Assembly (NCBI GenBank): GCA_958295755.1
Contig: OY282367.1
Location: 868,022 to 932,021 of the forward strand
Direction: 5' to 3'
Source: an uncultured Acidimicrobiales bacterium
Lineage (GTDB): Bacteria > Actinomycetota > Acidimicrobiia > Acidimicrobiales > Hopanoidiivorantaceae
DNA length: 64,000 nt
Within the stretch, counting starts at the first letter, position 1; the number at the start of each line of letters is the position of its first letter. A program made the position numbers and the translations under genes. Below the pieces are notes generated by a model, which saw only the letters and a list, made by a program, of their open reading frames with translations, was not told the DNA's origin and did not search any database. This document shows positions 1 to 64,000 of the stretch, piece after piece.

Positions 1-202
1 TGGCTATGGCATCAAGGTTGGTGAGATCTCCTGAGCGCGCAGCGTCTAAATCTACCACATGCAGCCAGGCAGTACCTTGCTCGGCGAACACAGCGGCTTG
101 GTCGGCTGGAGAAGGGTTGTACTCGGTTTCGCGAGCGAAATCTCCCTGCATGAGACGAACGCAACGTCCGTCAATGATGTCTATCGCTGGAAAGATTTCC
201 AT
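1..202 (-). CDS. hisA: HisA, N-terminal part (cut by window start)
   Basis: Reading the minus strand from the ATG at 202 gives a protein starting FPAIDIIDGRCVRLMQGD after two residues, followed by a WLHVVDLDAA segment. This is the typical first beta strand and phosphate-loop region of the TIM-barrel ProFAR isomerase of histidine biosynthesis (HisA; in many actinobacteria the dual HisA/TrpF enzyme PriA). It isomerises ProFAR to PRFAR, the substrate of HisH/HisF. Only about 67 codons lie in the window, so catalytic residues beyond the N-terminal Asp (in AIDI) cannot be checked. It follows hisH on the same strand after an 83-bp gap, as expected in a his operon. Confidence 0.88.
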   Translation of the reverse strand, partial: MEIFPAIDIIDGRCVRLMQGDFARETEYNPSPADQAAVFAEQGTAWLHVVDLDAARSGDLTNLDAIA

Positions 203-285
203 TACTCTGCCTTTGTTCGCGTCTCTATCGAGTAGGGGATTTGCCCTACTTATAGAAATAGCACAAAATTCACTCACAAATTTAG

Positions 286-942
286 CTACAACGAGAGCAC
301 AAAATTCTTAAGTAGCTGCTGACCATCTGGGCCGGATTTTTCTGGGTGAAACTGGGTCGCCAATATATTGCCTTCGGCAACTGCGGCTGTGATGGGCCCG
401 GGATAGTAGCAGACAGCAGCTGTGCGGCTTTTATCATCGGGTGCGTAGGAGTGCACGAAATACATCCAGCTTCTGTCAAGACCTTCAAGTATTTGGACAT
501 TAGGTTTTGAAGCGTACATTTTTGTGAAGGGGGCGTGTTTTGAAGCCCAGTCTCTGTGGGTTAGTTCTATTTGGTTCCATTGCATGTGCGGCAGTTTCAC
601 ATCGCCGCGCAGGCGACAGACTTCTCCGCTGAGTATGCCTAAACCAGACACATCGGGGGCTTCTTCTGAAGAATCGTAGAGCATCTGCATGCCCACACAG
701 ATTGCTAGAAAAGGAACGCCTTTGTCTGCTACCTCCTTCACCACGGCTTCTAGCCGGGCTGCTCGGATGGCTTTCATGCAGCTACCGAAGTGCCCTACGC
801 CGGGAAGCACCACTGCGTCTGCTTTGAGGATGCGGTTAGGGTCAGAAGTCAGCTCGCTGTTTGCGCCTGCTCTGGCTATGCCTTGGACAGCAGAAAAGAG
901 GTTGCCTATGCCGTAATCTACGACTGCGACAGATGGGCTCAC
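286..942 (-). CDS. hisH: Imidazole glycerol phosphate synthase, glutaminase subunit HisH
   Basis: A 218-residue class I glutamine amidotransferase that supplies ammonia to HisF for making IGP and AICAR. Visible landmarks are the N-terminal VVDYGIGNLFS segment, the oxyanion region VVLPGVGHFG, the nucleophile elbow AICVGMQML with the catalytic Cys, and the C-terminal FHPEKSG carrying the catalytic His and Glu. Length is normal for the family. Its ATG overlaps the hisB stop by 4 bp (ATGA), indicating translational coupling. HisF is not in the window and probably follows hisA to the left. Confidence 0.95.
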   Translation of the reverse strand: MSPSVAVVDYGIGNLFSAVQGIARAGANSELTSDPNRILKADAVVLPGVGHFGSCMKAIRAARLEAVVKEVADKGVPFLAICVGMQMLYDSSEEAPDVSGLGILSGEVCRLRGDVKLPHMQWNQIELTHRDWASKHAPFTKMYASKPNVQILEGLDRSWMYFVHSYAPDDKSRTAAVCYYPGPITAAVAEGNILATQFHPEKSGPDGQQLLKNFVLSL

Positions 943-1532
943 AGCACACCCTTGGTGGAGGGTAGCTCAGTTCCTTCCTGTCGGGCTGCCTCGCGAAGGG
1001 CGATGGCTACTCCCTTGCAAGACGATTCGATGATGTGGTGAGTGTTGCGCCCTCGCACAAGCACTATGTGAAGCGTTAGGGCGGCTGAGGTTGCCAATGC
1101 TCGCCAAAACTCTTCCATCAGCTGTGGGTCAAAAGGCGGGTCGCCTAAGATTTTTTCACCGGGAGGATCTACTTCATAGTAAAGATACGGCCGGCCTGAG
1201 AGATCCAAAGCCACTTCTACCAGAGCTTCGTCTAGGGGGGCTGCTGCTGTGGCGAAGCGGCGCACTCCAGATTTATCGCCCAGAGCTTTGGCTAGGCATT
1301 GTCCGAGGACGATCCCTACATCTTCCACAGTATGATGGGCGTCAACTTCTCTATCGCCGTCGGCCTTTATAGAGAGGCTCCAGCCGCCGTGTTTGCCTAG
1401 TTGGTTGAGCATGTGGTCGAAGAACGGCAGACCTGTTTGGGCTGAGACTTGCCCGGGAGAGTCCAAGTTGAGAACTACCTCAACTTTGGTCTCTTTAGTC
1501 TCTCGTGTGATAGTAGCAGTCCTGTTTGCCAT
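939..1532 (-). CDS. hisB: Imidazoleglycerol-phosphate dehydratase HisB
   Basis: A 197-residue monofunctional IGP dehydratase that converts IGP to imidazole acetol phosphate, the substrate of HisC. The two metal-binding His-rich repeats are intact: FFDHMLNQLGKHGG with DAHHTVEDVGIVLG in the first half, and NTHHIIESSCKGVAIALREA in the second. There is no phosphatase domain, as usual outside enterobacteria. It lies 163 bp downstream of hisDC and overlaps hisH by 4 bp. That upstream gap (1533-1695) is T-rich on the plus strand and shows no gene. Confidence 0.95.
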   Translation of the reverse strand: MANRTATITRETKETKVEVVLNLDSPGQVSAQTGLPFFDHMLNQLGKHGGWSLSIKADGDREVDAHHTVEDVGIVLGQCLAKALGDKSGVRRFATAAAPLDEALVEVALDLSGRPYLYYEVDPPGEKILGDPPFDPQLMEEFWRALATSAALTLHIVLVRGRNTHHIIESSCKGVAIALREAARQEGTELPSTKGVL

Positions 1533-1695
1533 TCTTTAAGTGCCCCTTCTAAGTGCGGTTCCTTTTAAGTATTGCTTGAGTTTGCTATTTCTTTGCTCTT
1601 AGAGTGAGATATATTTTGCTTGAGTGGTAGCTATTTTGCTACTCATTTTTAGGGGCCTACTCATTTTTTGGGCAAGGTTATATGTGAGTGTTAAC

Positions 1696-4212
1696 CTACA
1701 GAACTTTATTGAGGGCAGCTATGAAGCGGGAGTTTTCTTCAGGGGTGCCCACCGTTACTCTGAGGCAACCTTGCAGGGCAGGCCAAGAAGTGCAGTCGCG
1801 GACTAAAACCGAATGTGAAACCAACCCGCGCCAAACTGGATTACCCGCAGGGATACTCGCGGGAATGCTAGCAGCGTTGCTACTGCTAGACATCTCAGGG
1901 CGAAAGAGGATGAAGTTGGCACTTGAGGGCCAGTAGTGCACGCCCGCTTCATCTAACCCTGAGCTGATACGATCGCGTTCGGCAATTATCTCAGTAACAC
2001 GCCTTGTTTTTTCGTCTTGAAAGCGAAGGGCGATTTCACCTACTGCCTGAGTAATGCTGTTGAGACGATAAGGCAGCGCGGCTTTTTCCATATCAGCTAC
2101 GACTTGCGAAGGGCCGAGCAGATACCCTAGGCGCGCTGCTGCCATTGCCCAGGTTTTAGAATAGGTGCGTGTTACTACCAAAGGAGTATCGTTGCTTAGC
2201 AAACTCAAAGCCGTTGCTGGAGCGAACTCTACATAGGCTTCATCAACTACTAGTAACGCACCGACTGCGGCGGTTTGTTCTAAGACTGCAACCACTGCCT
2301 CTGTGGAGTCTGCCAAACCTGTGGGGTTGTTGGGTGAGCACAGAAACACCACGCTCGGCCGCTCACGCTTGATAAGGTCGGCGGTTATGTCTAAATCAAG
2401 AACAAAATCTGGTGTTCTCTCCCCCACAACCAATTCGCTGGCAAGGCTTCTGGCGATGTGGGAATGTAGAGCATAGGTTGGCTGAAACATAGCAACCTTA
2501 CGACCAGCCCCGCCATAGCACATCAGCAAAGTCTGGATGACTTCGTTAGAACCATTGGCGGCGAAGATCTGCGAAGGTGCCAAATCGTGGAACTCTCCCA
2601 AGGCAGCGCAAAGGCTCTGGGCACTGCGCTGCGGATATCTGTTCCATGAGGACATTGCCAGTGCTTCTGCCACTGCCTCATCAAAGCCAGCGGGTGGTGG
2701 ATAGGGCGATTCGTTGGTATTTAAGCGCACTTCTACTTCTAGCTGAGGCGAGTGATATCTCTTGAGTTCTACGACATTAGGACGCAGTGAGGTGAATGAA
2801 CTATCTGAGCCGTCAGTATTGCTCAAGGCTGCACTGTCTAGGTCTGGGTTGTCTAGGTCTGGGCTGTCGGCGATGAGTTCTTGCATGCGCGAGTTCTCAA
2901 GACGCGCAACTATCGCATCTCGGTGTCCTATCAATCCTTCGGCTTCTGCCAAGGTGGCTGTGGTTTCAGCTACTGCGACAAAACCTTCAGGGCTGACTGA
3001 AATCGTGTGAAGTCGCTTTTGAAAATCAACTGCTTGTAATCCGCTGGCAAATCTAGCTGTCCCGCCTGTGGGAAGCACATGGGATGGGCCTGCTATGTAA
3101 TCGCCGATGACAGCAGGTGAGAACTCACCGCAAAAGACCGCTCCGGCATTGCGGACACCTTCAGCTAGTCTCTCAGCGTCGGCGCACATAAGTTGTAGAT
3201 GTTCTGGGGCTAGTCGGTTAGCTACCTCAACGGCCGTCTCAAGATCGTCCACCAAGACGCTATAGCCCCCTACTTTGAGTGTCGCCTCAGCATCTTGGCG
3301 CCTAGGGCTTGCTTTAAGTTGTTGTGCTAGGGCTTCTTCAACTCGCTGCAAAAATTCTTCTGATGGCGAAATCAACCAAACGCGACCAGCAGGGCCGTGC
3401 TCGGCTTGTGCAAGCAGGTCTGCCGCTGCCAACTCAAGTGATGTGTCACTGTCGGCAATGACGGCAACCTCAGAAGGCCCGGCAAATCCAGATACAACTC
3501 CAACTACTCCACTCACTTCTTGTTGAGCTAGAGCTACATAGATGTTTCCCGGCCCAGCTATAACATCTACAGGAGTAACACTTTCTGTGCCAAAAGCTAA
3601 TGCCGCTATGGCACCAGCTCCGCCAATGCGATAGATGGTATCTACTCCAGCTATCTGAGCCGCTGCCAAAGTCATAGAAGAAACAGCACCAGAAGGATCA
3701 GGTGGCGTACAAATTGAGATGCTTTCGACTCCAGCGACTTTGGCGGGAAGAGCCGTCATCAGCACAGAAGAGGGATAGCTAGCCTTGCCGCCTGGCACAT
3801 ACAAACCTGCAGATTCCACAGCAATAGATCGAGCAACAATGTCGATGCCGTTTGATGTGTGACGCTGAGATGACTGAAGCAAGGACTGCTGATATTCAGT
3901 GATGCTTTCTGCGGCTTTTCGCAGAGCCTCTAAAACTTGACTAGATGTAGAATCTGTGGCCGCGGAAATCTCAGAAGGTGGCACAGCAATGCTGGCAATG
4001 CTTGCGCCGTCAAACCGCTCGGCTAGCTCATATAAAGCAGTATCTCTTCGGGCGCGTACATCGGCGATTATTTCGCGCACAGATTGGCGAGATGTCTCCA
4101 ACTCGGGATCTTCAAAGCGCGAAGCAACAAGCTCGGCAGCTTTTCCGCCCCGCAAGTCAATTTGAGGCAAGTCAATTTGCTGCAAGTCAAGCCGATTAAG
4201 TCGTTTCGACAT
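1696..4212 (-). CDS. hisDC: HisD-HisC fusion: histidinol dehydrogenase / histidinol-phosphate aminotransferase
   Basis: One uninterrupted 838-residue frame carries two enzymes of histidine synthesis. Residues 1-435 are HisD: predicted zinc ligands Gln269, His272, Asp371 and His402, plus the catalytic Glu337-His338 pair (LAPEHLQ), and the AGPGNIY and AGPSEVA segments. Residues 478-838 are HisC, a fold-type I PLP aminotransferase: RLNTNESPYPPP, SPNNPTG, DEAY with Tyr660, and the PLP lysine K686 in RTYSKTW. The linker (436-477) is Asp/Ser-rich with a small DLDNPDLD duplication; the N-terminus also has a duplicated QQIDLPQIDL. HisC has a SIPASIPAG insertion near residue 785. In most actinobacteria hisD and hisC are adjacent separate genes, so this is probably a stop-loss fusion. 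It starts 3 bp after the nth stop codon. Confidence 0.93.
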   Translation of the reverse strand: MSKRLNRLDLQQIDLPQIDLRGGKAAELVASRFEDPELETSRQSVREIIADVRARRDTALYELAERFDGASIASIAVPPSEISAATDSTSSQVLEALRKAAESITEYQQSLLQSSQRHTSNGIDIVARSIAVESAGLYVPGGKASYPSSVLMTALPAKVAGVESISICTPPDPSGAVSSMTLAAAQIAGVDTIYRIGGAGAIAALAFGTESVTPVDVIAGPGNIYVALAQQEVSGVVGVVSGFAGPSEVAVIADSDTSLELAAADLLAQAEHGPAGRVWLISPSEEFLQRVEEALAQQLKASPRRQDAEATLKVGGYSVLVDDLETAVEVANRLAPEHLQLMCADAERLAEGVRNAGAVFCGEFSPAVIGDYIAGPSHVLPTGGTARFASGLQAVDFQKRLHTISVSPEGFVAVAETTATLAEAEGLIGHRDAIVARLENSRMQELIADSPDLDNPDLDSAALSNTDGSDSSFTSLRPNVVELKRYHSPQLEVEVRLNTNESPYPPPAGFDEAVAEALAMSSWNRYPQRSAQSLCAALGEFHDLAPSQIFAANGSNEVIQTLLMCYGGAGRKVAMFQPTYALHSHIARSLASELVVGERTPDFVLDLDITADLIKRERPSVVFLCSPNNPTGLADSTEAVVAVLEQTAAVGALLVVDEAYVEFAPATALSLLSNDTPLVVTRTYSKTWAMAAARLGYLLGPSQVVADMEKAALPYRLNSITQAVGEIALRFQDEKTRRVTEIIAERDRISSGLDEAGVHYWPSSANFILFRPEMSSSSNAASIPASIPAGNPVWRGLVSHSVLVRDCTSWPALQGCLRVTVGTPEENSRFIAALNKVL

Positions 4213-4215
4213 GAT

Positions 4216-4887
4216 TCAAACTTTCGCTACGGGCTCAAACTCAAATGCTGAAAGGCAAAAATCTTGACACACGCACTTTGAGCAAATGGGCTTGCGCGCA
4301 TGACAAATCTCGCGTCCGTGCAAGATGAGCCGAAGGCTAAAATCGCCTCGCTCTTGTGCGGGCACCATCGGGTTCAGATCTAACTCTATCTTTACCGGGT
4401 CGGTCTCTTTCGTCATGCCCATACGCTGTGAGAGGCGACTTACATGGGTGTCTACGGGCAACCCCGGCAATTCAAAAGCTACACTTCGTACCACATTGGC
4501 GGTTTTACGCCCTACTCCCGGCAGGCGAGTGAGATCGTCCATAGCAGTCGGCACTTCCCCGTCGTGTACTTCCACGAGCCGTTGGGCCATAGCCACGATG
4601 TTGCGAGCTTTGTTCTGGTAAAAACCTGTTGAATGGATGATCTCTTCCACTTCTTGCGGTGGTGCCTCTGCTAGCTCTTCCGCCGTTGGGAACCGCTCAA
4701 ACAGCACAGGTGTGACCATATTTACCCGCTTGTCGGTGCACTGGGCAGAAAGAATGGTGGCTACTAGCAGCTCAAAGGGGTCGCGGTGATCCAAAGCACA
4801 AGCCACATCAGGATATTCTTCTGACAGCCTCAGGTTGGCTTCTCGCGCACGACCTTTGGGGCTTCGCGGCTTTCCCATAACTTTCAC
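4216..4887 (-). CDS. nth: Endonuclease III (DNA glycosylase/AP lyase)
   Basis: A 223-residue base-excision-repair enzyme removing oxidised pyrimidines. The helix-hairpin-helix LTRLPGVGRKTANVV carries the catalytic Lys; the catalytic Asp is in LPVDTHVSR. The C-terminal 4Fe-4S cluster motif C-X6-C-X2-C-X5-C is complete (CHARKPICSKCVCQDFC). An ILSAQCTDKRVN segment is typical of the family. It is the first gene of the minus-strand run leading into hisDC, and is divergent from mshD across a 49-bp gap. Confidence 0.95.
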   Translation of the reverse strand: MKVMGKPRSPKGRAREANLRLSEEYPDVACALDHRDPFELLVATILSAQCTDKRVNMVTPVLFERFPTAEELAEAPPQEVEEIIHSTGFYQNKARNIVAMAQRLVEVHDGEVPTAMDDLTRLPGVGRKTANVVRSVAFELPGLPVDTHVSRLSQRMGMTKETDPVKIELDLNPMVPAQERGDFSLRLILHGREICHARKPICSKCVCQDFCLSAFEFEPVAKV

Positions 4888-4936
4888 GCTATCTAATTTG
4901 ACTTCTACTAAAGCTTTTCTGCCGTAGCTTTAAAGT

Positions 4937-5668
4937 ATGGGATTGGTTACAAATAGCGCAGACCCGTCATTTGACTGGACTGCTGAGTTTGCCAGTGCTG
5001 CTGAATATAACAGTGCTACTGAAAGAACCGGCGACTTGCTACGCTTCGCTACTCGCGTCAAAGACGAGGTAGCCAGCAATGGCGGAGGCAGAGCTCAACT
5101 TTGGATGCTTGATGTAAATGTTGGTGATGACGAACGACTTATGGCGGCAGGTTTTCGCCCTTATCGCGACTTGTGGAAGATGCAGGTGCCACTGCCCGCA
5201 GTGTTGTCTGAGGGCTACAGCCCTGTGGAGGTTCGCCCATATGATGCTGGAGACGAAGAAGAATTTTTGTATGTGAATAGCCGTGCTTTCGCTTGGCATC
5301 CTGAGCAAGGGCGACTAACTTCAGAGGAGCTGCACAAAAGGTTCGCTGAGCCTTGGTATGACCCCAAAGGGTTTCTAGTGCTAGAGATAGACGGGCGCAT
5401 AGCTGGATTTTGTTGGACGAAAGTGCATGAGGAACCGCCAACAGGCGAAATATACGCCATCGCAGTTGATCCCGACTTCGCAGGTCGCAGACTTGGTTTG
5501 CCTTTGACTTATGCCGGGCTGACACACCTTATGGGTGTGGGTCAAAATACAGCAATACTTTATGTGGAATCAGATAATGCCCCGGCCGTCAAGATCTACC
5601 GAAAGTTGGGCTTTGGCTTACACCAAGTAAATCGCGCTTACGAAGCTACGGTAGAATTGGCAGACTAG
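4937..5668 (+). CDS. mshD: Mycothiol synthase (GNAT acetyltransferase)
   Basis: MshD acetylates Cys-GlcN-Ins with acetyl-CoA in the last step of mycothiol synthesis, the actinobacterial low-molecular-weight thiol. The C-terminal half is very typical: RAFAWHPEQGRLTSEEL, EPWYDPKGFLVLE, GFCWTKVHEE, a GNAT acetyl-CoA loop around DFAGRRLGLPLT, and ILYVESDNAPAVKIYRKLGF. Characterised MshD proteins have two GNAT domains in about 300 residues; here the protein is 243 residues and the N-terminal domain is short and poorly matched, so it may have only one full domain. It is followed after 4 bp by a membrane protein and then menG. Confidence 0.88.
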   Translation: MGLVTNSADPSFDWTAEFASAAEYNSATERTGDLLRFATRVKDEVASNGGGRAQLWMLDVNVGDDERLMAAGFRPYRDLWKMQVPLPAVLSEGYSPVEVRPYDAGDEEEFLYVNSRAFAWHPEQGRLTSEELHKRFAEPWYDPKGFLVLEIDGRIAGFCWTKVHEEPPTGEIYAIAVDPDFAGRRLGLPLTYAGLTHLMGVGQNTAILYVESDNAPAVKIYRKLGFGLHQVNRAYEATVELAD

Positions 5669-5672
5669 GGAA

Positions 5673-6020
5673 ATGCGAAGATTCAAGTGGTTCAATGCTA
5701 GTTTGCCACAGACTCTGCTGATAGCCACCTACTTGATGTATCTGGAGGCTGTTTTCGCCATTTTGTTCGGAAGAGTTCGCTCTTGGGGTTTGCTTGTGAT
5801 CACCATCTGTTTTATCGTAGGCGCACTAGGTATTTCCAATGAGAAGAAGCTGGGCTATAATATGGCTATAGGAACTGCTTTGGTGAATGTCGTAGTTCTG
5901 GTTTGGTTGTTTTTGAGTAGCGGATTTGGTTTTATCTTTGCTTTGCTAATTGCTATTGTGCTTTTGGCACTGCTGTTGCATCCGCAGAGCAGACACTATG
6001 GACGGGTCTGGTTCAGATAA
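5673..6020 (+). CDS. Small membrane protein, function unknown
   Basis: A 115-residue protein with about four hydrophobic helices (approximate residues 12-32, 37-53, 63-82 and 84-102) and a basic C-terminus (RHYGRVWFR). No enzymatic motif is visible and I do not recognise the family. It lies in a tight run mshD - this gene - menG: 4 bp after mshD, and its stop codon is directly followed by the menG ATG. This supports it being a real, co-translated gene. Confidence 0.7.
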   Translation: MRRFKWFNASLPQTLLIATYLMYLEAVFAILFGRVRSWGLLVITICFIVGALGISNEKKLGYNMAIGTALVNVVVLVWLFLSSGFGFIFALLIAIVLLALLLHPQSRHYGRVWFR

Positions 6021-6734
6021 ATGCTGAAAACAGCCGACAAAGCGCAGCGAGACCGCACAGCCTCTGTGCGAGATATGTTCGACCGAATAGCAGTGCGTTA
6101 CGACCTCATGAACCGTGTCGTGAGCTTAGGTATGGACGCTAGCTGGAGGCGAGCAGCTGTGGCCAGTTTGCAGCTTTCCCAGGGCAGCACAGTTTTAGAT
6201 CTTGCTTGTGGCACTGGCGCGCTGTCTGAAGAACTAAACAAAGCCGGTATGCAACCTGTTGGAATAGACATAGCCGAGCAAATGTTGAAACAAGCAGACG
6301 AGGCTCTGCCTGTCAGCATCGGCGACTGTTTGAGGTTGCCAGTTAGAGATGCCTCGGCACAAGGCGTGATCTGCGGTTTTGCTTTGCGCCATTTTGTCTC
6401 TATGCGACCTTTGCTAGCTGAAATTGCCCGTGTGCTCGTGCCAAATGGCCGCTTAGTGCTCTTAGAGCTAGATGAGCCGCGCCCATGGTTGTTACGACAA
6501 TGCCATTGTCTTTATAGTCGCACTTTGATACCACTTGCAGGCAAGGTTCTCTCGGAAAAACAGGCTTATAAGTACTTGCCATATTCTCTGGCGTTCTTGC
6601 CTGATCCTAAACAACTAGAGGTTGATTTGAGAGAGACAGGCTTCATAGACATCACATATCAATCTTTGAGTTTGGGAATTGCCCAGATAGTGGCTAGCAG
6701 TCTGGAGTCTGGCAGTCGAGGCAGTGCTAACTAG
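6021..6734 (+). CDS. menG: Demethylmenaquinone methyltransferase
   Basis: A 237-residue SAM-dependent methyltransferase of the UbiE/MenG family, converting demethylmenaquinone to menaquinone. Family signatures are MFDRIAVRYDLMNRVVSLGMD near the N-terminus, the SAM-binding VLDLACGTGALS, and the post-II region LVPNGRLVLLELDEP. It converges with menA, whose product makes its substrate; the two genes are separated by 32 bp. The C-terminus (IAQIVASSL) is slightly short of the usual KPV ending but otherwise normal. Confidence 0.92.
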   Translation: MLKTADKAQRDRTASVRDMFDRIAVRYDLMNRVVSLGMDASWRRAAVASLQLSQGSTVLDLACGTGALSEELNKAGMQPVGIDIAEQMLKQADEALPVSIGDCLRLPVRDASAQGVICGFALRHFVSMRPLLAEIARVLVPNGRLVLLELDEPRPWLLRQCHCLYSRTLIPLAGKVLSEKQAYKYLPYSLAFLPDPKQLEVDLRETGFIDITYQSLSLGIAQIVASSLESGSRGSAN

Positions 6735-6766
6735 TGCTATCCCTACCTGGCTACCCCAGTGCTGTG

Positions 6767-7663
6767 TTACCCCAATGCCAGGCCGACAGCCAGAGTAAAT
6801 CCGTAAATTGCCAGAAGCCCGCCGGTGGCTTTTAAGACCATTGGACTTGCTTCTTCGCCTTTGAGGACACGGCGAATTGGAGCTATAGCTAGCAGGGAGG
6901 CTATTAGAGCTAGAAATGCCCAAGGTCGCGAAAGATCAGCAACGATCACTGCCCCAGTAGCAACCATCCAAAACAACAGATAGAGGCTTCTGGCCCATTT
7001 CATTGCAAAACGCCTTTCAATGATTACCGATAAAGTGCGTTTGCCAACTTCTCTGTCGGCGGTTAAGTCGCGGAGATTATTAGCGGTTAGAAGAGCACAA
7101 GCTACCGCACCTACTCCTACTCCGCACACCATAGCTAGCCCACTGATCTCTTCAATCTGAACAAAAGTTGTGCCGACTGTGGCTACCAGACCAAAAAACA
7201 GCATCACTGAGACTTCTCCGAAACCCCTGTAGCCGTAAGGGTGCTTTCCACCTGTGTACAGATACGCAGCGGCAATGGCTACTGCACCTACCAGAATCAA
7301 CCACCAAGTTGTCCAAAGTGCAAGAAAGAAACCAGCAATCGCTGCTGCGGTGAAACAAATTATCGCAGCCCACAAGACCTGTCTAGGTGCTGCTGCCCCT
7401 GAAGCCACTAGGCGTTTGGGGCCAATTCTTGTCTTGTCGGTTCCTCGCACTCCGTCGCTGTAGTCGTTGGCGTAGTTAACTCCGATTTGAAGTGCAACTG
7501 CAACTAGAAGAGTAAACAGCAACCGCCATAAATTTATAGCATCGCCTATTGATTCGTCTGCTGTTGGGTCTATAGCAACAGAAGTTCCAATCAGCACTGG
7601 AGCCAAAGCTGCTGTGAGAGTTCGGGGTCGTGCACCTGCCAACCAGTCTTTAGCATTTGCCAT
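6767..7663 (-). CDS. menA: 1,4-dihydroxy-2-naphthoate polyprenyltransferase
   Basis: A 298-residue UbiA-superfamily membrane enzyme that attaches the polyprenyl tail to DHNA, giving demethylmenaquinone. The first Asp-rich motif is NYANDYSDGVRGTD followed by RIGPKRLVASG; the second is ANNLRDLTADREVGKRTL. About eight transmembrane helices are visible. The N-terminal WLAGARPRTLTAALAPVL is standard for MenA. Its position opposite menG places both late menaquinone steps here. Confidence 0.94.
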   Translation of the reverse strand: MANAKDWLAGARPRTLTAALAPVLIGTSVAIDPTADESIGDAINLWRLLFTLLVAVALQIGVNYANDYSDGVRGTDKTRIGPKRLVASGAAAPRQVLWAAIICFTAAAIAGFFLALWTTWWLILVGAVAIAAAYLYTGGKHPYGYRGFGEVSVMLFFGLVATVGTTFVQIEEISGLAMVCGVGVGAVACALLTANNLRDLTADREVGKRTLSVIIERRFAMKWARSLYLLFWMVATGAVIVADLSRPWAFLALIASLLAIAPIRRVLKGEEASPMVLKATGGLLAIYGFTLAVGLALG

Positions 7664-7728
7664 CTGTCAGAGAGATTAGCATGGAGTAGTGGCTAGAAAG
7701 GATTTGCTGTACTTTATGAACCGCCTTA

Positions 7729-7795
7729 TGAATTGGTTGGCCAGTGAATTGGTTAGCCCAGTGAATCGGTTAGCCCTGTGAATCGGTTGGCAGGT
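7729..7795 (+). repeat. Four 16-17-bp tandem repeats over a start codon, with a coupled upstream ORF
   Basis: Four imperfect copies of a unit like TGAATTGGTTAGCCCAG run head to tail (7729-7744, 7745-7761, 7762-7778, 7779-7795). The last copy contains the sequence just after the GTG start of the DUF255 gene (GTG AAT CGG TTG, MNRL). A 21-codon upstream ORF (7716-7781) begins MNRLMNWLASE, crosses the repeats and stops in a GTGA overlap with the GTG start. The repeat therefore multiplied the original start region and may have left a leader peptide that couples translation. Confidence 0.6.
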
Positions 7796-9850
7796 GAGGC
7801 TAGTCCTTACCTACGACAGCACGCTGATAATCCTGTGGACTGGTATCCGTGGGGAGATGAAGCTTTTGAAGTTGCCCGAGAAACTGACAGACCTATATTG
7901 TTGTCGGTTGGTTATTCGGCATGTCATTGGTGCCATGTGATGGCACATGAATCCTTTGAAGACACTGCTACTGCTGAACAGATGAACGCTCTTTTTGTGA
8001 ATGTCAAGGTGGATCGGGAAGAGCGGCCTGATGTGGATGCTATTTACATGGAGGCGACTACTGCTATGACAGGCCATGGTGGCTGGCCGATGACGGTGTT
8101 TCTCACACCTGACGGGCATCCGTTTTATGCGGGCACATATTTTCCGCCAGAACCTCGCCAGTCTATGCCGTCATTTAGACAGATCATGGCGAGAGTGGCA
8201 GAGGCTTGGCAACAACAGCGATCTGAGTTTGTGGAGCAAGCCAAGCAAATCACAGAAGCCATCAGGCAGTCTTTGGAGACGCAGACTTTAGGCAGGGGAA
8301 AAGAAGACACTGCCACAACAGACCTGGCTGATGCAGCAGATATGCCTGACACAACAGATATGTCCGGCCTTATAGACAGGGCCGTCTTGTCTTTGCGGGC
8401 TCGCCATGACCCTGCTTGGGGCGGGTTTGGCACGGCACCAAAGTTCCCTCAAACGATGAACCTAGAGCTGTTGTTACGTGTCTATTGGCGCACCGGCGAC
8501 ACAGATTTGCTGCAGATTGTTGAAAACAGCTTTGACTGCATGTCTTCAGGAGGTATCTATGACCACCTAGGTGGCGGATTTGCTCGATACAGCGTAGATC
8601 GCCATTGGCTGGTGCCCCATTTTGAAAAGATGCTCTACGACAACGCCCTGCTCGCCCGGCTCGGTCTGCACCTCTGGCAGATCACAGGCAAGCCTAGATA
8701 CCTACAAGTTGTAGAAGAAACGATTAGCTATGTTTTACGGGATTTGCGTCACCCCAAAGGCGGATTCTATTCAGCGCAAGACGCTGACTCTGAGGGCGAA
8801 GAAGGCAAGTTCTATGTTTGGTCGCTACAAGAGATCAAAGAGGTTCTAGAAGATGTTGGCATCGCCTCAGAGTCGGAAGTTATCTCAGCATGGTATGGGG
8901 CCACAGAGCAAGGCAACTTTGAAGGAACAAACATCTTGTGGCGACCACAACGAGGTGATATCTTGCGTCAGCCAGTTATGGAGCAAGCCCGCCAAGCCCT
9001 CTTCAGTCGCCGCCAAACACGCATCTCACCGGGGTTGGACGATAAAGTCCTCACCGAATGGAACGCCCTTATGCTGGCAACCTTGGCAGAAGCCGCAGCT
9101 GCCACAGCCAATCAGGAATGGTTGAAGTCAGCGGTTACCAACGCTGAGTTTCTGTGTGAAAACTTGCGCCGTTCAGACGGCCGCTGGTTGCGCGTTTGGC
9201 AGGAGACGGGGGCAGCACGTTATGTCGCTTACGCGGCCGACTACGCCGCGCTTTGTGATGCTTTCACCCGCCTCTATGAAGCCACAGGCAAGAAATATTG
9301 GCTGGAAGAAGCCTGCCGAACCGCAGATGACATGCTGGAACTCTTCGCCGATACATCGGGCAGCTACGGCACACTATTCACGACTGGCACAGACGCTGAG
9401 AAACTGGTTGTGCGCCCTAAAGACACTATGGACAACGCCCTGCCATCAGCTAACAGCTCAGCATGTGTGGCACTAATCCGCTTACACCGGTTCACCCACG
9501 AGCGCAGATACTCACAGCAGGCTATGGCGATTATCCAAAGCTCAGAGCAGTTGTTAGGTCAAATCCCATCGGCGTTCGGACATCTCTTAATAGGGGCAGA
9601 TCTCATAGCGGCACCATCTATTGAAATTGTCATTACCGGAAGCAGATTAGATTTGGTTGGAAAAGTACAAGCCAGATATCTGCCTACTTCCGTCCTCTCA
9701 TGGGGAGACCCTCTTGAATCTCCCCTATGGGAAGGTCGAGCCGATACCGAAGCAGCATTTATCTGCCGAAATTCTGTTTGCGAACTACCACTAGATACCC
9801 CAGAAGCCTTTGCTAGTAGCCTTGACGCACTGGGGCCTGTGCGAGCTTAG
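7778..9850 (+). CDS. Thioredoxin-domain DUF255 protein (YyaL / SSP411 family)
   Basis: A 690-residue protein of the thioredoxin-like plus (alpha/alpha)6-barrel family. The N-terminal thioredoxin-like domain (about 1-165) carries the conserved [14 protein letters not shown] motif; the rest contains barrel signatures such as [40 protein letters not shown] and [19 protein letters not shown]. The GTG start is chosen because family members begin MNRL(A/K)xExSPYLxQHA, matching exactly from here. The biochemical role is unsettled. A low-complexity [12 protein letters not shown] segment at about residues 182-195 looks like a small in-frame duplication. Confidence 0.9.
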
Positions 9851-9876
9851 CGACAATGAGTATAGAATAGATATAG

Positions 9877-10587
9877 ATGGCAATGAAGTTTGAGACAAAA
9901 GACTGTTTGGAGTTGACAGAAGACGAACTCCAAGCGATGATAGATTTGTGCGAGGCAGCTTCTGAGCCTGTGGCACAAGAATTTCTGACATCCGAAAAAG
10001 AACGTTGGGTGCTGGTGTCGCTGAGCTATGAGAACGACCGTCTCAAAGGCTTTACTTTCTTTACCTTGGATCGCATCGGGGGAACACCGAGTATAGTCAC
10101 AGGCTTTGGATGCGTAGCTTGCTACAGCAAGCGTCGCACTGTGATGCGGGGATTAACGGCAGAGCAATTTAAACGCGCTTTGATCTCCTTCCCCGAAGAA
10201 GATGTGCTTGTGGGAGCGTGCTTCCAAGAAGCCGATTGCTATGAGGTATTCTGGAAGCTTGAAGACATTGTGCCTCGTCCGGGATATGACCCAAACGGTG
10301 AGGATCGAGCTTGGGGCACAAGACTAGCAAAACGATTTGGGATTGAAGACTCCGCTTACAGTCGCAGAGATTTCCGTATCAAAGGCTGCAGCGAAACTGC
10401 CCCGGTGTGGCGATATACAGACGCAACCGCCAAGAAGAACGGCTCTCAGAAGAGCGGCCCCAAAGAAAACGGTCCCAAGGAAAACGGCACAAGTGACTTG
10501 TTTTCAAAAGTCAAACCCGATAGAGGAGACAGCCTCATCGTTCATGGTTGGGTACGCAAAGAAGATCTGATCAAGTTCACGAGCTGA
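9877..10587 (+). CDS. Conserved-looking protein of unknown function
   Basis: A 236-residue soluble protein I cannot assign. The first half has alternating strands and helices with acidic N-terminal residues and a basic YSKRRTVMRGL segment, loosely recalling an N-acetyltransferase fold, but no clear acetyl-CoA loop. A middle segment (EEDVLVGACF ... VPRPGYDPNGEDRAWGTRLAKRFG) looks conserved in style. Residues 188-204 are a Lys/Asn/Gly-rich linker built of KENGPKENG repeats. It lies 26 bp downstream of the DUF255 gene on the same strand. Coding use looks normal. Confidence 0.65.
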   Translation: MAMKFETKDCLELTEDELQAMIDLCEAASEPVAQEFLTSEKERWVLVSLSYENDRLKGFTFFTLDRIGGTPSIVTGFGCVACYSKRRTVMRGLTAEQFKRALISFPEEDVLVGACFQEADCYEVFWKLEDIVPRPGYDPNGEDRAWGTRLAKRFGIEDSAYSRRDFRIKGCSETAPVWRYTDATAKKNGSQKSGPKENGPKENGTSDLFSKVKPDRGDSLIVHGWVRKEDLIKFTS

Positions 10588-10688
10588 CTCTGAGCTAAGT
10601 CTTCAGATTTTCCATCTGCGAAATGCCCAGATTAAAGCACAGAGATTAAAACACAAACTGCCCAGTACACAAGCTACACTGCAATGCG

Positions 10689-11105
10689 ATGACTGAAGAA
10701 AACACTGCCCCAGAGCAGATACCCATCGTCACATACCTCAACCTCGCAGACCCTCCGCATCTGAAAGCACAAGAGTGCAAAAGTTGCGGTGCTCGCTTCT
10801 TTGATAGGCGCAACGCTTGTGCCAGCTGTGGCGGAGGTTCTTTTGCGGAGGTAGCTGTGTCTTCTGATGGCGTATTGCAAGCTTTTACCATCGTGCACAG
10901 AGCAGCTCCAAGCATTCCTGTGCCCTATGTTTCAGCCATCGTAAAAACAGATGACGGCACTTCAGTGCGCTCTAATATTATCAATACCCCAGCCGATGTA
11001 GAGCATGTGACATTGGGTATGAGAGTCGCTCTAGCTACCTATGAAGTAGCTGAAGACGACAGAGGTACCAAGTGCATAGCTTTCGGCTATGAACCCTCAA
11101 GCTAG
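10689..11105 (+). CDS. DUF35 OB-fold protein with rubredoxin-like zinc ribbon
   Basis: A 138-residue acyl-CoA-associated OB-fold protein. The N-terminal zinc ribbon CKSCGARFFDRRNACASC has both C-X2-C pairs; the OB domain follows (about 55-130). Such proteins are typically encoded next to, and form complexes with, SCP-x-type thiolases or HMG-CoA-synthase-like enzymes and help bind acyl-CoA. That is the arrangement here: the thiolase gene starts 49 bp downstream. Confidence 0.9.
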   Translation: MTEENTAPEQIPIVTYLNLADPPHLKAQECKSCGARFFDRRNACASCGGGSFAEVAVSSDGVLQAFTIVHRAAPSIPVPYVSAIVKTDDGTSVRSNIINTPADVEHVTLGMRVALATYEVAEDDRGTKCIAFGYEPSS

Positions 11106-11154
11106 ATGAGATACAAATAACCAGAAAGCAAATGGCTAGAAAGGAAGTTCTGCA

Positions 11155-12357
11155 ATGAATAGCGACCTTTGGATACTCGGAACACATATGACGCCTTTCA
11201 GGCGACAGCCAGATTTAGATGTGGTAGATCTCGCATCACAGGCAGCTTTGGGTGCTATGAAAGATGGCGAAGTTGGCATTGCCGACATGGATATCTTGGC
11301 ATGCGGCTCGCTCTTCCAAGCCAGCGCAGGATTAGGACAGCAGCTACAAGACCAGATAGGGCAGACAGGTATACCTGTCTACAATGTCTCCAACGCTTGC
11401 GCTACTGGTGCCACTGCTTTGCGTACGGTCATCATGTCTATCAAAGCTGGTGAGTCTGAGATGGGCTTGGCTGTAGGTGTGGAGCAGATGGGCAAGATGG
11501 GCTTGTTGGCAGGTGCATCTCGCCGCTCTGACGAAAATGTCTATGAACCATCTGGACGCTACGGCTCTGTTATGTCAGTGGATGGCATTTTAGGCACCAA
11601 CACAATGCCCGGCGTTTTCGCACAAGCTGGCATGAAATATGCCTATGAAAACGACGGCGTAGATTTTGAGCAGTTTGCCAAGGTAGCTCAAAAGAATCAC
11701 GCTCATTCCACGATGAACCCACTAGCTCAATATCAAAAAGAGTTTTCCCTAGAAGAGGTAATGCAGTCGCCGATGACTTCATATCCGAACACTCTGCTTA
11801 TGTGTTGCCCAACAGGTGATGGGGCCGCCGCAGCTGTTGTGGTGAGCGGTGAGCGGCTTCGTTCGCTGTCAACTGAGCAGCAAAAGCGGGCTGTGAAGAT
11901 TTCTGCTTCGGTGCTGACTAGCGATCCCTATGTCGAAGACGGTCAAGTGCAGCCTGATGTCAATACCCTCACACGCAACGCATCTACAGCTGCCTATGAA
12001 GCAGCCGGAATCGGCCCCGAAGACTTAGATTTGGTAGAGCTACATGACTGCTTCGCAACAGCTGAGCTAATACACTACGACAACCTGCAGCTTTGCGAGT
12101 CTGGAGGCGCGGGAGATTTCATAGATTCGGGCGCGCCCTACCGCAACGGTTCAATGCCAGTGAATGTCTCAGGAGGACTTATCTCCAAAGGTCATCCCAT
12201 CGGGGCTACTGGCATAGCGAATGTCTATGAGGTAGCTACACATTTGAGGGGTGAAGCCGGTGACCGTCAAATTCCCGATGCCAAAGTTGGTCTTACTCAT
12301 GTGATCGGTTTAGGGTCTTCTTGTGGGGTCCATATTTTGGAGGCTGCCGCCGTCTGA
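11155..12357 (+). CDS. Thiolase-family acyltransferase (SCP-x / lipid-transfer type)
   Basis: A 400-residue condensing-enzyme fold protein of the thiolase superfamily, acting on acyl-CoA thioesters in lipid or sterol side-chain metabolism. The nucleophile is Cys82 in SNACATGATAL; the second-half catalytic region has ELHDCFATAEL and SGGLISKGHPIGATG. The C-terminal Cys-X-Gly typical of degradative thiolases is replaced by GLGSSCGVHILE, in keeping with the SCP-x/SCP2-thiolase group. Substrate cannot be told from sequence. It pairs with the DUF35 gene upstream. Confidence 0.88.
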   Translation: MNSDLWILGTHMTPFRRQPDLDVVDLASQAALGAMKDGEVGIADMDILACGSLFQASAGLGQQLQDQIGQTGIPVYNVSNACATGATALRTVIMSIKAGESEMGLAVGVEQMGKMGLLAGASRRSDENVYEPSGRYGSVMSVDGILGTNTMPGVFAQAGMKYAYENDGVDFEQFAKVAQKNHAHSTMNPLAQYQKEFSLEEVMQSPMTSYPNTLLMCCPTGDGAAAAVVVSGERLRSLSTEQQKRAVKISASVLTSDPYVEDGQVQPDVNTLTRNASTAAYEAAGIGPEDLDLVELHDCFATAELIHYDNLQLCESGGAGDFIDSGAPYRNGSMPVNVSGGLISKGHPIGATGIANVYEVATHLRGEAGDRQIPDAKVGLTHVIGLGSSCGVHILEAAAV

Positions 12358-12400
12358 CATGCCGCAGCTGTGGCAGTCTGATAGGCCATAGCCATAGTAG

Positions 12401-12419
12401 AGCCGGCTCAAATCCGGCT
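12401..12419. terminator. Possible hairpin between converging thiolase and dnaE genes
   Basis: A perfect 6-bp inverted repeat AGCCGG-N7-CCGGCT lies at the junction of two convergent genes and overlaps the dnaE stop codon region. It could end transcription in either direction, but no T-run follows on either strand, so a canonical intrinsic terminator is not established. Confidence 0.3.
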
Positions 12420-15400
12420 GACTCTGCACTCCCCTAGCAATCTTGGAAGCTCTGTCAAGGCTTCTTCGCTCACCTGCTTGGAAATAGATAACAAAGATAC
12501 GCCCTCAAGATTCATTACCAGATCTATATCGCCAGGGTTCTCCCAAAGAAAATCTTTGAGGGTTCTTAGGTTCTCTGGCGAAAGGTTTACTTCGTGGCAG
12601 TGAACGCAAGCTACAGGCATTTGCTTGGGCACTGCTGGTAGCTTCTCGACATTTGAGACGATTATCTGCGATGAATCTCGGCCACGGTCTAAGCGCCCAG
12701 ATACAGCCACGACCGCGTCTTCCACAAGAAGATCTTGAAACTTTTCATAGTTATTATTGAAAACCACAATCTCAACCGTGTGTTCGAAGTCTTCCAATCT
12801 GCCCGTGAGCATTGTGCCCCCATTGCGGGTGGTGCGAATGCGAATTGATGTGAGCATGCCCGTTACAATGTGGTGGCCACCATCTGGAATTTCTAAAAGT
12901 TGTCCAATGGCAAGTGTGCTCTTAGCTTTCATGATGCTCTCATAGCCATCCAGAGGGTGACTGCTGATATAGAGACCGAGCATCTCTTTTTCATCCTGCA
13001 ACCGCTGGGCAGGCATCGCTGGGCGAGAAGGGATAGACGGTCGCGCGACCTCGCTAGCTTCTCCAAAAAGCGATACGAAGCCTCTTTCCGTGGCGTCGCG
13101 GGTTTGCAGCGAAGCATCAATAATGTCTTCAAAGACATTCAAAAGGCTTTCTCTGTTGTGCGGAAGAAAGTCGAAGCTACCAGCCTTGATGAGCGATTCC
13201 ACCAGCCGCTTGTTGAGACACATTCTGGGCACCCTGTCGACAAAGTTGTTGAAACTCTCAAATGGGCCTGCCTCTAAGCGTTCTCTAACTAGCATCTCTG
13301 AGTGGATTGTGCCTATGTTGCGCACGGCAGAGAGACCGAAAGATATGGCTTCTATGCCATCGGGCTGAGTAACCACAGAGAAGTCCACTTCTGAGTTATT
13401 GATGTCGGGAAGCAAAACCGGAATATTCTTCTGACGGCATTCACCTAGATAACTGCGAGTGCGGTCTTGGTCGGATTTGCTGCTGGTGAGCAGAGCTGCC
13501 AGAAACTCCACAGGATAGTTGGCTTTTAGAAAGGCAGTCTGATAGGCAAGTAGTCCGTAAGAATAAGAGTGGCTCTTGTTGAAGGCATAGTCGGCAAAAG
13601 GTTCGATAATCGCCCACCACTGATTGCCTAGTTTTTCGCCGTAGCCTTCATTCACGCAGCCTTCTACAAACTTTATTTTTTCCTTCCCCATTACTGCGCG
13701 TATCTTCTTGCCGCAAGCTTTGCGCAAGCTGTCGGCGTCTTCCAAGCTGTAGCCTGCGAACTTCTGAGCGATCCTCATCATGGATTCTTGATAGATCATC
13801 AAACCGTAGGTCTCCGACAAGATTTCTTCTGCTTCCGGATGGAGGTACTCTACTTTTTCGCGGTTGTTCTTGCGATCGGCATAAGCATCGTGCATTTTGG
13901 CTTCCATCGGGCCTGGACGATACAGTGCTACCAGAGCGGCGATGTCTTCAAATTCAGTTGGAGCTAGCGAGCGCATAAGAGTGCGCATCGGGCCGCTTTC
14001 AAGCTGGAATACTCCGGTTGTATCGCCTAGACGAAGTAGCTCGTAAGTGGGTTCATCATCTAATGGAATATCTTCAATTACTACTTCGATGCCACGAGTC
14101 TTGGCGATGATTTTCAAAGTTTCAGTGATGATATCTAAGTTGCGCAGACCCAGCAAATCCATCTTTAACAGGCCCATGTCTTCCACAGCACCCATTTCAA
14201 ATTGAGTGACTATGGGAGCACTGTCGGGGTCTTCGCCACTGGCTGGCTTGCGTTGGATCGGCATATAGTTCGTAATAGGTTCTTTAGTAACCACCACGGC
14301 GGCTGCGTGCACGCTGTCTTGTCGGCAAAGCCCTTCCAACCCTTTGGCAGCGTCTATGACTTCGCGCGCTTCGGGGTTTTCGCTGTAGAGGGTGCGCAAG
14401 TCGGCGGCGTTCTCATAGCCGACTTCGTAGCCCTCTTTCTTTTCAAAGCAGGCATGCAAGGGGGTATCGCGCCCTAAAATCAGCGGCGGAATGACTTTGG
14501 CTAATCTGTCGCCCAGCCCATAAGGGAAGCCCAACACTCTGGCAGAATCTCTAACAGCTTGGCGAGCCTTGATGCGAGCAAAGGTGATGATCTGAGCCAC
14601 ATGCTCACGTCCGTAAAAGTCGGAAAGGTATCTGATCAGCTCGTCTCTGTAGCGGGAGTCGAAATCTATATCAATATCTGGCATCTGCCTGCGCCCGGGA
14701 TTCAAAAAACGCTCAAACAGCAAGTCATAGCGGATTGGGTCCAAGTCGGTTATCTCCAGGCAATACGATACGGCACTGCCGGCCGCGCTTCCCCGCCCTG
14801 GGCCGACCCTGATGTCGCGCCCTTTAGCGTATTTCACAAGGTCCCAGACGATCAAAAAGTATGCTGAAAATCCCATTTCTGAGATGATGCGTAGCTCGTA
14901 GCTAAGACGGTCGGCTATCTCGTCTGTGAGATTTTTGCCCCAACGTCTTTTAGCACCTGCTAAAGTTAGATCGCGAAGATAGTTGTCTTCTGAATCGTAG
15001 CCTTCGGGAAGGGGGTAAGAAGGTAGCTGAGGTTCGCCGAATTTGATTTCAACATCACATCGCTCGGCAATTTGTAGGGTATTGTCGCAGGCATCAGGTA
15101 ACTCAGCAAAGAGTTGGCGCATCTCAGCAGATGTTTTGAGATAGTGTTGGTCGCCGTGAAATTTGAGGCGATTCTGGTCGGCCACCTGAGCACCAGTCTG
15201 CACGCACAACAAGACATCGTGAGAAACTGCGTCGGAGCGGTGGGTGTAATGGGTGTCGTTGGTGGCAAGCAGAGAGACATCAAGGTTGCGACCGATATCT
15301 AGCAAACCTTTCAAGTTCTCTTGCTGGGCTGGAATGCCGTGATCTTGCAGTTCTATAAAAAAGTTGTCTTTGCCAAAAATATCGCGCAGCCTGCCAGCAT

Positions 15401-15914
15401 ATTTCAGAGCTTGTTTGGGCATTCCTTGCATCAGAGCTTGATTCACATGGCTACCGAGGCACCCAGTGGTAGCTATGAGACCTTCTGAGTGCTGGCTAAG
15501 TACTTCCCAATCCACCCTCGGTTTGTAATAGTAACCCTCCAGAAATGCTCTGGATGCAACTTGAATGAGGTTCTTATATCCGATACCGTTTTCAGCTAGC
15601 AAAGTGAGATGGTAGTAGAGCTTGCCCCCTTGGGCAGTTTCGCCGCCAGTGTCGTCTAGTTTGCCTCGGCGCACCGGTCGTTCGGCTCTATTTTCGTGCG
15701 CCATGTATGCTTCAGTGCCGATGATAGGTTTGATCCCACTTTCGTGGCAAGCTCGGTAGAACTCAACCACGCCATACATATTTCCGTGGTCTGTGATTCC
15801 CAGAGCTGGCTGGCCGTCGCGTGCTGCTGCGTCAACCAAGTCTCCTAATCTAGATGCCCCGTCTAGCAGAGAGTATTCAGTGTGGACATGCAGGTGGCAG
15901 AAGGAGTCGGACAT
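12408..15914 (-). CDS. dnaE: DNA polymerase III alpha subunit (DnaE)
   Basis: A 1168-residue replicative polymerase, normal length for DnaE1. It starts with the PHP domain (HLHVHTEYSLLDGASRLG, residues 1-210), followed by palm and fingers with the catalytic acidic motif PDIDIDFDSRYRDEL near residue 411 and GPGRGSAAGSAVSYCL before it. A helix-hairpin-helix tandem and a C-terminal OB-fold (VTGMLTSIRIRTTRNGG) follow. The ATG at 15914 directly starts MSDSFCHLHVHTEYS as in homologues. The proteasome activator gene lies 39 bp upstream on the same strand. The leader between them contains a duplicated 14-mer (GGTGGCTGTAGATA, twice in about 15922-15949). Confidence 0.97.
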   Translation of the reverse strand: MSDSFCHLHVHTEYSLLDGASRLGDLVDAAARDGQPALGITDHGNMYGVVEFYRACHESGIKPIIGTEAYMAHENRAERPVRRGKLDDTGGETAQGGKLYYHLTLLAENGIGYKNLIQVASRAFLEGYYYKPRVDWEVLSQHSEGLIATTGCLGSHVNQALMQGMPKQALKYAGRLRDIFGKDNFFIELQDHGIPAQQENLKGLLDIGRNLDVSLLATNDTHYTHRSDAVSHDVLLCVQTGAQVADQNRLKFHGDQHYLKTSAEMRQLFAELPDACDNTLQIAERCDVEIKFGEPQLPSYPLPEGYDSEDNYLRDLTLAGAKRRWGKNLTDEIADRLSYELRIISEMGFSAYFLIVWDLVKYAKGRDIRVGPGRGSAAGSAVSYCLEITDLDPIRYDLLFERFLNPGRRQMPDIDIDFDSRYRDELIRYLSDFYGREHVAQIITFARIKARQAVRDSARVLGFPYGLGDRLAKVIPPLILGRDTPLHACFEKKEGYEVGYENAADLRTLYSENPEAREVIDAAKGLEGLCRQDSVHAAAVVVTKEPITNYMPIQRKPASGEDPDSAPIVTQFEMGAVEDMGLLKMDLLGLRNLDIITETLKIIAKTRGIEVVIEDIPLDDEPTYELLRLGDTTGVFQLESGPMRTLMRSLAPTEFEDIAALVALYRPGPMEAKMHDAYADRKNNREKVEYLHPEAEEILSETYGLMIYQESMMRIAQKFAGYSLEDADSLRKACGKKIRAVMGKEKIKFVEGCVNEGYGEKLGNQWWAIIEPFADYAFNKSHSYSYGLLAYQTAFLKANYPVEFLAALLTSSKSDQDRTRSYLGECRQKNIPVLLPDINNSEVDFSVVTQPDGIEAISFGLSAVRNIGTIHSEMLVRERLEAGPFESFNNFVDRVPRMCLNKRLVESLIKAGSFDFLPHNRESLLNVFEDIIDASLQTRDATERGFVSLFGEASEVARPSIPSRPAMPAQRLQDEKEMLGLYISSHPLDGYESIMKAKSTLAIGQLLEIPDGGHHIVTGMLTSIRIRTTRNGGTMLTGRLEDFEHTVEIVVFNNNYEKFQDLLVEDAVVAVSGRLDRGRDSSQIIVSNVEKLPAVPKQMPVACVHCHEVNLSPENLRTLKDFLWENPGDIDLVMNLEGVSLLSISKQVSEEALTELPRLLGECRVSRI

Positions 15915-15953
15915 TATTCCTGGTGGCTGTAGATAGGTGGCTGTAGATATCTG

Positions 15954-16460
15954 CTATAGGTATGTGCCGGGTGGCTCAGGAAGTTCCCGAGGGCGACCGC
16001 CCGGCGGCAAAGATGCACGCATATTTGCAAGCTGATTCTGAGCAGCTACCTGTTGAGCAAACAGGGTAGCTTGGATGCCTTGAATGAGACCTTCTAACCA
16101 ACCCACTAGCTGGGCTTTTGCTACGCGGAGCTCGTCGCGGGTAGGAGCGGTTTTTTCCATGAATGGACTAGTGAGGCGTTCTAGCTCGTCTTGTAGATCT
16201 TCAGAGACAGATGCACTGAGCTCGGTTACAGAAGCCTCATAGATTTCACGAAGACGGTTGCGGCTCAACTCATCTAGGGGATCAGCTCGAATTTCGGCAA
16301 GTAGCTGGCGTAGCATCCCGCCTAGACGCATAACCTTGGCTGGCTGCTCAATGGTGTCATCTTGTGACTCTGGAACAGGCTCTGGGACAATGATGGCGTT
16401 CTCTGAGGAAACTTGTGTCGACAACACACTTTCATCTGATACTGGTTGTTGGTCCTTCAT
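15954..16460 (-). CDS. bpa: Bacterial proteasome activator Bpa
   Basis: A 168-residue DUF2587 protein. Bpa (PafE) of mycobacteria forms an ATP-independent dodecameric ring that opens the 20S proteasome. Here the helical core runs from about residue 43 (MRLGGMLRQLLAEIRADPLD) through ELRVAKAQLVGWLEGLIQGI to a QQVAAQNQLANM helix. The C-terminus is GTYL, corresponding to the GQYL proteasome-docking motif of Mycobacterium. The first 40 residues are acidic and disordered-looking. Its presence predicts prcA/prcB elsewhere in the genome. Confidence 0.92.
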   Translation of the reverse strand: MKDQQPVSDESVLSTQVSSENAIIVPEPVPESQDDTIEQPAKVMRLGGMLRQLLAEIRADPLDELSRNRLREIYEASVTELSASVSEDLQDELERLTSPFMEKTAPTRDELRVAKAQLVGWLEGLIQGIQATLFAQQVAAQNQLANMRASLPPGGRPRELPEPPGTYL

Positions 16461-16554
16461 AAATTATTAGATTACTTTCTTTCTCTCTGGTATCAGCATT
16501 TTTGGCTGGCAAGCCTTATTAGGAGATGTCAGAGCGTCTAGCATAGACTGCAGA

Positions 16555-16989
16555 ATGAAAGTCTCTACACGCGGCGATTATGCCTGTCGGGCATTGCTGT
16601 CTCTGTCTCTTCACGCAGAGGGCTCGCCCACTACCACCAGTGACATAGCCGAGCGCACAGGTTTACCACAGCCCTATTTAGAACAGATATTGCTGGCTCT
16701 GAAAGGGGCAGGGCTGGTGACTTCCAAGCGAGGCGTAGGCGGAGGCTATCTGCTGTCTCGCCAGCCAGAGCTAATCGCACTCAGCGAAATTGTGGGCGCA
16801 GTAGATGGCCCCATCGTGGCTGGCGATTTTGTTGAGCCTCACACAGACGGTGCCTGCGACCATGAAGGCCGTTGCGTGCTACTGTCTGTCTGGGCCTATG
16901 TCGGCGATCAAATGCGAGACTTGCTCGGCTCGCTCACCCTAGCCGACATAACTAGCATGTCAAAAGGCGAAATCCCCTGGCTGGAATAG
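16555..16989 (+). CDS. Rrf2-family transcriptional regulator
   Basis: A 144-residue winged-helix repressor. The N-terminus MKVSTRGDYACRALLSL and the wing KRGVGGGYLLSRQPELI are family hallmarks. Iron-sulfur members such as IscR and NsrR use three cysteines; here the loop ACDHEGRC holds only two, with a nearby His, so cluster binding is uncertain and the ligand set may differ. It is divergent from bpa across a 94-bp gap that probably contains both promoters. Its target genes are not evident. Confidence 0.88.
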   Translation: MKVSTRGDYACRALLSLSLHAEGSPTTTSDIAERTGLPQPYLEQILLALKGAGLVTSKRGVGGGYLLSRQPELIALSEIVGAVDGPIVAGDFVEPHTDGACDHEGRCVLLSVWAYVGDQMRDLLGSLTLADITSMSKGEIPWLE

Positions 16990-17041
16990 CACCGCAGCGT
17001 GGGATACTGCGCTTTGCTAAATTATTGATGTAAGTTCTAGC

Positions 17042-17971
17042 TTACGCGAGCAAAAGTTGGGTTAGGTCGGGTGGGAGAGGTGAAGTAAATGAGAGGGGTT
17101 GCGCGGTGATAGGGTGCGCCAAGGACAGATGAGAGCTGTGAAGGGCTGGACGGGTTAGGGGTGGCGAATTAGGGGTAGTGGCAGTGGTAGTGGCAGTGCT
17201 ATAGACATCATCGCCTAAGACGGAATGGCCTATGGCAGCAAGATGGACTCGGATTTGGTGGGTTCGCCCAGTTTCTAACTGGCATTTCAAGAGTGCGGCA
17301 TTGGCAAAGCGTTGGATAACTTCATAGTGAGTGATAGCCTCGCGACCACTAGCTACAACTGTCATTTCAGTGGGGCGGCGAGGTGAGCGACCTATAGGGG
17401 CATCAATAGTGCCTTTGTCATTTTGTGGCACACCTTGGCAGAACGCCAAGTATTCTCGCACAACAACATGGCGCGAGAACATCTCGACCATCACCCCATA
17501 AGCCTCATTACTTCTAGCTACTACCATGAGACCGCTGGTGCCTTTATCTAAGCGATGAACTATACCGGGACGGCCCACCTCACCCACTTCAGAGATCTCT
17601 GGAAATCTTGCCAGCAGTCCTGCCACCAAAGTACCAGAAAGATTGCCAGAACCGGGATGGACTACAACATTAGGAGCTTTCTCAAGCACTAACAAGTCTG
17701 TGTCTTCATGGACTATTTCAACGGATACATCGGGATCGCCCACAAGTTTGGGCTGCAGATTTTCAATGGCTTCGGCATCTGCCCGTAAGGTTGTGCCAGC
17801 GGTTAGGCGAGTTGCTGGGGCAGTCAGAGGTTTGCCTTTGAGATGCACGCTACCTTCAGCTATGAGCTTGGAGGCTTGAGATCTGCTGATACCCAACAGC
17901 AGTGCCAAAGAACGATCAAGCCTCTCACCTTCAAGTGAGGAAGGCACCTCAAGGCTGAGAAGTTTTGACAT
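17042..17971 (-). CDS. rluD: RluD-type 23S rRNA pseudouridine synthase
   Basis: An S4-domain (about residues 15-75) plus RluA/RluD catalytic domain protein. The catalytic Asp is in GIVHRLDKGTSGLMVVA; LETGRTHQIRVHLAAIGH is also typical. I place the start at the ATG at 17971 (MSKLLSLEVPSSLEGERLD), giving 309 residues and matching family N-termini. An upstream in-frame ATG at 18064 would add 31 Thr/Lys-rich residues that overlap lspA. With the chosen start the gene overlaps the lspA 3' end by 23 bp, the usual lspA-rluD arrangement. The C-terminus has a Thr-rich insertion (TATTTATTPN). Confidence 0.9.
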   Translation of the reverse strand: MSKLLSLEVPSSLEGERLDRSLALLLGISRSQASKLIAEGSVHLKGKPLTAPATRLTAGTTLRADAEAIENLQPKLVGDPDVSVEIVHEDTDLLVLEKAPNVVVHPGSGNLSGTLVAGLLARFPEISEVGEVGRPGIVHRLDKGTSGLMVVARSNEAYGVMVEMFSRHVVVREYLAFCQGVPQNDKGTIDAPIGRSPRRPTEMTVVASGREAITHYEVIQRFANAALLKCQLETGRTHQIRVHLAAIGHSVLGDDVYSTATTTATTPNSPPLTRPALHSSHLSLAHPITAQPLSFTSPLPPDLTQLLLA

Positions 17972-18575
17972 CGCCGGCCTCTGCTTTGGCTGTACCAACC
18001 ATGTCTGCGGTGCCTGTAGTGTCTTTATCTGTCGCGTCTTTGTCAGTCGTGTCTTTATCAGCATCAGCTATCTCATCTGTGTCATTAGCAAATACGCGAC
18101 TGCCGATGATTGCCGCACCGATAGTACCCACCACTATTCCAGTATCGGCGAGGTTGAAAACAGGCCAGCGAGATAAGTCTATGAAATCCACCACTCTCCC
18201 AGACAAGAACCCATCGCCTGCCCTGAAAAGTCTGTCTGCAAGATTTCCTAAAGCCCCGCCGGTTACAAGACCGAGCAAAATGGTCATAGTGCGGCTAGGC
18301 AAGTTACGACTGTAGAAAAACAAGATCACTACCACAGCGAAAGCCAGCAGACCGAGCCAGATTCCCGATAATGCGTTGATTCCGAAGGCTGAGCCGCTGT
18401 TGTAAACCAGACGAAATGAAAAAGGCCCCACGATATGGTTTGGCCCATCAGACAGAGCTGATATAGCCCATTGTTTAGTTAGCTGATCTAGTCCCAGCCA
18501 CACACAGGTGGTGGCCGCGAGAATGACAAGATTAGCAACCCTAATCCCCCTCGTGCCTGCGGCAATGTCGTTCAC
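17949..18575 (-). CDS. lspA: Lipoprotein signal peptidase (signal peptidase II)
   Basis: A membrane aspartyl protease that removes signal peptides from prolipoproteins. Four transmembrane helices, with catalytic Asp residues in GNLADRLFR and FNLADTGIVVG and the VYNSGSAFGI segment. It starts with GTG in a 1-nt TAGTG overlap with the upstream gene. At 208 residues it is longer than the usual 160-170 because of a C-terminal hydrophilic tail made of a DKDTTDKDATDKDTT repeat, which is an in-frame microduplication of about 12-15 bp units. Confidence 0.94.
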   Translation of the reverse strand: MNDIAAGTRGIRVANLVILAATTCVWLGLDQLTKQWAISALSDGPNHIVGPFSFRLVYNSGSAFGINALSGIWLGLLAFAVVVILFFYSRNLPSRTMTILLGLVTGGALGNLADRLFRAGDGFLSGRVVDFIDLSRWPVFNLADTGIVVGTIGAAIIGSRVFANDTDEIADADKDTTDKDATDKDTTGTADMVGTAKAEAGDVKTSQP

Positions 18576-19633
18576 TAGCGCATCAGCAATCCAGTGGCTC
18601 GCGGTTCCACTCGCTCAGTTGCCCAGGGAATGGCTTGAAGGCGAGCCCTAGGAATGGGTTTGCCTGATTTCTGGCAGATCCCGTAGGTGCCGTTTTTTAT
18701 GCGAACTAGAGCGGCATCTATTTTCTCAACTGTGGCTCGTGCGCCAGCACTCAAGATGAGGTCTTGCTCGCGTTCAATGGCCCAACTATCTCCCTGGGCT
18801 GACTCTTCGTCAAACTGCACATCGCCCTGCTCGCGGGTCTCAAGTAGCTGCTGAGCTTCGCTTTCCAGATTGATAGACGACTGGAAGTACTTCTCGCGCT
18901 CAGACATGAGCCGCTTTGTTTGCTTTTCGAGGAACTTTGTATCGAAAGCTGGCTTTTTCTTGGGTGCGGGAGATTTTGGCGCAGAAGGCTTGCTGGGTGC
19001 TTTAGTGGCTACGGCTTTTTTGGGGGTAGCTTTAGGAGTAGCGCTTGCAGTAGCTTTCTTGGTAGTAGTTTTCTTGGTAGCGGCCTTGGCAGAAGCGGTA
19101 GGAGTCGCCTTAGTAGCGGCTTTGGTGGTAGGGGTGCTTTTTTTAGGGGTTGCAGCTGCCTTGGGGGTTGTTTTAGTGGAGGTCTTAGCTGCTGGTTTCT
19201 TTGCTTTCTTGGTTGCTGTCTTTGCAGGAGCGGTTTTTGCTGTGGTTTTGGGGGCTACTTTTGGAGCTGATTTGGAAGCAACAGCAGTCTTGGCGGTGGT
19301 TTTCTTAGGAGCAGCCTTGGCTGCAGTTTTCGCAGTGGTTTTGGGGGCAGACGTGGCTTTCGCAGCGGCTTTGGGAGCAGTGTTAGTCTTGGGGGTGGCT
19401 TTCGCAGTTTTCTCAGGAGTCTTAGGTGCCGACTTGGCTTTGGATGCAGCTTTCGCAGTTTTCGTAGCAGCCTTAGGTGCAGACTTGGCTTTCACAGCGG
19501 TTTTCGTAGCAGTGTTAGCCTTGGGGGTGGCTTTCGTGGCAGCCTTGGAAGTAGGGGCAGCTTTGCTCGCCTTTGTGGTTTTCTTAGAAGCCGCGGTTGT
19601 CTTCTTCTGTCTTGAAGTTGTGGTTTTTGCCAT
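18575..19633 (-). CDS. DksA/TraR-like protein with a long histone-H1-like Lys/Ala/Thr tail
   Basis: The first 225 residues are almost only Lys, Ala, Thr, Pro and Ser in repeats of the type KATPKA, KTAKAA and KSAPKAA. They resemble histone H1 or HupB C-terminal tails and probably bind DNA. The C-terminal 120 residues match the DksA/TraR family: coiled coil (KRLMSEREKYFQSSINLESEAQQL) and the region ALVRIKNGTYGICQKSGKPI...LQAIPWAT. The C4 zinc finger has decayed: CQKS keeps one Cys and the second pair is absent. I start at the ATG at 19633, preceded by GTAGGAGCA; an in-frame start at 19666 would add 11 residues. lspA follows with a 1-nt overlap. A nucleoid or transcription role is inferred. Confidence 0.85.
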   Translation of the reverse strand: MAKTTTSRQKKTTAASKKTTKASKAAPTSKAATKATPKANTATKTAVKAKSAPKAATKTAKAASKAKSAPKTPEKTAKATPKTNTAPKAAAKATSAPKTTAKTAAKAAPKKTTAKTAVASKSAPKVAPKTTAKTAPAKTATKKAKKPAAKTSTKTTPKAAATPKKSTPTTKAATKATPTASAKAATKKTTTKKATASATPKATPKKAVATKAPSKPSAPKSPAPKKKPAFDTKFLEKQTKRLMSEREKYFQSSINLESEAQQLLETREQGDVQFDEESAQGDSWAIEREQDLILSAGARATVEKIDAALVRIKNGTYGICQKSGKPIPRARLQAIPWATERVEPRATGLLMR

Positions 19634-19758
19634 TGCTCCTACTTCCCCCAATTTGACTACTGCCAATTATATTGTCGCTAGTTAGGCTACTGTCACCCGG
19701 CCAACTGCAATAATACCTTCATCAGAATGCTATCGGGTGTATCTTGATAATCTGAAGC

Positions 19759-22700
19759 ATGCAACTATATCCCAAAGTTGAAGGAAAACCCAACTTTGTC
19801 GCCATAGAAGAACAGGTTTTGGCGCATTGGGCGGAGGAAGGCACCTTCGCACGCTCAGTATCTGAGCGATCCGGCAGCGAGTATGTTTTCTACGACGGCC
19901 CCCCTTTTGCCAACGGACTACCCCACTACGGGCACCTTCTCACTGGATATATAAAAGATGTCATCCCCCGCTATCAGACCATGCAGGGCAGACGCGTGGA
20001 AAGACGTTTCGGTTGGGACTGCCACGGGTTGCCCCCCGAAATGGAAGCAGAAAAAGAACTCGGTCTTTCAGGCCGAAAGAGCATCCAAGATTACGGCGTA
20101 AAGAAATTCAACGATCACTGCCGCTCATCGGTAATGCGCTACACAGCCGAGTGGGAACGCTATGTAGGCCGCCAAGCTCGCTGGGTAGATTTCCGCAACG
20201 ACTACAAAACGATGGATATTTCATATATGGAAAGCGTCATCTGGGCATTCAAACGCCTCTGGGAAAAGGGACTGATATATGAGGCGTACAGAGTGATGCC
20301 TTACTCGTGGGGAGCTCAAACCCCTCTTTCTAACTTTGAGATCCGTCTTGACGACGCCACCCGTAGTCGCCAAGACCCAGCTATCACAGTTGCTTTCAAC
20401 CTCATGCCCGAAGCAGGCGACCCGGCTCCCCTGCGGCTTTTGGCATGGACCACCACACCCTGGACCTTGCCAAGCAACTTGGCTTTGGCGGTGCATCCCG
20501 AAATGACTTATAACATCTGGGAAGTACCCGATGAAGGTTGCGTTGTTCTAGCCGCAGAAGCCACCGAACGCATCCTTTCCAAAAAAGATGCCAGCGGCGG
20601 CAAAAGTAACAGCAATAATAGCGGCAATAATAGCCTGACAAAGCTGGGCACTTTGCGGGGTAGCGACCTCATCGGTCGTCGCTATGAGCCGATGTTCGGA
20701 TACTTTGCCGATACCCCTAATGCTTTCCAAGTTTTAGCGGGTGATTTTGTGAGTTCTGAAGAAGGTACCGGGATAGTCCATATGGCACCAGGTTTTGGCG
20801 AAGACGATCAGCAAATCTGTGAGGCTGCTGGAATCAGGGTGGTTGTGCCGGTGGATGACGAAGGCAACTTCACATCTGAAGTATCTGACTGGCAAGGGCA
20901 AAATGTCTTTGAAGCTAACAGTTCTATCATTTCGGCACTGCGCCACCGAGGGGTGTTGTTTCGCCACGACTCCATCGAGCACAGCTACCCGTATTGTTGG
21001 CGCACCGACACTCCCATCATCTATCGAGCCATGAACTCATGGTATGTAAATGTGGTTGCCATCCGCGACCGCATGGTAGAAATCAATCAGCATATCAACT
21101 GGATCCCCGAGCACATACGTGACGGCAGATTTGGCAAATGGTTGGAAGGTGCCAGAGACTGGTCAATCAGTCGCAACAGGTTTTGGGGCGCGCCGATTCC
21201 TATCTGGCGTAGTGACAATCCAGATTTCCCACGCATAGATGTCTACGGCAGTTTGGAAGAGATTGAAGCAGATTTTGGTGTACTTCCCGCTGATCTGCAT
21301 CGCCCAGCCATAGACGAGCTTGTCCGTCCTAACCCTGATGACCCCAGCGGTGAGTCTCAAATGCGGCGGGTGCCCGAAGTGTTGGACTGCTGGTTTGAGT
21401 CGGGCTCTATGCCTTTTGCACAGGTGCACTATCCATTTGAGAACAAAGAGTGGTTTGAAACACACTTTCCAGCAGATTTCATTGTGGAATATGTGAATCA
21501 GACACGCGGCTGGTTCTACACCTTGCATGTGTTAGCCACTGCCCTTTTCGACTCTCCACCTTTCCGCACCGCCATCGGGCACGGTGTGTTACTTGCGGCC
21601 GATGGCACAAAGCTCTCTAAACGGCTCAAAAACTATCCCGACCCTGAATATGTCTTCCAAACACAAGGATCTGATGCCTTGCGTTGGTATCTAATGGCTT
21701 CTCCTGTGATGCGAGGTGGCAATCTGTGTCTCAGCGAAGACGATATGAAGGCGGTAACTCGCCTTCTGCTGTATCCAGTGTGGAACGCCTACAGCTTTTT
21801 CTGTCTCTATGCCAACGCAGACGGCGTAAAAGCTCAAGATGATACATCTTCCTCACATGTTCTAGACCGCTACATCTTGGCTAAGACCCGCCAATTGGTG
21901 CAATCGGTTACAAACTCTCTTGATGCTTACGATCTCAGCGAAGCTTGTGCACAGGTGGCGGAGTTCATTGACGCTCTCAACAACTGGTATATCAGACGAA
22001 GTAGAGATCGTTTCTGGGCACCAAAAGTAAGTGGCGAAGACGGCGATGCCAGCCCTGAACACGAAACCGCTGCTAACGAAAAGCAGCAGGCATATAACAC
22101 TCTCTATACTGTGCTCGTCACACTGGCAAAAACTTTGGCCCCACTTTTGCCTCTAATCACAGAAGAGATATACCGAGGGTTAACTAGCGAAGAAAGCGTG
22201 CACCTCACAGACTGGCCCGACCCTAAAGAGCTTGAAAATAATGGCGAGCTTGACAGCACAGCAGATCTGGTGGCACAGATGGACTTAGCCAGAGAGGTTT
22301 GCTCGGCTGTGCTGCGAGTTCGCGAGCAGACTAAAATTCCCGTTCGCATACCTTTGAATAAACTAACCCTCGCAGGGGCAGGGGCTGCGAAGCTGAAGCG
22401 GGCAGATGGCAGCACAGCAGGCAGCACAGCAGGCAGCACAGCTGACAAGGCAGATGAGAGAACAGCTGACAGCGCAGAATCAGTTGCCTCAGAAGTCGCG
22501 AATCTAATTGCCGATGAAGTCAATATCAAAAAACTGGTATTGGAAGATGAGATGCCCGATGGCTTCTCTCGAGTGTTGCGCCCCAACGGAAAACTTTTAG
22601 GGCCTCGTCTGAAAGACCGAATGCAGGCTGTGATCGCTACCGCAAAAGCTGGTGACTGGGAAGTGCTACCCGACGGCACAGCAAAAGTGTGTGGAGAGAT

Positions 22701-23085
22701 TCTGAATGAAGATGAATACACCGTGGCGATAGAGCAAGCTTCCAGCAAAGACAGTGAAACCACTCCGAACAGCGGTGTGCTACGAGACGGAGTGACAGTC
22801 ATCTTGCTAGACACTGAAGTCACCCCAGAGCAAGAACGCGAAGGCCTAGCGCGCCATATGGTTCGTATAGTTCAGCAAGGAAGACGTAACCAAGGCTTGG
22901 ATGTTTCAGACAAGATAAAACTCTTTCTTGAACTGCCTTCAGACATGGAATTGGCAGCACGAGAGCACGAAGCGTTTGTGGCCGAACAAGTTCTGGCGGT
23001 TGAGATTACCTACAGCATCAGAGGTTGTAAGCGAGTTGAAAAATCTGAAGACGCCAACCTGAGCTACAGCATAGAACGGGTTTGA
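19759..23085 (+). CDS. ileS: Isoleucyl-tRNA synthetase (eukaryote-like type)
   Basis: An 1108-residue class I aminoacyl-tRNA synthetase. The HIGH motif is HYGH (56-59) in PFANGLPHYGHLLTG; the KMSKS motif is KLSKR (618-622) followed by LKNYPDP. The KLSKRLKNYP form and the C-terminal layout without a zinc finger fit the IleRS2/eukaryotic type, whose members are often mupirocin-insensitive. Two low-complexity inserts stand out: a Ser/Asn-rich one near residue 283 in the editing region and a GSTAGSTAGSTAD repeat near residue 889. No T-box leader was found in the 90 bp upstream. The gene converges with yggT. Confidence 0.96.
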   Translation: MQLYPKVEGKPNFVAIEEQVLAHWAEEGTFARSVSERSGSEYVFYDGPPFANGLPHYGHLLTGYIKDVIPRYQTMQGRRVERRFGWDCHGLPPEMEAEKELGLSGRKSIQDYGVKKFNDHCRSSVMRYTAEWERYVGRQARWVDFRNDYKTMDISYMESVIWAFKRLWEKGLIYEAYRVMPYSWGAQTPLSNFEIRLDDATRSRQDPAITVAFNLMPEAGDPAPLRLLAWTTTPWTLPSNLALAVHPEMTYNIWEVPDEGCVVLAAEATERILSKKDASGGKSNSNNSGNNSLTKLGTLRGSDLIGRRYEPMFGYFADTPNAFQVLAGDFVSSEEGTGIVHMAPGFGEDDQQICEAAGIRVVVPVDDEGNFTSEVSDWQGQNVFEANSSIISALRHRGVLFRHDSIEHSYPYCWRTDTPIIYRAMNSWYVNVVAIRDRMVEINQHINWIPEHIRDGRFGKWLEGARDWSISRNRFWGAPIPIWRSDNPDFPRIDVYGSLEEIEADFGVLPADLHRPAIDELVRPNPDDPSGESQMRRVPEVLDCWFESGSMPFAQVHYPFENKEWFETHFPADFIVEYVNQTRGWFYTLHVLATALFDSPPFRTAIGHGVLLAADGTKLSKRLKNYPDPEYVFQTQGSDALRWYLMASPVMRGGNLCLSEDDMKAVTRLLLYPVWNAYSFFCLYANADGVKAQDDTSSSHVLDRYILAKTRQLVQSVTNSLDAYDLSEACAQVAEFIDALNNWYIRRSRDRFWAPKVSGEDGDASPEHETAANEKQQAYNTLYTVLVTLAKTLAPLLPLITEEIYRGLTSEESVHLTDWPDPKELENNGELDSTADLVAQMDLAREVCSAVLRVREQTKIPVRIPLNKLTLAGAGAAKLKRADGSTAGSTAGSTADKADERTADSAESVASEVANLIADEVNIKKLVLEDEMPDGFSRVLRPNGKLLGPRLKDRMQAVIATAKAGDWEVLPDGTAKVCGEILNEDEYTVAIEQASSKDSETTPNSGVLRDGVTVILLDTEVTPEQEREGLARHMVRIVQQGRRNQGLDVSDKIKLFLELPSDMELAAREHEAFVAEQVLAVEITYSIRGCKRVEKSEDANLSYSIERV

Positions 23086-23105
23086 TATCGCCGAGGCTAA
23101 CTCGA

Positions 23106-23357
23106 TCAGCAAACAACCTGTCTTATCACAATCAGCACTATGACGATAATCATCGCGCTCAAATCAAATGCCACTGGCCCGACTCTTACTGGTGGCACCA
23201 CTCTTCTGAGTGGACTCATTACAGGCTCAGTTAGGAGCAGCACCCCACGGTAGCCTTTGGCGAGTACTCCATAAGGGTCAATCGGAAACCAGCTCATGAT
23301 CACCCGAATGAAGATGATCAGCAGATACAGGGTCGCGGCCCAACAGATAAATATCAC
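23106..23357 (-). CDS. yggT: YggT-family membrane protein
   Basis: An 83-residue protein with two hydrophobic helices and the family segment IIFIRVIMSWFPIDPYG...LTEPVMSPLRRVVPP. YggT proteins sit next to sepF in dcw clusters of Gram-positive bacteria and are thought to act in division or membrane organisation; the exact role is unknown. It is the last gene of the dcw run here, 47 bp after sepF. Confidence 0.88.
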   Translation of the reverse strand: MIFICWAATLYLLIIFIRVIMSWFPIDPYGVLAKGYRGVLLLTEPVMSPLRRVVPPVRVGPVAFDLSAMIIVIVLIVIRQVVC

Positions 23358-23404
23358 GAGGCTTACAGTTCAAGGGAATTAGAGCAGGCAAGCCCTGCTA
23401 TCTG

Positions 23405-23893
23405 TTACTGAAAACGCTTCCTGTCTTCAGGGTCAATCTCTACATCAGGCGGGGCTAAAAGATATACCAGGTCGGCCACGCGTTCCATCTGCCCGCCTAG
23501 AGCAAAGCACACGCCGCTAGAGAAATCTACGATTCTGCGTGAGACCTCCTGATGCGTTTCTTGAAGGTTGACCACAATGGGCTGAGCGTTTTTGAGATAG
23601 TCGCCGATTTCCTTCACCTCCTGAAAGGAGTGAGGGGTGATTATCTGAACCTTGGTTTTAGATGGTGGGGGCATAAGTCTCACAGTTGCTGAAGTTGAAG
23701 AAAGTGGCATGAAAGATGCTGATCCTTCACTTGCCGGGGCAACATAGGCAGGTGAGGTAGGAGTGATGGGTTCCAGCGGTTCAGCAGGCTCATCGTCGTA
23801 TTCGTCATAGTAAAAACCTTCTCCGGCTGGCTGCTCGTACTCTTCGTCAGCACTCAACCCAAGGTAATACATGACTTTCTTGAATTTAGCCAT
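23405..23893 (-). CDS. sepF: Cell division protein SepF
   Basis: A 162-residue FtsZ-binding membrane tether, the main early Z-ring anchor in organisms without FtsA. The N-terminus FKKVMYYLGLSADEEYE resembles the amphipathic membrane-binding helix. A disordered acidic/Pro/Ser linker follows (about 20-78). The C-terminal SepF domain has VQIITPHSFQEVKEIGDYLKNAQ, VVNLQ and IVDFSSGVCFALGGQMERV. No ftsA is present, which fits SepF being the anchor. Confidence 0.94.
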   Translation of the reverse strand: MAKFKKVMYYLGLSADEEYEQPAGEGFYYDEYDDEPAEPLEPITPTSPAYVAPASEGSASFMPLSSTSATVRLMPPPSKTKVQIITPHSFQEVKEIGDYLKNAQPIVVNLQETHQEVSRRIVDFSSGVCFALGGQMERVADLVYLLAPPDVEIDPEDRKRFQ

Positions 23894-23957
23894 TTGATCG
23901 TCACTTTCTAGGGTGTTTACATTTGTAGATGAAATCTTAGCACATAGTTAGCAAGGT

Positions 23958-24635
23958 TTAATGTTTTGTTGTTAAGATTTCTGGGTCAAAGATAATTCTG
24001 CCCAGGCGAAGCATCGTAGCACCGTATCTGACCGCCACTTCGTAATCTTGCGACATTCCCATGCTTCGCTCAGGCAGTCCGTGAATATCAGCCAAACGAG
24101 CAAGCATCGCAAAGTCCTCTTCGGGGCCAGTCGCCTTCGGTTGAGCTACGCACATCAGACCTTGCACATCCACACCTATGCTACTAGCGTGATCCAACAA
24201 AGGCCCAAGAGCTTCAGGGGCGACACCTGGTCGGTCAGGGTCGTCGTTTGTTCTGACTTGAAGTAGCACCTTGGCATCTGGAGTATGTCTGGCCAACGAA
24301 GATGCCGTTTTGGAACGGTCCAAAGTCTGCCACCATGAGATGATCCCTGCCAAACGTGGAATCTTATTTGACTGCAGTTTTCCCAGATAGTGCCAACGAG
24401 GGGCAGGTAGATCAAAGACATCAAGCATCTTTGTGACTTCTTGGTTTTTCATCAGCAGTTCATCTGAGTAGTTTTCACCGAAATCCACAATGCCGCATTC
24501 CAAAGCTGCCACTACCCACTCAGGGGAGCGTCCCTTTGTGACTGCTACGATTCTTACATCGTCAGAAACGAGACTGCGAATATTCAGTAAGCGACTAGCA
24601 ATCTGGCGAACGCGCTCTTCGTGCTGGTTTTCCAT
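23958..24635 (-). CDS. PLP homeostasis protein (YggS/PLPBP family)
   Basis: A 225-residue TIM-barrel PLP-binding protein. The PLP lysine is in VRIVAVTKGRSPE, followed by FGENYSDELL; WHYLGKLQSNK and the C-terminal MGMSQDYEVAVRYGATMLRLG are diagnostic. These proteins buffer pyridoxal phosphate and are regularly encoded in dcw clusters between ftsZ/pgeF and sepF, as here. It lies 6 bp after the pgeF stop codon. Confidence 0.92.
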   Translation of the reverse strand: MENQHEERVRQIASRLLNIRSLVSDDVRIVAVTKGRSPEWVVAALECGIVDFGENYSDELLMKNQEVTKMLDVFDLPAPRWHYLGKLQSNKIPRLAGIISWWQTLDRSKTASSLARHTPDAKVLLQVRTNDDPDRPGVAPEALGPLLDHASSIGVDVQGLMCVAQPKATGPEEDFAMLARLADIHGLPERSMGMSQDYEVAVRYGATMLRLGRIIFDPEILTTKH

Positions 24636-24641
24636 TGCTAA

Positions 24642-25349
24642 TCAGGCTTGCTCTCGCCAAGCGACCATAGCCATCCGCTCTTCTTCCTGGCGGGCACGGT
24701 AAGAAAACCATCGCTCAGACTCGCAAGCAGTGCAGCTATCCACATTCGCGACATCGTTTACTCCTGCCTCTCTGAGAGACGACTTAGCGATGAGAGCCAA
24801 ATCAAGTCTGCCTGAAGCACCACTGGGCAGATACACATCGCTACCCCATCTCTTCACGAAGTCCTGAGCATCTTTGGGGGAGAATTCATAACAGCCGGCA
24901 CAGATGTGGGGGCCGATAAAAGCAGATGCGACCTCACCAAATGAATGTTTCATGGCTGTGATGGTTTTTTCAATAATGCCAAGTCGCAAACCTCGCCAAC
25001 CTGCATGAATAACTCCGATCCCTCTATCTGTTCCCCACAGAGCTATAGATAAACAATCTGCTGTGGTGACGCTCAAGGCTATGAAGGCTTCAGATGTAAT
25101 GCAGGCATCCCAGGCACCACCAATGTTGTCTGTTGTTTCTGTCTCACTGGTGCCAACAGTTGCAATCTCAGCGCGGTGCTGCTGGCGGATCCAAAACCAT
25201 CTGTGAGATGTAATCTGCTTGCGTCTTTGCTCAAGCCCTTGATCTGCTATTTTGCCCTCTGGCGGAACACGAAAGTCGCCGTCTGACTTTTCGGTGCAGA
25301 CGATGACTATTTTGTCTCCTCTCGGAAGCTGTTGCTCGTAACTTATCAT
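24642..25349 (-). CDS. pgeF: Multicopper polyphenol oxidase / peptidoglycan-editing factor family (PgeF, YfiH, YlmD)
   Basis: A 235-residue DUF152 protein. Conserved metal-site segments are SVTTADCLSIALW, GVIHAGWRGLRLG and IGPHICAGCYEF. E. coli YfiH removes wrongly built UDP-MurNAc-Ser; other members have purine nucleoside phosphorylase or laccase activity. Its location just downstream of ftsZ fits the peptidoglycan-editing role, though activity cannot be told from sequence. Confidence 0.9.
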   Translation of the reverse strand: MISYEQQLPRGDKIVIVCTEKSDGDFRVPPEGKIADQGLEQRRKQITSHRWFWIRQQHRAEIATVGTSETETTDNIGGAWDACITSEAFIALSVTTADCLSIALWGTDRGIGVIHAGWRGLRLGIIEKTITAMKHSFGEVASAFIGPHICAGCYEFSPKDAQDFVKRWGSDVYLPSGASGRLDLALIAKSSLREAGVNDVANVDSCTACESERWFSYRARQEEERMAMVAWREQA

Positions 25350-25364
25350 CCGAGCTCCTACTGC

Positions 25365-26441
25365 CTACCTCAAAAAGGAAGGCACCTCCCATTCATCTTC
25401 AGAATCGCCTCCTAAATCAGAGAGATCAAAGTCGTCAGTTTCCTCTTCTGGGGCAGATGGTAGCTGCACAACAGTAGTGTCATTGGCTTCTGGCATATGA
25501 GTGCGGTCAAAGCCAGCTGCTATGACGGTTACCTTGATCTGGTTTTCAAGCTCAGGATCAACATACATACCGAAGATGATGTTGGCATCATCGTGGGCAA
25601 CCTCTTTGATGATTGAGGCTGAACGTTCCATTTCTGTAATGGTCATGTCTTCGCCGCCGCTGATTGACAGCAAAATGCCTCGAGCTTGCTCAACAGCATC
25701 TTCCAGCAATGGGCTTTCTAAAGCTTTCCGCGCTGCTGTAACTGCGCGTTCTTCACCCGAAGCGTGCCCGACGCCCATCATGGCTGAGCCGGCGTCAGTC
25801 ATAATCTGCTTCACATCGGCAAAGTCAGTGTTGATGAGTCCCGGTCGAGTAATGAGGTCTGAGATGCCTCTTACACCTTGCAGCAGCACTTCATCAGCCA
25901 AAGCAAAGGCTTGTGATATAGGTGTGTCTTCGCCGCTGCGATCTAAAAGTCTGTCATTGGGTATCACAATCAAAGTATCGACTTTTTCTCTTAGCTTGCT
26001 GATTCCATCGTCAGCTTTCACTGAGCGTGACCTTCCTTCAAAACTGAAAGGTCTAGTCACAACTGCTACCGTGAGGGCACCCGTGCTTTTGGCTATTTCA
26101 GCCACAATCGGAGCAGCACCCGTACCAGTTCCTCCACCTTCGCCTGCGGTGATGAAGATCATATCGGCATCTTCAAATGCCTCTTCAATTTCTCTACGGC
26201 TGTTATCAGCTGCTTCAGCACCGATTTCAGGGTCTCCGCCAGCTCCTAGCCCGCGAGTTTTATCACCTCCGACTTGAATCTTTACATCGGCATCACTTGT
26301 CAAGAGTGCTTGTGCATCTGTATTGATCGTGATGAACTCGACACCTCGCAGTCCATTCAAAATCATGCGGTTAACTGCGTTGCCTCCACCTCCTCCAACG
26401 CCGGCAACCTTGATGACTGCTAGATAGTTGTGCTCTGTCAT
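25365..26441 (-). CDS. ftsZ: Cell division GTPase FtsZ
   Basis: A 358-residue tubulin homologue forming the Z ring. The start at 26441 ([21 protein letters not shown]) is set by family alignment and by a GGAAGGAG ribosome site; an in-frame upstream ATG at 26621 would add 60 non-family residues and overlap ftsQ. The GTP tubulin signature GGGTGTG is at 102-108; the synergy region includes DDANIIFG. The C-terminal peptide EWEVPSFLR, the SepF docking site, is present after a short acidic linker. A dedicated promoter is seen upstream (26490-26518). Confidence 0.97.
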
Positions 26442-26489
26442 TTTCAACTCCTTCCGACCTGTGCCAGATTGGCTTCTGTCGTAATACAA

Positions 26490-26518
26490 AGTATATACCT
26501 TATTCAAAGGTAATGCAA
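26490..26518 (-). promoter_or_regulatory. ftsZ promoter with a perfect inverted repeat as spacer
   Basis: On the minus strand, TTGCAT (26518-26513) and TATACT (26495-26490) are separated by exactly 17 bp, a good sigma-70-type promoter about 50 bp before the ftsZ ATG. The spacer is itself a perfect palindrome, TACCTT-N5-AAGGTA (26496-26512). A regulator binding there would sit between the two hexamers. Confidence 0.6.
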
Positions 26519-26554
26519 GTCTGATTTGTAAGTTTAGTAATAATAACCTTAAAC

Positions 26555-27373
26555 TTAACATTGATGCTTCGAAGTCATGGCGGTTGCCAGTGGAGTTCGA
26601 ACATCTAACATCTGGTCGCAACGCACTCCCACATCTCGCAGAACTGTTCTTATTGAGCTTAACTTTTCAGGTAACTCCCTTGAATCTCCTAGACGAATCC
26701 AGCCTCCGTCAATTAGATCAAAATACAGCTCTCCATCTTCAGCTACAACTATTGCCCTCACTTTGGCAGTCAAGTCTTGAGTATTTCCAAGCTCTTCAGC
26801 AGTCTCAAGTGCAGGTTCAGCCTCTTTCAACCATCCATTTACTGTTGAGGCACCTTCAATAATAGGAAACCCTTCAGCTTGTGAGATATTCTGGAGTATC
26901 TTGCCTTCCCTGCCCACGAGTGCATAACCATCGGCTATAGCTTTGACTGCCACTGGAGTTCTTTCTATTACTGAGACACTAATATCGCCGCCCCACCACG
27001 ACTTTTTGATATTGACTTCCTTCACCCACGGAAGCTCCCTGATTTGATCGCTTGCTCTCTCAAGGTCTACTCGTGCTATTGGGTCACCGATTAAATCATC
27101 TGTGATGCCAGATATTCTGTCCATGCTGGCGTTGGCAATGCCGGAAAATTGTATCTTGTCGACATCAAAGAAGGGGCTAAAATAGACAATCCACAACCCC
27201 CCGACTGCTAGCAGTATAACACTCAACACCGACAATACTCGCCGCCGAATGCGACGCTTTCGCTTAGCTGCGCTTATTTTTCTGGCTCGCTTGGCTATGC
27301 GAGGGTGGGCTTGCTCCCTCTGCTCCCTCTGCTCCCTATCGACTTGAGTGCTTTGCTTAGTTTCACTGGACAT
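26555..27373 (-). CDS. ftsQ: Cell division protein FtsQ (DivIB)
   Basis: A 272-residue bitopic protein: basic cytoplasmic N-terminus (about 1-45, with REQREQREQ from 9-bp tandem repeats), one transmembrane helix (about 46-66, [20 protein letters not shown]), a POTRA domain ([17 protein letters not shown]...) and a beta domain. It links FtsW/FtsI with FtsL and FtsB in the divisome. Its ATG overlaps the murCB stop by one base (TAATG). The 3' end lies 113 bp before ftsZ. Confidence 0.93.
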
Positions 27374-29874
27374 TAGCTGTCTCCCCTTAACTCTTCTGTA
27401 GCATCACCAAAACCTACGAGCACTGTTTCAGCCTCCAGGCGAATGCCTGTTTTTTTCTCAATATCATCTGCTATTTCGCACATGAGTCGCAATACATCTT
27501 CAGCCGATCCTCCCCTGTCAGAAATAATGAAGTTGGCGTGCTTTTGCGATATTTGTGCACTGCCGTGGCGATACCCCTTCAATCCAGCCTCGTCAAGTAA
27601 AAGCCCTGCAGCACCCTCTGTTGGATTTCTAAAAACCGATCCGCAGTTCTGACCGCCCGGCTGGTTTTCTCGCCTCCATCTCAAAATGTCTGCTATCTCT
27701 TGGCGGGAATTACCAGGATCACCAGGAGACAGCAAGAAGCTAGCATCGCAGATCACCTCATGTGCTTGCACAGCTGATGTGCGATACCCAAGGGCAAGGT
27801 CGCTAGTGGTAACGGTTCGCAATATTGCCGCCCGGAGATCAAAGCAGGTTGCAGTGGTGATGCTCTGTGAAATATCAGAGCCGTGCCCGCCAGCGTTCAT
27901 ACGCACACCACCTCCGACAGTACCGGGCACTCCAACGGCCCACTCAAACCCACTCAGGCCTGCCGCCGCTGACCTCCTAGCAGCAGTAGGCAGAGCGCAC
28001 ATACCCCCTGCCCGCAAGCGGTTTTCTGCAATTTCAAAATCGTTGAATTCGCCGGCTAGGCGAATGACTAAACCATCAAAACCATTATCGGAAACTAACA
28101 TATTGGATCCCTTGCCCAACACCAAAATGGGAATATCTACACCAAGCATAGATTTGCCTAGATGTGCTAGTTCCAGACGACTACTGACTTCAACTGAGAA
28201 ACGAGCAGGACCTCCCACCCGATAGGTGGTATGGAGACCGAGCGGCCAGTTTTTCTCAATCACAAACTCTAGATCTACTAAGAGTTCGTCTGTGTCTTGC
28301 GAGCTTGCTTGTCCAGACCTGACTTGTCCAGACCTTATTTCTCCAGACACTGCTTGTTGAGACCAGTCCTGCTTAGTGGTTACTTGAGAATCGACATTCT
28401 TGCGCTGCATGACTTCGTCTATGACAAGGTGCACATCGCCCGCACCTAGCACTAGGCAGAGATCGCCAGGGCGTAACTCATCTTCTAAGGCAAGTGCCAC
28501 ATCTTGAAGTTGCGGTAGCCACATCACAGCTATGTCGGGGTTGGTAGCAGATGCAGCTTTTGCCACTAAATCACCGGTAACTCCAGGTAAAGGCATCTCG
28601 TTAGAACCGTAGATGTCACAAACTATGAGGCAGTCAACGCCAGCGAAGGCAGGGCCAAAGTCTTGCCAAAGGTGCTTCGTGCGGCTGTAGCGGTGTGGCT
28701 GAAACACACAAATTATCCGCTCTGGTCCAAGTCCCTTGGCTGTTGCTATGGCTGCTTCAACTTCAGCGGGGAGATGAGCGTAGTCGTCTATGAATGTTGC
28801 TCCTAGATGAGTGCCCCTGAATTCAAATCTGCGAGACACGCCGGCAAATCGCTGAAGCGACTTGGCTCCAACTTCGGGAGGAACTTCCAGCTCGTGAGCT
28901 GCGATAAGGGCAGCCACAGCATTTTCGGCATTATGACGACCAGGCACAGCGAGTTCTATTTCAGCCCAGATTTTGTCGTCGGTATATATTTGACATGAAT
29001 TGCTGTGCTCATTAGTATTGCTGTGGCCTTCAGTATCGCTGGGCCATTGAATTCTGTAATCGACCTCATCGCCATAAGAAACCTCGCCATAAGTAGCCCC
29101 ACCATAAGTAATAGCCCCGGCAAGTGCTGATTGAGTTTTATGTTCGCCGACTTTGTTTCCATAAGCCGTTAGTTTCTTTACCACACTCTGGTGAAGCACT
29201 TTCAAGCCAGAAACTGTCTCAAGAAAATCCACAAAACCTTGACAGATGTCATCGTAGGTGCCATAGCGAGTGTGATGATCGGAGTCCAAGCTTGTAACTA
29301 TTGCCAAATCGGGTGAAAGCGATAAGAACGAGCCGTCACTCTCGTCTGCTTCCACTATGAACCAGTCACCTTTCCCCCAACAGGCACCGCTTCCGATTTC
29401 ATTCAGATCTCCACCCACTAAGAAACTTGGATGTAGCCCGGCATGCACGAGCATCAAAGACAGCATTGAGGTTGTGGTGGTTTTGCCGTGTGAACCTGCC
29501 ACAGCCAACACGCGGCGCAACTTGCTCAAAGCTTCAAGTAGTTGTGAGCGCGACCATATGGCTACTCCTGCTTCCGTAGCTGCCAGTATCTCAACATTGC
29601 TTTTGTCGATGGCTGTGGAATGAACGAGCAATTCAACCCCAGCAACATGTGAGTCGTCATGTCCGATGAATACCTGCATGCCTAGATCTTGAAGATGTTC
29701 TGTGCGGCTACTTTCTTTCAAGTCTGATCCTTGAACGGTGTGTCCTTGCTCGTGGAGAATCTCAGCCAAAGCTGCCATACCTGCACCGCCGATTCCAACT
29801 ATGTGAACTATTCGTGGTATGCCCGAAGGAAGTGGCACACCAGGAGAAGGCGGGGCAGAATAATCCGGAACCAT
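27373..29874 (-). CDS. murCB: MurC-MurB fusion: UDP-MurNAc-L-alanine ligase / UDP-MurNAc dehydrogenase
   Basis: An 833-residue bifunctional enzyme. MurC occupies about 1-495: IVHIVGIGGAGMAALAEIL, the ATP loop AGSHGKTTTTSML (about 126-138) and FQPHRYSRTKHLW. MurB, an FAD enzyme, occupies about 535-833: YRVGGPARF, LVLGKGSNMLVSD, GVPGTVGGGVRMNAG, NCGSVFRNP with the proton-donating Ser, and QISQKHANFI. The linker has a repeated SGEIRSGQVRSGQ segment and MurC has a repetitive insert near residue 250 (GGATYGEVSYG). The two enzymes act at neighbouring steps (MurB makes the substrate of MurC), so fusion is plausible. It is followed by ftsQ with 1-nt overlap. Confidence 0.95.
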   Translation of the reverse strand: MVPDYSAPPSPGVPLPSGIPRIVHIVGIGGAGMAALAEILHEQGHTVQGSDLKESSRTEHLQDLGMQVFIGHDDSHVAGVELLVHSTAIDKSNVEILAATEAGVAIWSRSQLLEALSKLRRVLAVAGSHGKTTTTSMLSLMLVHAGLHPSFLVGGDLNEIGSGACWGKGDWFIVEADESDGSFLSLSPDLAIVTSLDSDHHTRYGTYDDICQGFVDFLETVSGLKVLHQSVVKKLTAYGNKVGEHKTQSALAGAITYGGATYGEVSYGDEVDYRIQWPSDTEGHSNTNEHSNSCQIYTDDKIWAEIELAVPGRHNAENAVAALIAAHELEVPPEVGAKSLQRFAGVSRRFEFRGTHLGATFIDDYAHLPAEVEAAIATAKGLGPERIICVFQPHRYSRTKHLWQDFGPAFAGVDCLIVCDIYGSNEMPLPGVTGDLVAKAASATNPDIAVMWLPQLQDVALALEDELRPGDLCLVLGAGDVHLVIDEVMQRKNVDSQVTTKQDWSQQAVSGEIRSGQVRSGQASSQDTDELLVDLEFVIEKNWPLGLHTTYRVGGPARFSVEVSSRLELAHLGKSMLGVDIPILVLGKGSNMLVSDNGFDGLVIRLAGEFNDFEIAENRLRAGGMCALPTAARRSAAAGLSGFEWAVGVPGTVGGGVRMNAGGHGSDISQSITTATCFDLRAAILRTVTTSDLALGYRTSAVQAHEVICDASFLLSPGDPGNSRQEIADILRWRRENQPGGQNCGSVFRNPTEGAAGLLLDEAGLKGYRHGSAQISQKHANFIISDRGGSAEDVLRLMCEIADDIEKKTGIRLEAETVLVGFGDATEELRGDS

Positions 29875-29876
29875 AT

Positions 29877-31034
29877 CTAGCCTCGTGCGAATTCTTGCAA
29901 TAGGTCAGCTACTGCCTTAGCGGCCAGTGGTCGACCATGAGCAAAGGCAGCATCTGCCATAGTTTTAACTAGCTCAGGGTTACTTGCGAAGCGGTCAATC
30001 TCTTTAGTTAACCGTTCAGGGTCAAACTCTGCTTGCGGAATCACCACGGCTCCATCTGTTAAAGCCCGTGCGTTGGCTGTTTGGTGATCGCCCGGTGCTC
30101 CGGGCAGCGGAATCAACAATGACGGCTTTCCCATCACTGCTAGCTCAGCCACGATGCCTGCACCTGAACGCCCGATAACTAGATCGGCCTTTATCAAATG
30201 TTCAGCAATATTATCGGCAAACGGCAAAGCTGCGTATGGCACATGCTCTCGTTCGGCTTGCGCTGATAGTGGCTCAAATTCTTCCCACTCTCTTTGCCCT
30301 GTTATGTGCAATATCGAAATATCATCTCGCTCGCGCCAATAAGGGAAAGCCTCTCTCACCGCTTTGTTGATGTGCTTCGCTCCTAAAGAGCCTCCGAGTA
30401 TGAGGACTTTGAAGCTGGCGTTCGCAGTTGTTTCGCCATTTTCAGCCGTGTGATTTACGGTGCTGTGATTTACGGTGCTGTGATTTTCAGCTTTGCTGGC
30501 AACAGCTTCCAAAATCTCTTTTCTCACGGGATTGCCAGTGTGTCTTGATCGGGGCAGGTTGGTGCCTTCAAATGAAACAGCAGCTGCTTTGGCATATCGC
30601 GACACGACTTTATTGGCCCAGCCGGGCACAACATTTTGCTCGGCAACTACAACGGGAATACGCAGTACGCGTGCTGCAGCACCCGCTGAGACAGATACAT
30701 ACCCCCCCAAACACAAGACGATGTTAGGACGCACTCGTCTGAGTAACTTCAGAGCTTGAATTGTTCCCCAAGTCAGCTTTGCAGAGGCAGCAAAGTTAGT
30801 TAAAATCGCACGGGGATGCAAGCTCCGCTGGATACCACGCCCCGAAAGAGTTGAATATGAAAATCCGGCGCGTTGCACAGCATCAGCACCAACACCGACT
30901 TTGGATGTGGCAAAATGAATATCGCTTTGCGGCACGCCTCGCGAAAGAAGTTCTTCTGCTACGGCAAGCCCGGGGAAGATATGACCTGCCGTTCCGCCTC
31001 CAGCCAGCACTACTCGCGTCTCTGTCTGCATCAC
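29877..31034 (-). CDS. murG: UDP-GlcNAc:lipid I N-acetylglucosaminyltransferase MurG
   Basis: A 385-residue GT-B glycosyltransferase making lipid II at the inner face of the membrane. N-terminal VLAGGGTAGHIFPGLAVAEEL, middle VVVAEQNVVPGWANK, LILGGSLGAKHIN, and the nucleotide-sugar site GRSGAGIVAELAVMGKPSLLIPLP are all present. Around residue 190 a NHSTVNHSTVNHT repeat inserts into the interdomain linker, from tandem 12-bp units. It starts in a 4-bp overlap with ftsW. Confidence 0.95.
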   Translation of the reverse strand: MMQTETRVVLAGGGTAGHIFPGLAVAEELLSRGVPQSDIHFATSKVGVGADAVQRAGFSYSTLSGRGIQRSLHPRAILTNFAASAKLTWGTIQALKLLRRVRPNIVLCLGGYVSVSAGAAARVLRIPVVVAEQNVVPGWANKVVSRYAKAAAVSFEGTNLPRSRHTGNPVRKEILEAVASKAENHSTVNHSTVNHTAENGETTANASFKVLILGGSLGAKHINKAVREAFPYWRERDDISILHITGQREWEEFEPLSAQAEREHVPYAALPFADNIAEHLIKADLVIGRSGAGIVAELAVMGKPSLLIPLPGAPGDHQTANARALTDGAVVIPQAEFDPERLTKEIDRFASNPELVKTMADAAFAHGRPLAAKAVADLLQEFARG

Positions 31035-32509
31035 TTGGCAACTTTCTGATTAGTAGCTTTAGAGTTGCCTGATTCGCGCATAGCAACTTTGCGACCTTGA
31101 CGAGCAATGTTGATTATCACCCCCATAGCTGCCATGTTGAACATCAAAGCAGAGCCCCCGAATGACAGAAACGGAATGGGAACCCCTGTGATAGGTAGCA
31201 ACCCTAAAGTGGCTCCGATATTAATGAAGAACTGCACGACCATCCAGGTAACGAAACCGGCTATCAGCAGAAAAGCAAAGTTCGTGGGTGCTCTGGTTGC
31301 AATATGTAATCCGATGCCGACCAAGAGCATGAAAAGCAAAATAGTTATGGCAGCACCGATAAATCCGAGCTCTTCAGCGATGACTGCAAATATGAAATCG
31401 GTATTAGAAAATGGCAGATAGCCCCATTTTGCCCGACCTGCGCCAAGACCTAATCCGTTTAAACCGCCCGACGCGATACTCACCATCGACTGAATGCTTT
31501 GATAATCTGAGCCGAACGGATCGTCCCAAGGATCTAAAAAGGCTATGAGACGTTGGCGGCGATAGTCGGCAGTGAATGACAGCAGTAGCAGTCCGGACAG
31601 TCCCAAACTTCCCCATCTGAGTAGCGATCCCATGCGGCAGCCTGCCACCAACAACATAGTGAAAACTATCGTCGCCACCACCACAGTGCTACCGAGGCTG
31701 GGTTGCCCTAAAATCAACAGCCCCATGAGTGCCAAAACCAGCAAAACAGGCCGGACGCTGAGTCTCGAATTGCGAATATGGTCGTTGCGACTAGCTAAAA
31801 ATCGAGCTATCCAGACGATGAGAGCGAACTTAGCGATCTCAGCAGGCTGAAAGATAATAGGCCCCAACTGCAGCCAGCGAGTAGCACCGTTGATTGTGAC
31901 ACCTAGCCCCGGCACTAAAACCAACCCCAGCAACCCCAGCGATACAACAAGCATAGGCGTGGCGAGTTTTGCCCACCGCTTGTAATCCACAAGCGAAGTG
32001 AAGATAAGAAGTCCCCATCCCAATCCCATCCAAATCAGCTGGCGGCGGAAGTGAAACAGCGGTGATCCTCTATTGTCGTAGTCGATCACCATAGAAGAAG
32101 AGAGCACCATAATCAACCCGATGAGGCTAAATGCCGCCGTTAGCAACAGCAGCAACGGCACAATTCCCTTGAAGGGAGGAGGCGGCCCAGCAGTCTTTGG
32201 ACTAGGAGCTGATGGATGTCGTGCCTTGACTTCTTCTATAACCCGTGTCTTATGCTTGCTGGCAGTTTTGCGCGGGACTTCTTTGCGCTCTGGTGATTTG
32301 CGGGGTGATTTTTGGGGTGGCACAACTCTGAGAGGTCTACTACGTGCAGGTTTACTTGCAGGTTGAGCAGTGTGGGAAGGACGGTCGGGGGAAGTGGCAG
32401 GCGCATGTTTGGCAAGAAGCTCGCGAGTATTGGGGCGGGGGCTTGCTTGCGTGCGAGGACGTGCTTGCGTGCGTGTTTGCGATCTAGGGCGAGGCCGTGT
32501 TTGAGTCAT
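31031..32509 (-). CDS. ftsW: Septal SEDS peptidoglycan polymerase FtsW
   Basis: A 492-residue membrane glycosyltransferase with about ten transmembrane helices starting near residue 115. Family segments: GLGWGLLIFTSLVDYKRW, LGLGAGRAKWGYLPFSNTDFIFAVIAEELGF (positions about 355-385) and PIPFLSFGGSALMFNMAA. The first 110 residues are a basic cytoplasmic extension rich in Arg, Pro, Thr and Gln (repeats like RPRTQASPRP), longer than usual. It partners with FtsI, encoded upstream. 4-bp overlaps link it to murD and murG. Confidence 0.95.
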   Translation of the reverse strand: MTQTRPRPRSQTRTQARPRTQASPRPNTRELLAKHAPATSPDRPSHTAQPASKPARSRPLRVVPPQKSPRKSPERKEVPRKTASKHKTRVIEEVKARHPSAPSPKTAGPPPPFKGIVPLLLLLTAAFSLIGLIMVLSSSMVIDYDNRGSPLFHFRRQLIWMGLGWGLLIFTSLVDYKRWAKLATPMLVVSLGLLGLVLVPGLGVTINGATRWLQLGPIIFQPAEIAKFALIVWIARFLASRNDHIRNSRLSVRPVLLVLALMGLLILGQPSLGSTVVVATIVFTMLLVAGCRMGSLLRWGSLGLSGLLLLSFTADYRRQRLIAFLDPWDDPFGSDYQSIQSMVSIASGGLNGLGLGAGRAKWGYLPFSNTDFIFAVIAEELGFIGAAITILLFMLLVGIGLHIATRAPTNFAFLLIAGFVTWMVVQFFINIGATLGLLPITGVPIPFLSFGGSALMFNMAAMGVIINIARQGRKVAMRESGNSKATNQKVAK

Positions 32510-33906
32510 TGTGCTGCTCTTTTTGCTACTTGTGCTTGTGCTGCTGCTTGTGCTTTTTGGGTAAAATCATTGCCGCGCTCTTGGTAGTCGAGATACCAGT
32601 CGTGAGATGAACATCCGGGCGAGAGTAGTACGGCATCTCCTGGTTTTGCCAACTCAGATGCTGCTCTTACGGCTTCTGCCATACTCTCAGCTACTGTCAC
32701 CGGACAACGCCCCGCAAAGAGTAGCCCTATCTCAGAGGCAGTCTCACCAATAGCTACGACTGCTTCAATGGGATCCGCAGAAGATCTAGTGTCGCTAGAT
32801 GTTGGGGTAGCCGCAGCTATAGGAGTTAAATCAAGCCCCTTGTTGCGCCCGCCTGCTATCAAAACAACCGATTTGAATCCACTAACTGCAGCTGCGGTGG
32901 CGTGAGGAGTGGTGGCTTTGGAATCGTTATACCATTTCACTCCCCCACCTTCGGCCACCAGTTGGAGCCTGTGTGCAAGCCCCGAAAAATTACCCAAAAC
33001 CTCAGCTACCGCACTTAAGTTTCCCTTAGCTGCCAGAGTCAAAGCTGTGGCAGCAAGAGCATTAGCTAAGTCGTGAGGTCTGTTTCTCGGTAGCTCTGCG
33101 ACTTCAGCAAACTTCTCACCTTCTGCTATTAGCCATCCATCACTCACACAAAAATCAGCTTCTTTGGCACAACTAAAATACCTAGCTCTATCTGGTGCCC
33201 GCTTTGACACAACCAGATCGTCAGCATTGGCAATAGGCAAAGTCGCACTGCGCTCTGTTGAGTGCTGTGAACATCCCCAAACAAGTGATTTGGCGTCTTC
33301 ATAGCTCTTAAGCGATCTATGCACATCCAAATGGTCGGGAGCGAAGTTGAGCCAGGTAGCCGCTAAGGGCTGAAACTGCTTCGTGTGGCGCAGCTGGAAA
33401 GAAGACGCTTCCACCACGAACATCTCAACCTCCATGTCGGCTGCGGCATCTGTGAGTGCCCGATATGTGTTGCCCGCAGCCACAGCTTTGATGCCGCTGC
33501 GACACAACATTTCTGCGGTTAGTTCGGTTACGGTCGTTTTTCCGTTGGTGCCAGTTACAGCCACGAATGGGCGGTCATCTAAAGCAGCGAAGATGTCGTA
33601 TTCACTGAGTACTTTTTCTGAGTCGAGCAGTTCAAAGAGCTGGTGATAGTCCGACATTCCCGGGGTGGGCAATACGACATCAGAAGCTGCTAATAGTCTT
33701 CGCAGCTGTGCAACATCGGGAGATTTCACCAATTCCACAGCAAGTTCTTCAGCATTAGATGTTGCGGTTGGATTATCGTCAAATGCCAGAATTTGGATTC
33801 CAGAAATTTCAGGTGCTGCCCGCCGCAAAGCCCGAGCTACAGCTTGATTGGCTTGCCCGAATCCTGCCAACAGCACGCTTTCTGCGCTCAAAATTGCTCG
33901 TGTCAT
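32506..33906 (-). CDS. murD: UDP-MurNAc-L-alanine:D-glutamate ligase MurD
   Basis: A 466-residue Mur ligase adding D-Glu. The N-terminal Rossmann-like domain starts LLAGFGQANQAVARAL; the ATP loop is VAVTGTNGKTTVTELT; YNDSKATTPHATAAAV and LLSPGCSSHDWY mark the central and C-terminal domains. The C-terminus ends in an Ala/Gln-rich tail (QAAAQAQVAKRAAQ). It overlaps ftsW by 4 bp and follows mraY after 21 bp. Confidence 0.95.
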   Translation of the reverse strand: MTRAILSAESVLLAGFGQANQAVARALRRAAPEISGIQILAFDDNPTATSNAEELAVELVKSPDVAQLRRLLAASDVVLPTPGMSDYHQLFELLDSEKVLSEYDIFAALDDRPFVAVTGTNGKTTVTELTAEMLCRSGIKAVAAGNTYRALTDAAADMEVEMFVVEASSFQLRHTKQFQPLAATWLNFAPDHLDVHRSLKSYEDAKSLVWGCSQHSTERSATLPIANADDLVVSKRAPDRARYFSCAKEADFCVSDGWLIAEGEKFAEVAELPRNRPHDLANALAATALTLAAKGNLSAVAEVLGNFSGLAHRLQLVAEGGGVKWYNDSKATTPHATAAAVSGFKSVVLIAGGRNKGLDLTPIAAATPTSSDTRSSADPIEAVVAIGETASEIGLLFAGRCPVTVAESMAEAVRAASELAKPGDAVLLSPGCSSHDWYLDYQERGNDFTQKAQAAAQAQVAKRAAQ

Positions 33907-33927
33907 CTGCTTGCTTTGCTCCTTGTC

Positions 33928-34974
33928 TTACAGACCTTCAACTTCTATGTAGTCGGCGTAGAAAAGCCCCAGTGCTACTGCTGTTACGAGTATGCCCATA
34001 ATCCAGAAACGCACTATTACCCAGGTCTCTTCCCAGCCTCGCAGTTCAAAGTGGTGATGAATGGGTGCCATCTTGAATAGGCGATAGCCTGTGCCAGTAA
34101 ACATTTTGCTCACTTTGAACACGCTGATTTGTAGCATCACCGACAGGGTTTCCATCACATACAATCCTCCGATAATCGGCAACAGCAGATGGGTGTTACT
34201 AAGCAGTGCGATACATGCCAAACCAGTGCCTAAAGCAAGTGATCCTGTGTCTCCCATGAAGATTTGTGCAGGATGGGCGTTCCACCACAAAAATCCAATG
34301 CAGCCACCAGCAAATGCTGCTGCAACTACGGCCATATCCAATGCGTGAGGCACATCGTATATCCCTTGATTGCGGAACATCCAGAAGCAAATTAATACAT
34401 AAGCCCCAAAGCTGAAACTGGATATGCCTGCGGTGAGCCCGTCAAGCCCGTCGGTGAGATTTACTGCGTTGCCACTAGCCACGATGAGCAGCACCCCCCA
34501 ACCGACCCAACCTAAAGTGCCGATATCCCAGCCGATAGAGTCATGGCGAATGAAAGAGATAGTGGTGTAAGGGTCGCCCCACAGCACTACTCCCCCTACA
34601 AAAGCCCCTGCAACTACCAGCAGCCCGATTAGTTTGGCGCGGCGATTGAGACCTGCGTTGCGTTCACGGGAAACCTTCAGATGGTCGTCTAAGAAGCCGA
34701 CGGCGGCAGCCAAAATTATGGCACCCATAATCAACAAACCGCTGGTGGTGTAAATGCCGTTGAAGTTGTGGCTGAAAACATAACCCAGCACTCCTCCAGC
34801 CACAATGGCGATGCCACCCATCGTAGGTGTGCCGCTTTTGAGAATATGACGCTCGGGGCCGTCTTCTAGGATGGGCTGGCCGATTTTAAGCTTCCTCAGC
34901 AGATGGATGAGCACGCGAGTGAGTATGAGAGAAGTTATCGTGCCCACAGCTAGGGCAATAAGGAGGCGAATCAT
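33928..34974 (-). CDS. mraY: Phospho-MurNAc-pentapeptide translocase MraY
   Basis: A 348-residue integral membrane enzyme making lipid I from UDP-MurNAc-pentapeptide and undecaprenyl phosphate. About ten transmembrane helices. Catalytic segments: FLDDHLKVS (Asp-Asp), NAVNLTDGLDGLTAG, FMGDTGSLALG and the HHHFELRGWEE loop. It starts in a 4-bp overlap with the murE stop codon; in most dcw clusters murF lies between these two genes, but it is missing here. Confidence 0.96.
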   Translation of the reverse strand: MIRLLIALAVGTITSLILTRVLIHLLRKLKIGQPILEDGPERHILKSGTPTMGGIAIVAGGVLGYVFSHNFNGIYTTSGLLIMGAIILAAAVGFLDDHLKVSRERNAGLNRRAKLIGLLVVAGAFVGGVVLWGDPYTTISFIRHDSIGWDIGTLGWVGWGVLLIVASGNAVNLTDGLDGLTAGISSFSFGAYVLICFWMFRNQGIYDVPHALDMAVVAAAFAGGCIGFLWWNAHPAQIFMGDTGSLALGTGLACIALLSNTHLLLPIIGGLYVMETLSVMLQISVFKVSKMFTGTGYRLFKMAPIHHHFELRGWEETWVIVRFWIMGILVTAVALGLFYADYIEVEGL

Positions 34975-36449
34975 GTGCTTGACCCCCAGAGTTTCTGGCT
35001 TTCTTCACAAGCCACAGACCGGTCATCAAATTGCAAGACTTGCCTACCGATTTGCTGAGTTTGTTCGTGCCCTTTGCCTGCTATCAGCACTATGTCGCCG
35101 GGTTTAGCGACACTTAGAGCTTCTATGATGGCTGAGCGACGGTCAAGTTCTATCGAAAACTGCGTATCACTTATACCGTCTGCAATCTGTTGGGCGATTG
35201 CTTCGCCAGGTTCGCTTCTTGGATTGTCGTTAGTCAAGATTATGTGAGATGCCAGTTTGTTGGCAGCCTCACCCATTAGGGGGCGCTTGTGTTTGTCTCT
35301 ATCGCCGCCACATCCGAACACTGCGATGATGTTGGCATCAGGAGCAAGTTCGCCACAGCACTCTAAAGTCAGAGCCAAGGCTTCAGGTGTGTGAGCAAAA
35401 TCCACGATGATAGCTACCGGCTCTTTTCGCAGCACTTCAAAGCGGCCAGGCACCTGCTGAACAGCACCCAAGCCAGCTTCGATATCGTCTATGGAGAGTC
35501 CTAGCTCCTGGGCTGTGGTTGCTGCTGTTACGGCATTTTCTATAGCTAGATTGCCAAGCAGTCCCAAAGTTATCTCTCGGCCTTCCCACACGAACCGAGT
35601 TTGAGACATTGACATTTCTATAGCCTCAGCATCTGCGCGAGTGCATGTGCGAAAACCTATGTCGGCGGGCATTTCTTCGATCAGTCGTTGCCCGTAGCCG
35701 GTGTCTGTATTAATCACAGCACAACCGGTGCTGGCTGGGTTGAAAAGTAGTTGTTTAGCGCGGAAATAATCTTCCATGGTGGCGTGATAATCCAGGTGGT
35801 CTTGTGAGAGATTGGTAAACACACAAACTTTGAACGAAACTGCCGCAACTCTTTGTTGAAGTAGCCCGTGCGAAGACACTTCCATAACCACTTTTTCACC
35901 AGCGGCAACTGCTGCTGCTAGTTCAGCTTGAAGAGATATCGCATCGGGAGTTGTGAGGCTAGGGGCAGATGAGGTATCAGGGACAGACAATGTATCAGGG
36001 GCAGACAAGGTGCCAAGAGTTCGCACAGGGTGGCCGGCTTGTTTGAGGATCGTAGCCAGCATAGCTACCACTGTGGTTTTGCCATTTGTGCCCGTGACTG
36101 CGATAACTTCGGTCTTTTTTGAAGGATGTCCGTAAAGAGCAGCCGCCATATGAGCCATTATCTGTCTCACATCGTCAACAACCACCTCTGGCACGCCTAA
36201 TCCCAGAGAACGCTCACATAACAATGCGGCCGCACCTTGTTCCACAGCTTGCTGGGCGTATTCATGAGCGTCATATCGTTGGCCTTTCACGCAGCAAAAA
36301 ATGTCGCCTTTGGTAACTTTTTGGCTGTGTTGAGAGATCCCTGAGATCACAGTCGCGCCCTCAGCAGGGGCAGTCATACCAACTTCTTCGCAAAGCTCTT
36401 GTAGTGGCAGAGCCTTAGTCGGCAGCACAGCCTCAGATCGCATATCCAC
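34971..36449 (-). CDS. murE: UDP-MurNAc-tripeptide synthetase MurE (meso-DAP type)
   Basis: A 492-residue Mur ligase. ATP loop AVTGTNGKTTVVAML; central SSHGLLQQRV and TNLSQDHLDYHATMEDY with the carbamylated-Lys region; the DNPRSEPGEAI motif with Arg after DNP indicates meso-diaminopimelate as the added residue. A SAPDTLSVPDTSSAP repeat near residue 150 inserts after the ATP-binding region. It could in principle be confused with MurF, but DNPR and the length favour MurE. Confidence 0.94.
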   Translation of the reverse strand: MDMRSEAVLPTKALPLQELCEEVGMTAPAEGATVISGISQHSQKVTKGDIFCCVKGQRYDAHEYAQQAVEQGAAALLCERSLGLGVPEVVVDDVRQIMAHMAAALYGHPSKKTEVIAVTGTNGKTTVVAMLATILKQAGHPVRTLGTLSAPDTLSVPDTSSAPSLTTPDAISLQAELAAAVAAGEKVVMEVSSHGLLQQRVAAVSFKVCVFTNLSQDHLDYHATMEDYFRAKQLLFNPASTGCAVINTDTGYGQRLIEEMPADIGFRTCTRADAEAIEMSMSQTRFVWEGREITLGLLGNLAIENAVTAATTAQELGLSIDDIEAGLGAVQQVPGRFEVLRKEPVAIIVDFAHTPEALALTLECCGELAPDANIIAVFGCGGDRDKHKRPLMGEAANKLASHIILTNDNPRSEPGEAIAQQIADGISDTQFSIELDRRSAIIEALSVAKPGDIVLIAGKGHEQTQQIGRQVLQFDDRSVACEESQKLWGSST

Positions 36450-36461
36450 TGCTACTGCCCT

Positions 36462-38183
36462 CTATTGCCCTATAAGTGTTTCAGAAGGTGGGATATGGAA
36501 GTGTCTCACCGCTTCTTGTGCCAGTTCTGCAAAAGCCGGTGCCGAAGTTTGGCTGGCGTAAATGCTGTTCTGCGGTTCTTCCAGCACAACGATGACTGAA
36601 ATCGCTGGATTATCAGCAGGTAAGAAGCCAGCAAAGGTAGTGATGTATCGATAGTTGCCGTCTTCGTCTTTATATCCACCGGTAGGTAGCGGTTTGCGTG
36701 CGGTGCCTGTTTTACCTGCTACTCGGTAATGTGGCACAGCTGCGCTTTTGCCTGTTCCTCTGTCTACGACTCCCGTGAGGATTGCCGTCATTTCTTCTGC
36801 TGTTTTTTGCGATGTGATAACTCGCGAAGGTTCCATTTCGGGCGTTATGTTTAGCCCGGTAGCACTGATTACCTCTGTTGTTACCCTGGGGGGCACATAG
36901 ATGCCTTTATTGGCTATGACATTGTAGACATTCAACATCTGCAGAGGCGTGAGGGCTACGCCCTGACCAAGAGCTATGGTTGCTGCCGATGTGCCCGACC
37001 AGTCATTCACATTTAGTAGCTGTCCTGGAGATTCCCCAGGCAAGGCACCAGCTAAAAGCTCACTACCTAACCCAAATCTTTGAAGATACTGATAAAAGAC
37101 ATCACTGCCTGTTTCTCTTGCCCACAGTATGGTTCCGATATTTGATGAAACTCTGACGATTTCTGTAATGTCCATATATTCGGTGGGATGCCAGTCATGA
37201 TCGCTGAAGGTGGCATCATAAATTCGCAGTGATGCTGAAACTTCTTTAACGCTTTCAGGAGTGCCCACGCCAGAGTCCAAGACGGCAGAAAAAGTTAGAG
37301 CTTTCATGGCTGAGCCCGGCTCGAAAGTCCATGTGACTGCCCGATTTTCCTCTGAAATTTGATAGATATGCTCTTCGTCTCGGTCAACTGTTGCCATGGA
37401 AAGAATTTTCCCCGTGCTCGGTTCCATGACGATAGCTGTTCCAGACATAGAACCTGTCTCAGACGTGTGCTTGAGGAGGATCTGCTCGGTCTGATACTGA
37501 AACGGGGCGTCGACTGAAAGATATACAGAAGCACCCGGCACAGCAGGTTGTTCTCTGCGTACTCCTGTAGCAATGGGATTGCCGAGAGGGTCGCCCTCCA
37601 GATAGATGCGACCAGGCGTGCCAACTAACTGCTCGTTAAAAGCAAACTCAATTCCGCCCAACCCTTGTTCTTCATTGCCCACGAAACCCACAAATGATCC
37701 TCTCACGGTGCGGCGTGTGGGATAGTGACGAGCGTATTCTTTGTAGCTGTGGATACCATCTAGTTCCAGACTTGCCACTTGGCGTTCCACAGTTTCAGGG
37801 ACCCGCCGTTTGAGGTATGAGAAAGCCCCCGCGGTTGTGAGCTGACTTAGAATTTCAGAAGCATCCATCTCAAGAGGCTTGCTAAGTTTCTCAGCTGTTT
37901 CGCCAGCCTTTTTAACACGGCGAGGGTCAGCCCAGATCGTGTATCTGATTAATGAAGTTGCCAGAAGGCTACCTTGCGAATCGTAAATATCACCGCGTCT
38001 AGCTGGCAGTTCTTGAGTCTGAAATCTTTGGTTCTCGCCGCGTTCCACAAGAGCATCAGCTTGAGAGAACTGAATATCTTGAAGCCTGAAAAAGACAACC
38101 GACGGCACCACTAGCAGCATCACAACACCGACAACAAAAAATCTCCTCCGGCTGGAATGAGAAGGGAACTGCTGTGTTTCCAT
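36462..38183 (-). CDS. ftsI: Septal penicillin-binding protein FtsI (PBP3)
   Basis: A 573-residue bitopic transpeptidase. N-terminal transmembrane helix (about 15-33), PBP dimer domain, then transpeptidase with the three active-site motifs: SAMK (Ser291-Lys294), SSN near residue 345 and KTGTARKP near residue 490. It crosslinks septal peptidoglycan with FtsW. There is no PASTA domain. It follows the FtsL-like gene after 18 bp and precedes murE by 12 bp. Confidence 0.95.
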   Translation of the reverse strand: METQQFPSHSSRRRFFVVGVVMLLVVPSVVFFRLQDIQFSQADALVERGENQRFQTQELPARRGDIYDSQGSLLATSLIRYTIWADPRRVKKAGETAEKLSKPLEMDASEILSQLTTAGAFSYLKRRVPETVERQVASLELDGIHSYKEYARHYPTRRTVRGSFVGFVGNEEQGLGGIEFAFNEQLVGTPGRIYLEGDPLGNPIATGVRREQPAVPGASVYLSVDAPFQYQTEQILLKHTSETGSMSGTAIVMEPSTGKILSMATVDRDEEHIYQISEENRAVTWTFEPGSAMKALTFSAVLDSGVGTPESVKEVSASLRIYDATFSDHDWHPTEYMDITEIVRVSSNIGTILWARETGSDVFYQYLQRFGLGSELLAGALPGESPGQLLNVNDWSGTSAATIALGQGVALTPLQMLNVYNVIANKGIYVPPRVTTEVISATGLNITPEMEPSRVITSQKTAEEMTAILTGVVDRGTGKSAAVPHYRVAGKTGTARKPLPTGGYKDEDGNYRYITTFAGFLPADNPAISVIVVLEEPQNSIYASQTSAPAFAELAQEAVRHFHIPPSETLIGQ

Positions 38184-38201
38184 GATCGCTAGGGAAAGGG
38201 G

Positions 38202-38825
38202 TTAGGGAGTAGGGCTAGGAGAAGTCTGTGCCAAACCAGAAGCTGGCGGAACTGCTGTCGGGGGAACAGTTGGGGGAACAGTAGCATTCGGAGGAGTGAC
38301 TGATTGCAGGTAGACGATATTTTCAGCTGTTACCATTCCCAACTCATCGCGAGCGATAGTGATGATGCGCTGCGGTGAGACAGCCAAAGAACGCTCAAAG
38401 AGTAGCTGCTGGCGTAGCTCAAGCTGGGCGTTGAGATCTTGGCGCAACAGATCCAGATCACGCTGGCCGGCCAGTAGAGAGGCGTGCAGAAAAACTATGC
38501 CAAATGGAATAGAAACCAGCCCTAGTAGCCCCAGAACCATAGCTGAGACAAATAACTTGCGGAACCTGCGGGCAGGTTGAGGAGCTATCTTCAGATGCGG
38601 ATTTTGTTGTGCTTTCGGTGCTGGCTGCGGTTTCTGTTGTGGTTTCTGTTGCGGGTTTTGCTGGGCTTTTTGTTCTGACTGCTGCTTTTGTTCTTTAGAT
38701 ACAGAACCGGACTTTTTGGGTTCAGAAGGTCGCGATGCTCTGTTTGGTCGCTTTTGGGCAGACGGGCGAGATGGTCTTGGCATGCCAGCACTGCGATGCC
38801 TAGGAGCACTACTTGCGGGTGCCAT
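38202..38825 (-). CDS. ftsL: FtsL-like septum protein
   Basis: A 207-residue bitopic protein in the ftsL position between rsmH and ftsI. Residues 1-88 are basic and Gln/Pro/Lys-rich with QNPQQKPQQKPQP repeats; a transmembrane helix spans about 91-111 (FVSAMVLGLLGLVSIPFGIVF); a coiled coil follows (about 113-145, leucine/glutamine-rich) and then a short ARDELGMVTAENIVYLQ segment typical of FtsL/DivIC. The tail is Pro/Thr-rich. Sequence similarity in this family is low, so the name rests on topology and location. 1-nt overlap with the rsmH stop. Confidence 0.75.
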   Translation of the reverse strand: MAPASSAPRHRSAGMPRPSRPSAQKRPNRASRPSEPKKSGSVSKEQKQQSEQKAQQNPQQKPQQKPQPAPKAQQNPHLKIAPQPARRFRKLFVSAMVLGLLGLVSIPFGIVFLHASLLAGQRDLDLLRQDLNAQLELRQQLLFERSLAVSPQRIITIARDELGMVTAENIVYLQSVTPPNATVPPTVPPTAVPPASGLAQTSPSPTP

Positions 38826-39823
38826 TAGTCGTCCGTCTCACTATTGGTTTCGCTCTCACAGCCGGCTGCTAGTTTGACAAAACTACGCATCCGCGCGCTT
38901 GAAGAACGCGAATTAGCTGCAATCTCTGTTGCTGAAGGTTTGCGCGCTCCCCTATGTAGCAGTTTGATAGTCGGCACAGCCCCGCATTGGCACGGTAGCT
39001 TTGGAGGGCATTCGCATCCCCCTGTTTCAGCCCAACGCAGAAAGTCTTTGACGATCCTGTCTTCGCCTGAATGATAAGCAATCAGCACTCCTCTGCCTTC
39101 TGGCTCTAGCGCGTCTACGGCTTGTGGCAAAGTATCTTTGAGAATGCGAAGCTCTTCATTGACTTCAATGCGAATAGCTTGGAAGCTGCGGCGAGCCGGA
39201 TGCCCTTTGGAAGATCTGGGGTTTCTGAAAGATTTGGGACCTCTGCGAGAGCTCTGCGGCACTGCTCTGGCGATTACTTCGGCGAGTTGGGCAGTGCTCT
39301 GTACCGGGCGAGCGGATACTATGGCTTTAGCTATTTTTCGAGCGAATCTTTCATCTCCATAATGCGCTAACACCTCAGCAAGCTGTTCTTGCTCATAGCC
39401 ATTTACCACATCTGCTGCTGTGAGAGACGAAGTTCTATCCATCCTCATATCCAGAGGGCCATCTGTTCGAAAACTGAAACCTCGTGCCTCTATGTCTATC
39501 TGTTCTGAACTGACTCCCAGATCCATCAGAAACCCAGAGATAGAAGCGATATTGCGACTTTGGAGTTCAGCTTTTAGATAGTCGCTTCTCAGATGACAAA
39601 AGTCAACACGGCTGTTCTTGAGATTTTGTTTTGTGAGATTTTGCGATGCTCTGTCGATGGCATCGCCGTCACGGTCAAGTCCGAGAATAGATATCTCTCT
39701 GTGCGCCTCAAGTAAGGCTTCGGCGTGGCCACCACTGCCGACTGTGGCATCTACTACCACACCTGCGGGAATGTCCCGCATGGTTTCCACAACCTCTGCG
39801 ACCATAACGGGCTGATGCCTCAT
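38825..39823 (-). CDS. rsmH: 16S rRNA m4C1402 methyltransferase RsmH (MraW)
   Basis: A 332-residue SAM methyltransferase modifying C1402 of 16S rRNA. I use the ATG at 39823 because homologues begin with a short HxPVM segment (here MRHQPVMVAEVVETM); an in-frame start at 39892 would add 23 unrelated residues. Signatures: VVDATVGSGGHAEALLE, FLMDLGVSSEQIDIEARGFSF, GPLDMRMD, and LIAYHSGEDRIVKDFLR, where the usual SFHS is AYHS. The ATG overlaps the stop of the upstream small gene as ATGA. Confidence 0.95.
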   Translation of the reverse strand: MRHQPVMVAEVVETMRDIPAGVVVDATVGSGGHAEALLEAHREISILGLDRDGDAIDRASQNLTKQNLKNSRVDFCHLRSDYLKAELQSRNIASISGFLMDLGVSSEQIDIEARGFSFRTDGPLDMRMDRTSSLTAADVVNGYEQEQLAEVLAHYGDERFARKIAKAIVSARPVQSTAQLAEVIARAVPQSSRRGPKSFRNPRSSKGHPARRSFQAIRIEVNEELRILKDTLPQAVDALEPEGRGVLIAYHSGEDRIVKDFLRWAETGGCECPPKLPCQCGAVPTIKLLHRGARKPSATEIAANSRSSSARMRSFVKLAAGCESETNSETDD

Positions 39824-40203
39824 GCGCAAGCAGGAGTATCTCCAGCTGGACTGGGGTGGGCATTGCAGGGGGCAATTCCTAAGGAAGCACATGAAGACGG
39901 ATGTCTTGCCTCACATGCTGCACATGATGGAGCATTCATAGGTGCTGGAGCAGCGGATAGGTCGCCACGTAACCGGTATGCGCCTATTGTGCCAGTGGCA
40001 CTTATAAGCTCTGATGGTGTGGAGTAGGGGGTTGTCCATCTCTGTGGTCGAGGGACGACCCATCCGCTGTTCTTTTTTGTAGCTATCTCTGTTCTCTGAG
40101 AAGTCTCCGCAGTAGATAGCTGTGTCTCAGATCTCAAAGGTGCGACCGAAGGCGAAAGACCGCCTTGCAGTAGTACAAGTCTTGTTGTCATGGCTATAGC
40201 CAC
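39820..40203 (-). CDS. Small protein of unknown function between mraZ and rsmH
   Basis: A frame of 127 codons (GTG at 40203; 123 codons from the ATG at 40191, two bases after the mraZ stop codon). I do not recognise it. It begins MTTRLVLLQGG, has no membrane helix, and ends with a Cys-containing, Ala/Pro-rich segment (SCAACEARHPSSCASLG). Two features favour a real gene: it starts at the mraZ stop with GAGAAAGGTGG before it, and its TGA overlaps the rsmH ATG (ATGA). Without it, mraZ and rsmH would be separated by 370 bp, unusual in this compact cluster. It may be fast-evolving or a translated spacer. Confidence 0.45.
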   Translation of the reverse strand: MAIAMTTRLVLLQGGLSPSVAPLRSETQLSTAETSQRTEIATKKNSGWVVPRPQRWTTPYSTPSELISATGTIGAYRLRGDLSAAPAPMNAPSCAACEARHPSSCASLGIAPCNAHPSPAGDTPACA

Positions 40204-40607
40204 CTTTCTCCCCGTAGCGAATCGGTATCGGTTTCAACACCGGCCCACAAATCGGGGTTCCATATTTCAATTCGGGTTCCCACCCCTGCGATTACTACGC
40301 TTTCTCCTATTTGAGTAGCGTCCCTCAACTCTTTTGGCACTCTGAAACGCCCTTGTGCGTCAAATGAAATCTCTTCTGCGCTGGAAGTGAACTGCCTGTA
40401 TTCGTTCTGGGTAGCTTGCCCCTCGCGCAAAAGGCTTTCTAGGCGTTGAATGGTTGCGGCGAAGTCGTCTGGAAGATACGCGGTGAGGCATTGATGCCCG
40501 GGGGCTTTGGCGATGTAGCCCGTGTCGGTAAAGGCTTCACGGAAGGCTGCCGGCATGGCGATGCGGCCTTTATCGTCTACTGAGCGATGGTGCTTGCCTA
40601 AGTGCAT
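40194..40607 (-). CDS. mraZ: MraZ transcriptional regulator of the dcw cluster
   Basis: A 137-residue double SpoVT/AbrB-like protein. The two DNA-binding beta hairpins are HRSVDDKGRIAMPAAFRE and EISFDAQGRFRVPKELRD, each with the DxxGR motif. MraZ binds repeated GTGG-type boxes before its own gene; four such boxes are seen at 40706-40740, so autoregulation is likely. First gene of the dcw run, with the promoter about 100 bp upstream. Confidence 0.95.
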   Translation of the reverse strand: MHLGKHHRSVDDKGRIAMPAAFREAFTDTGYIAKAPGHQCLTAYLPDDFAATIQRLESLLREGQATQNEYRQFTSSAEEISFDAQGRFRVPKELRDATQIGESVVIAGVGTRIEIWNPDLWAGVETDTDSLRGERWL

Positions 40608-40705
40608 GAGATTTTGTTCCTGATGTTGTGTTGCTTTGGCATTGGTGCGTTTTGTCTTGTATTTGTCTTTTCTGTTATTTGACTGGGTGCCTATTCATGT
40701 TTTCA

Positions 40706-40746
40706 CCACAAATCCCCACTTTATACCACTTTCACCCACTTGTCAA
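40706..40746 (-). promoter_or_regulatory. mraZ promoter with four MraZ boxes at exact 10-bp spacing
   Basis: Reading the minus strand, TTGACA (40746-40741) is followed by four boxes AGTGG, AGTGG, AGTGG, TGTGG starting every 10 bp (40740-40736, 40730-40726, 40720-40716, 40710-40706). A -10 element TAAAGT lies 17 bp after TTGACA, between and within the boxes. Known MraZ operators are short GTGG/TGGG-type direct repeats with about 5-bp gaps, which is exactly this layout. Repressor bound on one helix face would cover the core promoter. Confidence 0.8.
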
Positions 40747-40748
40747 GA

Positions 40749-40928
40749 GCAATTGTTAAGAAATTCTTAGGAGTTCTCTTTTGCCTGCTGGTAGATGCTG
40801 TGAGGGGGCTACGGCTGAGGGCAATTGTTAAGAAATTCTTAGGAGTTCTCTTTTGCCCCTACTTACGGCCCGCCCTCTCTTCCTTCCGGCGCGCAATTGT
40901 TAAGAAATTCTTACGAGTTCTCTTTTGC
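40749..40928. CRISPR. CRISPR-like mini-array: three 36-bp repeats, two 36-bp spacers
   Basis: Three copies of a 36-bp sequence begin GCAATTGTTAAGAAATTC and end GAGTTCTCTTTTGC (40749-40784, 40821-40856, 40893-40928). The first two are identical; the third differs by one base (G to C at 40914). The two intervening segments (40785-40820 and 40857-40892) are unrelated to each other, GC-rich, and each exactly 36 bp. Repeat and spacer lengths fit CRISPR. Each repeat also holds a perfect 13-bp palindrome TAAGAAATTCTTA. No cas genes are in the window, so this could instead be a 72-bp-spaced operator array; see findings. Confidence 0.55.
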
Positions 40929-40966
40929 TACTCAAATGTGATGTTCAGGTGTGGCATTCTTGATGC

Positions 40967-41647
40967 ATGTGGAGTTTCCGAGAGGTGTTGAGTGGTGTTG
41001 AAGAATTTCATCAGAAGGAGCATCCGGGAAGGCGAGAAGTTTGGTTGCATTGCTGGGAAGGTGCAGAAGGGCAAGATAAAGGTGCTTTAGTATTAGGTAG
41101 CTCACAGCCGTTGGATGTGGCTCGCGCAGAAGCGTTGGATGAGCGGGGGCTTATGCTAGTGAAGCGTCAGAGCGGCGGAGGAGCTGTGTTGGTGGAGTCT
41201 GACTCTCTGGTTTGGATTGATGTTTTTATCCCCCGAGACGATCTCTTGTGGGAAGCAGATGTTGGCAAATCAGCCCTTTGGGTGGGAAAGGTCTGGCAAG
41301 ACACACTTGCTGAATTCGGTGTGTTTGGCGAAGTGCACCGGGGCCGTTACGAACCAGGCAGATGGGGCAATTTGATCTGCTTTGCTGGGCGGGCAACTGG
41401 TGAAGTATTTGTTGAAGGCAAAAAATCTGTAGGCATCTCACAGCGTCGCAGCAAGCAAGGCGCACGCTTTCAAACAGCACTTGTGAGACGCTGGAAAATT
41501 ACCGACCTCTCCTCACTCTTGAACCTCACTCCCGAAGACCGCACCCATATAGAAATAGAAGTAGCCTCAGCCGCTCATCCCTTATTCTTCACGCCTCCTG
41601 AGATATTTGCTACCTTCTGTGCTGTGATTCAGCAGTATAGGCAGTAA
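40967..41647 (+). CDS. Lipoate-protein ligase A family protein
   Basis: A 226-residue biotin/lipoate-ligase-fold protein. Recognisable are RQSGGGAVLVESDSLVW (the lipoyl-AMP loop, usually RRxSGGGAVYH), the middle GRYEPGRWGNLICFAG, and KKSVGISQRRSKQGARFQT with the conserved catalytic Lys. It is short, without the accessory C-terminal domain, like LplA or LipM/LipL-type proteins. Whether it uses free lipoate, octanoyl-ACP or another acyl group cannot be told. The start at 40967 has another ATG 4 bp upstream in a different frame. Confidence 0.75.
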   Translation: MWSFREVLSGVEEFHQKEHPGRREVWLHCWEGAEGQDKGALVLGSSQPLDVARAEALDERGLMLVKRQSGGGAVLVESDSLVWIDVFIPRDDLLWEADVGKSALWVGKVWQDTLAEFGVFGEVHRGRYEPGRWGNLICFAGRATGEVFVEGKKSVGISQRRSKQGARFQTALVRRWKITDLSSLLNLTPEDRTHIEIEVASAAHPLFFTPPEIFATFCAVIQQYRQ

Positions 41648-41677
41648 GGGATCCAGCACAAAGCTACCCGCTAACTA

Positions 41678-41752
41678 AGAAGTCACACCCACCAAAAAGC
41701 CGGGCCCAGCAAGAAGTCAGGCCCACCAAGCAGCCACGCTCACTAGGAAGCT
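41678..41752. repeat. Degenerate 17-bp tandem repeats between convergent genes
   Basis: About four imperfect units resembling AAGAAGTCAGGCCCACC run head to tail in the gap between the lipoate-ligase-like gene and the HNH gene. They reach into the last codons of the HNH gene. No terminator stem-loop with T-run is evident. Similar short tandem units occur across the window. Confidence 0.45.
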
Positions 41753-42267
41753 TGTTTTATTCGTTCTCTCAGATATGGCCGCCAAGTATGTGGCACATCA
41801 GTATGTGCAACATTAGCGGCCAGCGACAACACCCACGACATGCGAGAAGGTGCCTGCGGTCTGCAATGCAGCTTGAAGCCTATCTCAGCAGGTAGCCTGT
41901 CTTTCTTGCGAGAATTGCAGAGACTGCAAGCCGCTACCACATTTTCCCAGGTGTGCTTGCCACCTCTGCTACGCGGTCTGATGTGATCGATACTGTCGGC
42001 CTTGTCACCGCAATACTGGCACGTATACTTATCGCGGGCAAAGACTCCACGACGGCTAATAGCACAAGTGTGCTCATAGCGAATGCGGACGAAATAGCGC
42101 AGGCGAACCACCGTCGGCACATCCAAGGTCAGCCGCTCTGAGCGGATCACTTCGCCGTTGCTCTCTACCACATCTGCCTTGCCGTCATAAACCAAGATGG
42201 CAGCGCGGTGCCCCGAGACTACGCTCAGAGGCTCATCTGTGACATTCAGCACCAGTGCCCGGCTCAT
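41743..42267 (-). CDS. HNH endonuclease-domain protein
   Basis: A 174-residue protein with a compact HNH domain in residues 75-125: CQYCGDKADSIDHIRPRSRGG, WENVVAACSLCNSRK, including the two Cys pairs that bind structural zinc and the catalytic DH. The N-terminal MSRALVLNVTDEPLSVVS is typical of a widespread actinobacterial/cyanobacterial HNH family whose role is unknown. It is a stand-alone chromosomal gene and there is no intron or phage context. Confidence 0.88.
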   Translation of the reverse strand: MSRALVLNVTDEPLSVVSGHRAAILVYDGKADVVESNGEVIRSERLTLDVPTVVRLRYFVRIRYEHTCAISRRGVFARDKYTCQYCGDKADSIDHIRPRSRGGKHTWENVVAACSLCNSRKKDRLPAEIGFKLHCRPQAPSRMSWVLSLAANVAHTDVPHTWRPYLRERIKQAS

Positions 42268-42333
42268 GGCTAGTTATCCTACCTGCCTGTTGCCTATGCG
42301 CCGCGTACTTTTGCCAGGTCGTGTGTTAATATA

Positions 42334-43416
42334 TTGAAGACTTCGAATATAGACTTAGTTAGCTTCAAGGATTTATCTGTGTCATCTGCTTCAACAACTA
42401 CTGCCGCGCCAACGTCTTCAGTGCCCACGTCTCAGGACAACTTTTATGGCGAGAGTCTGGATGTGTCTCGCTTCGTGGAGACCTTCTACAGAATCACCCA
42501 GAATATAGAAAAGGTGATCCACGGCCAGCGCGAAGCTGTCTATCACACTTTGCTTTGTCTAGTGGCTGGCGGGCATCTGTTGCTGACGGATGCTCCAGGC
42601 GTGGGCAAGACTAGCCTTGCCAAAGCTTTAGCTCGCTCTTTGAACTTGGAGTTCAGACGCATCCAGTCAACTCCCGATCTGCTTCCGTCTGATGTGCTAG
42701 GAGTAAATATCTGGCATCAAGCTAATCAGGAATTCGTCTTTCATCCGGGTCCTGTGTTTTCCAACTTGGTGCTTGTAGATGAAATCAACCGCACTTCTCC
42801 TAAAACGCAATCGGCACTGCTGGAAGCCATGGCTGAGCAACAAGCCACAATTGAGGGCACCCGGCACGCTTTAGCTTCCCCTTTCATGGTGGTAGCCACA
42901 CAAAATCCTTTGGAACAAGAAGGCACATACCCTCTTCCCGAAAGCCAGTTAGATCGTTTCCTCATGCGACTGCATTTCGGTTATCCAGACCCAGCAAGTG
43001 AGATGATGATTCTCAATACCCATGGCAAATCTCCCTCTGGTGATGCTATCGACAACCTTGAAGCTGTCGCCACTGAGGGCGACTTGATGGCGATGATAAA
43101 AGTGCGCGAGCAGATAAGCATAGATGTGGAAGTGCAGCGATATCTCATCAATATCGCCGCAGCTACTCGTCAAAATCCCTCTCTGATGCTAGGTATGTCA
43201 CCCAGAGCCACCTTGAGTTTGCAGCGACTGGCGCAAGCCAGGGCAGCTTCTCAGAACAGAGGCTTTGTCATACCCGACGATGCTAAGTCTCTGGCTCATG
43301 TGGCATTGTGCCATCGTCTCGTCCTCAATCGTGACGCTCAAAGGCGTGGTGTAACCCGAGAGGCTGTGGTGGATTCTGTGCTGCAAAGCGTGCCGGTGCC
43401 CTTGCTGGGCACTTGA
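42334..43416 (+). CDS. MoxR-family AAA+ ATPase
   Basis: A 360-residue ATPase. Walker A is TDAPGVGKTSLAKAL; Walker B is LVLVDEINRTSPKTQSALLEAM; sensor 1 is VVATQNPLEQEGTYPLPESQ. The lid domain contains MLGMSPRATLSLQRLAQARA. MoxR ATPases act as chaperone-like factors with DUF58 and VWA proteins. The first codon is TTG at 42334; a GTG at 42379 is an alternative and would drop 15 Ser/Thr-rich residues. It is the first gene of an operon with DUF58 and transglutaminase genes. Confidence 0.92.
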   Translation: MKTSNIDLVSFKDLSVSSASTTTAAPTSSVPTSQDNFYGESLDVSRFVETFYRITQNIEKVIHGQREAVYHTLLCLVAGGHLLLTDAPGVGKTSLAKALARSLNLEFRRIQSTPDLLPSDVLGVNIWHQANQEFVFHPGPVFSNLVLVDEINRTSPKTQSALLEAMAEQQATIEGTRHALASPFMVVATQNPLEQEGTYPLPESQLDRFLMRLHFGYPDPASEMMILNTHGKSPSGDAIDNLEAVATEGDLMAMIKVREQISIDVEVQRYLINIAAATRQNPSLMLGMSPRATLSLQRLAQARAASQNRGFVIPDDAKSLAHVALCHRLVLNRDAQRRGVTREAVVDSVLQSVPVPLLGT

Positions 43417-43451
43417 GCAAATAGGCACCTAAGCCAAGCCCTATTGGTCAG

Positions 43452-44765
43452 ATGCTGACACCCAGCGGATGGCTAGCACTCATCGTAGCTGCGGTCGCCC
43501 TTGTAATCGGGCAAGTTCTGGTGCTTGCAGAGGTAGTAATTTTGGCTACTGTCGGAGTGCTGCTTGTGGTTACCTGCGGGCTCGCAGTATGGGTGTTTTC
43601 TCCTAAAACTAGAGTGCACCGTCAGCATTCGTCTTCGGTTGTGAGTGTAGAAGAAGGAAGTGAGATAGAGCTTGAATTTGAAAGAAGACTTTGGCCTCCG
43701 TTGAAACTTCCCATACATGTGCAAGACACCTTGATGCACTACAGGCCGGGGGCAGTGGCAAGCATGCTGGAAAAAGAAATAGATGTGCCAGAAGCGGCAA
43801 TAAATGGAGCAGAAACACCTGAGAAGGACGGCAAAGCTTCAAGAAAGGCTAGCAATGCAAGAAAACCCAGCAACTCAAGAAAACACGTTAAACAATATGA
43901 GAAGTTCACAGTTTCATTCAATATGTTGGGAAGGTCCAGATCTATTGTTTATGCTTTCAATCCAACTAGACGCGGCATCGTACGTTTTGGACCATTGTGG
44001 GTGCGTGCCAGCGACCCATTTGGTATTGCCCGCCGCAAATGGAAGGAAACCACAATCACAGAAATTCTCGCACTTCCCCCCATTGAAGATGTGATACCTC
44101 CGGAGATGTCGTTGTTTTCCAAATCTCAGGAAGAAGAGAAGTGCTCAATTTGGCAAGGCTCTACCAGCAGTGATTTTCTAACTTTGCGAGAGTATACACA
44201 CGGCGACGATCTACGACAAGTCCATTGGAAATCGACTGCACGCACTGGTAATCTCATGGTCCGACAAAATGAGCATCGCAGAGAATCTGGTGTCTTTCTG
44301 CTCTTAGACACACGCTCAGGGGTAGCCAGCGAACAGGATTTTGAGAAAATGGTAGGTGCTGCTGCAAGTCTGTGCGTAGCCTGTCGCAAGCAATCGTTTC
44401 AGATAGCCACGTTTCATAGCGAACCTCTGCTGGTGAAAGATGAGAGCTCCCTCCAAGTGGCTTTGCGGATGTTGGCTCTGGTATCTCAAGAGGAGCTATC
44501 TAAAGAGGTGCTATCTTTGGAGAATTTTCAACAACCGATGGTTGTGCTGACTGGGAACTCTGCTACCTCCACCGGGCGAGGCAAAAATCCAGAGTTCACC
44601 CAAGAGCAATACATCCAGGAACTGGGTGGACTGCAAGTCTGCTTCGGCGACCAGCCGACAGCCACATCAGCTATTTGGGTGCCGCCAGCGGAAAGATTTT
44701 CTAATGTATGGAATAGCTACTTTTGGAATGTTCGTCCAAGTTTAATAGATGTTGCTAGGACATGA
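43452..44765 (+). CDS. DUF58 (VWA-like) membrane-anchored protein
   Basis: A 437-residue protein with two N-terminal hydrophobic helices (about 7-26 and 28-50), a beta-rich middle with a Lys/Ser-rich charged insert (about residues 118-155, KASRKASNARKPSNSRK), and the DUF58 signature TLREYTHGDDLRQVHWKSTA followed by a VWA-like LLLDTRSG with the first metal-site Asp. Always found with MoxR; function unknown, probably cell-envelope related. It overlaps the next gene or lies 4 bp before it depending on the start used. Confidence 0.9.
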   Translation: MLTPSGWLALIVAAVALVIGQVLVLAEVVILATVGVLLVVTCGLAVWVFSPKTRVHRQHSSSVVSVEEGSEIELEFERRLWPPLKLPIHVQDTLMHYRPGAVASMLEKEIDVPEAAINGAETPEKDGKASRKASNARKPSNSRKHVKQYEKFTVSFNMLGRSRSIVYAFNPTRRGIVRFGPLWVRASDPFGIARRKWKETTITEILALPPIEDVIPPEMSLFSKSQEEEKCSIWQGSTSSDFLTLREYTHGDDLRQVHWKSTARTGNLMVRQNEHRRESGVFLLLDTRSGVASEQDFEKMVGAAASLCVACRKQSFQIATFHSEPLLVKDESSLQVALRMLALVSQEELSKEVLSLENFQQPMVVLTGNSATSTGRGKNPEFTQEQYIQELGGLQVCFGDQPTATSAIWVPPAERFSNVWNSYFWNVRPSLIDVART

Positions 44766-47163
44766 AAACATGGCTGATGCTCATATAGTTACACCGGGTG
44801 GTGATCAAACTCCTCCTGCTCCTCTTTTCAAATGGTGGCAAGAGCTGTTTGTTGAAATCTTGCTGATAACACTCACTTTGGCTGCCATTGTCAATCTAGG
44901 CAGGCTTTTTTCTGAATCTCTGTGGCAGATGCATGTCGTCGCGATTGCTCTGCTGTGTCATCTACTTTGGAGCATCACTCGAAGACTGCGGTTTCCAATA
45001 ATGCCTGCTGTAATAGTTAACTTCGCTGTCGTTGTTTTTGTTTTTATTTTTCTGCGGTATTCAGACGATGCCCCGAGAGCAGCTGGAGATGAAGCACTCA
45101 CCGGCACCTTCACTTCAGATATTTGGATGGATCTTCAAGCGGCAGTCACAACTCTGCAAGAAGATAACGTTCCTTTGCCTCTTAACACGGGGTTGTTGCT
45201 TTTTGCTGTCATTGCCATTTTCGCTGTCAGTGGCATGGCCGACTGGGCGGCTTTTCGCTTGCGCTCCTCTTCATCTGATGCCACTGTGGGCTACGGAGCT
45301 ATTTTCATTGCGGTCATGCTTTTAGGAACTGGCAGAGATCGTGCTGTAGCTGCATTCTGGTTTGCTCTCACTGCTCTGGCCTTTGTGCTGGCTCATCGTT
45401 TGTTTGCCAATCCGAAACGACAACGTGTGGGGGTGGCGAGCTTGGCTACTGTCGGGGCTGTGATTTTGGTTATCGCGCTGTCTGTCGGAGTGACAGGGGG
45501 TTTGGCTTTACGCGCTGAAGGAGAAGCCACCACTATTGATTTTTCCACATTCCAGCGAGGAAACGAAAACGGCAGCATAAGAATTGAAAATCCTCTTGTG
45601 AGCGTTCAAAGTTCACTGCGGACTCAATCAGAGAGGGAGGTTTTTAGGGTTACCAGTGAGACTCCTGCCTATTGGCGCACTTCTGTCTTAGACACTTTCA
45701 ATGGAACAGAATGGTGGGCAAGATACGATTACAGGCCAGCTGGTGACAGTGTACGACCTGCTGTGTTATCGGGAAGCAATCGATTTAGCAGTGAAAGTGC
45801 TTTGGTACGACAAGACTATGTACTTGGCAATGTTTCAATAGATTGGCTACCAGCAGCTTTTGAGGTTTCAGGTGTATCGCAACCAGACGACGATGCCTAC
45901 GAGATCAGCTTTGACTCCAAAACAGCTTCACTGCTGTTGAAGACAAACGAAGATACGGCCGAAGGTCTCACATACAGTGTGAATTCTGTTATTCCTAGAT
46001 ATTCACCTGAGCAACTTAGTCAAGCAAGTTTCGGAGATTACAGTGATTTTTCAGACGAACTTTTGCAGCTGCACCTAGAGTTGCCAGACGACACTTCATC
46101 TGCTGTGCTGGCTGTAGCTGAACAGGTTACCCAAGATGGCGTTACTCCCTTTGACAAAGCACTTGCTCTGCAAGACTGGTTCCGTACTGAGTTTGTCTAT
46201 GACCTAGATGTAGCGCGTGGGCACTCCATTGAACGCACTGAAGATTTCTTGGAAGTCAGGCGAGGGTACTGCGAGCAGTTTGCTAGCACTTACGCGATGA
46301 TGGCAAGAGGATTGGGCATTCCAAGCCGTGTCGCTGTGGGCTTTACGCCAGGAGAATTGCAGCAAGACGATGAAAGTAGCGACGAGATATCAAGTGAAGC
46401 CAGTGAGACCCCTGATGAGCTGACAGGTGCTCAAACCTACATAGTGCGAGGTCGCAACTATCACACCTGGCCAGAAGTGCTAATACCTGGTGCAGGCTGG
46501 GTCGCCATGGAGCCCACACCTTCCAGAGGTTCCCCCACAGCAGAGAACTACACCGGCGTTGCTCCCCAGCAAGATGAAGAGACTCCACTGCCAGTAGATC
46601 CTGATATTTATCCAACAACAGATTTGGGCGAACTACCCCCAGAACTGCAGCCCGAACCGATTGTATCTGAAACTGAAGGAAGCTCTGGCTTCTCAGTTTC
46701 CATTCTCAATATCGCATTGTTGGTGCTGGTAGCCGCTGCAGGGATTGCCCTGGCGGGGGTCGTTGCTGGAATTATCTGGCAGGCATCTCGAAACCGCAAA
46801 CTAGCAACTACCACTATCGGTCGCATCACTTTGGCATGGCGCAAAGTTCAAACCGAGTGTGCTTCAGTAGGCATAAGACGCTCCCCCAGCACCACAGCCC
46901 ACGAGTTCGCAACTCAAGTAGTCCAAAGCAGTATGACAACAGCGGTCACACCAACAAATCTTCCAAAACTAGCCGACATAGTAGCTGAAGCCAGCTACTC
47001 ACCTCATAATCTAACTCCCACCCATGCCACCGAAGCAGAAAGAATAGCTATAGAAACTCACTACCGAATCCGCCAAAGAAAACCCCTATGGCGTCGCTAC
47101 CTCCCCACAGTCCCCCTCCCCCACCGAAAACACCCATATTCGGGGCTTGCTGGCAGCCGTTAG
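44749..47163 (+). CDS. Transglutaminase-like membrane protein (TgpA/DUF3488-DUF4129 type)
   Basis: An 804-residue protein. N-terminal block of about six transmembrane helices (to residue about 260), extracytoplasmic region with the transglutaminase core: catalytic Cys in RRGYCEQFASTYAMMARG and His in GRNYHTWPEVLIPGAGWVAM. A further helix near residues 645-680 (ILNIALLVLVAAAGIALAG) leads to a cytoplasmic DUF4129-like tail. Start may be ATG 44749 (overlapping the DUF58 stop) or ATG 44770, the latter with AGGA about 10 bp before. Together with MoxR and DUF58 it forms a conserved actinobacterial cassette, likely modifying envelope proteins. Confidence 0.9.
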   Translation: MLLGHENMADAHIVTPGGDQTPPAPLFKWWQELFVEILLITLTLAAIVNLGRLFSESLWQMHVVAIALLCHLLWSITRRLRFPIMPAVIVNFAVVVFVFIFLRYSDDAPRAAGDEALTGTFTSDIWMDLQAAVTTLQEDNVPLPLNTGLLLFAVIAIFAVSGMADWAAFRLRSSSSDATVGYGAIFIAVMLLGTGRDRAVAAFWFALTALAFVLAHRLFANPKRQRVGVASLATVGAVILVIALSVGVTGGLALRAEGEATTIDFSTFQRGNENGSIRIENPLVSVQSSLRTQSEREVFRVTSETPAYWRTSVLDTFNGTEWWARYDYRPAGDSVRPAVLSGSNRFSSESALVRQDYVLGNVSIDWLPAAFEVSGVSQPDDDAYEISFDSKTASLLLKTNEDTAEGLTYSVNSVIPRYSPEQLSQASFGDYSDFSDELLQLHLELPDDTSSAVLAVAEQVTQDGVTPFDKALALQDWFRTEFVYDLDVARGHSIERTEDFLEVRRGYCEQFASTYAMMARGLGIPSRVAVGFTPGELQQDDESSDEISSEASETPDELTGAQTYIVRGRNYHTWPEVLIPGAGWVAMEPTPSRGSPTAENYTGVAPQQDEETPLPVDPDIYPTTDLGELPPELQPEPIVSETEGSSGFSVSILNIALLVLVAAAGIALAGVVAGIIWQASRNRKLATTTIGRITLAWRKVQTECASVGIRRSPSTTAHEFATQVVQSSMTTAVTPTNLPKLADIVAEASYSPHNLTPTHATEAERIAIETHYRIRQRKPLWRRYLPTVPLPHRKHPYSGLAGSR

Positions 47164-47471
47164 ACTTCCCCCTCAGCTTCTTCCAAGCTAAAAAGATGCC
47201 AATTGGCGTCTTTTTTAGGTCTGCCCCTCGGCTGAACTAACCTTGCTGCTATTAGGGCTTTCTGGGAGACCGAGAGGCTTCTTCTGGCTGCATTCTTGGC
47301 TAGAGCAAAGGCTAGGGCTTCTTCTTGGCTGCCTTTGAAGTCTGAGTGCTCAGGGGAGATTCCTAGCTGCTGGCAGGCTTTATAGCGGTGCCTGCCGTCT
47401 AGGATTTTGCCTTCAAAGAGCATCAAAGGTTCTAGCAAGCCTTGCTCTTTGATTCTTGCTTTTGCTAAGGG
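47160..47471 (-). pseudogene. Truncated ParB/sulfiredoxin-like domain
   Basis: The frame reads LLEPLMLFEGKILDGRHRYKA and RRSLSVSQKALIAARL, typical of ParB-N/Srx-like proteins often found on mobile DNA. The N-terminal third is missing: the same frame continues upstream only to the TAA that ends the DUF3040 gene (47472-47474), so the remaining domain has no proper start except an internal TTG at 47438. The C-terminus is also short and lacks the HTH. It is either a decayed remnant or a readthrough extension. Its stop overlaps the convergent transglutaminase stop. Confidence 0.55.
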
Positions 47472-47846
47472 TTAGGTGTCTTTGCGGAAGCGGTCTCTCA
47501 TGCGTTGGCCGGTGTTGCCGAAGACATCCCAGAGGTCGCCTGAGCGTTTGCGCTGGGCTTGTTGTTGAAGTGTGGTCTTGCCTAGTTGTCGGAGGCTGTG
47601 CTCAAACATGAGGGCGGCCACCAGCATCACTAGAAATCCTGTGGCAGCCAGCACGAAATGCACCGACAGCGTGAAGATCATGATTAGCAACCCCACCACA
47701 AAGGCGAAAATCGACCAGCGGAGCAGTTTGATGTGCTTGGTGTAGACCGTGGTGGATTGCACTTCCTTGGCCAGACGCGGGTCGGTTTCGTAGAACTGAG
47801 ACTCGATGTCTTCAAGGATCTTTTGTTCGTCGTCTGAAAGGGGCAC
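47472..47846 (-). CDS. DUF3040 small membrane protein
   Basis: A 124-residue actinobacterial protein. It begins MPLSDDEQKILEDIESQFYETDP, typical of DUF3040, has two adjacent transmembrane helices (about residues 45-64 and 66-84), and a basic Gln/Arg-rich C-terminus. Function is unknown; members are often found near division genes. A probable promoter lies at 47925-47952. Confidence 0.88.
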   Translation of the reverse strand: MPLSDDEQKILEDIESQFYETDPRLAKEVQSTTVYTKHIKLLRWSIFAFVVGLLIMIFTLSVHFVLAATGFLVMLVAALMFEHSLRQLGKTTLQQQAQRKRSGDLWDVFGNTGQRMRDRFRKDT

Positions 47847-47924
47847 TGCTAACCTCTGTTTGTTGTGCTTCTTGTGTTTGATCTGTTTGCGATTGGCTGT
47901 GTGATTACCGCTGTCTTGAAGTTT

Positions 47925-47952
47925 AGCTTAGCAGAGTAATATCCATAGTCAA
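47925..47952 (-). promoter_or_regulatory. Possible promoter for the DUF3040 gene
   Basis: On the minus strand TTGACT (47952-47947) and TAAGCT (47930-47925) are 16 bp apart, about 80 bp before the DUF3040 ATG. The rest of the 170-bp gap 47847-48016 is AT-rich with no gene seen. Confidence 0.35.
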
Positions 47953-48016
47953 GATATAGTAAAGATTCGGCAAGTTCAATATGTAGCAAGTTGGTAGTAT
48001 CAGACCTGCATCTCAT

Positions 48017-48892
48017 TCAAGCCACGATCTTTGAGATGGCAAGTTCTACGATGTCACCAGCACCGGCATCTTTCAAGGCAGGGATAAGCAGGTTGATTTC
48101 AGTTTTTGGAACAACACTCTCTACTGCAAACCCACCTCCCTTGAACAGCTTGTTGACGGTCGGAGCTTGCATGGCAGGCAAGATTGCAATGACCCCGTCT
48201 AGGCATTCGCTAGACACATTCATTTTCAGAAGAGCATTGCCTCTGGCTTCCAGCACTCCAGAAAGCAACGAATATATTTGCCGCATGGCGTGAAGCTTCT
48301 CTGGATCTTCGCAAGTTTGCGGACAAGCTATTAGCTCGGTATAAGAAACGAGTATCGTCTCTATGATTTTCAGCCCTGCCGCCCGCAGAGCGTTACCCGT
48401 CTCGCTGATTTCGACAATTCCATCTACGATGTCAGGCACTTTTGCCTCAGTAGCCCCATATGAGAGCTGCACATCGGCTTCAATACCATTGCGCTCTAGG
48501 AAATCTCGTGTGAGAACGGGATATTCGGTAGAAATGCGGACACCTTGCGGCAGATCCCTCACCGAGTTATACCGGCTTTGCTGCGACACCGCCAGCACCA
48601 CTTTGATCGGATTGCTGGTCTGCTTAGAATACTGCAACTCCCCGAGAGATACCACATTGCTGTTGGTCTCCTCCACCCAGTCACGCCCAGTAATGCCAAA
48701 GTCAAAAGTGCCCTCATCCACATAGCGAGGAATCTCTTGCGGACGCAAGATGCGGACGCTTTCTATACGAGGATCATTGATCTTGGCGGTATAGTTCACC
48801 GCTGAAGAGCGACTGACAGACAAATCGGCGTCGCTGAAGAGAGCCATAGTTGCATCTTCAAGCGAACCTTTCGGCAGAACGAGGCGCAACAC
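48017..48892 (-). CDS. hisG: ATP phosphoribosyltransferase HisG (long form)
   Basis: A 291-residue enzyme for the first committed step of histidine synthesis. N-terminal LRLVLPKGSLEDATM; PRPP site around IVDGIVEISETGNALRAAGLK; and a C-terminal ACT-like domain (about 215-291) that binds histidine, so the enzyme should be feedback-inhibited. GTG start at 48892. It sits apart from the other his genes (1-4.2 kb), at the end of the ribD run, 29 bp after ribD. hisE was not seen nearby. Confidence 0.94.
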   Translation of the reverse strand: MLRLVLPKGSLEDATMALFSDADLSVSRSSAVNYTAKINDPRIESVRILRPQEIPRYVDEGTFDFGITGRDWVEETNSNVVSLGELQYSKQTSNPIKVVLAVSQQSRYNSVRDLPQGVRISTEYPVLTRDFLERNGIEADVQLSYGATEAKVPDIVDGIVEISETGNALRAAGLKIIETILVSYTELIACPQTCEDPEKLHAMRQIYSLLSGVLEARGNALLKMNVSSECLDGVIAILPAMQAPTVNKLFKGGGFAVESVVPKTEINLLIPALKDAGAGDIVELAISKIVA

Positions 48893-48921
48893 GCCTTTTA
48901 CTTTACAGAAGGTTTATGATT

Positions 48922-49992
48922 TTACAGAGGCTTTATGTCTATTCGGAGATCATCGCCAATTTTTTTCACCGACTTGAGTTGCCCCCGCCAGAGGTCTTTG
49001 ATGTCAGAGGTAGTTTCTGTGGCAAGCACAGGTGTGCCTTCACTTCCACCTGCCAGAGACGGAGCGACATAAAAAACATAGCGGTCGATGAGATTTGCTT
49101 CATGGAAGGTAGCCGCCACAGAAGAGCCACCCTCCAGCAACACAGACAGAATGTCCCGTCTGGCAAGCTCGGCGAGAATGTCTGGGATTTCGCCGTGTAG
49201 TTCTTCGGCAGCTGCAATGCCAGCAGCTGGGTCAGATTTCAGAAGACTTGATCCCGCAGGAATGTTGCCCAGCACGAAACGCCTAGGTTGAACATCAGAC
49301 AGGTTCACATGCGAAGGCAGACTGGCGTCTCTCACAGTCAGACTAGGGTTGTCTCTTCGCGCTGTGCCTGCCCCCACTATCACAGCATCGCTTTGAGCGC
49401 GCAAGAGATGAGCATCGCCACGAGCTGCTTCGCCTGTAATCCACTGACTGGAGCCGTCTGACATAGCTGTTCGCCCGTCTAATGTGGTTGCCAACTTCAG
49501 CGTTACATGCGGGCGACCTAAAGAGCGATGTGTCAAATACGGAGCAAGCAAATCGGCGGCTTCGTTTTGGCAAATTCCAGTTGCCACTTCAATGCCAGCT
49601 TCTTGCAAAGCAGCCACTCCCCTGCCTTTAACTTTCTCATCTGGGTCAACAATAGCTATGACAACTCGAGCGACATCGGCTGAAATAATAGCCTCTGTGC
49701 ATGGCGGTGTTTTGCCGTGATGGACACAAGGTTCAAGGGTTGTGTAGAGAGTAGCACCGCGAGCTTGCTCACCCGCTTTAGCCAATGCAGACTGTTCGGC
49801 GTGGGGACCTTCCTTTCCTTCGGTCGCACCTTCGAATACGCCACCGTTGCTAGCAAGTAATACGCATCCAACCCAAGGCCTGGGAGATGTGAAATAGCAC
49901 ACCCCCTCAGCTAGCTCCAAGGCACGCTGCATATGTGATATGTCGCTGGTTTTAAGAGACACAGTTTCAAAAGGCACGGTTTCAAAAGACAT
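48922..49992 (-). CDS. ribD: Bifunctional riboflavin deaminase/reductase RibD
   Basis: A 356-residue enzyme. The N-terminal deaminase (about 15-150) has the zinc motifs GPHAEQSALAKAG and CVHHGKTPPCTEAI; the C-terminal reductase (about 155-356) has VTLKLATTLDGRTA and ILSVLLEGGSSVAATF. They convert the pyrimidine intermediate in two steps of riboflavin synthesis. The first residues (SFETVPFETVSLKT) carry a small duplication, so an alternative start further in (MQRALELAEG) is possible. No FMN riboswitch seen in the short upstream gap. Confidence 0.94.
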   Translation of the reverse strand: MSFETVPFETVSLKTSDISHMQRALELAEGVCYFTSPRPWVGCVLLASNGGVFEGATEGKEGPHAEQSALAKAGEQARGATLYTTLEPCVHHGKTPPCTEAIISADVARVVIAIVDPDEKVKGRGVAALQEAGIEVATGICQNEAADLLAPYLTHRSLGRPHVTLKLATTLDGRTAMSDGSSQWITGEAARGDAHLLRAQSDAVIVGAGTARRDNPSLTVRDASLPSHVNLSDVQPRRFVLGNIPAGSSLLKSDPAAGIAAAEELHGEIPDILAELARRDILSVLLEGGSSVAATFHEANLIDRYVFYVAPSLAGGSEGTPVLATETTSDIKDLWRGQLKSVKKIGDDLRIDIKPL

Positions 49993-50046
49993 GTAGCTAG
50001 CAGAGGTGTTGCTATGGTCAATGTCGCACTAAATAGCGCAAAGAAA

Positions 50047-50529
50047 CTAGTGCTCTGTCGGTTGTCTTGCTAGAAGGCGCAGAGCATGTGGCAACACATC
50101 AAGCACAGCTTCCAAACATTCTCGCGCACCGCCAGTAGAACCCGGTGTGTTGAGTATCAAAGCAGTGCCGCAAGTTCCCGCCACTCCACGAGATAACCGC
50201 CCTAGCGGATTAACCAACCGCATAGCTTCGCTCATCCCCGGGGCCTGTCGGTCAAGCACAGCCAGAGTACCTTCGGGAGTCAAATCTCTAGCGGTGAAAC
50301 CTGTTCCCCCCGTGGTGACTATCAACCCTGCAAAACCTGCCGACATTTCCCTTAGAGCATCAGCTACAGATTCTGTACCGTCTATTACAACTCTGCGTTC
50401 GGCAATCTCATAGTCAGCCGCCGTCAAGACTTCTTGAAGCACGTCACCGGATTTGTCTTGACGGGTGCCCGCAACGACACCATCGGAGACAGTTAATATC
50501 TTGGCTTTGAGAGCAGAAGTGTCGATCAT
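50047..50529 (-). CDS. Molybdenum cofactor protein MoaB/Mog family
   Basis: A 160-residue molybdopterin-binding-fold protein. Conserved segments: KAKILTVSDGVVAG, LIVTTGGTGFTARDLTPEGT and the C-terminal LILNTPGSTGGARECL. Family members adenylylate molybdopterin (Mog/MogA) or are of unknown role (MoaB). Other molybdenum-cofactor genes are absent from the window. It starts in a 4-bp overlap with the fmt stop codon. Confidence 0.9.
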   Translation of the reverse strand: MIDTSALKAKILTVSDGVVAGTRQDKSGDVLQEVLTAADYEIAERRVVIDGTESVADALREMSAGFAGLIVTTGGTGFTARDLTPEGTLAVLDRQAPGMSEAMRLVNPLGRLSRGVAGTCGTALILNTPGSTGGARECLEAVLDVLPHALRLLARQPTEH

Positions 50530-51434
50530 TGGTTAATTTTATGTGCCAAATCGCCCGACCCCAAAAACTCAGCTGAATCAAGATTCGCACCGTTGTGCCA
50601 GGCTAGAGCATCCATCTTTGACTTTCCTTCAGCTTGCAGCGTCAAAACCTCAAGTGCTGTCCCTTCGCCTGCTCCAACTAGCAGCTTTTCAGAGCTGAAA
50701 TCCCAAACTATTTCGCCCGGCTCAAGTGAGTGCTCAAGCGAATGCACAAAAGGAGACGCCTTCCAAATCAGAAGCCGCTTTCCCCTAAATGTCGTCCAAG
50801 CCCCGCCCAAACGCACCACACGATTTAGATAAACAGATGAGAGCGACCAATCAAGATGTCGGTCTCGGGTTGTGATTTTCTTAGCCCAAGTAGGCTCGCC
50901 CTTTTGTGGTGTGGGCTCCCCCAGACCTTCCTTCAAAGCTGTCACAAGCAGATCAGCAGCTCGCACTGCTAGCCGACCGCGCAGCTCTTCAAGGGTTTCG
51001 TCGGCTCCGATTTCACATTCCACTTGGCGATAGATGGGCCCTGTATCAAGTGTGGGAGCCAAGGCCATTAGGCAGATTCCAGTGCGCTCGCCACCATTCA
51101 AGATAGCCCTCTCTAGTGGGGCAGCTCCTCGCCATTTCGGAAGCAACGAAAAATGCAAGTTCACAAACAGCAGTTTCTCTAATAGATACTCAGGAATGAT
51201 CTGCCCGTATGCCACTACAACGGCTAAGTCTGCCTCCACCTCTTCTAAGTCGGCCAAATCGTGGCTCACTGGCAACCCTAGCCGCTCAGAAGTTGCCTTC
51301 ACCGGGCAAGGCTGTGGATGCCTGCCTCTACCTTTAGGTCGGTCAGGGTTGGTGAGTACCAAAGGTATTTCAAAGCCTTCTTTAGCTAGAGCTAACAAAG
51401 CTGGTACTGCGATTTCAGGAGTGCCCAAAAACAC
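50526..51434 (-). CDS. fmt: Methionyl-tRNA formyltransferase
   Basis: A 302-residue enzyme that formylates initiator Met-tRNA, in an operon with def, which later removes the formyl group. Signatures: FLGTPEIAVPALLAL, VVAYGQIIPEYLL, VNLHFSLLPKWRGAAPLERAIL and the C-terminal OB domain. The start is unusual: the frame's GTG at 51434 begins MFLGTPE, whereas homologues have two or three more residues (MRVVFLGTP). A CTG at 51443 would give exactly LRVVFLGTP. The true first codon is therefore unclear. Confidence 0.93.
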   Translation of the reverse strand: MFLGTPEIAVPALLALAKEGFEIPLVLTNPDRPKGRGRHPQPCPVKATSERLGLPVSHDLADLEEVEADLAVVVAYGQIIPEYLLEKLLFVNLHFSLLPKWRGAAPLERAILNGGERTGICLMALAPTLDTGPIYRQVECEIGADETLEELRGRLAVRAADLLVTALKEGLGEPTPQKGEPTWAKKITTRDRHLDWSLSSVYLNRVVRLGGAWTTFRGKRLLIWKASPFVHSLEHSLEPGEIVWDFSSEKLLVGAGEGTALEVLTLQAEGKSKMDALAWHNGANLDSAEFLGSGDLAHKINQ

Positions 51435-51451
51435 AACCCTCAGCGGGACGC

Positions 51452-52018
51452 TCAGCGAACTAGCCTCTCATTTAGGGCTTTGCGAGCAGCTTTGCGAGTT
51501 TCAGCGTCTAGGCGATCTACAAGCAACACGCCGTCAAGATGGTCTATCTCGTGCTGTACAAGGCGTGAAAAAAGCTCATCTGCTTCAAGGCTTACTTCGT
51601 TTCCGTCAATGTCGTAGCCACTCACATGGATGGTCTTAGGGCGAATGATGTCCCACGAGAGACCAGGCACCGACAGACAAGCTTCTTCATATGCCCACTC
51701 GCCATCAGTTTCTGAGATGACAGGGTTGATAAGCACGCCAATTCGAGGTTCCGAAGTTGCCTTAGATGCTTTGCGCGAGACGCTCCGGCGAACCGTACCT
51801 ACGGAATTCTCCAAATCGTTCACTCCTTCGGTGTCGTAGACAAAAAATCGTTGCTGAATACCAACTTGAGGGGCAGCTAAGCCGATGCCTTGAGCTGAGA
51901 TCATTGCCTCAAACATTTGATTGCACACTGCCTCAAGCTTGGAATCAATGTTGACGATGTCTTTTGCAGTGCTTCGCAACACAGGGTCGCCGTAGGTGCG
52001 TATGGCATATGCCTCCAT
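51452..52018 (-). CDS. def: Peptide deformylase
   Basis: A 188-residue metalloprotease. All three motifs are present: GIGLAAPQVG, EEACLSVPG (usually EGCLSxP; here Ala replaces Gly) with the metal-binding Cys, and QHEIDHLDG with the metal-binding His pair and catalytic Glu. An insertion of about 15 residues (SVGTVRRSVSRKASKATSE) lies between motifs 1 and 2. It lies 9 bp before the fmt CTG and 51 bp after priA. Confidence 0.94.
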   Translation of the reverse strand: MEAYAIRTYGDPVLRSTAKDIVNIDSKLEAVCNQMFEAMISAQGIGLAAPQVGIQQRFFVYDTEGVNDLENSVGTVRRSVSRKASKATSEPRIGVLINPVISETDGEWAYEEACLSVPGLSWDIIRPKTIHVSGYDIDGNEVSLEADELFSRLVQHEIDHLDGVLLVDRLDAETRKAARKALNERLVR

Positions 52019-52069
52019 GCTGATAAGGCTATCTTTTCGCAGTGCTATTTTTCGTAGTGCTATCTTTTG

Positions 52070-53698
52070 CTACAAACTTGGCGGATCTATAGATATACGC
52101 ACCGACTCTGGAATTTCTGAGATTGTAAGAAGAAAATTGCAAAGAGTTTCATGGTTGCCAGACCGCAAGACCCAAGTGCCTTCTTGGTCGGGACCCATCA
52201 CATCTATATCGGCTGCATCTGCATTACGTAGTTCACTTCGTAATACCTTGACAAACTCTTCAGCTTCTTCACCTGTTATTTTTGCCACTGCTGCAAAAGG
52301 CGGAAGAAGTAAGTCTTGGCGTAGCTGGCTGTCGTGCTTAGAGAAAATCTCTGGATTAGCCTCGGCAACTGAACGCAAAACAGGATGGTCAGGTTGACGA
52401 GTCTGCACCAACAAGCGGCCACTGCCCGACTTTGCCCCCACCAACCGAGACGCCTCAGCTAACAATGCCAAAGCAACCTCTTCGGCTCGGTAATGCGGCG
52501 ATGCCAACAACATATCAAACTCTAAAAACGCCACAAGATCGCAACGATCTACACGGCGCAATGCCACAGTTGTGCCGATGAGCACGCGGGCTGTTTCAGC
52601 TTCGGTTTCTCTGGCTGTAATCATGCCGACAGGTTCGCGCAACAGTCGGGCAAGTTGCTGGCGGGCTTCTGAGACACCTGTTCGCTTTACTATGCAGACC
52701 GCACGGCTCGCCCCTTGTAACTGCTCGGTTAGCTGATGTGAAAATAGCCCTGGGTGGTCTCGCTCACGCAAGTCGGCTATAACCAGCTCTGCCCAGCCTT
52801 CTCTTTCAGACTTGCGAGGCTGGGTAACTACTTCGGTATCTTTCAGGGCTTCCAAAGTGGGCACGGGAGAAGTCATCCGCAAGGGCACATCAAGTCGCCT
52901 GGCACGCTCACGAGCAACTTCTCGTGCGTGCCAAGTAACCGACTGCCAGGTTTCGTGATATGCCTCAGAATGCTCGTCAACTATCAAGATGGAACTCACT
53001 TCAGGCATCGTGGCAAATACCGCCGAACGAGTGCCCACAACCGAGCATCCACCCTGTGCCGCTCGCTCCCATTGCTCTGGCCAAAGCACACATTGAAACC
53101 CTTGACGGCGAGCATATCTAGCGAGCTTGCTGGCACGAACCTCCTCTGGGAACAGTATTAAAGCCGAACCTTCTTTTAAGACACTTGCTACAACAGGCCA
53201 GATACGGCTACTTGGAGCGAGACGAAAGAGTTCAGAGGCGAAGCTTGATGTGTGTGATTGCGAACGGGCAAGATCCTGCACTTGTCGCGGCCCTTCTCGC
53301 GGCCCTTCTCGCGGCACTTGTCGCGGAGGTGATGCCAGATTGTAGAACCTGGCTCTTCGCCCTCGCCACCTCCAACATGCCCAGTCGGCAATATCCAATA
53401 CCTCAGCTGAAGGGCCTATCCCCATGAGTTTTGTCACAGGCTGCAGCACAATATCTGGTTCAGGTTCGGGATCTATCTCAACCACCCAACCATGAACAGG
53501 CCTCCCCCGTACAGGCACCTGCACGACAGACCCTAGCTCTAGTGCCCTACCTGCAGGCGATCTGGCTAGAGCTTCAGGCAAGACATAATCCAAAGCTTTG
53601 TCAAACCCCAAAATATATGGAAGCACTCGTAGCACCCTGCCGCTGTGTACCTGGCCGCTGTGCTTTGTTGGTGCTTGCGAAAAAAGCGAATCAGTCAA
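52070..53698 (-). CDS. priA: PriA-like primosomal protein, helicase-degenerate
   Basis: A 542-residue actinobacterial PriA. The N-terminal DNA-binding domain (RVLPYILGFDKALDYVLPEA...VQVPVRGRPVHGWVVE) and GTRSAVFATMPEVSSILIVDEH (positions about 220-242) align with PriA, as does LLPPFAAVAKI near the end. The helicase core has decayed: no GxGKT Walker A is visible and the zinc-binding Cys pairs are missing (IVKRTGVSEARQQ where they should be). Actinobacterial PriA is known to have lost these features, so a structural replication-restart role is likely. A REGPREGPR repeat near residue 132 comes from 12-bp tandem units. Confidence 0.85.
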   Translation of the reverse strand: MTDSLFSQAPTKHSGQVHSGRVLRVLPYILGFDKALDYVLPEALARSPAGRALELGSVVQVPVRGRPVHGWVVEIDPEPEPDIVLQPVTKLMGIGPSAEVLDIADWACWRWRGRRARFYNLASPPRQVPREGPREGPRQVQDLARSQSHTSSFASELFRLAPSSRIWPVVASVLKEGSALILFPEEVRASKLARYARRQGFQCVLWPEQWERAAQGGCSVVGTRSAVFATMPEVSSILIVDEHSEAYHETWQSVTWHAREVARERARRLDVPLRMTSPVPTLEALKDTEVVTQPRKSEREGWAELVIADLRERDHPGLFSHQLTEQLQGASRAVCIVKRTGVSEARQQLARLLREPVGMITARETEAETARVLIGTTVALRRVDRCDLVAFLEFDMLLASPHYRAEEVALALLAEASRLVGAKSGSGRLLVQTRQPDHPVLRSVAEANPEIFSKHDSQLRQDLLLPPFAAVAKITGEEAEEFVKVLRSELRNADAADIDVMGPDQEGTWVLRSGNHETLCNFLLTISEIPESVRISIDPPSL

Positions 53699-53734
53699 AA
53701 ATTCTCAAAGCTGCTGATAGAGCGCGGATACTGA

Positions 53735-54919
53735 CTACAGCCCCAGCTCAGAGCGCAAAGCGTCTGCCCTGTCGGTCTGCTCCCACGGGAAGATGTCGCG
53801 CCCGAAATGACCGTAAGTAGCGGTGCGGAGATAGATCGGGCTAAGCAGGCCTAAATCTTTGATGATGGCCTTCGGTCGTAAATCAAATATCTGCTCCACA
53901 GCTTTTTTAAGGTGAATCGGGTCAACTTTTTCGGTGCCAAAGGTGTCAATCATCAAAGATACGGGCTGCGCTTTACCGATGGCGTATGCCACTTGCAGCT
54001 CGCACCGCTCAGCAGCCCCCGAAGCCACAATATTTTTGGCTACCCAGCGGGCAGCATAGCTGGCGGAGCGATCCACTTTGGAAGGGTCTTTACCGCTGAA
54101 AGCCCCGCCGCCATGTCGTGACATCCCGCCGTAAGTGTCAACAATTATCTTGCGCCCTGTGAGACCCGCATCGGCAACTGGTCCGCCCATCACGAACTGC
54201 CCCGATGGGTTTACCAGCACATTGTCTTCGCTCACAGAAAATTCCTCACCTAAGACGGGTTTGATGACATATTCAATGAGATCAGGCTTGATTGTGCCGT
54301 TGCGGTCTATGCCTGGGTTGTGCTGGGTAGAAATGAGCAAAGTGTCTATGTCTACTGGGCGAGTTCCTTCGTAGTTTACGCTCACCTGCACTTTCCCATC
54401 GGGGCGCAAATAGGGAATGACTCCAGACTTGCGCACCTCTGCCAGCCGCTCGGCTAGGCGATGTGAGAGACTGATTGGAAGCGGCATCAGACTTTCGGTG
54501 TCTCGGCAAGCAAAGCCGAACATCATGCCTTGGTCGCCCGCACCTTGTTTATCTATGTCGCTTTCAGCCGAACCCTTGCGTTTCTCTAGAGAATCATCTA
54601 CGCCGCGTGCCACTTCAGGTGACTGCTCAGAGATGCAAACCATCACACCGCAAGCGTTGCCGTCATAGCCGAGGTCGCTGCGGTTGTAGCCGATGTTGCA
54701 GATGGTGTCGCGAGCCAACTTCTGAATGTCTACCCATTTGCTGGTGGATATTTCACCGGTGATGATGCATAGCCCTGTGGCGACCATCGTCTCACACGCT
54801 ACTCGGCTCAGCGGGTCTTTTTCTAATAAAGCGTCCAAGACAGCATCAGATATCTGATCGGCTATCTTGTCGGGATGACCTTCAGTGACAGATTCGGAAG
54901 TAAATGTGTATTTCAGCAA
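53735..54919 (-). CDS. metK: S-adenosylmethionine synthetase
   Basis: A 394-residue enzyme making SAM from methionine and ATP. Signatures: [32 protein letters not shown] and [23 protein letters not shown] segment (here RSASY). Full length and no anomaly. It lies 29 bp after coaB and 36 bp before priA. No SAM riboswitch fits in the short gap. Confidence 0.97.
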
Positions 54920-54948
54920 TGCGGGCCTCTGGTTTGACGGGCTTTTCT

Positions 54949-55659
54949 TTATCGTAGTCTAGCCATGTGAGATTCAACCACATCTAAGAGCACCGACGCA
55001 ACTTCTCGTTTAGAAACTGACGGCACATGAAGCTGGTTTATGGTTTCAGCGGCTGTTTGATCGACTGTTCTTCCGGCTAAGTCAGAGGCAAGCTCAGACC
55101 AACTGAAGATCATCACCTCGTTCGTATCTGAGTCAAAACCCGCACCAGCAGCGATGATGTTATTTGCCACGATGATGTCTGCATTTTTTTCAGCTAGCTT
55201 GCGACATGCGTTTGCCTCTAGGTTGTCGCTTTCAGCAGCAAAACCTACGAGCACTTGTGAAGCTGATTTAGCTTGACCTAGCTCAGCCAGAATGTCGGCC
55301 GTGGGCTCAAGCGTGAGGGTAGGAACACCTTCGCTCTTTTTATACTTGACGGGTCTCACAGAAGACGGGCGGAAGTCAGCCACCGCTGCTGCCATAATCA
55401 CGATGTCAGCCTCGCCAGCACAGCCCACAACGGCTTCTCGCATCTCAGCTGCAGATTCCACAAGAAGTCGGTCTATGCCAGCTGACATTTCACGCACAAC
55501 AGTTGCCACAAGTGTTACATCTGCCCCTCGCTCAAAGGCTTCTTCTGCTATTGCGTAGCCCTGTTTGCCCGAAGATTTGTTGCCGATGAAACGAACAGCG
55601 TCAATAGCTTCGCGTGTGCCCCCTGCTGTGACTAGAGCTTTTTTACCGGCGAGTGTCAC
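54949..55659 (-). CDS. coaB: Phosphopantothenoylcysteine synthetase domain (CoaB), stand-alone
   Basis: A 236-residue DFP-type synthetase that joins cysteine to 4'-phosphopantothenate in CoA synthesis. Signatures: [25 protein letters not shown] (positions 8-32), [21 protein letters not shown] and [21 protein letters not shown]. In most bacteria it is fused behind CoaC as CoaBC. Here it starts with GTG at 55659, 38 bp after the coaC stop, and reads as a separate gene. The gap holds a CAGCAC/AAGCTNCTT-like duplicated stretch. Confidence 0.92.
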
Positions 55660-55697
55660 AAAGAATGCCTCACTATCAAGCTACTTCCAGCACCCTG

Positions 55698-56261
55698 TCA
55701 AGCTGCTTCAAGCACGGCGCAAACCTTACTAACGATATCTTCTGGCTCAGCTAGCCTTCCTATGCCAGTATCTTCGCCAGCAAGTCTGCCTTCAGCAGGA
55801 GGGACGATATTTACACCCCGACGAATGAGCGTGGCGATGTTGTCTTGTACGGCTGGGTGCTCCCACATCTCTGTGTGCATCGCAGGGCAGATAACAACAG
55901 GCGCAGCAGTAGCCAACAAGGTAGCAGTGAGCAAGTCATCGCTGATGCCAGCAGCATAAGAGCCAATCACCTTGGCTGTCGCCGGACATACCACAATCAA
56001 ATCTGCCTTTTTCCCCAAGCGGGTGTGGGGTATGGAATAGTCGTCGTTCCAGAGGCTGTGGTGGCAGTGCTCTGAAGCTAGGGCATTCCAGGTGGCTTCG
56101 CCCACAAAACGCAACGAGGCTTCGGTAGTGGCGACTGCCACATGGGCTCCCCCATCTATGAGCCGTCGGCAGACTTCTACAGCCTTATAGGCAGCAATCC
56201 CACCGCTTACCCCTAGCACCACAAAGCGTCCACTGAGCGATGTCATATTAGGCGAGGGCAT
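55698..56261 (-). CDS. coaC: Phosphopantothenoylcysteine decarboxylase domain (CoaC), stand-alone
   Basis: A 187-residue HFCD flavoprotein. N-terminal VLGVSGGIAAYKAVEVCRRL, catalytic His in IPHTRLGKKADLIVVCPATA, and the substrate clamp CPAMHTEMWEHP, where His replaces the usual Asn of PAMN; I recall this form from other actinobacteria. It decarboxylates the product of CoaB. Located directly after rpoZ (1 bp gap between genes), the normal actinobacterial context of coaBC. Confidence 0.93.
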   Translation of the reverse strand: MPSPNMTSLSGRFVVLGVSGGIAAYKAVEVCRRLIDGGAHVAVATTEASLRFVGEATWNALASEHCHHSLWNDDYSIPHTRLGKKADLIVVCPATAKVIGSYAAGISDDLLTATLLATAAPVVICPAMHTEMWEHPAVQDNIATLIRRGVNIVPPAEGRLAGEDTGIGRLAEPEDIVSKVCAVLEAA

Positions 56262-56262
56262 C

Positions 56263-56601
56263 TCAGGAGAAAATGTCTAGCCCTTCAATGTCGGCTTGCA
56301 AATCAAGTATGGTCATCTGTGGAATTTCTTCTTCAGGTGCCTTCACTTCCACTTCATCTTCTACCTCACCAGCGATTATCTTTTCTTTGGCGATTTCAGC
56401 AAAAGCGATAGACAGCGGCTTGTGGGCAATATCAGACACTTGCGGAGGTACGACGCGGCCTGTGCCGTGTCCAAGTCCATTGGCGTAGTCGTTGAGCTGG
56501 CGCGCCCTCTTAGCCGCCAAGCTAACGAGCGTAAATTTTGAGCCAGTCTTATCTAGCAGTTCTTCTAACTGATGTGTAGAGATATTGCTTTGTTCAGCCA
56601 T
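56263..56601 (-). CDS. rpoZ: RNA polymerase omega subunit
   Basis: A 112-residue omega subunit. I start at the ATG at 56601 (MAEQSNISTHQLEELLDKTGSK); a longer frame to 56670 adds 23 residues without family likeness. The omega core is SKFTLVSLAAKRARQLNDYANGLG...KPLSIAFAEIAKEKI. An acidic C-terminal tail (EVEDEVEVKAPEEEIPQ) follows. Neighbours gmk and coaC are the standard actinobacterial order. Confidence 0.93.
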   Translation of the reverse strand: MAEQSNISTHQLEELLDKTGSKFTLVSLAAKRARQLNDYANGLGHGTGRVVPPQVSDIAHKPLSIAFAEIAKEKIIAGEVEDEVEVKAPEEEIPQMTILDLQADIEGLDIFS

Positions 56602-56712
56602 GTTTAGATATTCTTTCTGGATTCGGAATCTCTGATTTCTGGATCTCTGATTTGGGCAGTCGCATTTCAAGAGCTATTTAAGGCTACTAGACAGATTAGG
56701 TTTTGCGACAGA

Positions 56713-57276
56713 TTAGGTTTTGCGATGCTCTTCTATAATCTTGGTGATGTCTTTAACCGTTTTGACTAAATCGTCATTGACCACAACTTGTTTGCGCAGG
56801 GCTGTGCTTCGGAGGCGTTCTTGCTTGCTCTTTTTTAAGCGGCGGCGAATGTTGCTGGCAGAGTCTCCCCTGCGGCGCAGGCGTCTCTTTTGATCGTGCT
56901 GAGATGGTGTATCTACAAAGATGAGTAAAGCTTCAGGGTGAAGTTTTTTCACTTGCTCTGCTCCGTCCAAAGTGATTTCCAAGAGAATATCTTCGCCTTG
57001 AGGGGCTTCTGGTATTGGAGTGCCGTAGAAGTTGCCGAGAAATTCATCACACTCTAAAAATCTGCCCGCTTCGCGATGGGCTATGAATTCGTCACGATCA
57101 ACGAACTTATAGCTATCTGGCGATTCTTGTGGGCGGCGTGGACGGGTTGTCCAAGAGCGACTCAGCCAAAGGTTCGGGCAATGCTTTATGAGTTCAGTGG
57201 CGATAGTGCTCTTGCCTACCCCACTAGGGCCGAACAGCACGATTATGTCACTCGATTGTTCAGACGACACAGCCAT
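56713..57276 (-). CDS. gmk: Guanylate kinase
   Basis: A 187-residue nucleotide kinase. P-loop FGPSGVGKSTIATEL, GMP-binding SRSWTTRPRRPQESPDSYKFV, and lid RLRRRGDSASNIRRRL. The middle GTPIPEAPQGEDILLEITLDGAEQVK is also typical. It overlaps the 3' end of mihF by 17 bp, as in other actinobacteria. Confidence 0.95.
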   Translation of the reverse strand: MAVSSEQSSDIIVLFGPSGVGKSTIATELIKHCPNLWLSRSWTTRPRRPQESPDSYKFVDRDEFIAHREAGRFLECDEFLGNFYGTPIPEAPQGEDILLEITLDGAEQVKKLHPEALLIFVDTPSQHDQKRRLRRRGDSASNIRRRLKKSKQERLRSTALRKQVVVNDDLVKTVKDITKIIEEHRKT

Positions 57277-57652
57277 AAGACACCAATCTCATAAGTAGCT
57301 CACTTTGTTGTTCGACCGTCACTTCACCTAGTTTCACCGAATCCGCCAAGCCAAGATCTTCCAGTAGCCTCCGCCCCCTCACTTTCCCTAGATTTGGCAC
57401 GCAATCCATTAGCGACAACAACTTAGTGTCGGCTACCGCCTCATCAGATTTAGACATCTCCCAAACCTCCCCCAGCATTACCGCCCCTTCACTGATTTTT
57501 AGTTTCAACTCTTCACGCCTGCCTCGCAGCTGAGCGACACCCTCAAAAAGAGCTTCATATCCTGGCGAGCTATATCCAGACAGGCCATTGCCCGGCAAGT
57601 AATCATCAGAAGCCAAGTAATCATCAGATGAGAGGTCAGCTACATCCTGCAT
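57260..57652 (-). CDS. mihF: Actinobacterial integration host factor (mIHF)
   Basis: A 130-residue nucleoid protein of the mIHF family, unrelated to HU/IHF. The core LKLKISEGAVMLGEVWEMSKSDE and VPNLGKVRGRRLLEDLGLAD (helix-two-turn-helix) is clear. The N-terminus (1-35) is an acidic Tyr/Ser/Asp extension with a SSDDYLASDDYL duplication, absent from typical 100-residue homologues. mihF-gmk-rpoZ is a classic actinobacterial gene order. Confidence 0.9.
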   Translation of the reverse strand: MQDVADLSSDDYLASDDYLPGNGLSGYSSPGYEALFEGVAQLRGRREELKLKISEGAVMLGEVWEMSKSDEAVADTKLLSLMDCVPNLGKVRGRRLLEDLGLADSVKLGEVTVEQQSELLMRLVSYGCVV

Positions 57653-57709
57653 GCAAAAAGTATAGAGTGCTTGGCCAAAATCTCCTAAGATTTGAAAAAA
57701 GGAGACTTT

Positions 57710-59401
57710 ATGAAACCCGACATCGAAATCGCACGGGCAGCCGAGATGCTACCCCTCACCGATATAGCCACCAAAGCCAACATCCCTCAAGAGTGTCTTG
57801 AAACATACGGCACCGGGATCGCCAAGGTATCGCTAGACGCTATAGAAAAAATGGCAGACCGCCCCAAAGCCAAATACATACTCGTCTCAGCCGTTACACC
57901 GACTCCCTTCGGAGAAGGCAAAACCACAACCACCGTAGGCTTAGGGCAAGGTTTTGCTCATCGCAACCGCATGGCTATGATTTCGCTGCGCCAACCCTCA
58001 ATGGGGCCGACTTTCGGCATCAAGGGAGGTGCCGCAGGTGGCGGTTTCAGCCAAGTAGTGCCGATGGAGCTACTAAATCTGCATCTAACAGGCGACATGC
58101 ACGCCGTAACCGCCGCCCACAATATGTGTGCAGCTATTTTGGATGCTCATATTTTTCACGGCAACAAGCTAGATATAGACCTTCACAACATCACCTGGCG
58201 GCGAGTGCTAGACATCAACGACCGAGCTTTACGCAATATCGTGGTAGGTCTCGGAACCCGCTTAGACGGAGTGCCCCGACAGACTGGCTTTGATATCACC
58301 GCTGCCTCTGAACTAATGGCACTTTTAGCACTAAGCGTCTCGACTGATGATATGCGCGCCCGTCTGGGGCGTGTCGTGGTGGGCTATACCCGAGAGGGCG
58401 AACCTGTAACAGCTGAACAGCTACGAGCGGCAGGCTCTGCTGCAGTTATATTGCGAGATGCCATCAAGCCCAACTTGATGCAAACTTTAGAAGGCACACC
58501 AGCATTGGTGCACACAGGACCTTTCGGCAACATAGCCACAGGTAACTCATCTGTAGTCGGCGATCTCATCGGAATTCACAGCGGCGACTATCTCATTACT
58601 GAAGCAGGTTTCGGAGCCGATATGGGTGCCGAGCGGTTTTTCAACATCAAATGTCGCGTTTCGGGGTTGCAGCCAGACGCAGCTGTGTTGGTAACCACTG
58701 TGCGAGCCACCAAGAGCCAGTCGGGTAAGCATCGCATCGTTGCAGGGCGTCCACTGCCCGAAGAGATGCTGATTGAGAACCCCGATGAGGTACACGAGGG
58801 CTCAGCCAACTTACGCAAGCAGATTGCTAACATCGCCGTTCACGGCGTAAGCCCGGTTGTGGCAATCAACGCCTTCCCCACCGATCATCCCAGCGAACAC
58901 CAGGCCATAGCTGAGATTTGCGAAGAAGAAGGTGTGCGCTGCGCTGTGAGCACCCACTTCATGGACGGAGGTGCCGGGGCAGCAGGTTTGGCTGAAGTGG
59001 TTGAAGAAGCAGCAAACGAACCGAGCAATTTTGCTTTGCTGTATCGCGACGATGCTTCTTTGGAAGACAAGATAGCTGCGGTCGCCACCAAGGTTTACGG
59101 AGCGCAAGATGTGTCGTACACAGCACAGGCAAAGCGGCAGCTCGGCACCTATGAGGCTGCAGGGTTCGGGAACTTGCCAGTATGTATCGCCAAGACGCAT
59201 CTTTCGCTGTCTTCTGACCCTGCGCTACGGGGTGCGCCTACTGGCTGGACGCTACCCGTGCGAGAAGTGCGAGCTTCAGTTGGGGCGGGGTTTTTGTATC
59301 CGATATGTGGCGATATGCGCACTATGCCGGGTTTGGGTAGCGCGCCTGCCGCCTTTGATATTGACTTTGACGAAAACGGAGAGATCGTAGGGCTGTTCTA
59401 G
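57710..59401 (+). CDS. fhs: Formate-tetrahydrofolate ligase
   Basis: A 563-residue enzyme making 10-formyl-THF from formate, ATP and THF. ATP loop VTPTPFGEGKTTTTVGLGQG with Lys72; RQPSMGPTFGIKGGAAGGG; LTGDMHAVTAAHN; and AVLVTTVRATKSQSG. The ATG at 57710 is chosen: AAAAAAGGAG lies 8 bp upstream; a TTG at 57692 would add six residues. It is divergent from mihF across about 57 bp. The product feeds purine synthesis and Fmt. Confidence 0.96.
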   Translation: MKPDIEIARAAEMLPLTDIATKANIPQECLETYGTGIAKVSLDAIEKMADRPKAKYILVSAVTPTPFGEGKTTTTVGLGQGFAHRNRMAMISLRQPSMGPTFGIKGGAAGGGFSQVVPMELLNLHLTGDMHAVTAAHNMCAAILDAHIFHGNKLDIDLHNITWRRVLDINDRALRNIVVGLGTRLDGVPRQTGFDITAASELMALLALSVSTDDMRARLGRVVVGYTREGEPVTAEQLRAAGSAAVILRDAIKPNLMQTLEGTPALVHTGPFGNIATGNSSVVGDLIGIHSGDYLITEAGFGADMGAERFFNIKCRVSGLQPDAAVLVTTVRATKSQSGKHRIVAGRPLPEEMLIENPDEVHEGSANLRKQIANIAVHGVSPVVAINAFPTDHPSEHQAIAEICEEEGVRCAVSTHFMDGGAGAAGLAEVVEEAANEPSNFALLYRDDASLEDKIAAVATKVYGAQDVSYTAQAKRQLGTYEAAGFGNLPVCIAKTHLSLSSDPALRGAPTGWTLPVREVRASVGAGFLYPICGDMRTMPGLGSAPAAFDIDFDENGEIVGLF

Positions 59402-59435
59402 CTGCTATGCCAGCACCTTCTATCCGCAGCCCTCT

Positions 59436-60377
59436 TTATGGGTCGGCTGGTTCGCATTCGTCTTTGGCTGATGAGCAGACGAGTAAATCGTCGTGGGCAA
59501 CATTGACTATCTCACAGACCTCTCGGCCCGGATCGGCTCGTACTTCCCAGTATTCGTCTTCCCATGTGTATTTTGCTAATTCATCTTTATCTGTGATACT
59601 AGTGATACCTATAGCTAGCACGTTGCCAGGATCCGGACCAGCAGATTGCCAATTAGGTTTCACAGCGCGGGGGTATCCCAGATCTGAATCAGCAGTCCCC
59701 GGGTGAGCTCCAACTCCATTACCATGCCAACGAAAACTTATTGTCCCGGGCCCTTCATAATTTTCTCTTTCCCACCTCCCCCAATTACCTCTACCTGTAC
59801 TATGATCTCTACTACTTCCTCTAACATAGGCAACCCCTAATCTGTATTGGTTCTTAGCTGGTGGTCTGTTGTCATCGTAGTAATCCAACTTAGATGGGGC
59901 CGGCCAATGCTCCTTCCCAGTGTTACGCACATTAAGTGGCGTCGGGTAAAAATGATTGCCGTTGGCATTCTTATAACCTGTTACATCCCAGTAGCAGGGT
60001 GCTAGGCAACCTATGTTGCTTGAGGCGACACCGCCGTAGGCTTCTGGCCCGCCGTGGCCTGCGGCTTCAAGGGTAGCCACATGAATTTCCCAAGTCTCGC
60101 ACTTACTCTCTATGCCAATATTGCCAGCTTCTTCAAAGTCGTCGCTAGAGCTGCGGTTGATAGCAACCAGCACCAATGCTGCCCCAACAGCCACCAGCAC
60201 CAACACAGCTGTTACGATAAGCGTCTGAAGCGTAAAGCCTCTCTCGGTGTGGCTCGATTCAGGGCGTAGTCGGGGGGGGGTGCCCTTAGAGCTATGCTCG
60301 CCCCGGGCTAGCCATTTCTTGCTGCTAGCGATACCAAGCTTTGCGGCAGACGATTTTTCAAATTTGGTCAGTGACAT
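59436..60377 (-). CDS. Prepilin-like exported protein, paralogue 1 (phase-variable candidate)
   Basis: A 313-residue protein of unknown function, one of three tandem paralogues. Residues 1-46 are basic and hydrophilic; ERGFTLQTLIVTAVLVLVAV (45-64) begins a class III-like signal: Gly47-Phe48 followed by a 27-residue hydrophobic helix, but Glu at +5 is missing (Thr52). Then a conserved stalk NRSSSDDFEEAGNIGI, an extracytoplasmic domain with six positionally conserved Cys (SKCETWE, GCLAPCYW, REVCEIVN, LLVCSSAKDEC), and a variable centre. The start has an excellent AGGAGG ribosome site. The tract C9 (coding strand) encodes Thr33-Arg36. No pilus or secretion gene lies nearby. Confidence 0.82.
   Translation of the reverse strand: MSLTKFEKSSAAKLGIASSKKWLARGEHSSKGTPPRLRPESSHTERGFTLQTLIVTAVLVLVAVGAALVLVAINRSSSDDFEEAGNIGIESKCETWEIHVATLEAAGHGGPEAYGGVASSNIGCLAPCYWDVTGYKNANGNHFYPTPLNVRNTGKEHWPAPSKLDYYDDNRPPAKNQYRLGVAYVRGSSRDHSTGRGNWGRWERENYEGPGTISFRWHGNGVGAHPGTADSDLGYPRAVKPNWQSAGPDPGNVLAIGITSITDKDELAKYTWEDEYWEVRADPGREVCEIVNVAHDDLLVCSSAKDECEPADP
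60272..60280 (-). repeat. Nine-base homopolymer tract in prepilin-like gene 1
   Basis: G9 on the plus strand (C9 in the coding strand), about 100 bp into the gene and before the membrane segment. The frame is open with nine. Worked by hand, eight Cs lead to TAA after about 20 more codons and ten Cs lead to TGA within a few codons. Such tracts slip during replication and are classical phase-variation switches. Confidence 0.8.
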
Positions 60378-60453
60378 GTTAACCTCCTAGTGACTTGACG
60401 ATATACAAATATGTTATGACAATTATTATAATATAGCAAGTTTTATTTGAGAA
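60378..60453. promoter_or_regulatory. Divergent AT-rich promoter region of prepilin gene 1 and the SDR gene
   Basis: Very AT-rich 76 bp between divergent genes. Plus strand: TATAAT at 60427-60432, suitable as the SDR -10. Minus strand: TTGCTA-N17-TAACAT precedes the prepilin gene. A related but diverged region precedes the third prepilin copy (63694-63780). Confidence 0.4.
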
Positions 60454-61404
60454 GTGCTTTTACGCCAATATCTGCCCTGTGATATGGTGAAATCTATGGA
60501 AACCAAAAAACCTGAACCTGCCAAACCTCAAGGTCTTTCAGAGCCTCCCGAAATCGGCGCATCAGCTCTGCCTGCTGGCACCTACAACGGCCAAGTTGTT
60601 CTAGTTACTGGTGGCGGCAGTGGCCTTGGTAAAGCCATCGCTACTGAATTTGCCCGCCTGGGGGCGAAAGTAGCCGTAGCTAGCCGCAAGCAAGAACATC
60701 TGGATGCAGGGCTTGCTGCTTTGGAAGAAGCAGGCTGTGAAGCTTCCCATGTGGTGGCTTGTGACATCCGCGATGCCGACCAAATCACAGCCGCCTTCAA
60801 TGAGATAGCAGAACATCTGGGCGAAGTTGATGTGCTCATCAACAACGCTGCGGCTAACTTCCCCGTTCCAGCCGAAGAGATGTCGCCGAATGCTTGGCGC
60901 ACTGTAGTAGACATCACCCTCAACGGCACTTTTCTCTGCGCCCGTGAGTTCGCTCGCCGCCACATTGCCGCAGGCACACCAGGTGCCATCGTCAACATCG
61001 GTGCCTCTTATGCTTGGACGGGCGGCCCCGGTTTCGCCCATTCTGCCGCAGCCAAAGCGGGAGTGAAGAATATGACAGAAACTCTGGCGGTGGAATGGAG
61101 CCCTTATGGAATCTCAGTTAACGGGCTAGTCCCGGGGCTGTTCCCGCACGAAGATATGACTGCTGACATCCGCTCTAGTTTGGATCGCACCAACGAGAAA
61201 GACCCTTGCCAGCCCGCTCTGAGAGTCGGGCGGCTACGCGAACTAGGCTGGGCAGCTACCTTTTTAGCCTCGCCTTATGCCCGCTTTATTTCTGGACATA
61301 CCTTGGTGGTAGACGGAGCTAACTGGCAACGCCGCAACCTCACGATGCCCGCAGTTGTTACAGTGCGCGAACAGATGGGCCGCGGGCCGTTTCTAGCCGA
61401 ATAA
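60454..61404 (+). CDS. Short-chain dehydrogenase/reductase, 2,4-dienoyl-CoA reductase-like
   Basis: Rossmann motif VVLVTGGGSGLGKAIATEFA (residues 49-68), NNAAAN, and the active-site region IGASYAWTGGPGFAHSAAAKAG. The classical YxxxK is SAAAK; the Tyr sits earlier (SYAWTG), as in 2,4-dienoyl-CoA reductases, and NGLVPGLFPHEDMT also fits. Probable role: NADPH-dependent reduction in fatty acid oxidation. Start is uncertain: GTG 60454, ATG 60484 or ATG 60496 (METKKPEPAKP, with GGTGA before it). Its 5' end is duplicated at 63781-63903. Confidence 0.88.
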   Translation: MLLRQYLPCDMVKSMETKKPEPAKPQGLSEPPEIGASALPAGTYNGQVVLVTGGGSGLGKAIATEFARLGAKVAVASRKQEHLDAGLAALEEAGCEASHVVACDIRDADQITAAFNEIAEHLGEVDVLINNAAANFPVPAEEMSPNAWRTVVDITLNGTFLCAREFARRHIAAGTPGAIVNIGASYAWTGGPGFAHSAAAKAGVKNMTETLAVEWSPYGISVNGLVPGLFPHEDMTADIRSSLDRTNEKDPCQPALRVGRLRELGWAATFLASPYARFISGHTLVVDGANWQRRNLTMPAVVTVREQMGRGPFLAE

Positions 61405-61484
61405 AAGATCTAGGTATCGCCAAAAGGCAGGCCACGATTTTCTGGATTTACGAAGTATCACTTTTCCTCTTCGGACTTCGCGCC

Positions 61485-61560
61485 GCTAGCGACACCGGCT
61501 AGAATAGGGTGGGGATGTGAATGCTAAGTAGTGTATTCGCATTCGTCTTTGGCTGAGGAG
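61485..61560. repeat. Downstream flank shared with prepilin gene 3 (copy A)
   Basis: The stretch from CGCTAGCGACACCGGCT through the stop codon of prepilin gene 2 is nearly identical to 62676-62755 after gene 3. The shared part includes non-coding sequence, so it reflects a DNA-level duplication and not only protein constraint. Confidence 0.7.
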
Positions 61561-62501
61561 CAGACGAGCAAATCGTCATTGGCAACATTTACTATTTCGC
61601 AGACTTCTCGACCTGGATCAGCGCGCACTTCCCATGATTCGTCTTCCCATGAGTATCTTTTCTGCTCGTCGGCATCTGGTCGGGTTGTGTAACCTGTGGC
61701 GACTACATTGCCGGGATCTGGACCATAAGAGAACCAGTTAGGTTTCACAACGGTGGGTATCGAATTCGTTATGTCCGACTGAGTCAAAGGTGTCCCAGGT
61801 TTCAAAATTTCAAAGGTTTTCCGTCTAATAACCCACTCTCCTTCTTTCGGGGGATCTGAAAGTCCATTACGCCCTGGCGCATGATCCTTATCAGTTCCTC
61901 TCTTGTAAACAACTCCTAACCGCACTTGGTCAGCGATTGGGGCTCTGTTGTCATCGTAATAAAGCAACTTAGATGTAAATGGCCAACGATCATTTCCCAT
62001 TGCGTCAGACGGCGTCTTCACATTTCGCACAAAATACGGCCCCGGAAAAAACTGCTCAGTATAAAAATGCCCTGATGGGGTTTGGACACGATCACGAGGT
62101 AACTCCCAGTAGCAGGGTGCTAGGCAGCCTATGTTGCTTGAGAAAACACCGCCGTAGCCTTCTGGCCCGCCGTGACCTGCGGCTTCAAGCGTCGCCAAGT
62201 GAATTTCCCAAGTCTGGCACTTACCTTCTATGCCAATATTGCCAGCCTCTTCAAAATCATCACTTGAGCTACGGTTGATAGCAACCAGCACCACTGCTGC
62301 TCCAACGGCCACCAGCACCAGCACAGCTGTTACGATAAGCGTCTGAAGGGTAATACCTCTCTCGGTTTGCTTTAATCTAGCACCCCCCCCCGCAGTAACG
62401 CGTGAACTTACCTCGCCTGCCTCACTACTACTTGCGCCTATCAACACAGATGACAATCTTGACCCAGATACCACCAATCTTCCAAACTTACGAAATACCA
62501 T
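61524..62501 (-). CDS. Prepilin-like exported protein, paralogue 2 (phase-variable candidate)
   Basis: A 325-residue paralogue of 59436-60377. I use the ATG at 62501 with AGGAG 7 bp before it; an ATG at 62582 in the same frame would add 27 residues without support. The first 48 residues differ from the other copies (Ser/Gly/Val-rich), then TERGITLQTLIVTAVLV onward matches closely, including stalk, Cys pattern and a C-terminal WEVRADPGREVCEIVN. The tract is G9 in the coding strand, encoding Ala37-Gly40, at the same place as C9 in the others but of opposite base. Function unknown. Confidence 0.8.
   Translation of the reverse strand: MVFRKFGRLVVSGSRLSSVLIGASSSEAGEVSSRVTAGGGARLKQTERGITLQTLIVTAVLVLVAVGAAVVLVAINRSSSDDFEEAGNIGIEGKCQTWEIHLATLEAAGHGGPEGYGGVFSSNIGCLAPCYWELPRDRVQTPSGHFYTEQFFPGPYFVRNVKTPSDAMGNDRWPFTSKLLYYDDNRAPIADQVRLGVVYKRGTDKDHAPGRNGLSDPPKEGEWVIRRKTFEILKPGTPLTQSDITNSIPTVVKPNWFSYGPDPGNVVATGYTTRPDADEQKRYSWEDESWEVRADPGREVCEIVNVANDDLLVCSSAKDECEYTT
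62383..62391 (-). repeat. Nine-base homopolymer tract in prepilin-like gene 2
   Basis: C9 on the plus strand (G9 in the coding strand), within codons 37-41, just before the hydrophobic segment. The base is the complement of that in copies 1 and 3, so this tract arose independently or by inversion, which argues for selection. Confidence 0.8.
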
Positions 62502-62675
62502 AACAGAACTCCTCTTTGTCTTGTGGCTGCAGCCTTCTAGCTGTAGCCCTCTAACAAAGCATATTACAACATTATCATACAATATAGCACTGGTGGCATT
62601 CCTGGGAGTATTGGGTTAGCTAACCCGCAAGCTACTAGACAGCTATGACCTCAAGCTAAACAGCTTCGGACCTCG

Positions 62676-62755
62676 CGTCGCTAGCGACACCGGCTAAAAT
62701 AGGGCGGGGATGTGAATGCTAAGTAGTGTATTCGCATTTTTCTTTTGCTGATGAG
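62676..62755. repeat. Downstream flank shared with prepilin gene 2 (copy B)
   Basis: Second copy of the flank at 61485-61560; it differs at only a few positions and includes the gene 3 stop codon. The gap 62502-62718 upstream of gene 2 holds only this flank and AT-rich sequence; no gene seen. Confidence 0.7.
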
Positions 62756-63693
62756 CAGACGAGCAAATCGTCATTGGCAACATTTACTATCTCGCAGACT
62801 TCTCGACCCGGATCAGCCCGCACTTCCCAGGATTCGTCTTCCCATGAGTATCTTTTCTGCGCACCGGCGGGATCTGGTCGCGCTGTGTAACCTGTGGCGA
62901 CTACGTTGCCGGGATCTGGACCATAAGAGAACCAGTTAGGTTTCACAACGGTGGGTATCGGTCTCGCTATCTGAGCCTGAGTCAAAGGTCTCCCAGGTGT
63001 ATTCATGTCAGGGGTACGCCATCTAATAACCCACTCTCCTTCTTTCGGGGGAGTTGCAAGTCCATTTCTCGCTCGCTTATGATCCTGTTCACTTCCTCCT
63101 CTATTGTAAACAACTCCCAACCGTACTTGGTAAGCGATTGGGGCTCTGTTGTCATCGTAATAAAGCAACTTAGATATAAATGGCCAACGTTCATTATTAG
63201 GTGCGCTAGACGGCGTGTTCACATTTCGCACAAAATACGGCCCCGGCCACCACTGCTCAGTATAAAAAGAGTGTGATACTCTTGTGTCAACACGAGATAA
63301 CTCCCAGTAACAGGTGGCTAGGCAACCTATGTTGCTTGAGAAAACACCGCCGTGGCCTTCTGGTCCTCCGTGGCCTGCGGCTTCAAGCGTCGCTAAATGG
63401 ATTTCCCAAGTCTCGCACTTACCTTCAATGCCGATGTTACCAGCTTCTTCAAAATCGTCACTTGAGCTACGGTTGATAGCAACCAGCACCACTGCTGCCC
63501 CAACAGCCACCAGCACTAACACAGCTGTTACGATAAGCGTCTGAAGGGTAATACCTCTCTCGGTGTGGCTCGATTCAGAGCGTAGTCGGGGGGGGGTGCC
63601 CTTAGAGCTATGCTCGCCCCGGGCTATCCACTTCTTAGCACTAGAGTTGACAAGCTTCGCGATAGGCGATTTTTCAAATTTTTGCAATAGCAT
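62719..63693 (-). CDS. Prepilin-like exported protein, paralogue 3 (phase-variable candidate)
   Basis: A 324-residue mosaic. Residues 1-46 match paralogue 1 (KFEKS, AKKWIARGEHSSKGTPPRLRSESSHTERG region, with the same C9 tract), while the extracytoplasmic domain matches paralogue 2 (FYTEQ, GPYFVRNV, WPFISKLLYYDDNRAPIA, KEGEWVIR, VVKPNWFSYGPDPGNVVATGYT). Signal junction Gly47-Ile48; six conserved Cys, with the last in KEKCEYTT. The ATG at 63693 has AAGGAG 6 bp before it. Function unknown. Confidence 0.82.
   Translation of the reverse strand: MLLQKFEKSPIAKLVNSSAKKWIARGEHSSKGTPPRLRSESSHTERGITLQTLIVTAVLVLVAVGAAVVLVAINRSSSDDFEEAGNIGIEGKCETWEIHLATLEAAGHGGPEGHGGVFSSNIGCLATCYWELSRVDTRVSHSFYTEQWWPGPYFVRNVNTPSSAPNNERWPFISKLLYYDDNRAPIAYQVRLGVVYNRGGSEQDHKRARNGLATPPKEGEWVIRWRTPDMNTPGRPLTQAQIARPIPTVVKPNWFSYGPDPGNVVATGYTARPDPAGAQKRYSWEDESWEVRADPGREVCEIVNVANDDLLVCSSAKEKCEYTT
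63588..63596 (-). repeat. Nine-base homopolymer tract in prepilin-like gene 3
   Basis: G9 on the plus strand (C9 in the coding strand) at the same codons (33-36) as in paralogue 1. The frame is open with nine bases. Confidence 0.8.
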
Positions 63694-63780
63694 GATGATC
63701 TCCTTATAGACTATTGATACAACATTTATAGTAACAAACTATAGCAACTAGTTTATTATATTGCAAGTTTATCTTTAGCA

Positions 63781-63903
63781 ATGCTTTTACGCCAATATCT
63801 GCCCTGTGATATGGTGAAATCTATGGAAACCCAAAAATCTGAACCTGCCAAACCTCAAGGTCTTTCAGAACCACCCGCAATCGGCGCATCATCTCTTCCA
63901 TAA
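63781..63903 (+). pseudogene. Duplicated 5' fragment of the SDR gene
   Basis: Forty codons (ATG to TAA) nearly identical to the first 40 codons of the SDR gene at 60454: MVKSMETQKSEPAKPQGLSE and so on, differing at about four residues, then stopping at the point where the SDR core would begin. It is the divergent neighbour of prepilin gene 3, as the full SDR gene is of prepilin gene 1. It is thus the end of a segmental duplication and cannot encode an enzyme. Confidence 0.85.
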
Positions 63904-63920
63904 ACTATGATGTTTAATCC

Positions 63921-64000
63921 ATGACTACTAATCACAATTTTCAGCCAACAAAAGCTATAGTCGAAATTCGTAGCCATCTTAACCATCCCATAATTGACGG
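63921..64000 (+). CDS. Start of a probable amidohydrolase-family gene (cut by window end)
   Basis: From ATG 63921 the frame is open to the window end (26 codons): MTTNHNFQPTKAIVEIRSHL then NHPIIDG. The ending resembles the xHPVIDxDGH start of metal-dependent amidohydrolase-2 proteins, but the metal-binding His motif lies beyond the window. The ribosome site is weak. Tentative. Confidence 0.35.
   Translation, partial: MTTNHNFQPTKAIVEIRSHLNHPIID

What the first reader, a model, noticed from the sequence alone, without database searches (positions are those of the whole stretch)
59436..63693. Three tandem exported paralogues each carry a nine-base G/C tract: likely phase-variable locus
All three prepilin-like genes have exactly nine identical bases (60272-60280, 62383-62391, 63588-63596) in the 5' coding region, just before the membrane segment. 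In gene 1 a change of one base either way stops translation before the membrane helix is made. No other run this long was noticed in the window. Gene 2 has G9 where genes 1 and 3 have C9 on the coding strand, so the feature recurred independently. Phase variation by poly-G/C slippage is known in Neisseria, Campylobacter and Helicobacter; I know of no well-described case in this kind of actinobacterium.
Basis: partly seen in the sequence, partly recalled or inferred. Interest (0 to 1): 0.87.

Follow-up and report, generated by a model that had tools for sequence, protein, structure and literature searches.

The report
Genome-wide G/C-tract gene switches, actinobacterium
An actinobacterium, likely uncultured, carries 62 runs of nine or more Gs or Cs, many of them just before or inside genes for predicted surface proteins and DNA-modifying enzymes, where gaining or losing one base would cut the protein short, so the bacterium likely switches these genes on and off at random.

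Summary
In detail: the only homopolymers of 8 or more in the window are the three 9-mers, and one base more or less would end all three products before the helix. They belong to something larger. The 2.29-Mb genome has 62 G/C runs of 9 or more, with a dip at length 8 (7-runs 33 outside a CRISPR-like array, 8-runs 7, 9-runs 32, 10-runs 18). A second genome of the genus, Ca. Hopanoidivorans cymbastelae (Acidimicrobiales), has 67. In both, tract genes include prepilin-like, leucine-rich-repeat and DNA methyltransferase/restriction genes. Paralogues occur in frame and broken at the tract, with the downstream frame intact. New here: 60 of 62 tracts have their Gs on the leading strand (59 of 62 with the terminus set independently of the tracts), whichever strand the gene is on; 7-8-base runs do not (14 or 15 of 40). 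The window holds the point opposite dnaA. Best reading: slipped-strand phase variation, strongly inferred; no read-level proof was possible. G-tract switches are known in other actinobacteria; the lineage and the replication polarity look new.

The parts
59436..60377 (-). gene 1, prepilin-like protein, 313 aa, in frame (ON) with C9
60272..60280 (-). gene 1 tract, C9 on the coding strand (G9 on +)
60159..60239 (-). gene 1 prepilin-like Gly plus hydrophobic helix (GFTLQTLIVTAVLVLVA...)
60382..60388 (-). Shine-Dalgarno-like AGGAGGT of gene 1, upstream of the start and the tract
61524..62501 (-). gene 2, paralogue, 325 aa from ATG, in frame (ON) with G9
62383..62391 (-). gene 2 tract, G9 on the coding strand (C9 on +); different base from genes 1/3 and one of the two polarity exceptions when the terminus is put at 932,500
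62277..62357 (-). gene 2 prepilin-like Gly plus helix
62509..62513 (-). Shine-Dalgarno-like AGGAG of gene 2
62719..63693 (-). gene 3, paralogue, 324 aa, in frame (ON) with C9; mosaic of a gene 1-like 5' part and a gene 2-like body
63588..63596 (-). gene 3 tract, C9 on the coding strand, in the gene 1-like 5' part
63475..63555 (-). gene 3 prepilin-like Gly plus helix
63700..63704 (-). Shine-Dalgarno-like AGGAG of gene 3

Best explanation
The three nine-base tracts lie between the start codon and the predicted membrane helix of three prepilin-like genes and are likely slippage-prone ON/OFF switches, part of a genome-wide set of 62 long G/C tracts that would phase-vary predicted surface proteins and DNA-modification enzymes. 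Shown: in the assembly the three genes are in frame at nine bases, and eight or ten bases would end translation before the helix. Shown: this genome and a second one of the genus carry related genes in frame and related genes broken at the tract with the rest of the frame intact. Inferred: during replication the tract gains or loses a base, most readily when its Gs are on the leading strand; as no MutS match was found, such slips may escape MutS-type repair. Inferred: each cell then shows a different mix of the paralogues and a different set of active DNA methyltransferases. A minority of tracts lie at the ribosome-binding site or its spacer and may tune expression instead.
For: Length distribution with a dip at 8: 7-runs 33 outside a CRISPR-like array, 8-runs 7, 9:32, 10:18, 11:8, 12-14:4. 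Of the 62 tracts, 36 lie in an ORF of at least 140 aa with a start upstream, 13 directly 5' of such a frame without an in-frame start, 13 elsewhere. Prepilin family in G000: 8 close copies with the tract before the helix, 7 in frame, 1 not (937353), plus a more distant copy (1406993) broken. G001: 12 copies with a tract of 9 or more before the helix; by the frame of the upstream leader 4 in frame, 6 broken, 2 ambiguous; with the same 136-nt leader G10 is in frame (C58:34367) and G9 is not (C36:18692, C36:19843, C21:8472). Seven further G001 copies have the tract mid-gene; 6 open, 1 broken. A 20,107-codon frame has a signal-peptide-like stretch in another frame, the break being at a G10 tract; LRR gene 417872 is broken the same way. 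Downstream frames stay constrained: dN/dS 0.28-0.51 in 11 pairs, 8 of which include an OFF copy. Of 33 non-prepilin proteins scanned in G000 (one, L063, at an 8-base run), 13 match LRR models (one below its cut-off), 8 DNA modification/restriction, 2 RCC1; of 25 in G001, 10 modification/restriction, 3 LRR. N6_Mtase gives 8 matches in G000, 7 frames if two neighbours in equal-length frames are one; 4 of the 7 carry a tract. No MutS_V match in 3 of 3 genomes, 11 of 14 controls positive. Gs on the leading strand in 60 of 62 tracts against 14 of 40 7-8-base runs, p=5e-12; with the terminus at dnaA's antipode, 59 of 62 against 15 of 40, p=2e-10. Collapsed to clusters, 35 of 36 uniform clusters fit, shuffled maximum 31. 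Gene strand is unrelated to tract base (14/14/12/9).
Against: No reads, no strains: tract length was never seen to vary at one locus. All three window tracts are nine bases and ON. The OFF copy 937353 is a mosaic (500 nt upstream 99.8% like 935511, 250 nt downstream 98.4% like 939623), so recombination rather than slippage may have set its frame. Equal tract lengths with different frames in G001 (C48 and C36, all G9) show that other changes also move the frame. ON was scored for any ATG/GTG/TTG start in frame upstream; copy 933669's start is not backed by its relatives' start, whose frame meets a stop there. Leader dN/dS in G001 is not below 1 in several pairs. Some tracts lie by housekeeping genes (PEP carboxykinase, ribonucleotide reductase, thiolase, peptidyl-tRNA hydrolase, aldehyde dehydrogenase) and one is a spacer of the CRISPR-like array. 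Such runs are not special to the genus: 49 of 59 genomes searched (own included) have a 9-mer and four of the same order (G036, G037, G048, G057) have more 9-mer positions than G000's 113; their context was not examined. In P. acnes similar tracts follow clades and change slowly (abstract passage). MutS absence rests on genomes 83-90% complete; the actinobacterial NucS was not looked for.
Confidence: 0.85

Rival explanations
1. Recoding at the RNA level: RNA polymerase or ribosome slips on the tract, so every cell makes both products and no DNA switch is needed.
For: Homopolymer runs are slippery for polymerases (recalled); frames broken at the tract are kept intact downstream.
Against: Replication-strand polarity (60 of 62) has no reason to exist for an RNA process, since it ignores gene strand.
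Confidence: 0.12
2. Neutral product: a replication-strand mutation bias grows G tracts everywhere, and they survive only in dispensable genes; nothing is switched usefully.
For: The polarity itself is what a mutational process would leave; 13 of 62 tracts are not tied to a long ORF; some tracts flank housekeeping genes; other genomes of the order have many 9-mers too.
Against: 49 of 62 are in or directly 5' of long ORFs; gene classes repeat in two genomes; OFF frames stay under constraint; the pre-helix site after a similar membrane leader holds C10 in G000 (1406993) and G9/G10 in G001.
Confidence: 0.1
3. The tract and its flank are chiefly a recombination junction at which leaders and bodies of paralogues are swapped.
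For: 935511/937353 share 500 nt upstream at 99.8% and diverge within 4 nt after the tract; 933669/935511 share 900 nt downstream at 100% but only 58.7% over 500 nt upstream; gene 3 is a mosaic of genes 1 and 2.
Against: Does not explain methyltransferase genes with tracts or the length class; the 933/935 swap ends some 40-50 nt upstream of the tract (by eye).
Confidence: 0.15
4. Sequencing or assembly artefact in homopolymers.
For: Long-read homopolymer errors are common (recalled); the platform of this assembly is unknown.
Against: Errors would not follow replication direction or skip length 8; a separate, fragmented assembly (90 contigs) shows the same class.
Confidence: 0.02

Closest known systems
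Sortase-dependent pilus G-tract switch of Bifidobacterium breve (PMC9187656; abstract, outline and passages seen)
   Same: Actinobacterium; intragenic G tract in surface-filament genes; ON/OFF by replication slippage
   Different: Two sortase-dependent pilus clusters; here prepilin-like genes without LPXTG, and a genome-wide set that includes DNA methyltransferases
Long homopolymer tracts of Gardnerella (PMC11287997; passages and section 11 seen)
   Same: Actinobacterium; many tracts of 8 or more; surface proteins and methyltransferases among the genes; lengths 9 and 10 seen between colonies
   Different: Median 20 G/C tracts, about 70% of them upstream of ORFs and about a quarter within; here 69 of 8 or more, with 36 of the 62 of 9 or more inside an ORF; no strand polarity mentioned in the parts read
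Homopolymeric tracts of Propionibacterium acnes (PMC4746626; passages and section 17 seen)
   Same: Actinobacterium; 54 polymorphic tracts, 96% G/C
   Different: 72% intergenic; lengths follow clades, slow change
Campylobacter / Neisseria / Helicobacter contingency loci and phasevarions (PMC4965091, PMC5084427, PMC4209511; search listings only)
   Same: Genome-wide tracts in surface and methyltransferase genes
   Different: Unrelated phyla, pathogens; by the listing C. jejuni NCTC11168 has 29 loci with tracts of 7 or more
Homopolymeric tracts as a general 5' off-switch in prokaryotes (PMC2831843; abstract and outline seen)
   Same: Tracts placed near the 5' end of genes, where a frameshift stops the product
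   Different: Poly(A)/poly(T) over 99 genomes; here G/C only

Membership tests
Homopolymeric-tract contingency (phase-variable) loci | Tracts longer and more numerous than composition gives | tested here: met
   62 of 9 or more with a dip at 8; 15, 18 and 21 in three Markov simulations
Homopolymeric-tract contingency (phase-variable) loci | A one-base change abolishes the product | tested here: met
   all three window genes, in silico
Homopolymeric-tract contingency (phase-variable) loci | In-frame and broken versions exist among homologues | tested here: met
   paralogues, not alleles
Homopolymeric-tract contingency (phase-variable) loci | Tract length varies between cells or strains at one locus | not testable with these tools
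   no reads, no second strain of either genome
Homopolymeric-tract contingency (phase-variable) loci | Reversible switching of a phenotype | not testable with these tools
   no culture
Type IV prepilin-like proteins | Gly before a hydrophobic N-terminal helix (G-F/I-T-L) | tested here: met
   Gly, Thr and Leu invariant across 8 copies
Type IV prepilin-like proteins | Glu at +5 of the mature protein | tested here: not met
   Thr at that place in all 8; that Glu5 is typical is recalled
Type IV prepilin-like proteins | Match to a pilin family model | tested here: inconclusive
   PilX_N E=0.13, 12.7 bits against cut-off 25.5, gene 3 only of three
Type IV prepilin-like proteins | Prepilin peptidase in the genome | tested here: met
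   PF01478 above cut-off in 3 of 3 genomes
Phasevarion | DNA methyltransferase gene with a long tract in its frame | tested here: met
   C14 in an N6_N4_Mtase gene and C14 in a C5 methyltransferase gene
Phasevarion | Regulon changes with methylation state | not testable with these tools
   no expression data
Sortase pilus switch | LPXTG sorting signal | tested here: not met
   absent from the three window proteins, by reading

The most novel reading that the evidence does not exclude
Contingency tracts in this lineage obey a replication rule: a G/C tract is born or kept only where its Gs lie on the leading strand, so the direction of the replication fork, not the gene, decides whether a switch reads poly-Gly or poly-Pro; genes near the terminus, such as the array in this window, are where both kinds meet.
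Probability: 0.55. Interest if true: 0.82.

Novelty: new variant of a known kind. Interest (0 to 1): 0.75.

Why it matters
It would extend tract-based phase variation, best known from pathogens, to a lineage of Acidimicrobiia whose named relative is likely a sponge symbiont (inferred from its species name), with methyltransferases and very large predicted surface proteins under the same kind of switch. The near-perfect replication polarity offers a direct way to ask how slippage depends on leading or lagging strand synthesis, and gives a simple sequence test that could separate slippage-born tracts from chance runs in closed genomes.

Tried and rejected
Rejected: three independent origins (gene 3's 5' part matches gene 1's). 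Rejected: chance in a GC-rich window (GC is 0.51). Rejected: polarity as plain GC skew (skew of the held stretches runs from -0.13 to +0.22, with both signs inside one replichore; 7-8-base runs do not follow the rule). Rejected: the tract as selection for Gly or Pro, since both occur.

Led nowhere: structure of gene 3 from 8 sequences (mean pLDDT 30), so no fold search was made; gene 3 alone against named genomes (no relative); Pfam on the three window proteins (one weak match); a 65-sequence alignment for a better model (never folded). Searches for strand polarity of phase-variable tracts in print found none that states it: 0 papers; 8 of 8 listed; 15 of 168 listed; two papers were checked by passages.

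Caveats on counts: one search used an origin guessed from the tracts (59 of 62); one search repeats it with the origin at dnaA. In one search the terminus at 932,500 was chosen from the tracts; the antipode (889,952) is independent of them. One of the 62 tracts (52107) is a spacer of the CRISPR-like array and was kept. The 33 7-runs leave out 44 in that array. Counts are 9-mer positions, not tracts. The ON/OFF tally of G001 leaves out one copy with a G7 run (C62). Pfam scans left out LRR copy 413176, the prepilin-like copies outside the window, several ORFs of 140-190 aa in both genomes and shorter ones. Of 284 homologous proteins (120 listed), 24 were read; P0018 and P0019 also begin inside the helix but lie on contigs under 1 kb and were not counted; DNA of these homologues was not seen, so a contig end cannot be excluded for the counted ones either. 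G002 was searched for the family (9 weak helix matches, best E 1e-5) but its tracts were not examined.
Full report
What is there. The three 9-base runs are real and are the only homopolymers of 8 or more in the window. Each lies inside the translated part of its gene: the three genes have a Shine-Dalgarno-like site and a start codon upstream of the tract, and a prepilin-like Gly plus hydrophobic helix 25-32 nt downstream of it. Eight or ten bases instead of nine would give peptides of 39-54 aa without the helix in all three genes. In the assembly all three are ON. Gene 3 is a mosaic: its 5' part, tract and flank match gene 1, its body matches gene 2.

The locus is larger than the window. The window is bases 868,022-932,021 of a 2.29-Mb single-contig genome; eight close paralogues lie at 927-960 kb, five of them outside the window, and weaker matches elsewhere (14 matches in all). 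All eight carry a tract before the helix.

The tract class is genome-wide. The flanks fetched around the listed runs give 69 runs of 8 or more, with lengths 8:7, 9:32, 10:18, 11:8, 12:1, 13:1, 14:2. Seven-base runs number 77, of which 44 are repeats of one CRISPR-like array, leaving 33. So counts fall from 33 to 7 and rise again to 32: runs of 9 or more are a separate class. Three Markov simulations gave 15, 18 and 21 runs of 9 or more, but also 48-54 8-runs, because the array inflated their training. Long A/T runs are not part of it (the longest in 385 kb held is one of 9). Of 62 tracts of 9 or more, 36 lie in an ORF of at least 140 aa with a start upstream (20 of them within 210 nt of the first start), 13 directly 5' of such a frame, 13 elsewhere. 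Among 59 genomes of the order (own included), 49 have a 9-mer and 10 none; G000 has 113 and G001 99 9-mer positions, but G036, G037, G048 and G057 have more; their tracts were not examined, so the genus is not shown to be special in number.

Which genes. Pfam scans covered 33 non-prepilin proteins of G000 and 25 of G001. G000: 13 leucine-rich-repeat (one below its cut-off), 8 DNA modification or restriction (two type ISP enzymes, HsdS, HsdM, an N6 and an N4/N6 methyltransferase, a C5 methyltransferase, a DUF1156 protein with weak methyltransferase matches), 2 RCC1-repeat, 2 without family, 8 others including PEP carboxykinase, ribonucleotide reductase and a thiolase. G001: 10 modification or restriction, 3 LRR, 6 without family, 6 others. 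Four of the 7 N6_Mtase frames found in G000 carry a tract.

ON and OFF. In G000, prepilin copy 937353 (C9) is out of frame and 939623 (C10), with nearly the same 250 nt after the tract, is in frame; since 937353 is a mosaic, its state may come from recombination. In G001, which has 36 matches to gene 3, a conserved membrane leader precedes the tract in most copies with a pre-helix tract; with the same 136-nt leader, G10 is in frame (C58:34367) and G9 is not (C36:18692, C36:19843, C21:8472). Two in-frame copies (C48) carry A plus G9 where C58 has G10, so point changes at the tract edge also set the frame. Outside this family, LRR gene 417872 has its signal-peptide-like part in one frame and its body in another, the break being at the C10 tract, and a 20,107-codon frame has a signal-peptide-like stretch in another frame, ending at a G10 tract. 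Downstream frames stay open and constrained (dN/dS 0.28-0.51 over 11 pairs, 8 with an OFF copy); the short leaders are less clear, several pairs having dN at or above dS. Of 24 homologous proteins read (of 284 found), six from metagenomes keep GGG or PPP before the helix (P0005-P0008, P0011, P0012), while five (P0010, P0014-P0017) begin inside the helix, as does the gene call for the OFF copy of this genome (P0009); gene finders do this when no upstream start is in frame, but their DNA was not seen.

Other tract positions. Some tracts are not simple frame switches: G tracts 3-5 nt before an ATG (166288, ahead of a 14,266-aa frame; 400674 and 403012), and C10 between AGGAGGA and GTG (410779, 413176). 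These may tune translation start. The pair 400674 (G10) and 403012 (G9) also shows a similar upstream leader in frame and out of frame.

Replication polarity. dnaA lies at 2,036,042. With the origin there and the terminus near 932,500, 60 of 62 tracts have Gs on the leading strand; the exceptions are gene 2 of the window and 1973659. With the terminus set as dnaA's antipode, 889,952, inside the window, it is 59 of 62 (then genes 1 and 3 of the window and 1973659 are the exceptions). Runs of 7-8 give 14 or 15 of 40 (p=5e-12 and 2e-10). In one search the best two-breakpoint fit is 60 of 62, and 2000 shuffles reach at most 49; with tracts closer than 6 kb collapsed, 35 of 36 uniform clusters fit (one mixed cluster, that of this window, left out), shuffled maximum 31. 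Gene strand does not matter: 14, 14, 12 and 9 in the four classes. In G001, 49 of 52 tracts on the 16 contigs with two or more share the majority direction of their contig, shuffled maximum 44. GC skew is weak and mixed. The simplest reading, inferred, is that growth of the tract by slippage depends on strand; this would also explain why genes read G or C at equivalent sites.

Organism. G001 is the MAG Candidatus Hopanoidivorans cymbastelae: contig lengths agree with JAPYNY01 records; Acidimicrobiales. The window's genome is of the same genus by the tool's grouping. That the host is a sponge is inferred from the species name. No MutS_V match was found in G000, G001 or G002 (83-90% complete); lack of MutS is usual in actinobacteria (recalled), and NucS was not searched. 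In named genomes the family was found in this MAG only, with the patterns used (19 loci of 46 stretches; none with gene 3 alone).

Against known cases. Actinobacterial G-tract switching or variation is in print for B. breve sortase pili (PMC9187656: abstract, outline and passages), Gardnerella (PMC11287997: passages and one section) and P. acnes (PMC4746626: passages and one section). A search for phase variation with Acidimicrobiia gave 2 papers, neither about it by title or abstract start; Hopanoidivorans gave 0; sponge-symbiont terms gave nothing relevant among those listed (20 of 229; 15 of 23). One review passage says G tracts cause substitutions more often on the leading strand (PMC10710837), a related but different effect.

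Verdict. The finding stands and is part of something bigger. Phase variation is strongly inferred, not shown; the polarity is shown in the sequence of one closed genome and supported within contigs of a second.

Noticed in passing
G000:C1:782182-842503 (L201-L204): An open frame of 20,107 codons from its first start codon, with LRR matches, and a signal-peptide-like stretch in another frame ending at a G10 tract; other frames with LRR matches of 14,266, 8,809, 6,868, 6,001 and 5,763 aa were listed.
   Followed up: partly
G000:C1:50422-53534 (L050): CRISPR-like array: 44 copies of a repeat with C7, spaced 70-75 nt; one spacer (52107) holds a G10 run.
   Followed up: partly
L045, 933669-939623 in G000: Paralogues swap 5' and 3' parts with breakpoints at the tract or some 40-50 nt from it, e.g. 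99.8% identity over 500 nt before the tract and 82.4% over 250 nt after it.
   Followed up: partly
window 60454-61404 and about 63780-63899: A gene that looks by eye like a short-chain dehydrogenase, divergent from gene 1, and a truncated copy of its start beside gene 3, part of the same duplication.
   Followed up: no
L056 and L068 (G000 285213-285903, 1094620-1095048): Type ISP restriction enzymes with several tracts in and after the C-terminal specificity region, and repeated cassettes by eye in L056; one-base changes would swap C-termini.
   Followed up: no
G000:C1:1406814 (L047): A C10 run inside what looks by eye like an intrinsic terminator hairpin.
   Followed up: no
L059, 410779 and 413176: C10 exactly between AGGAGGA and a GTG start in two near-identical LRR genes: the tract would set the ribosome-site spacing.
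   Followed up: no
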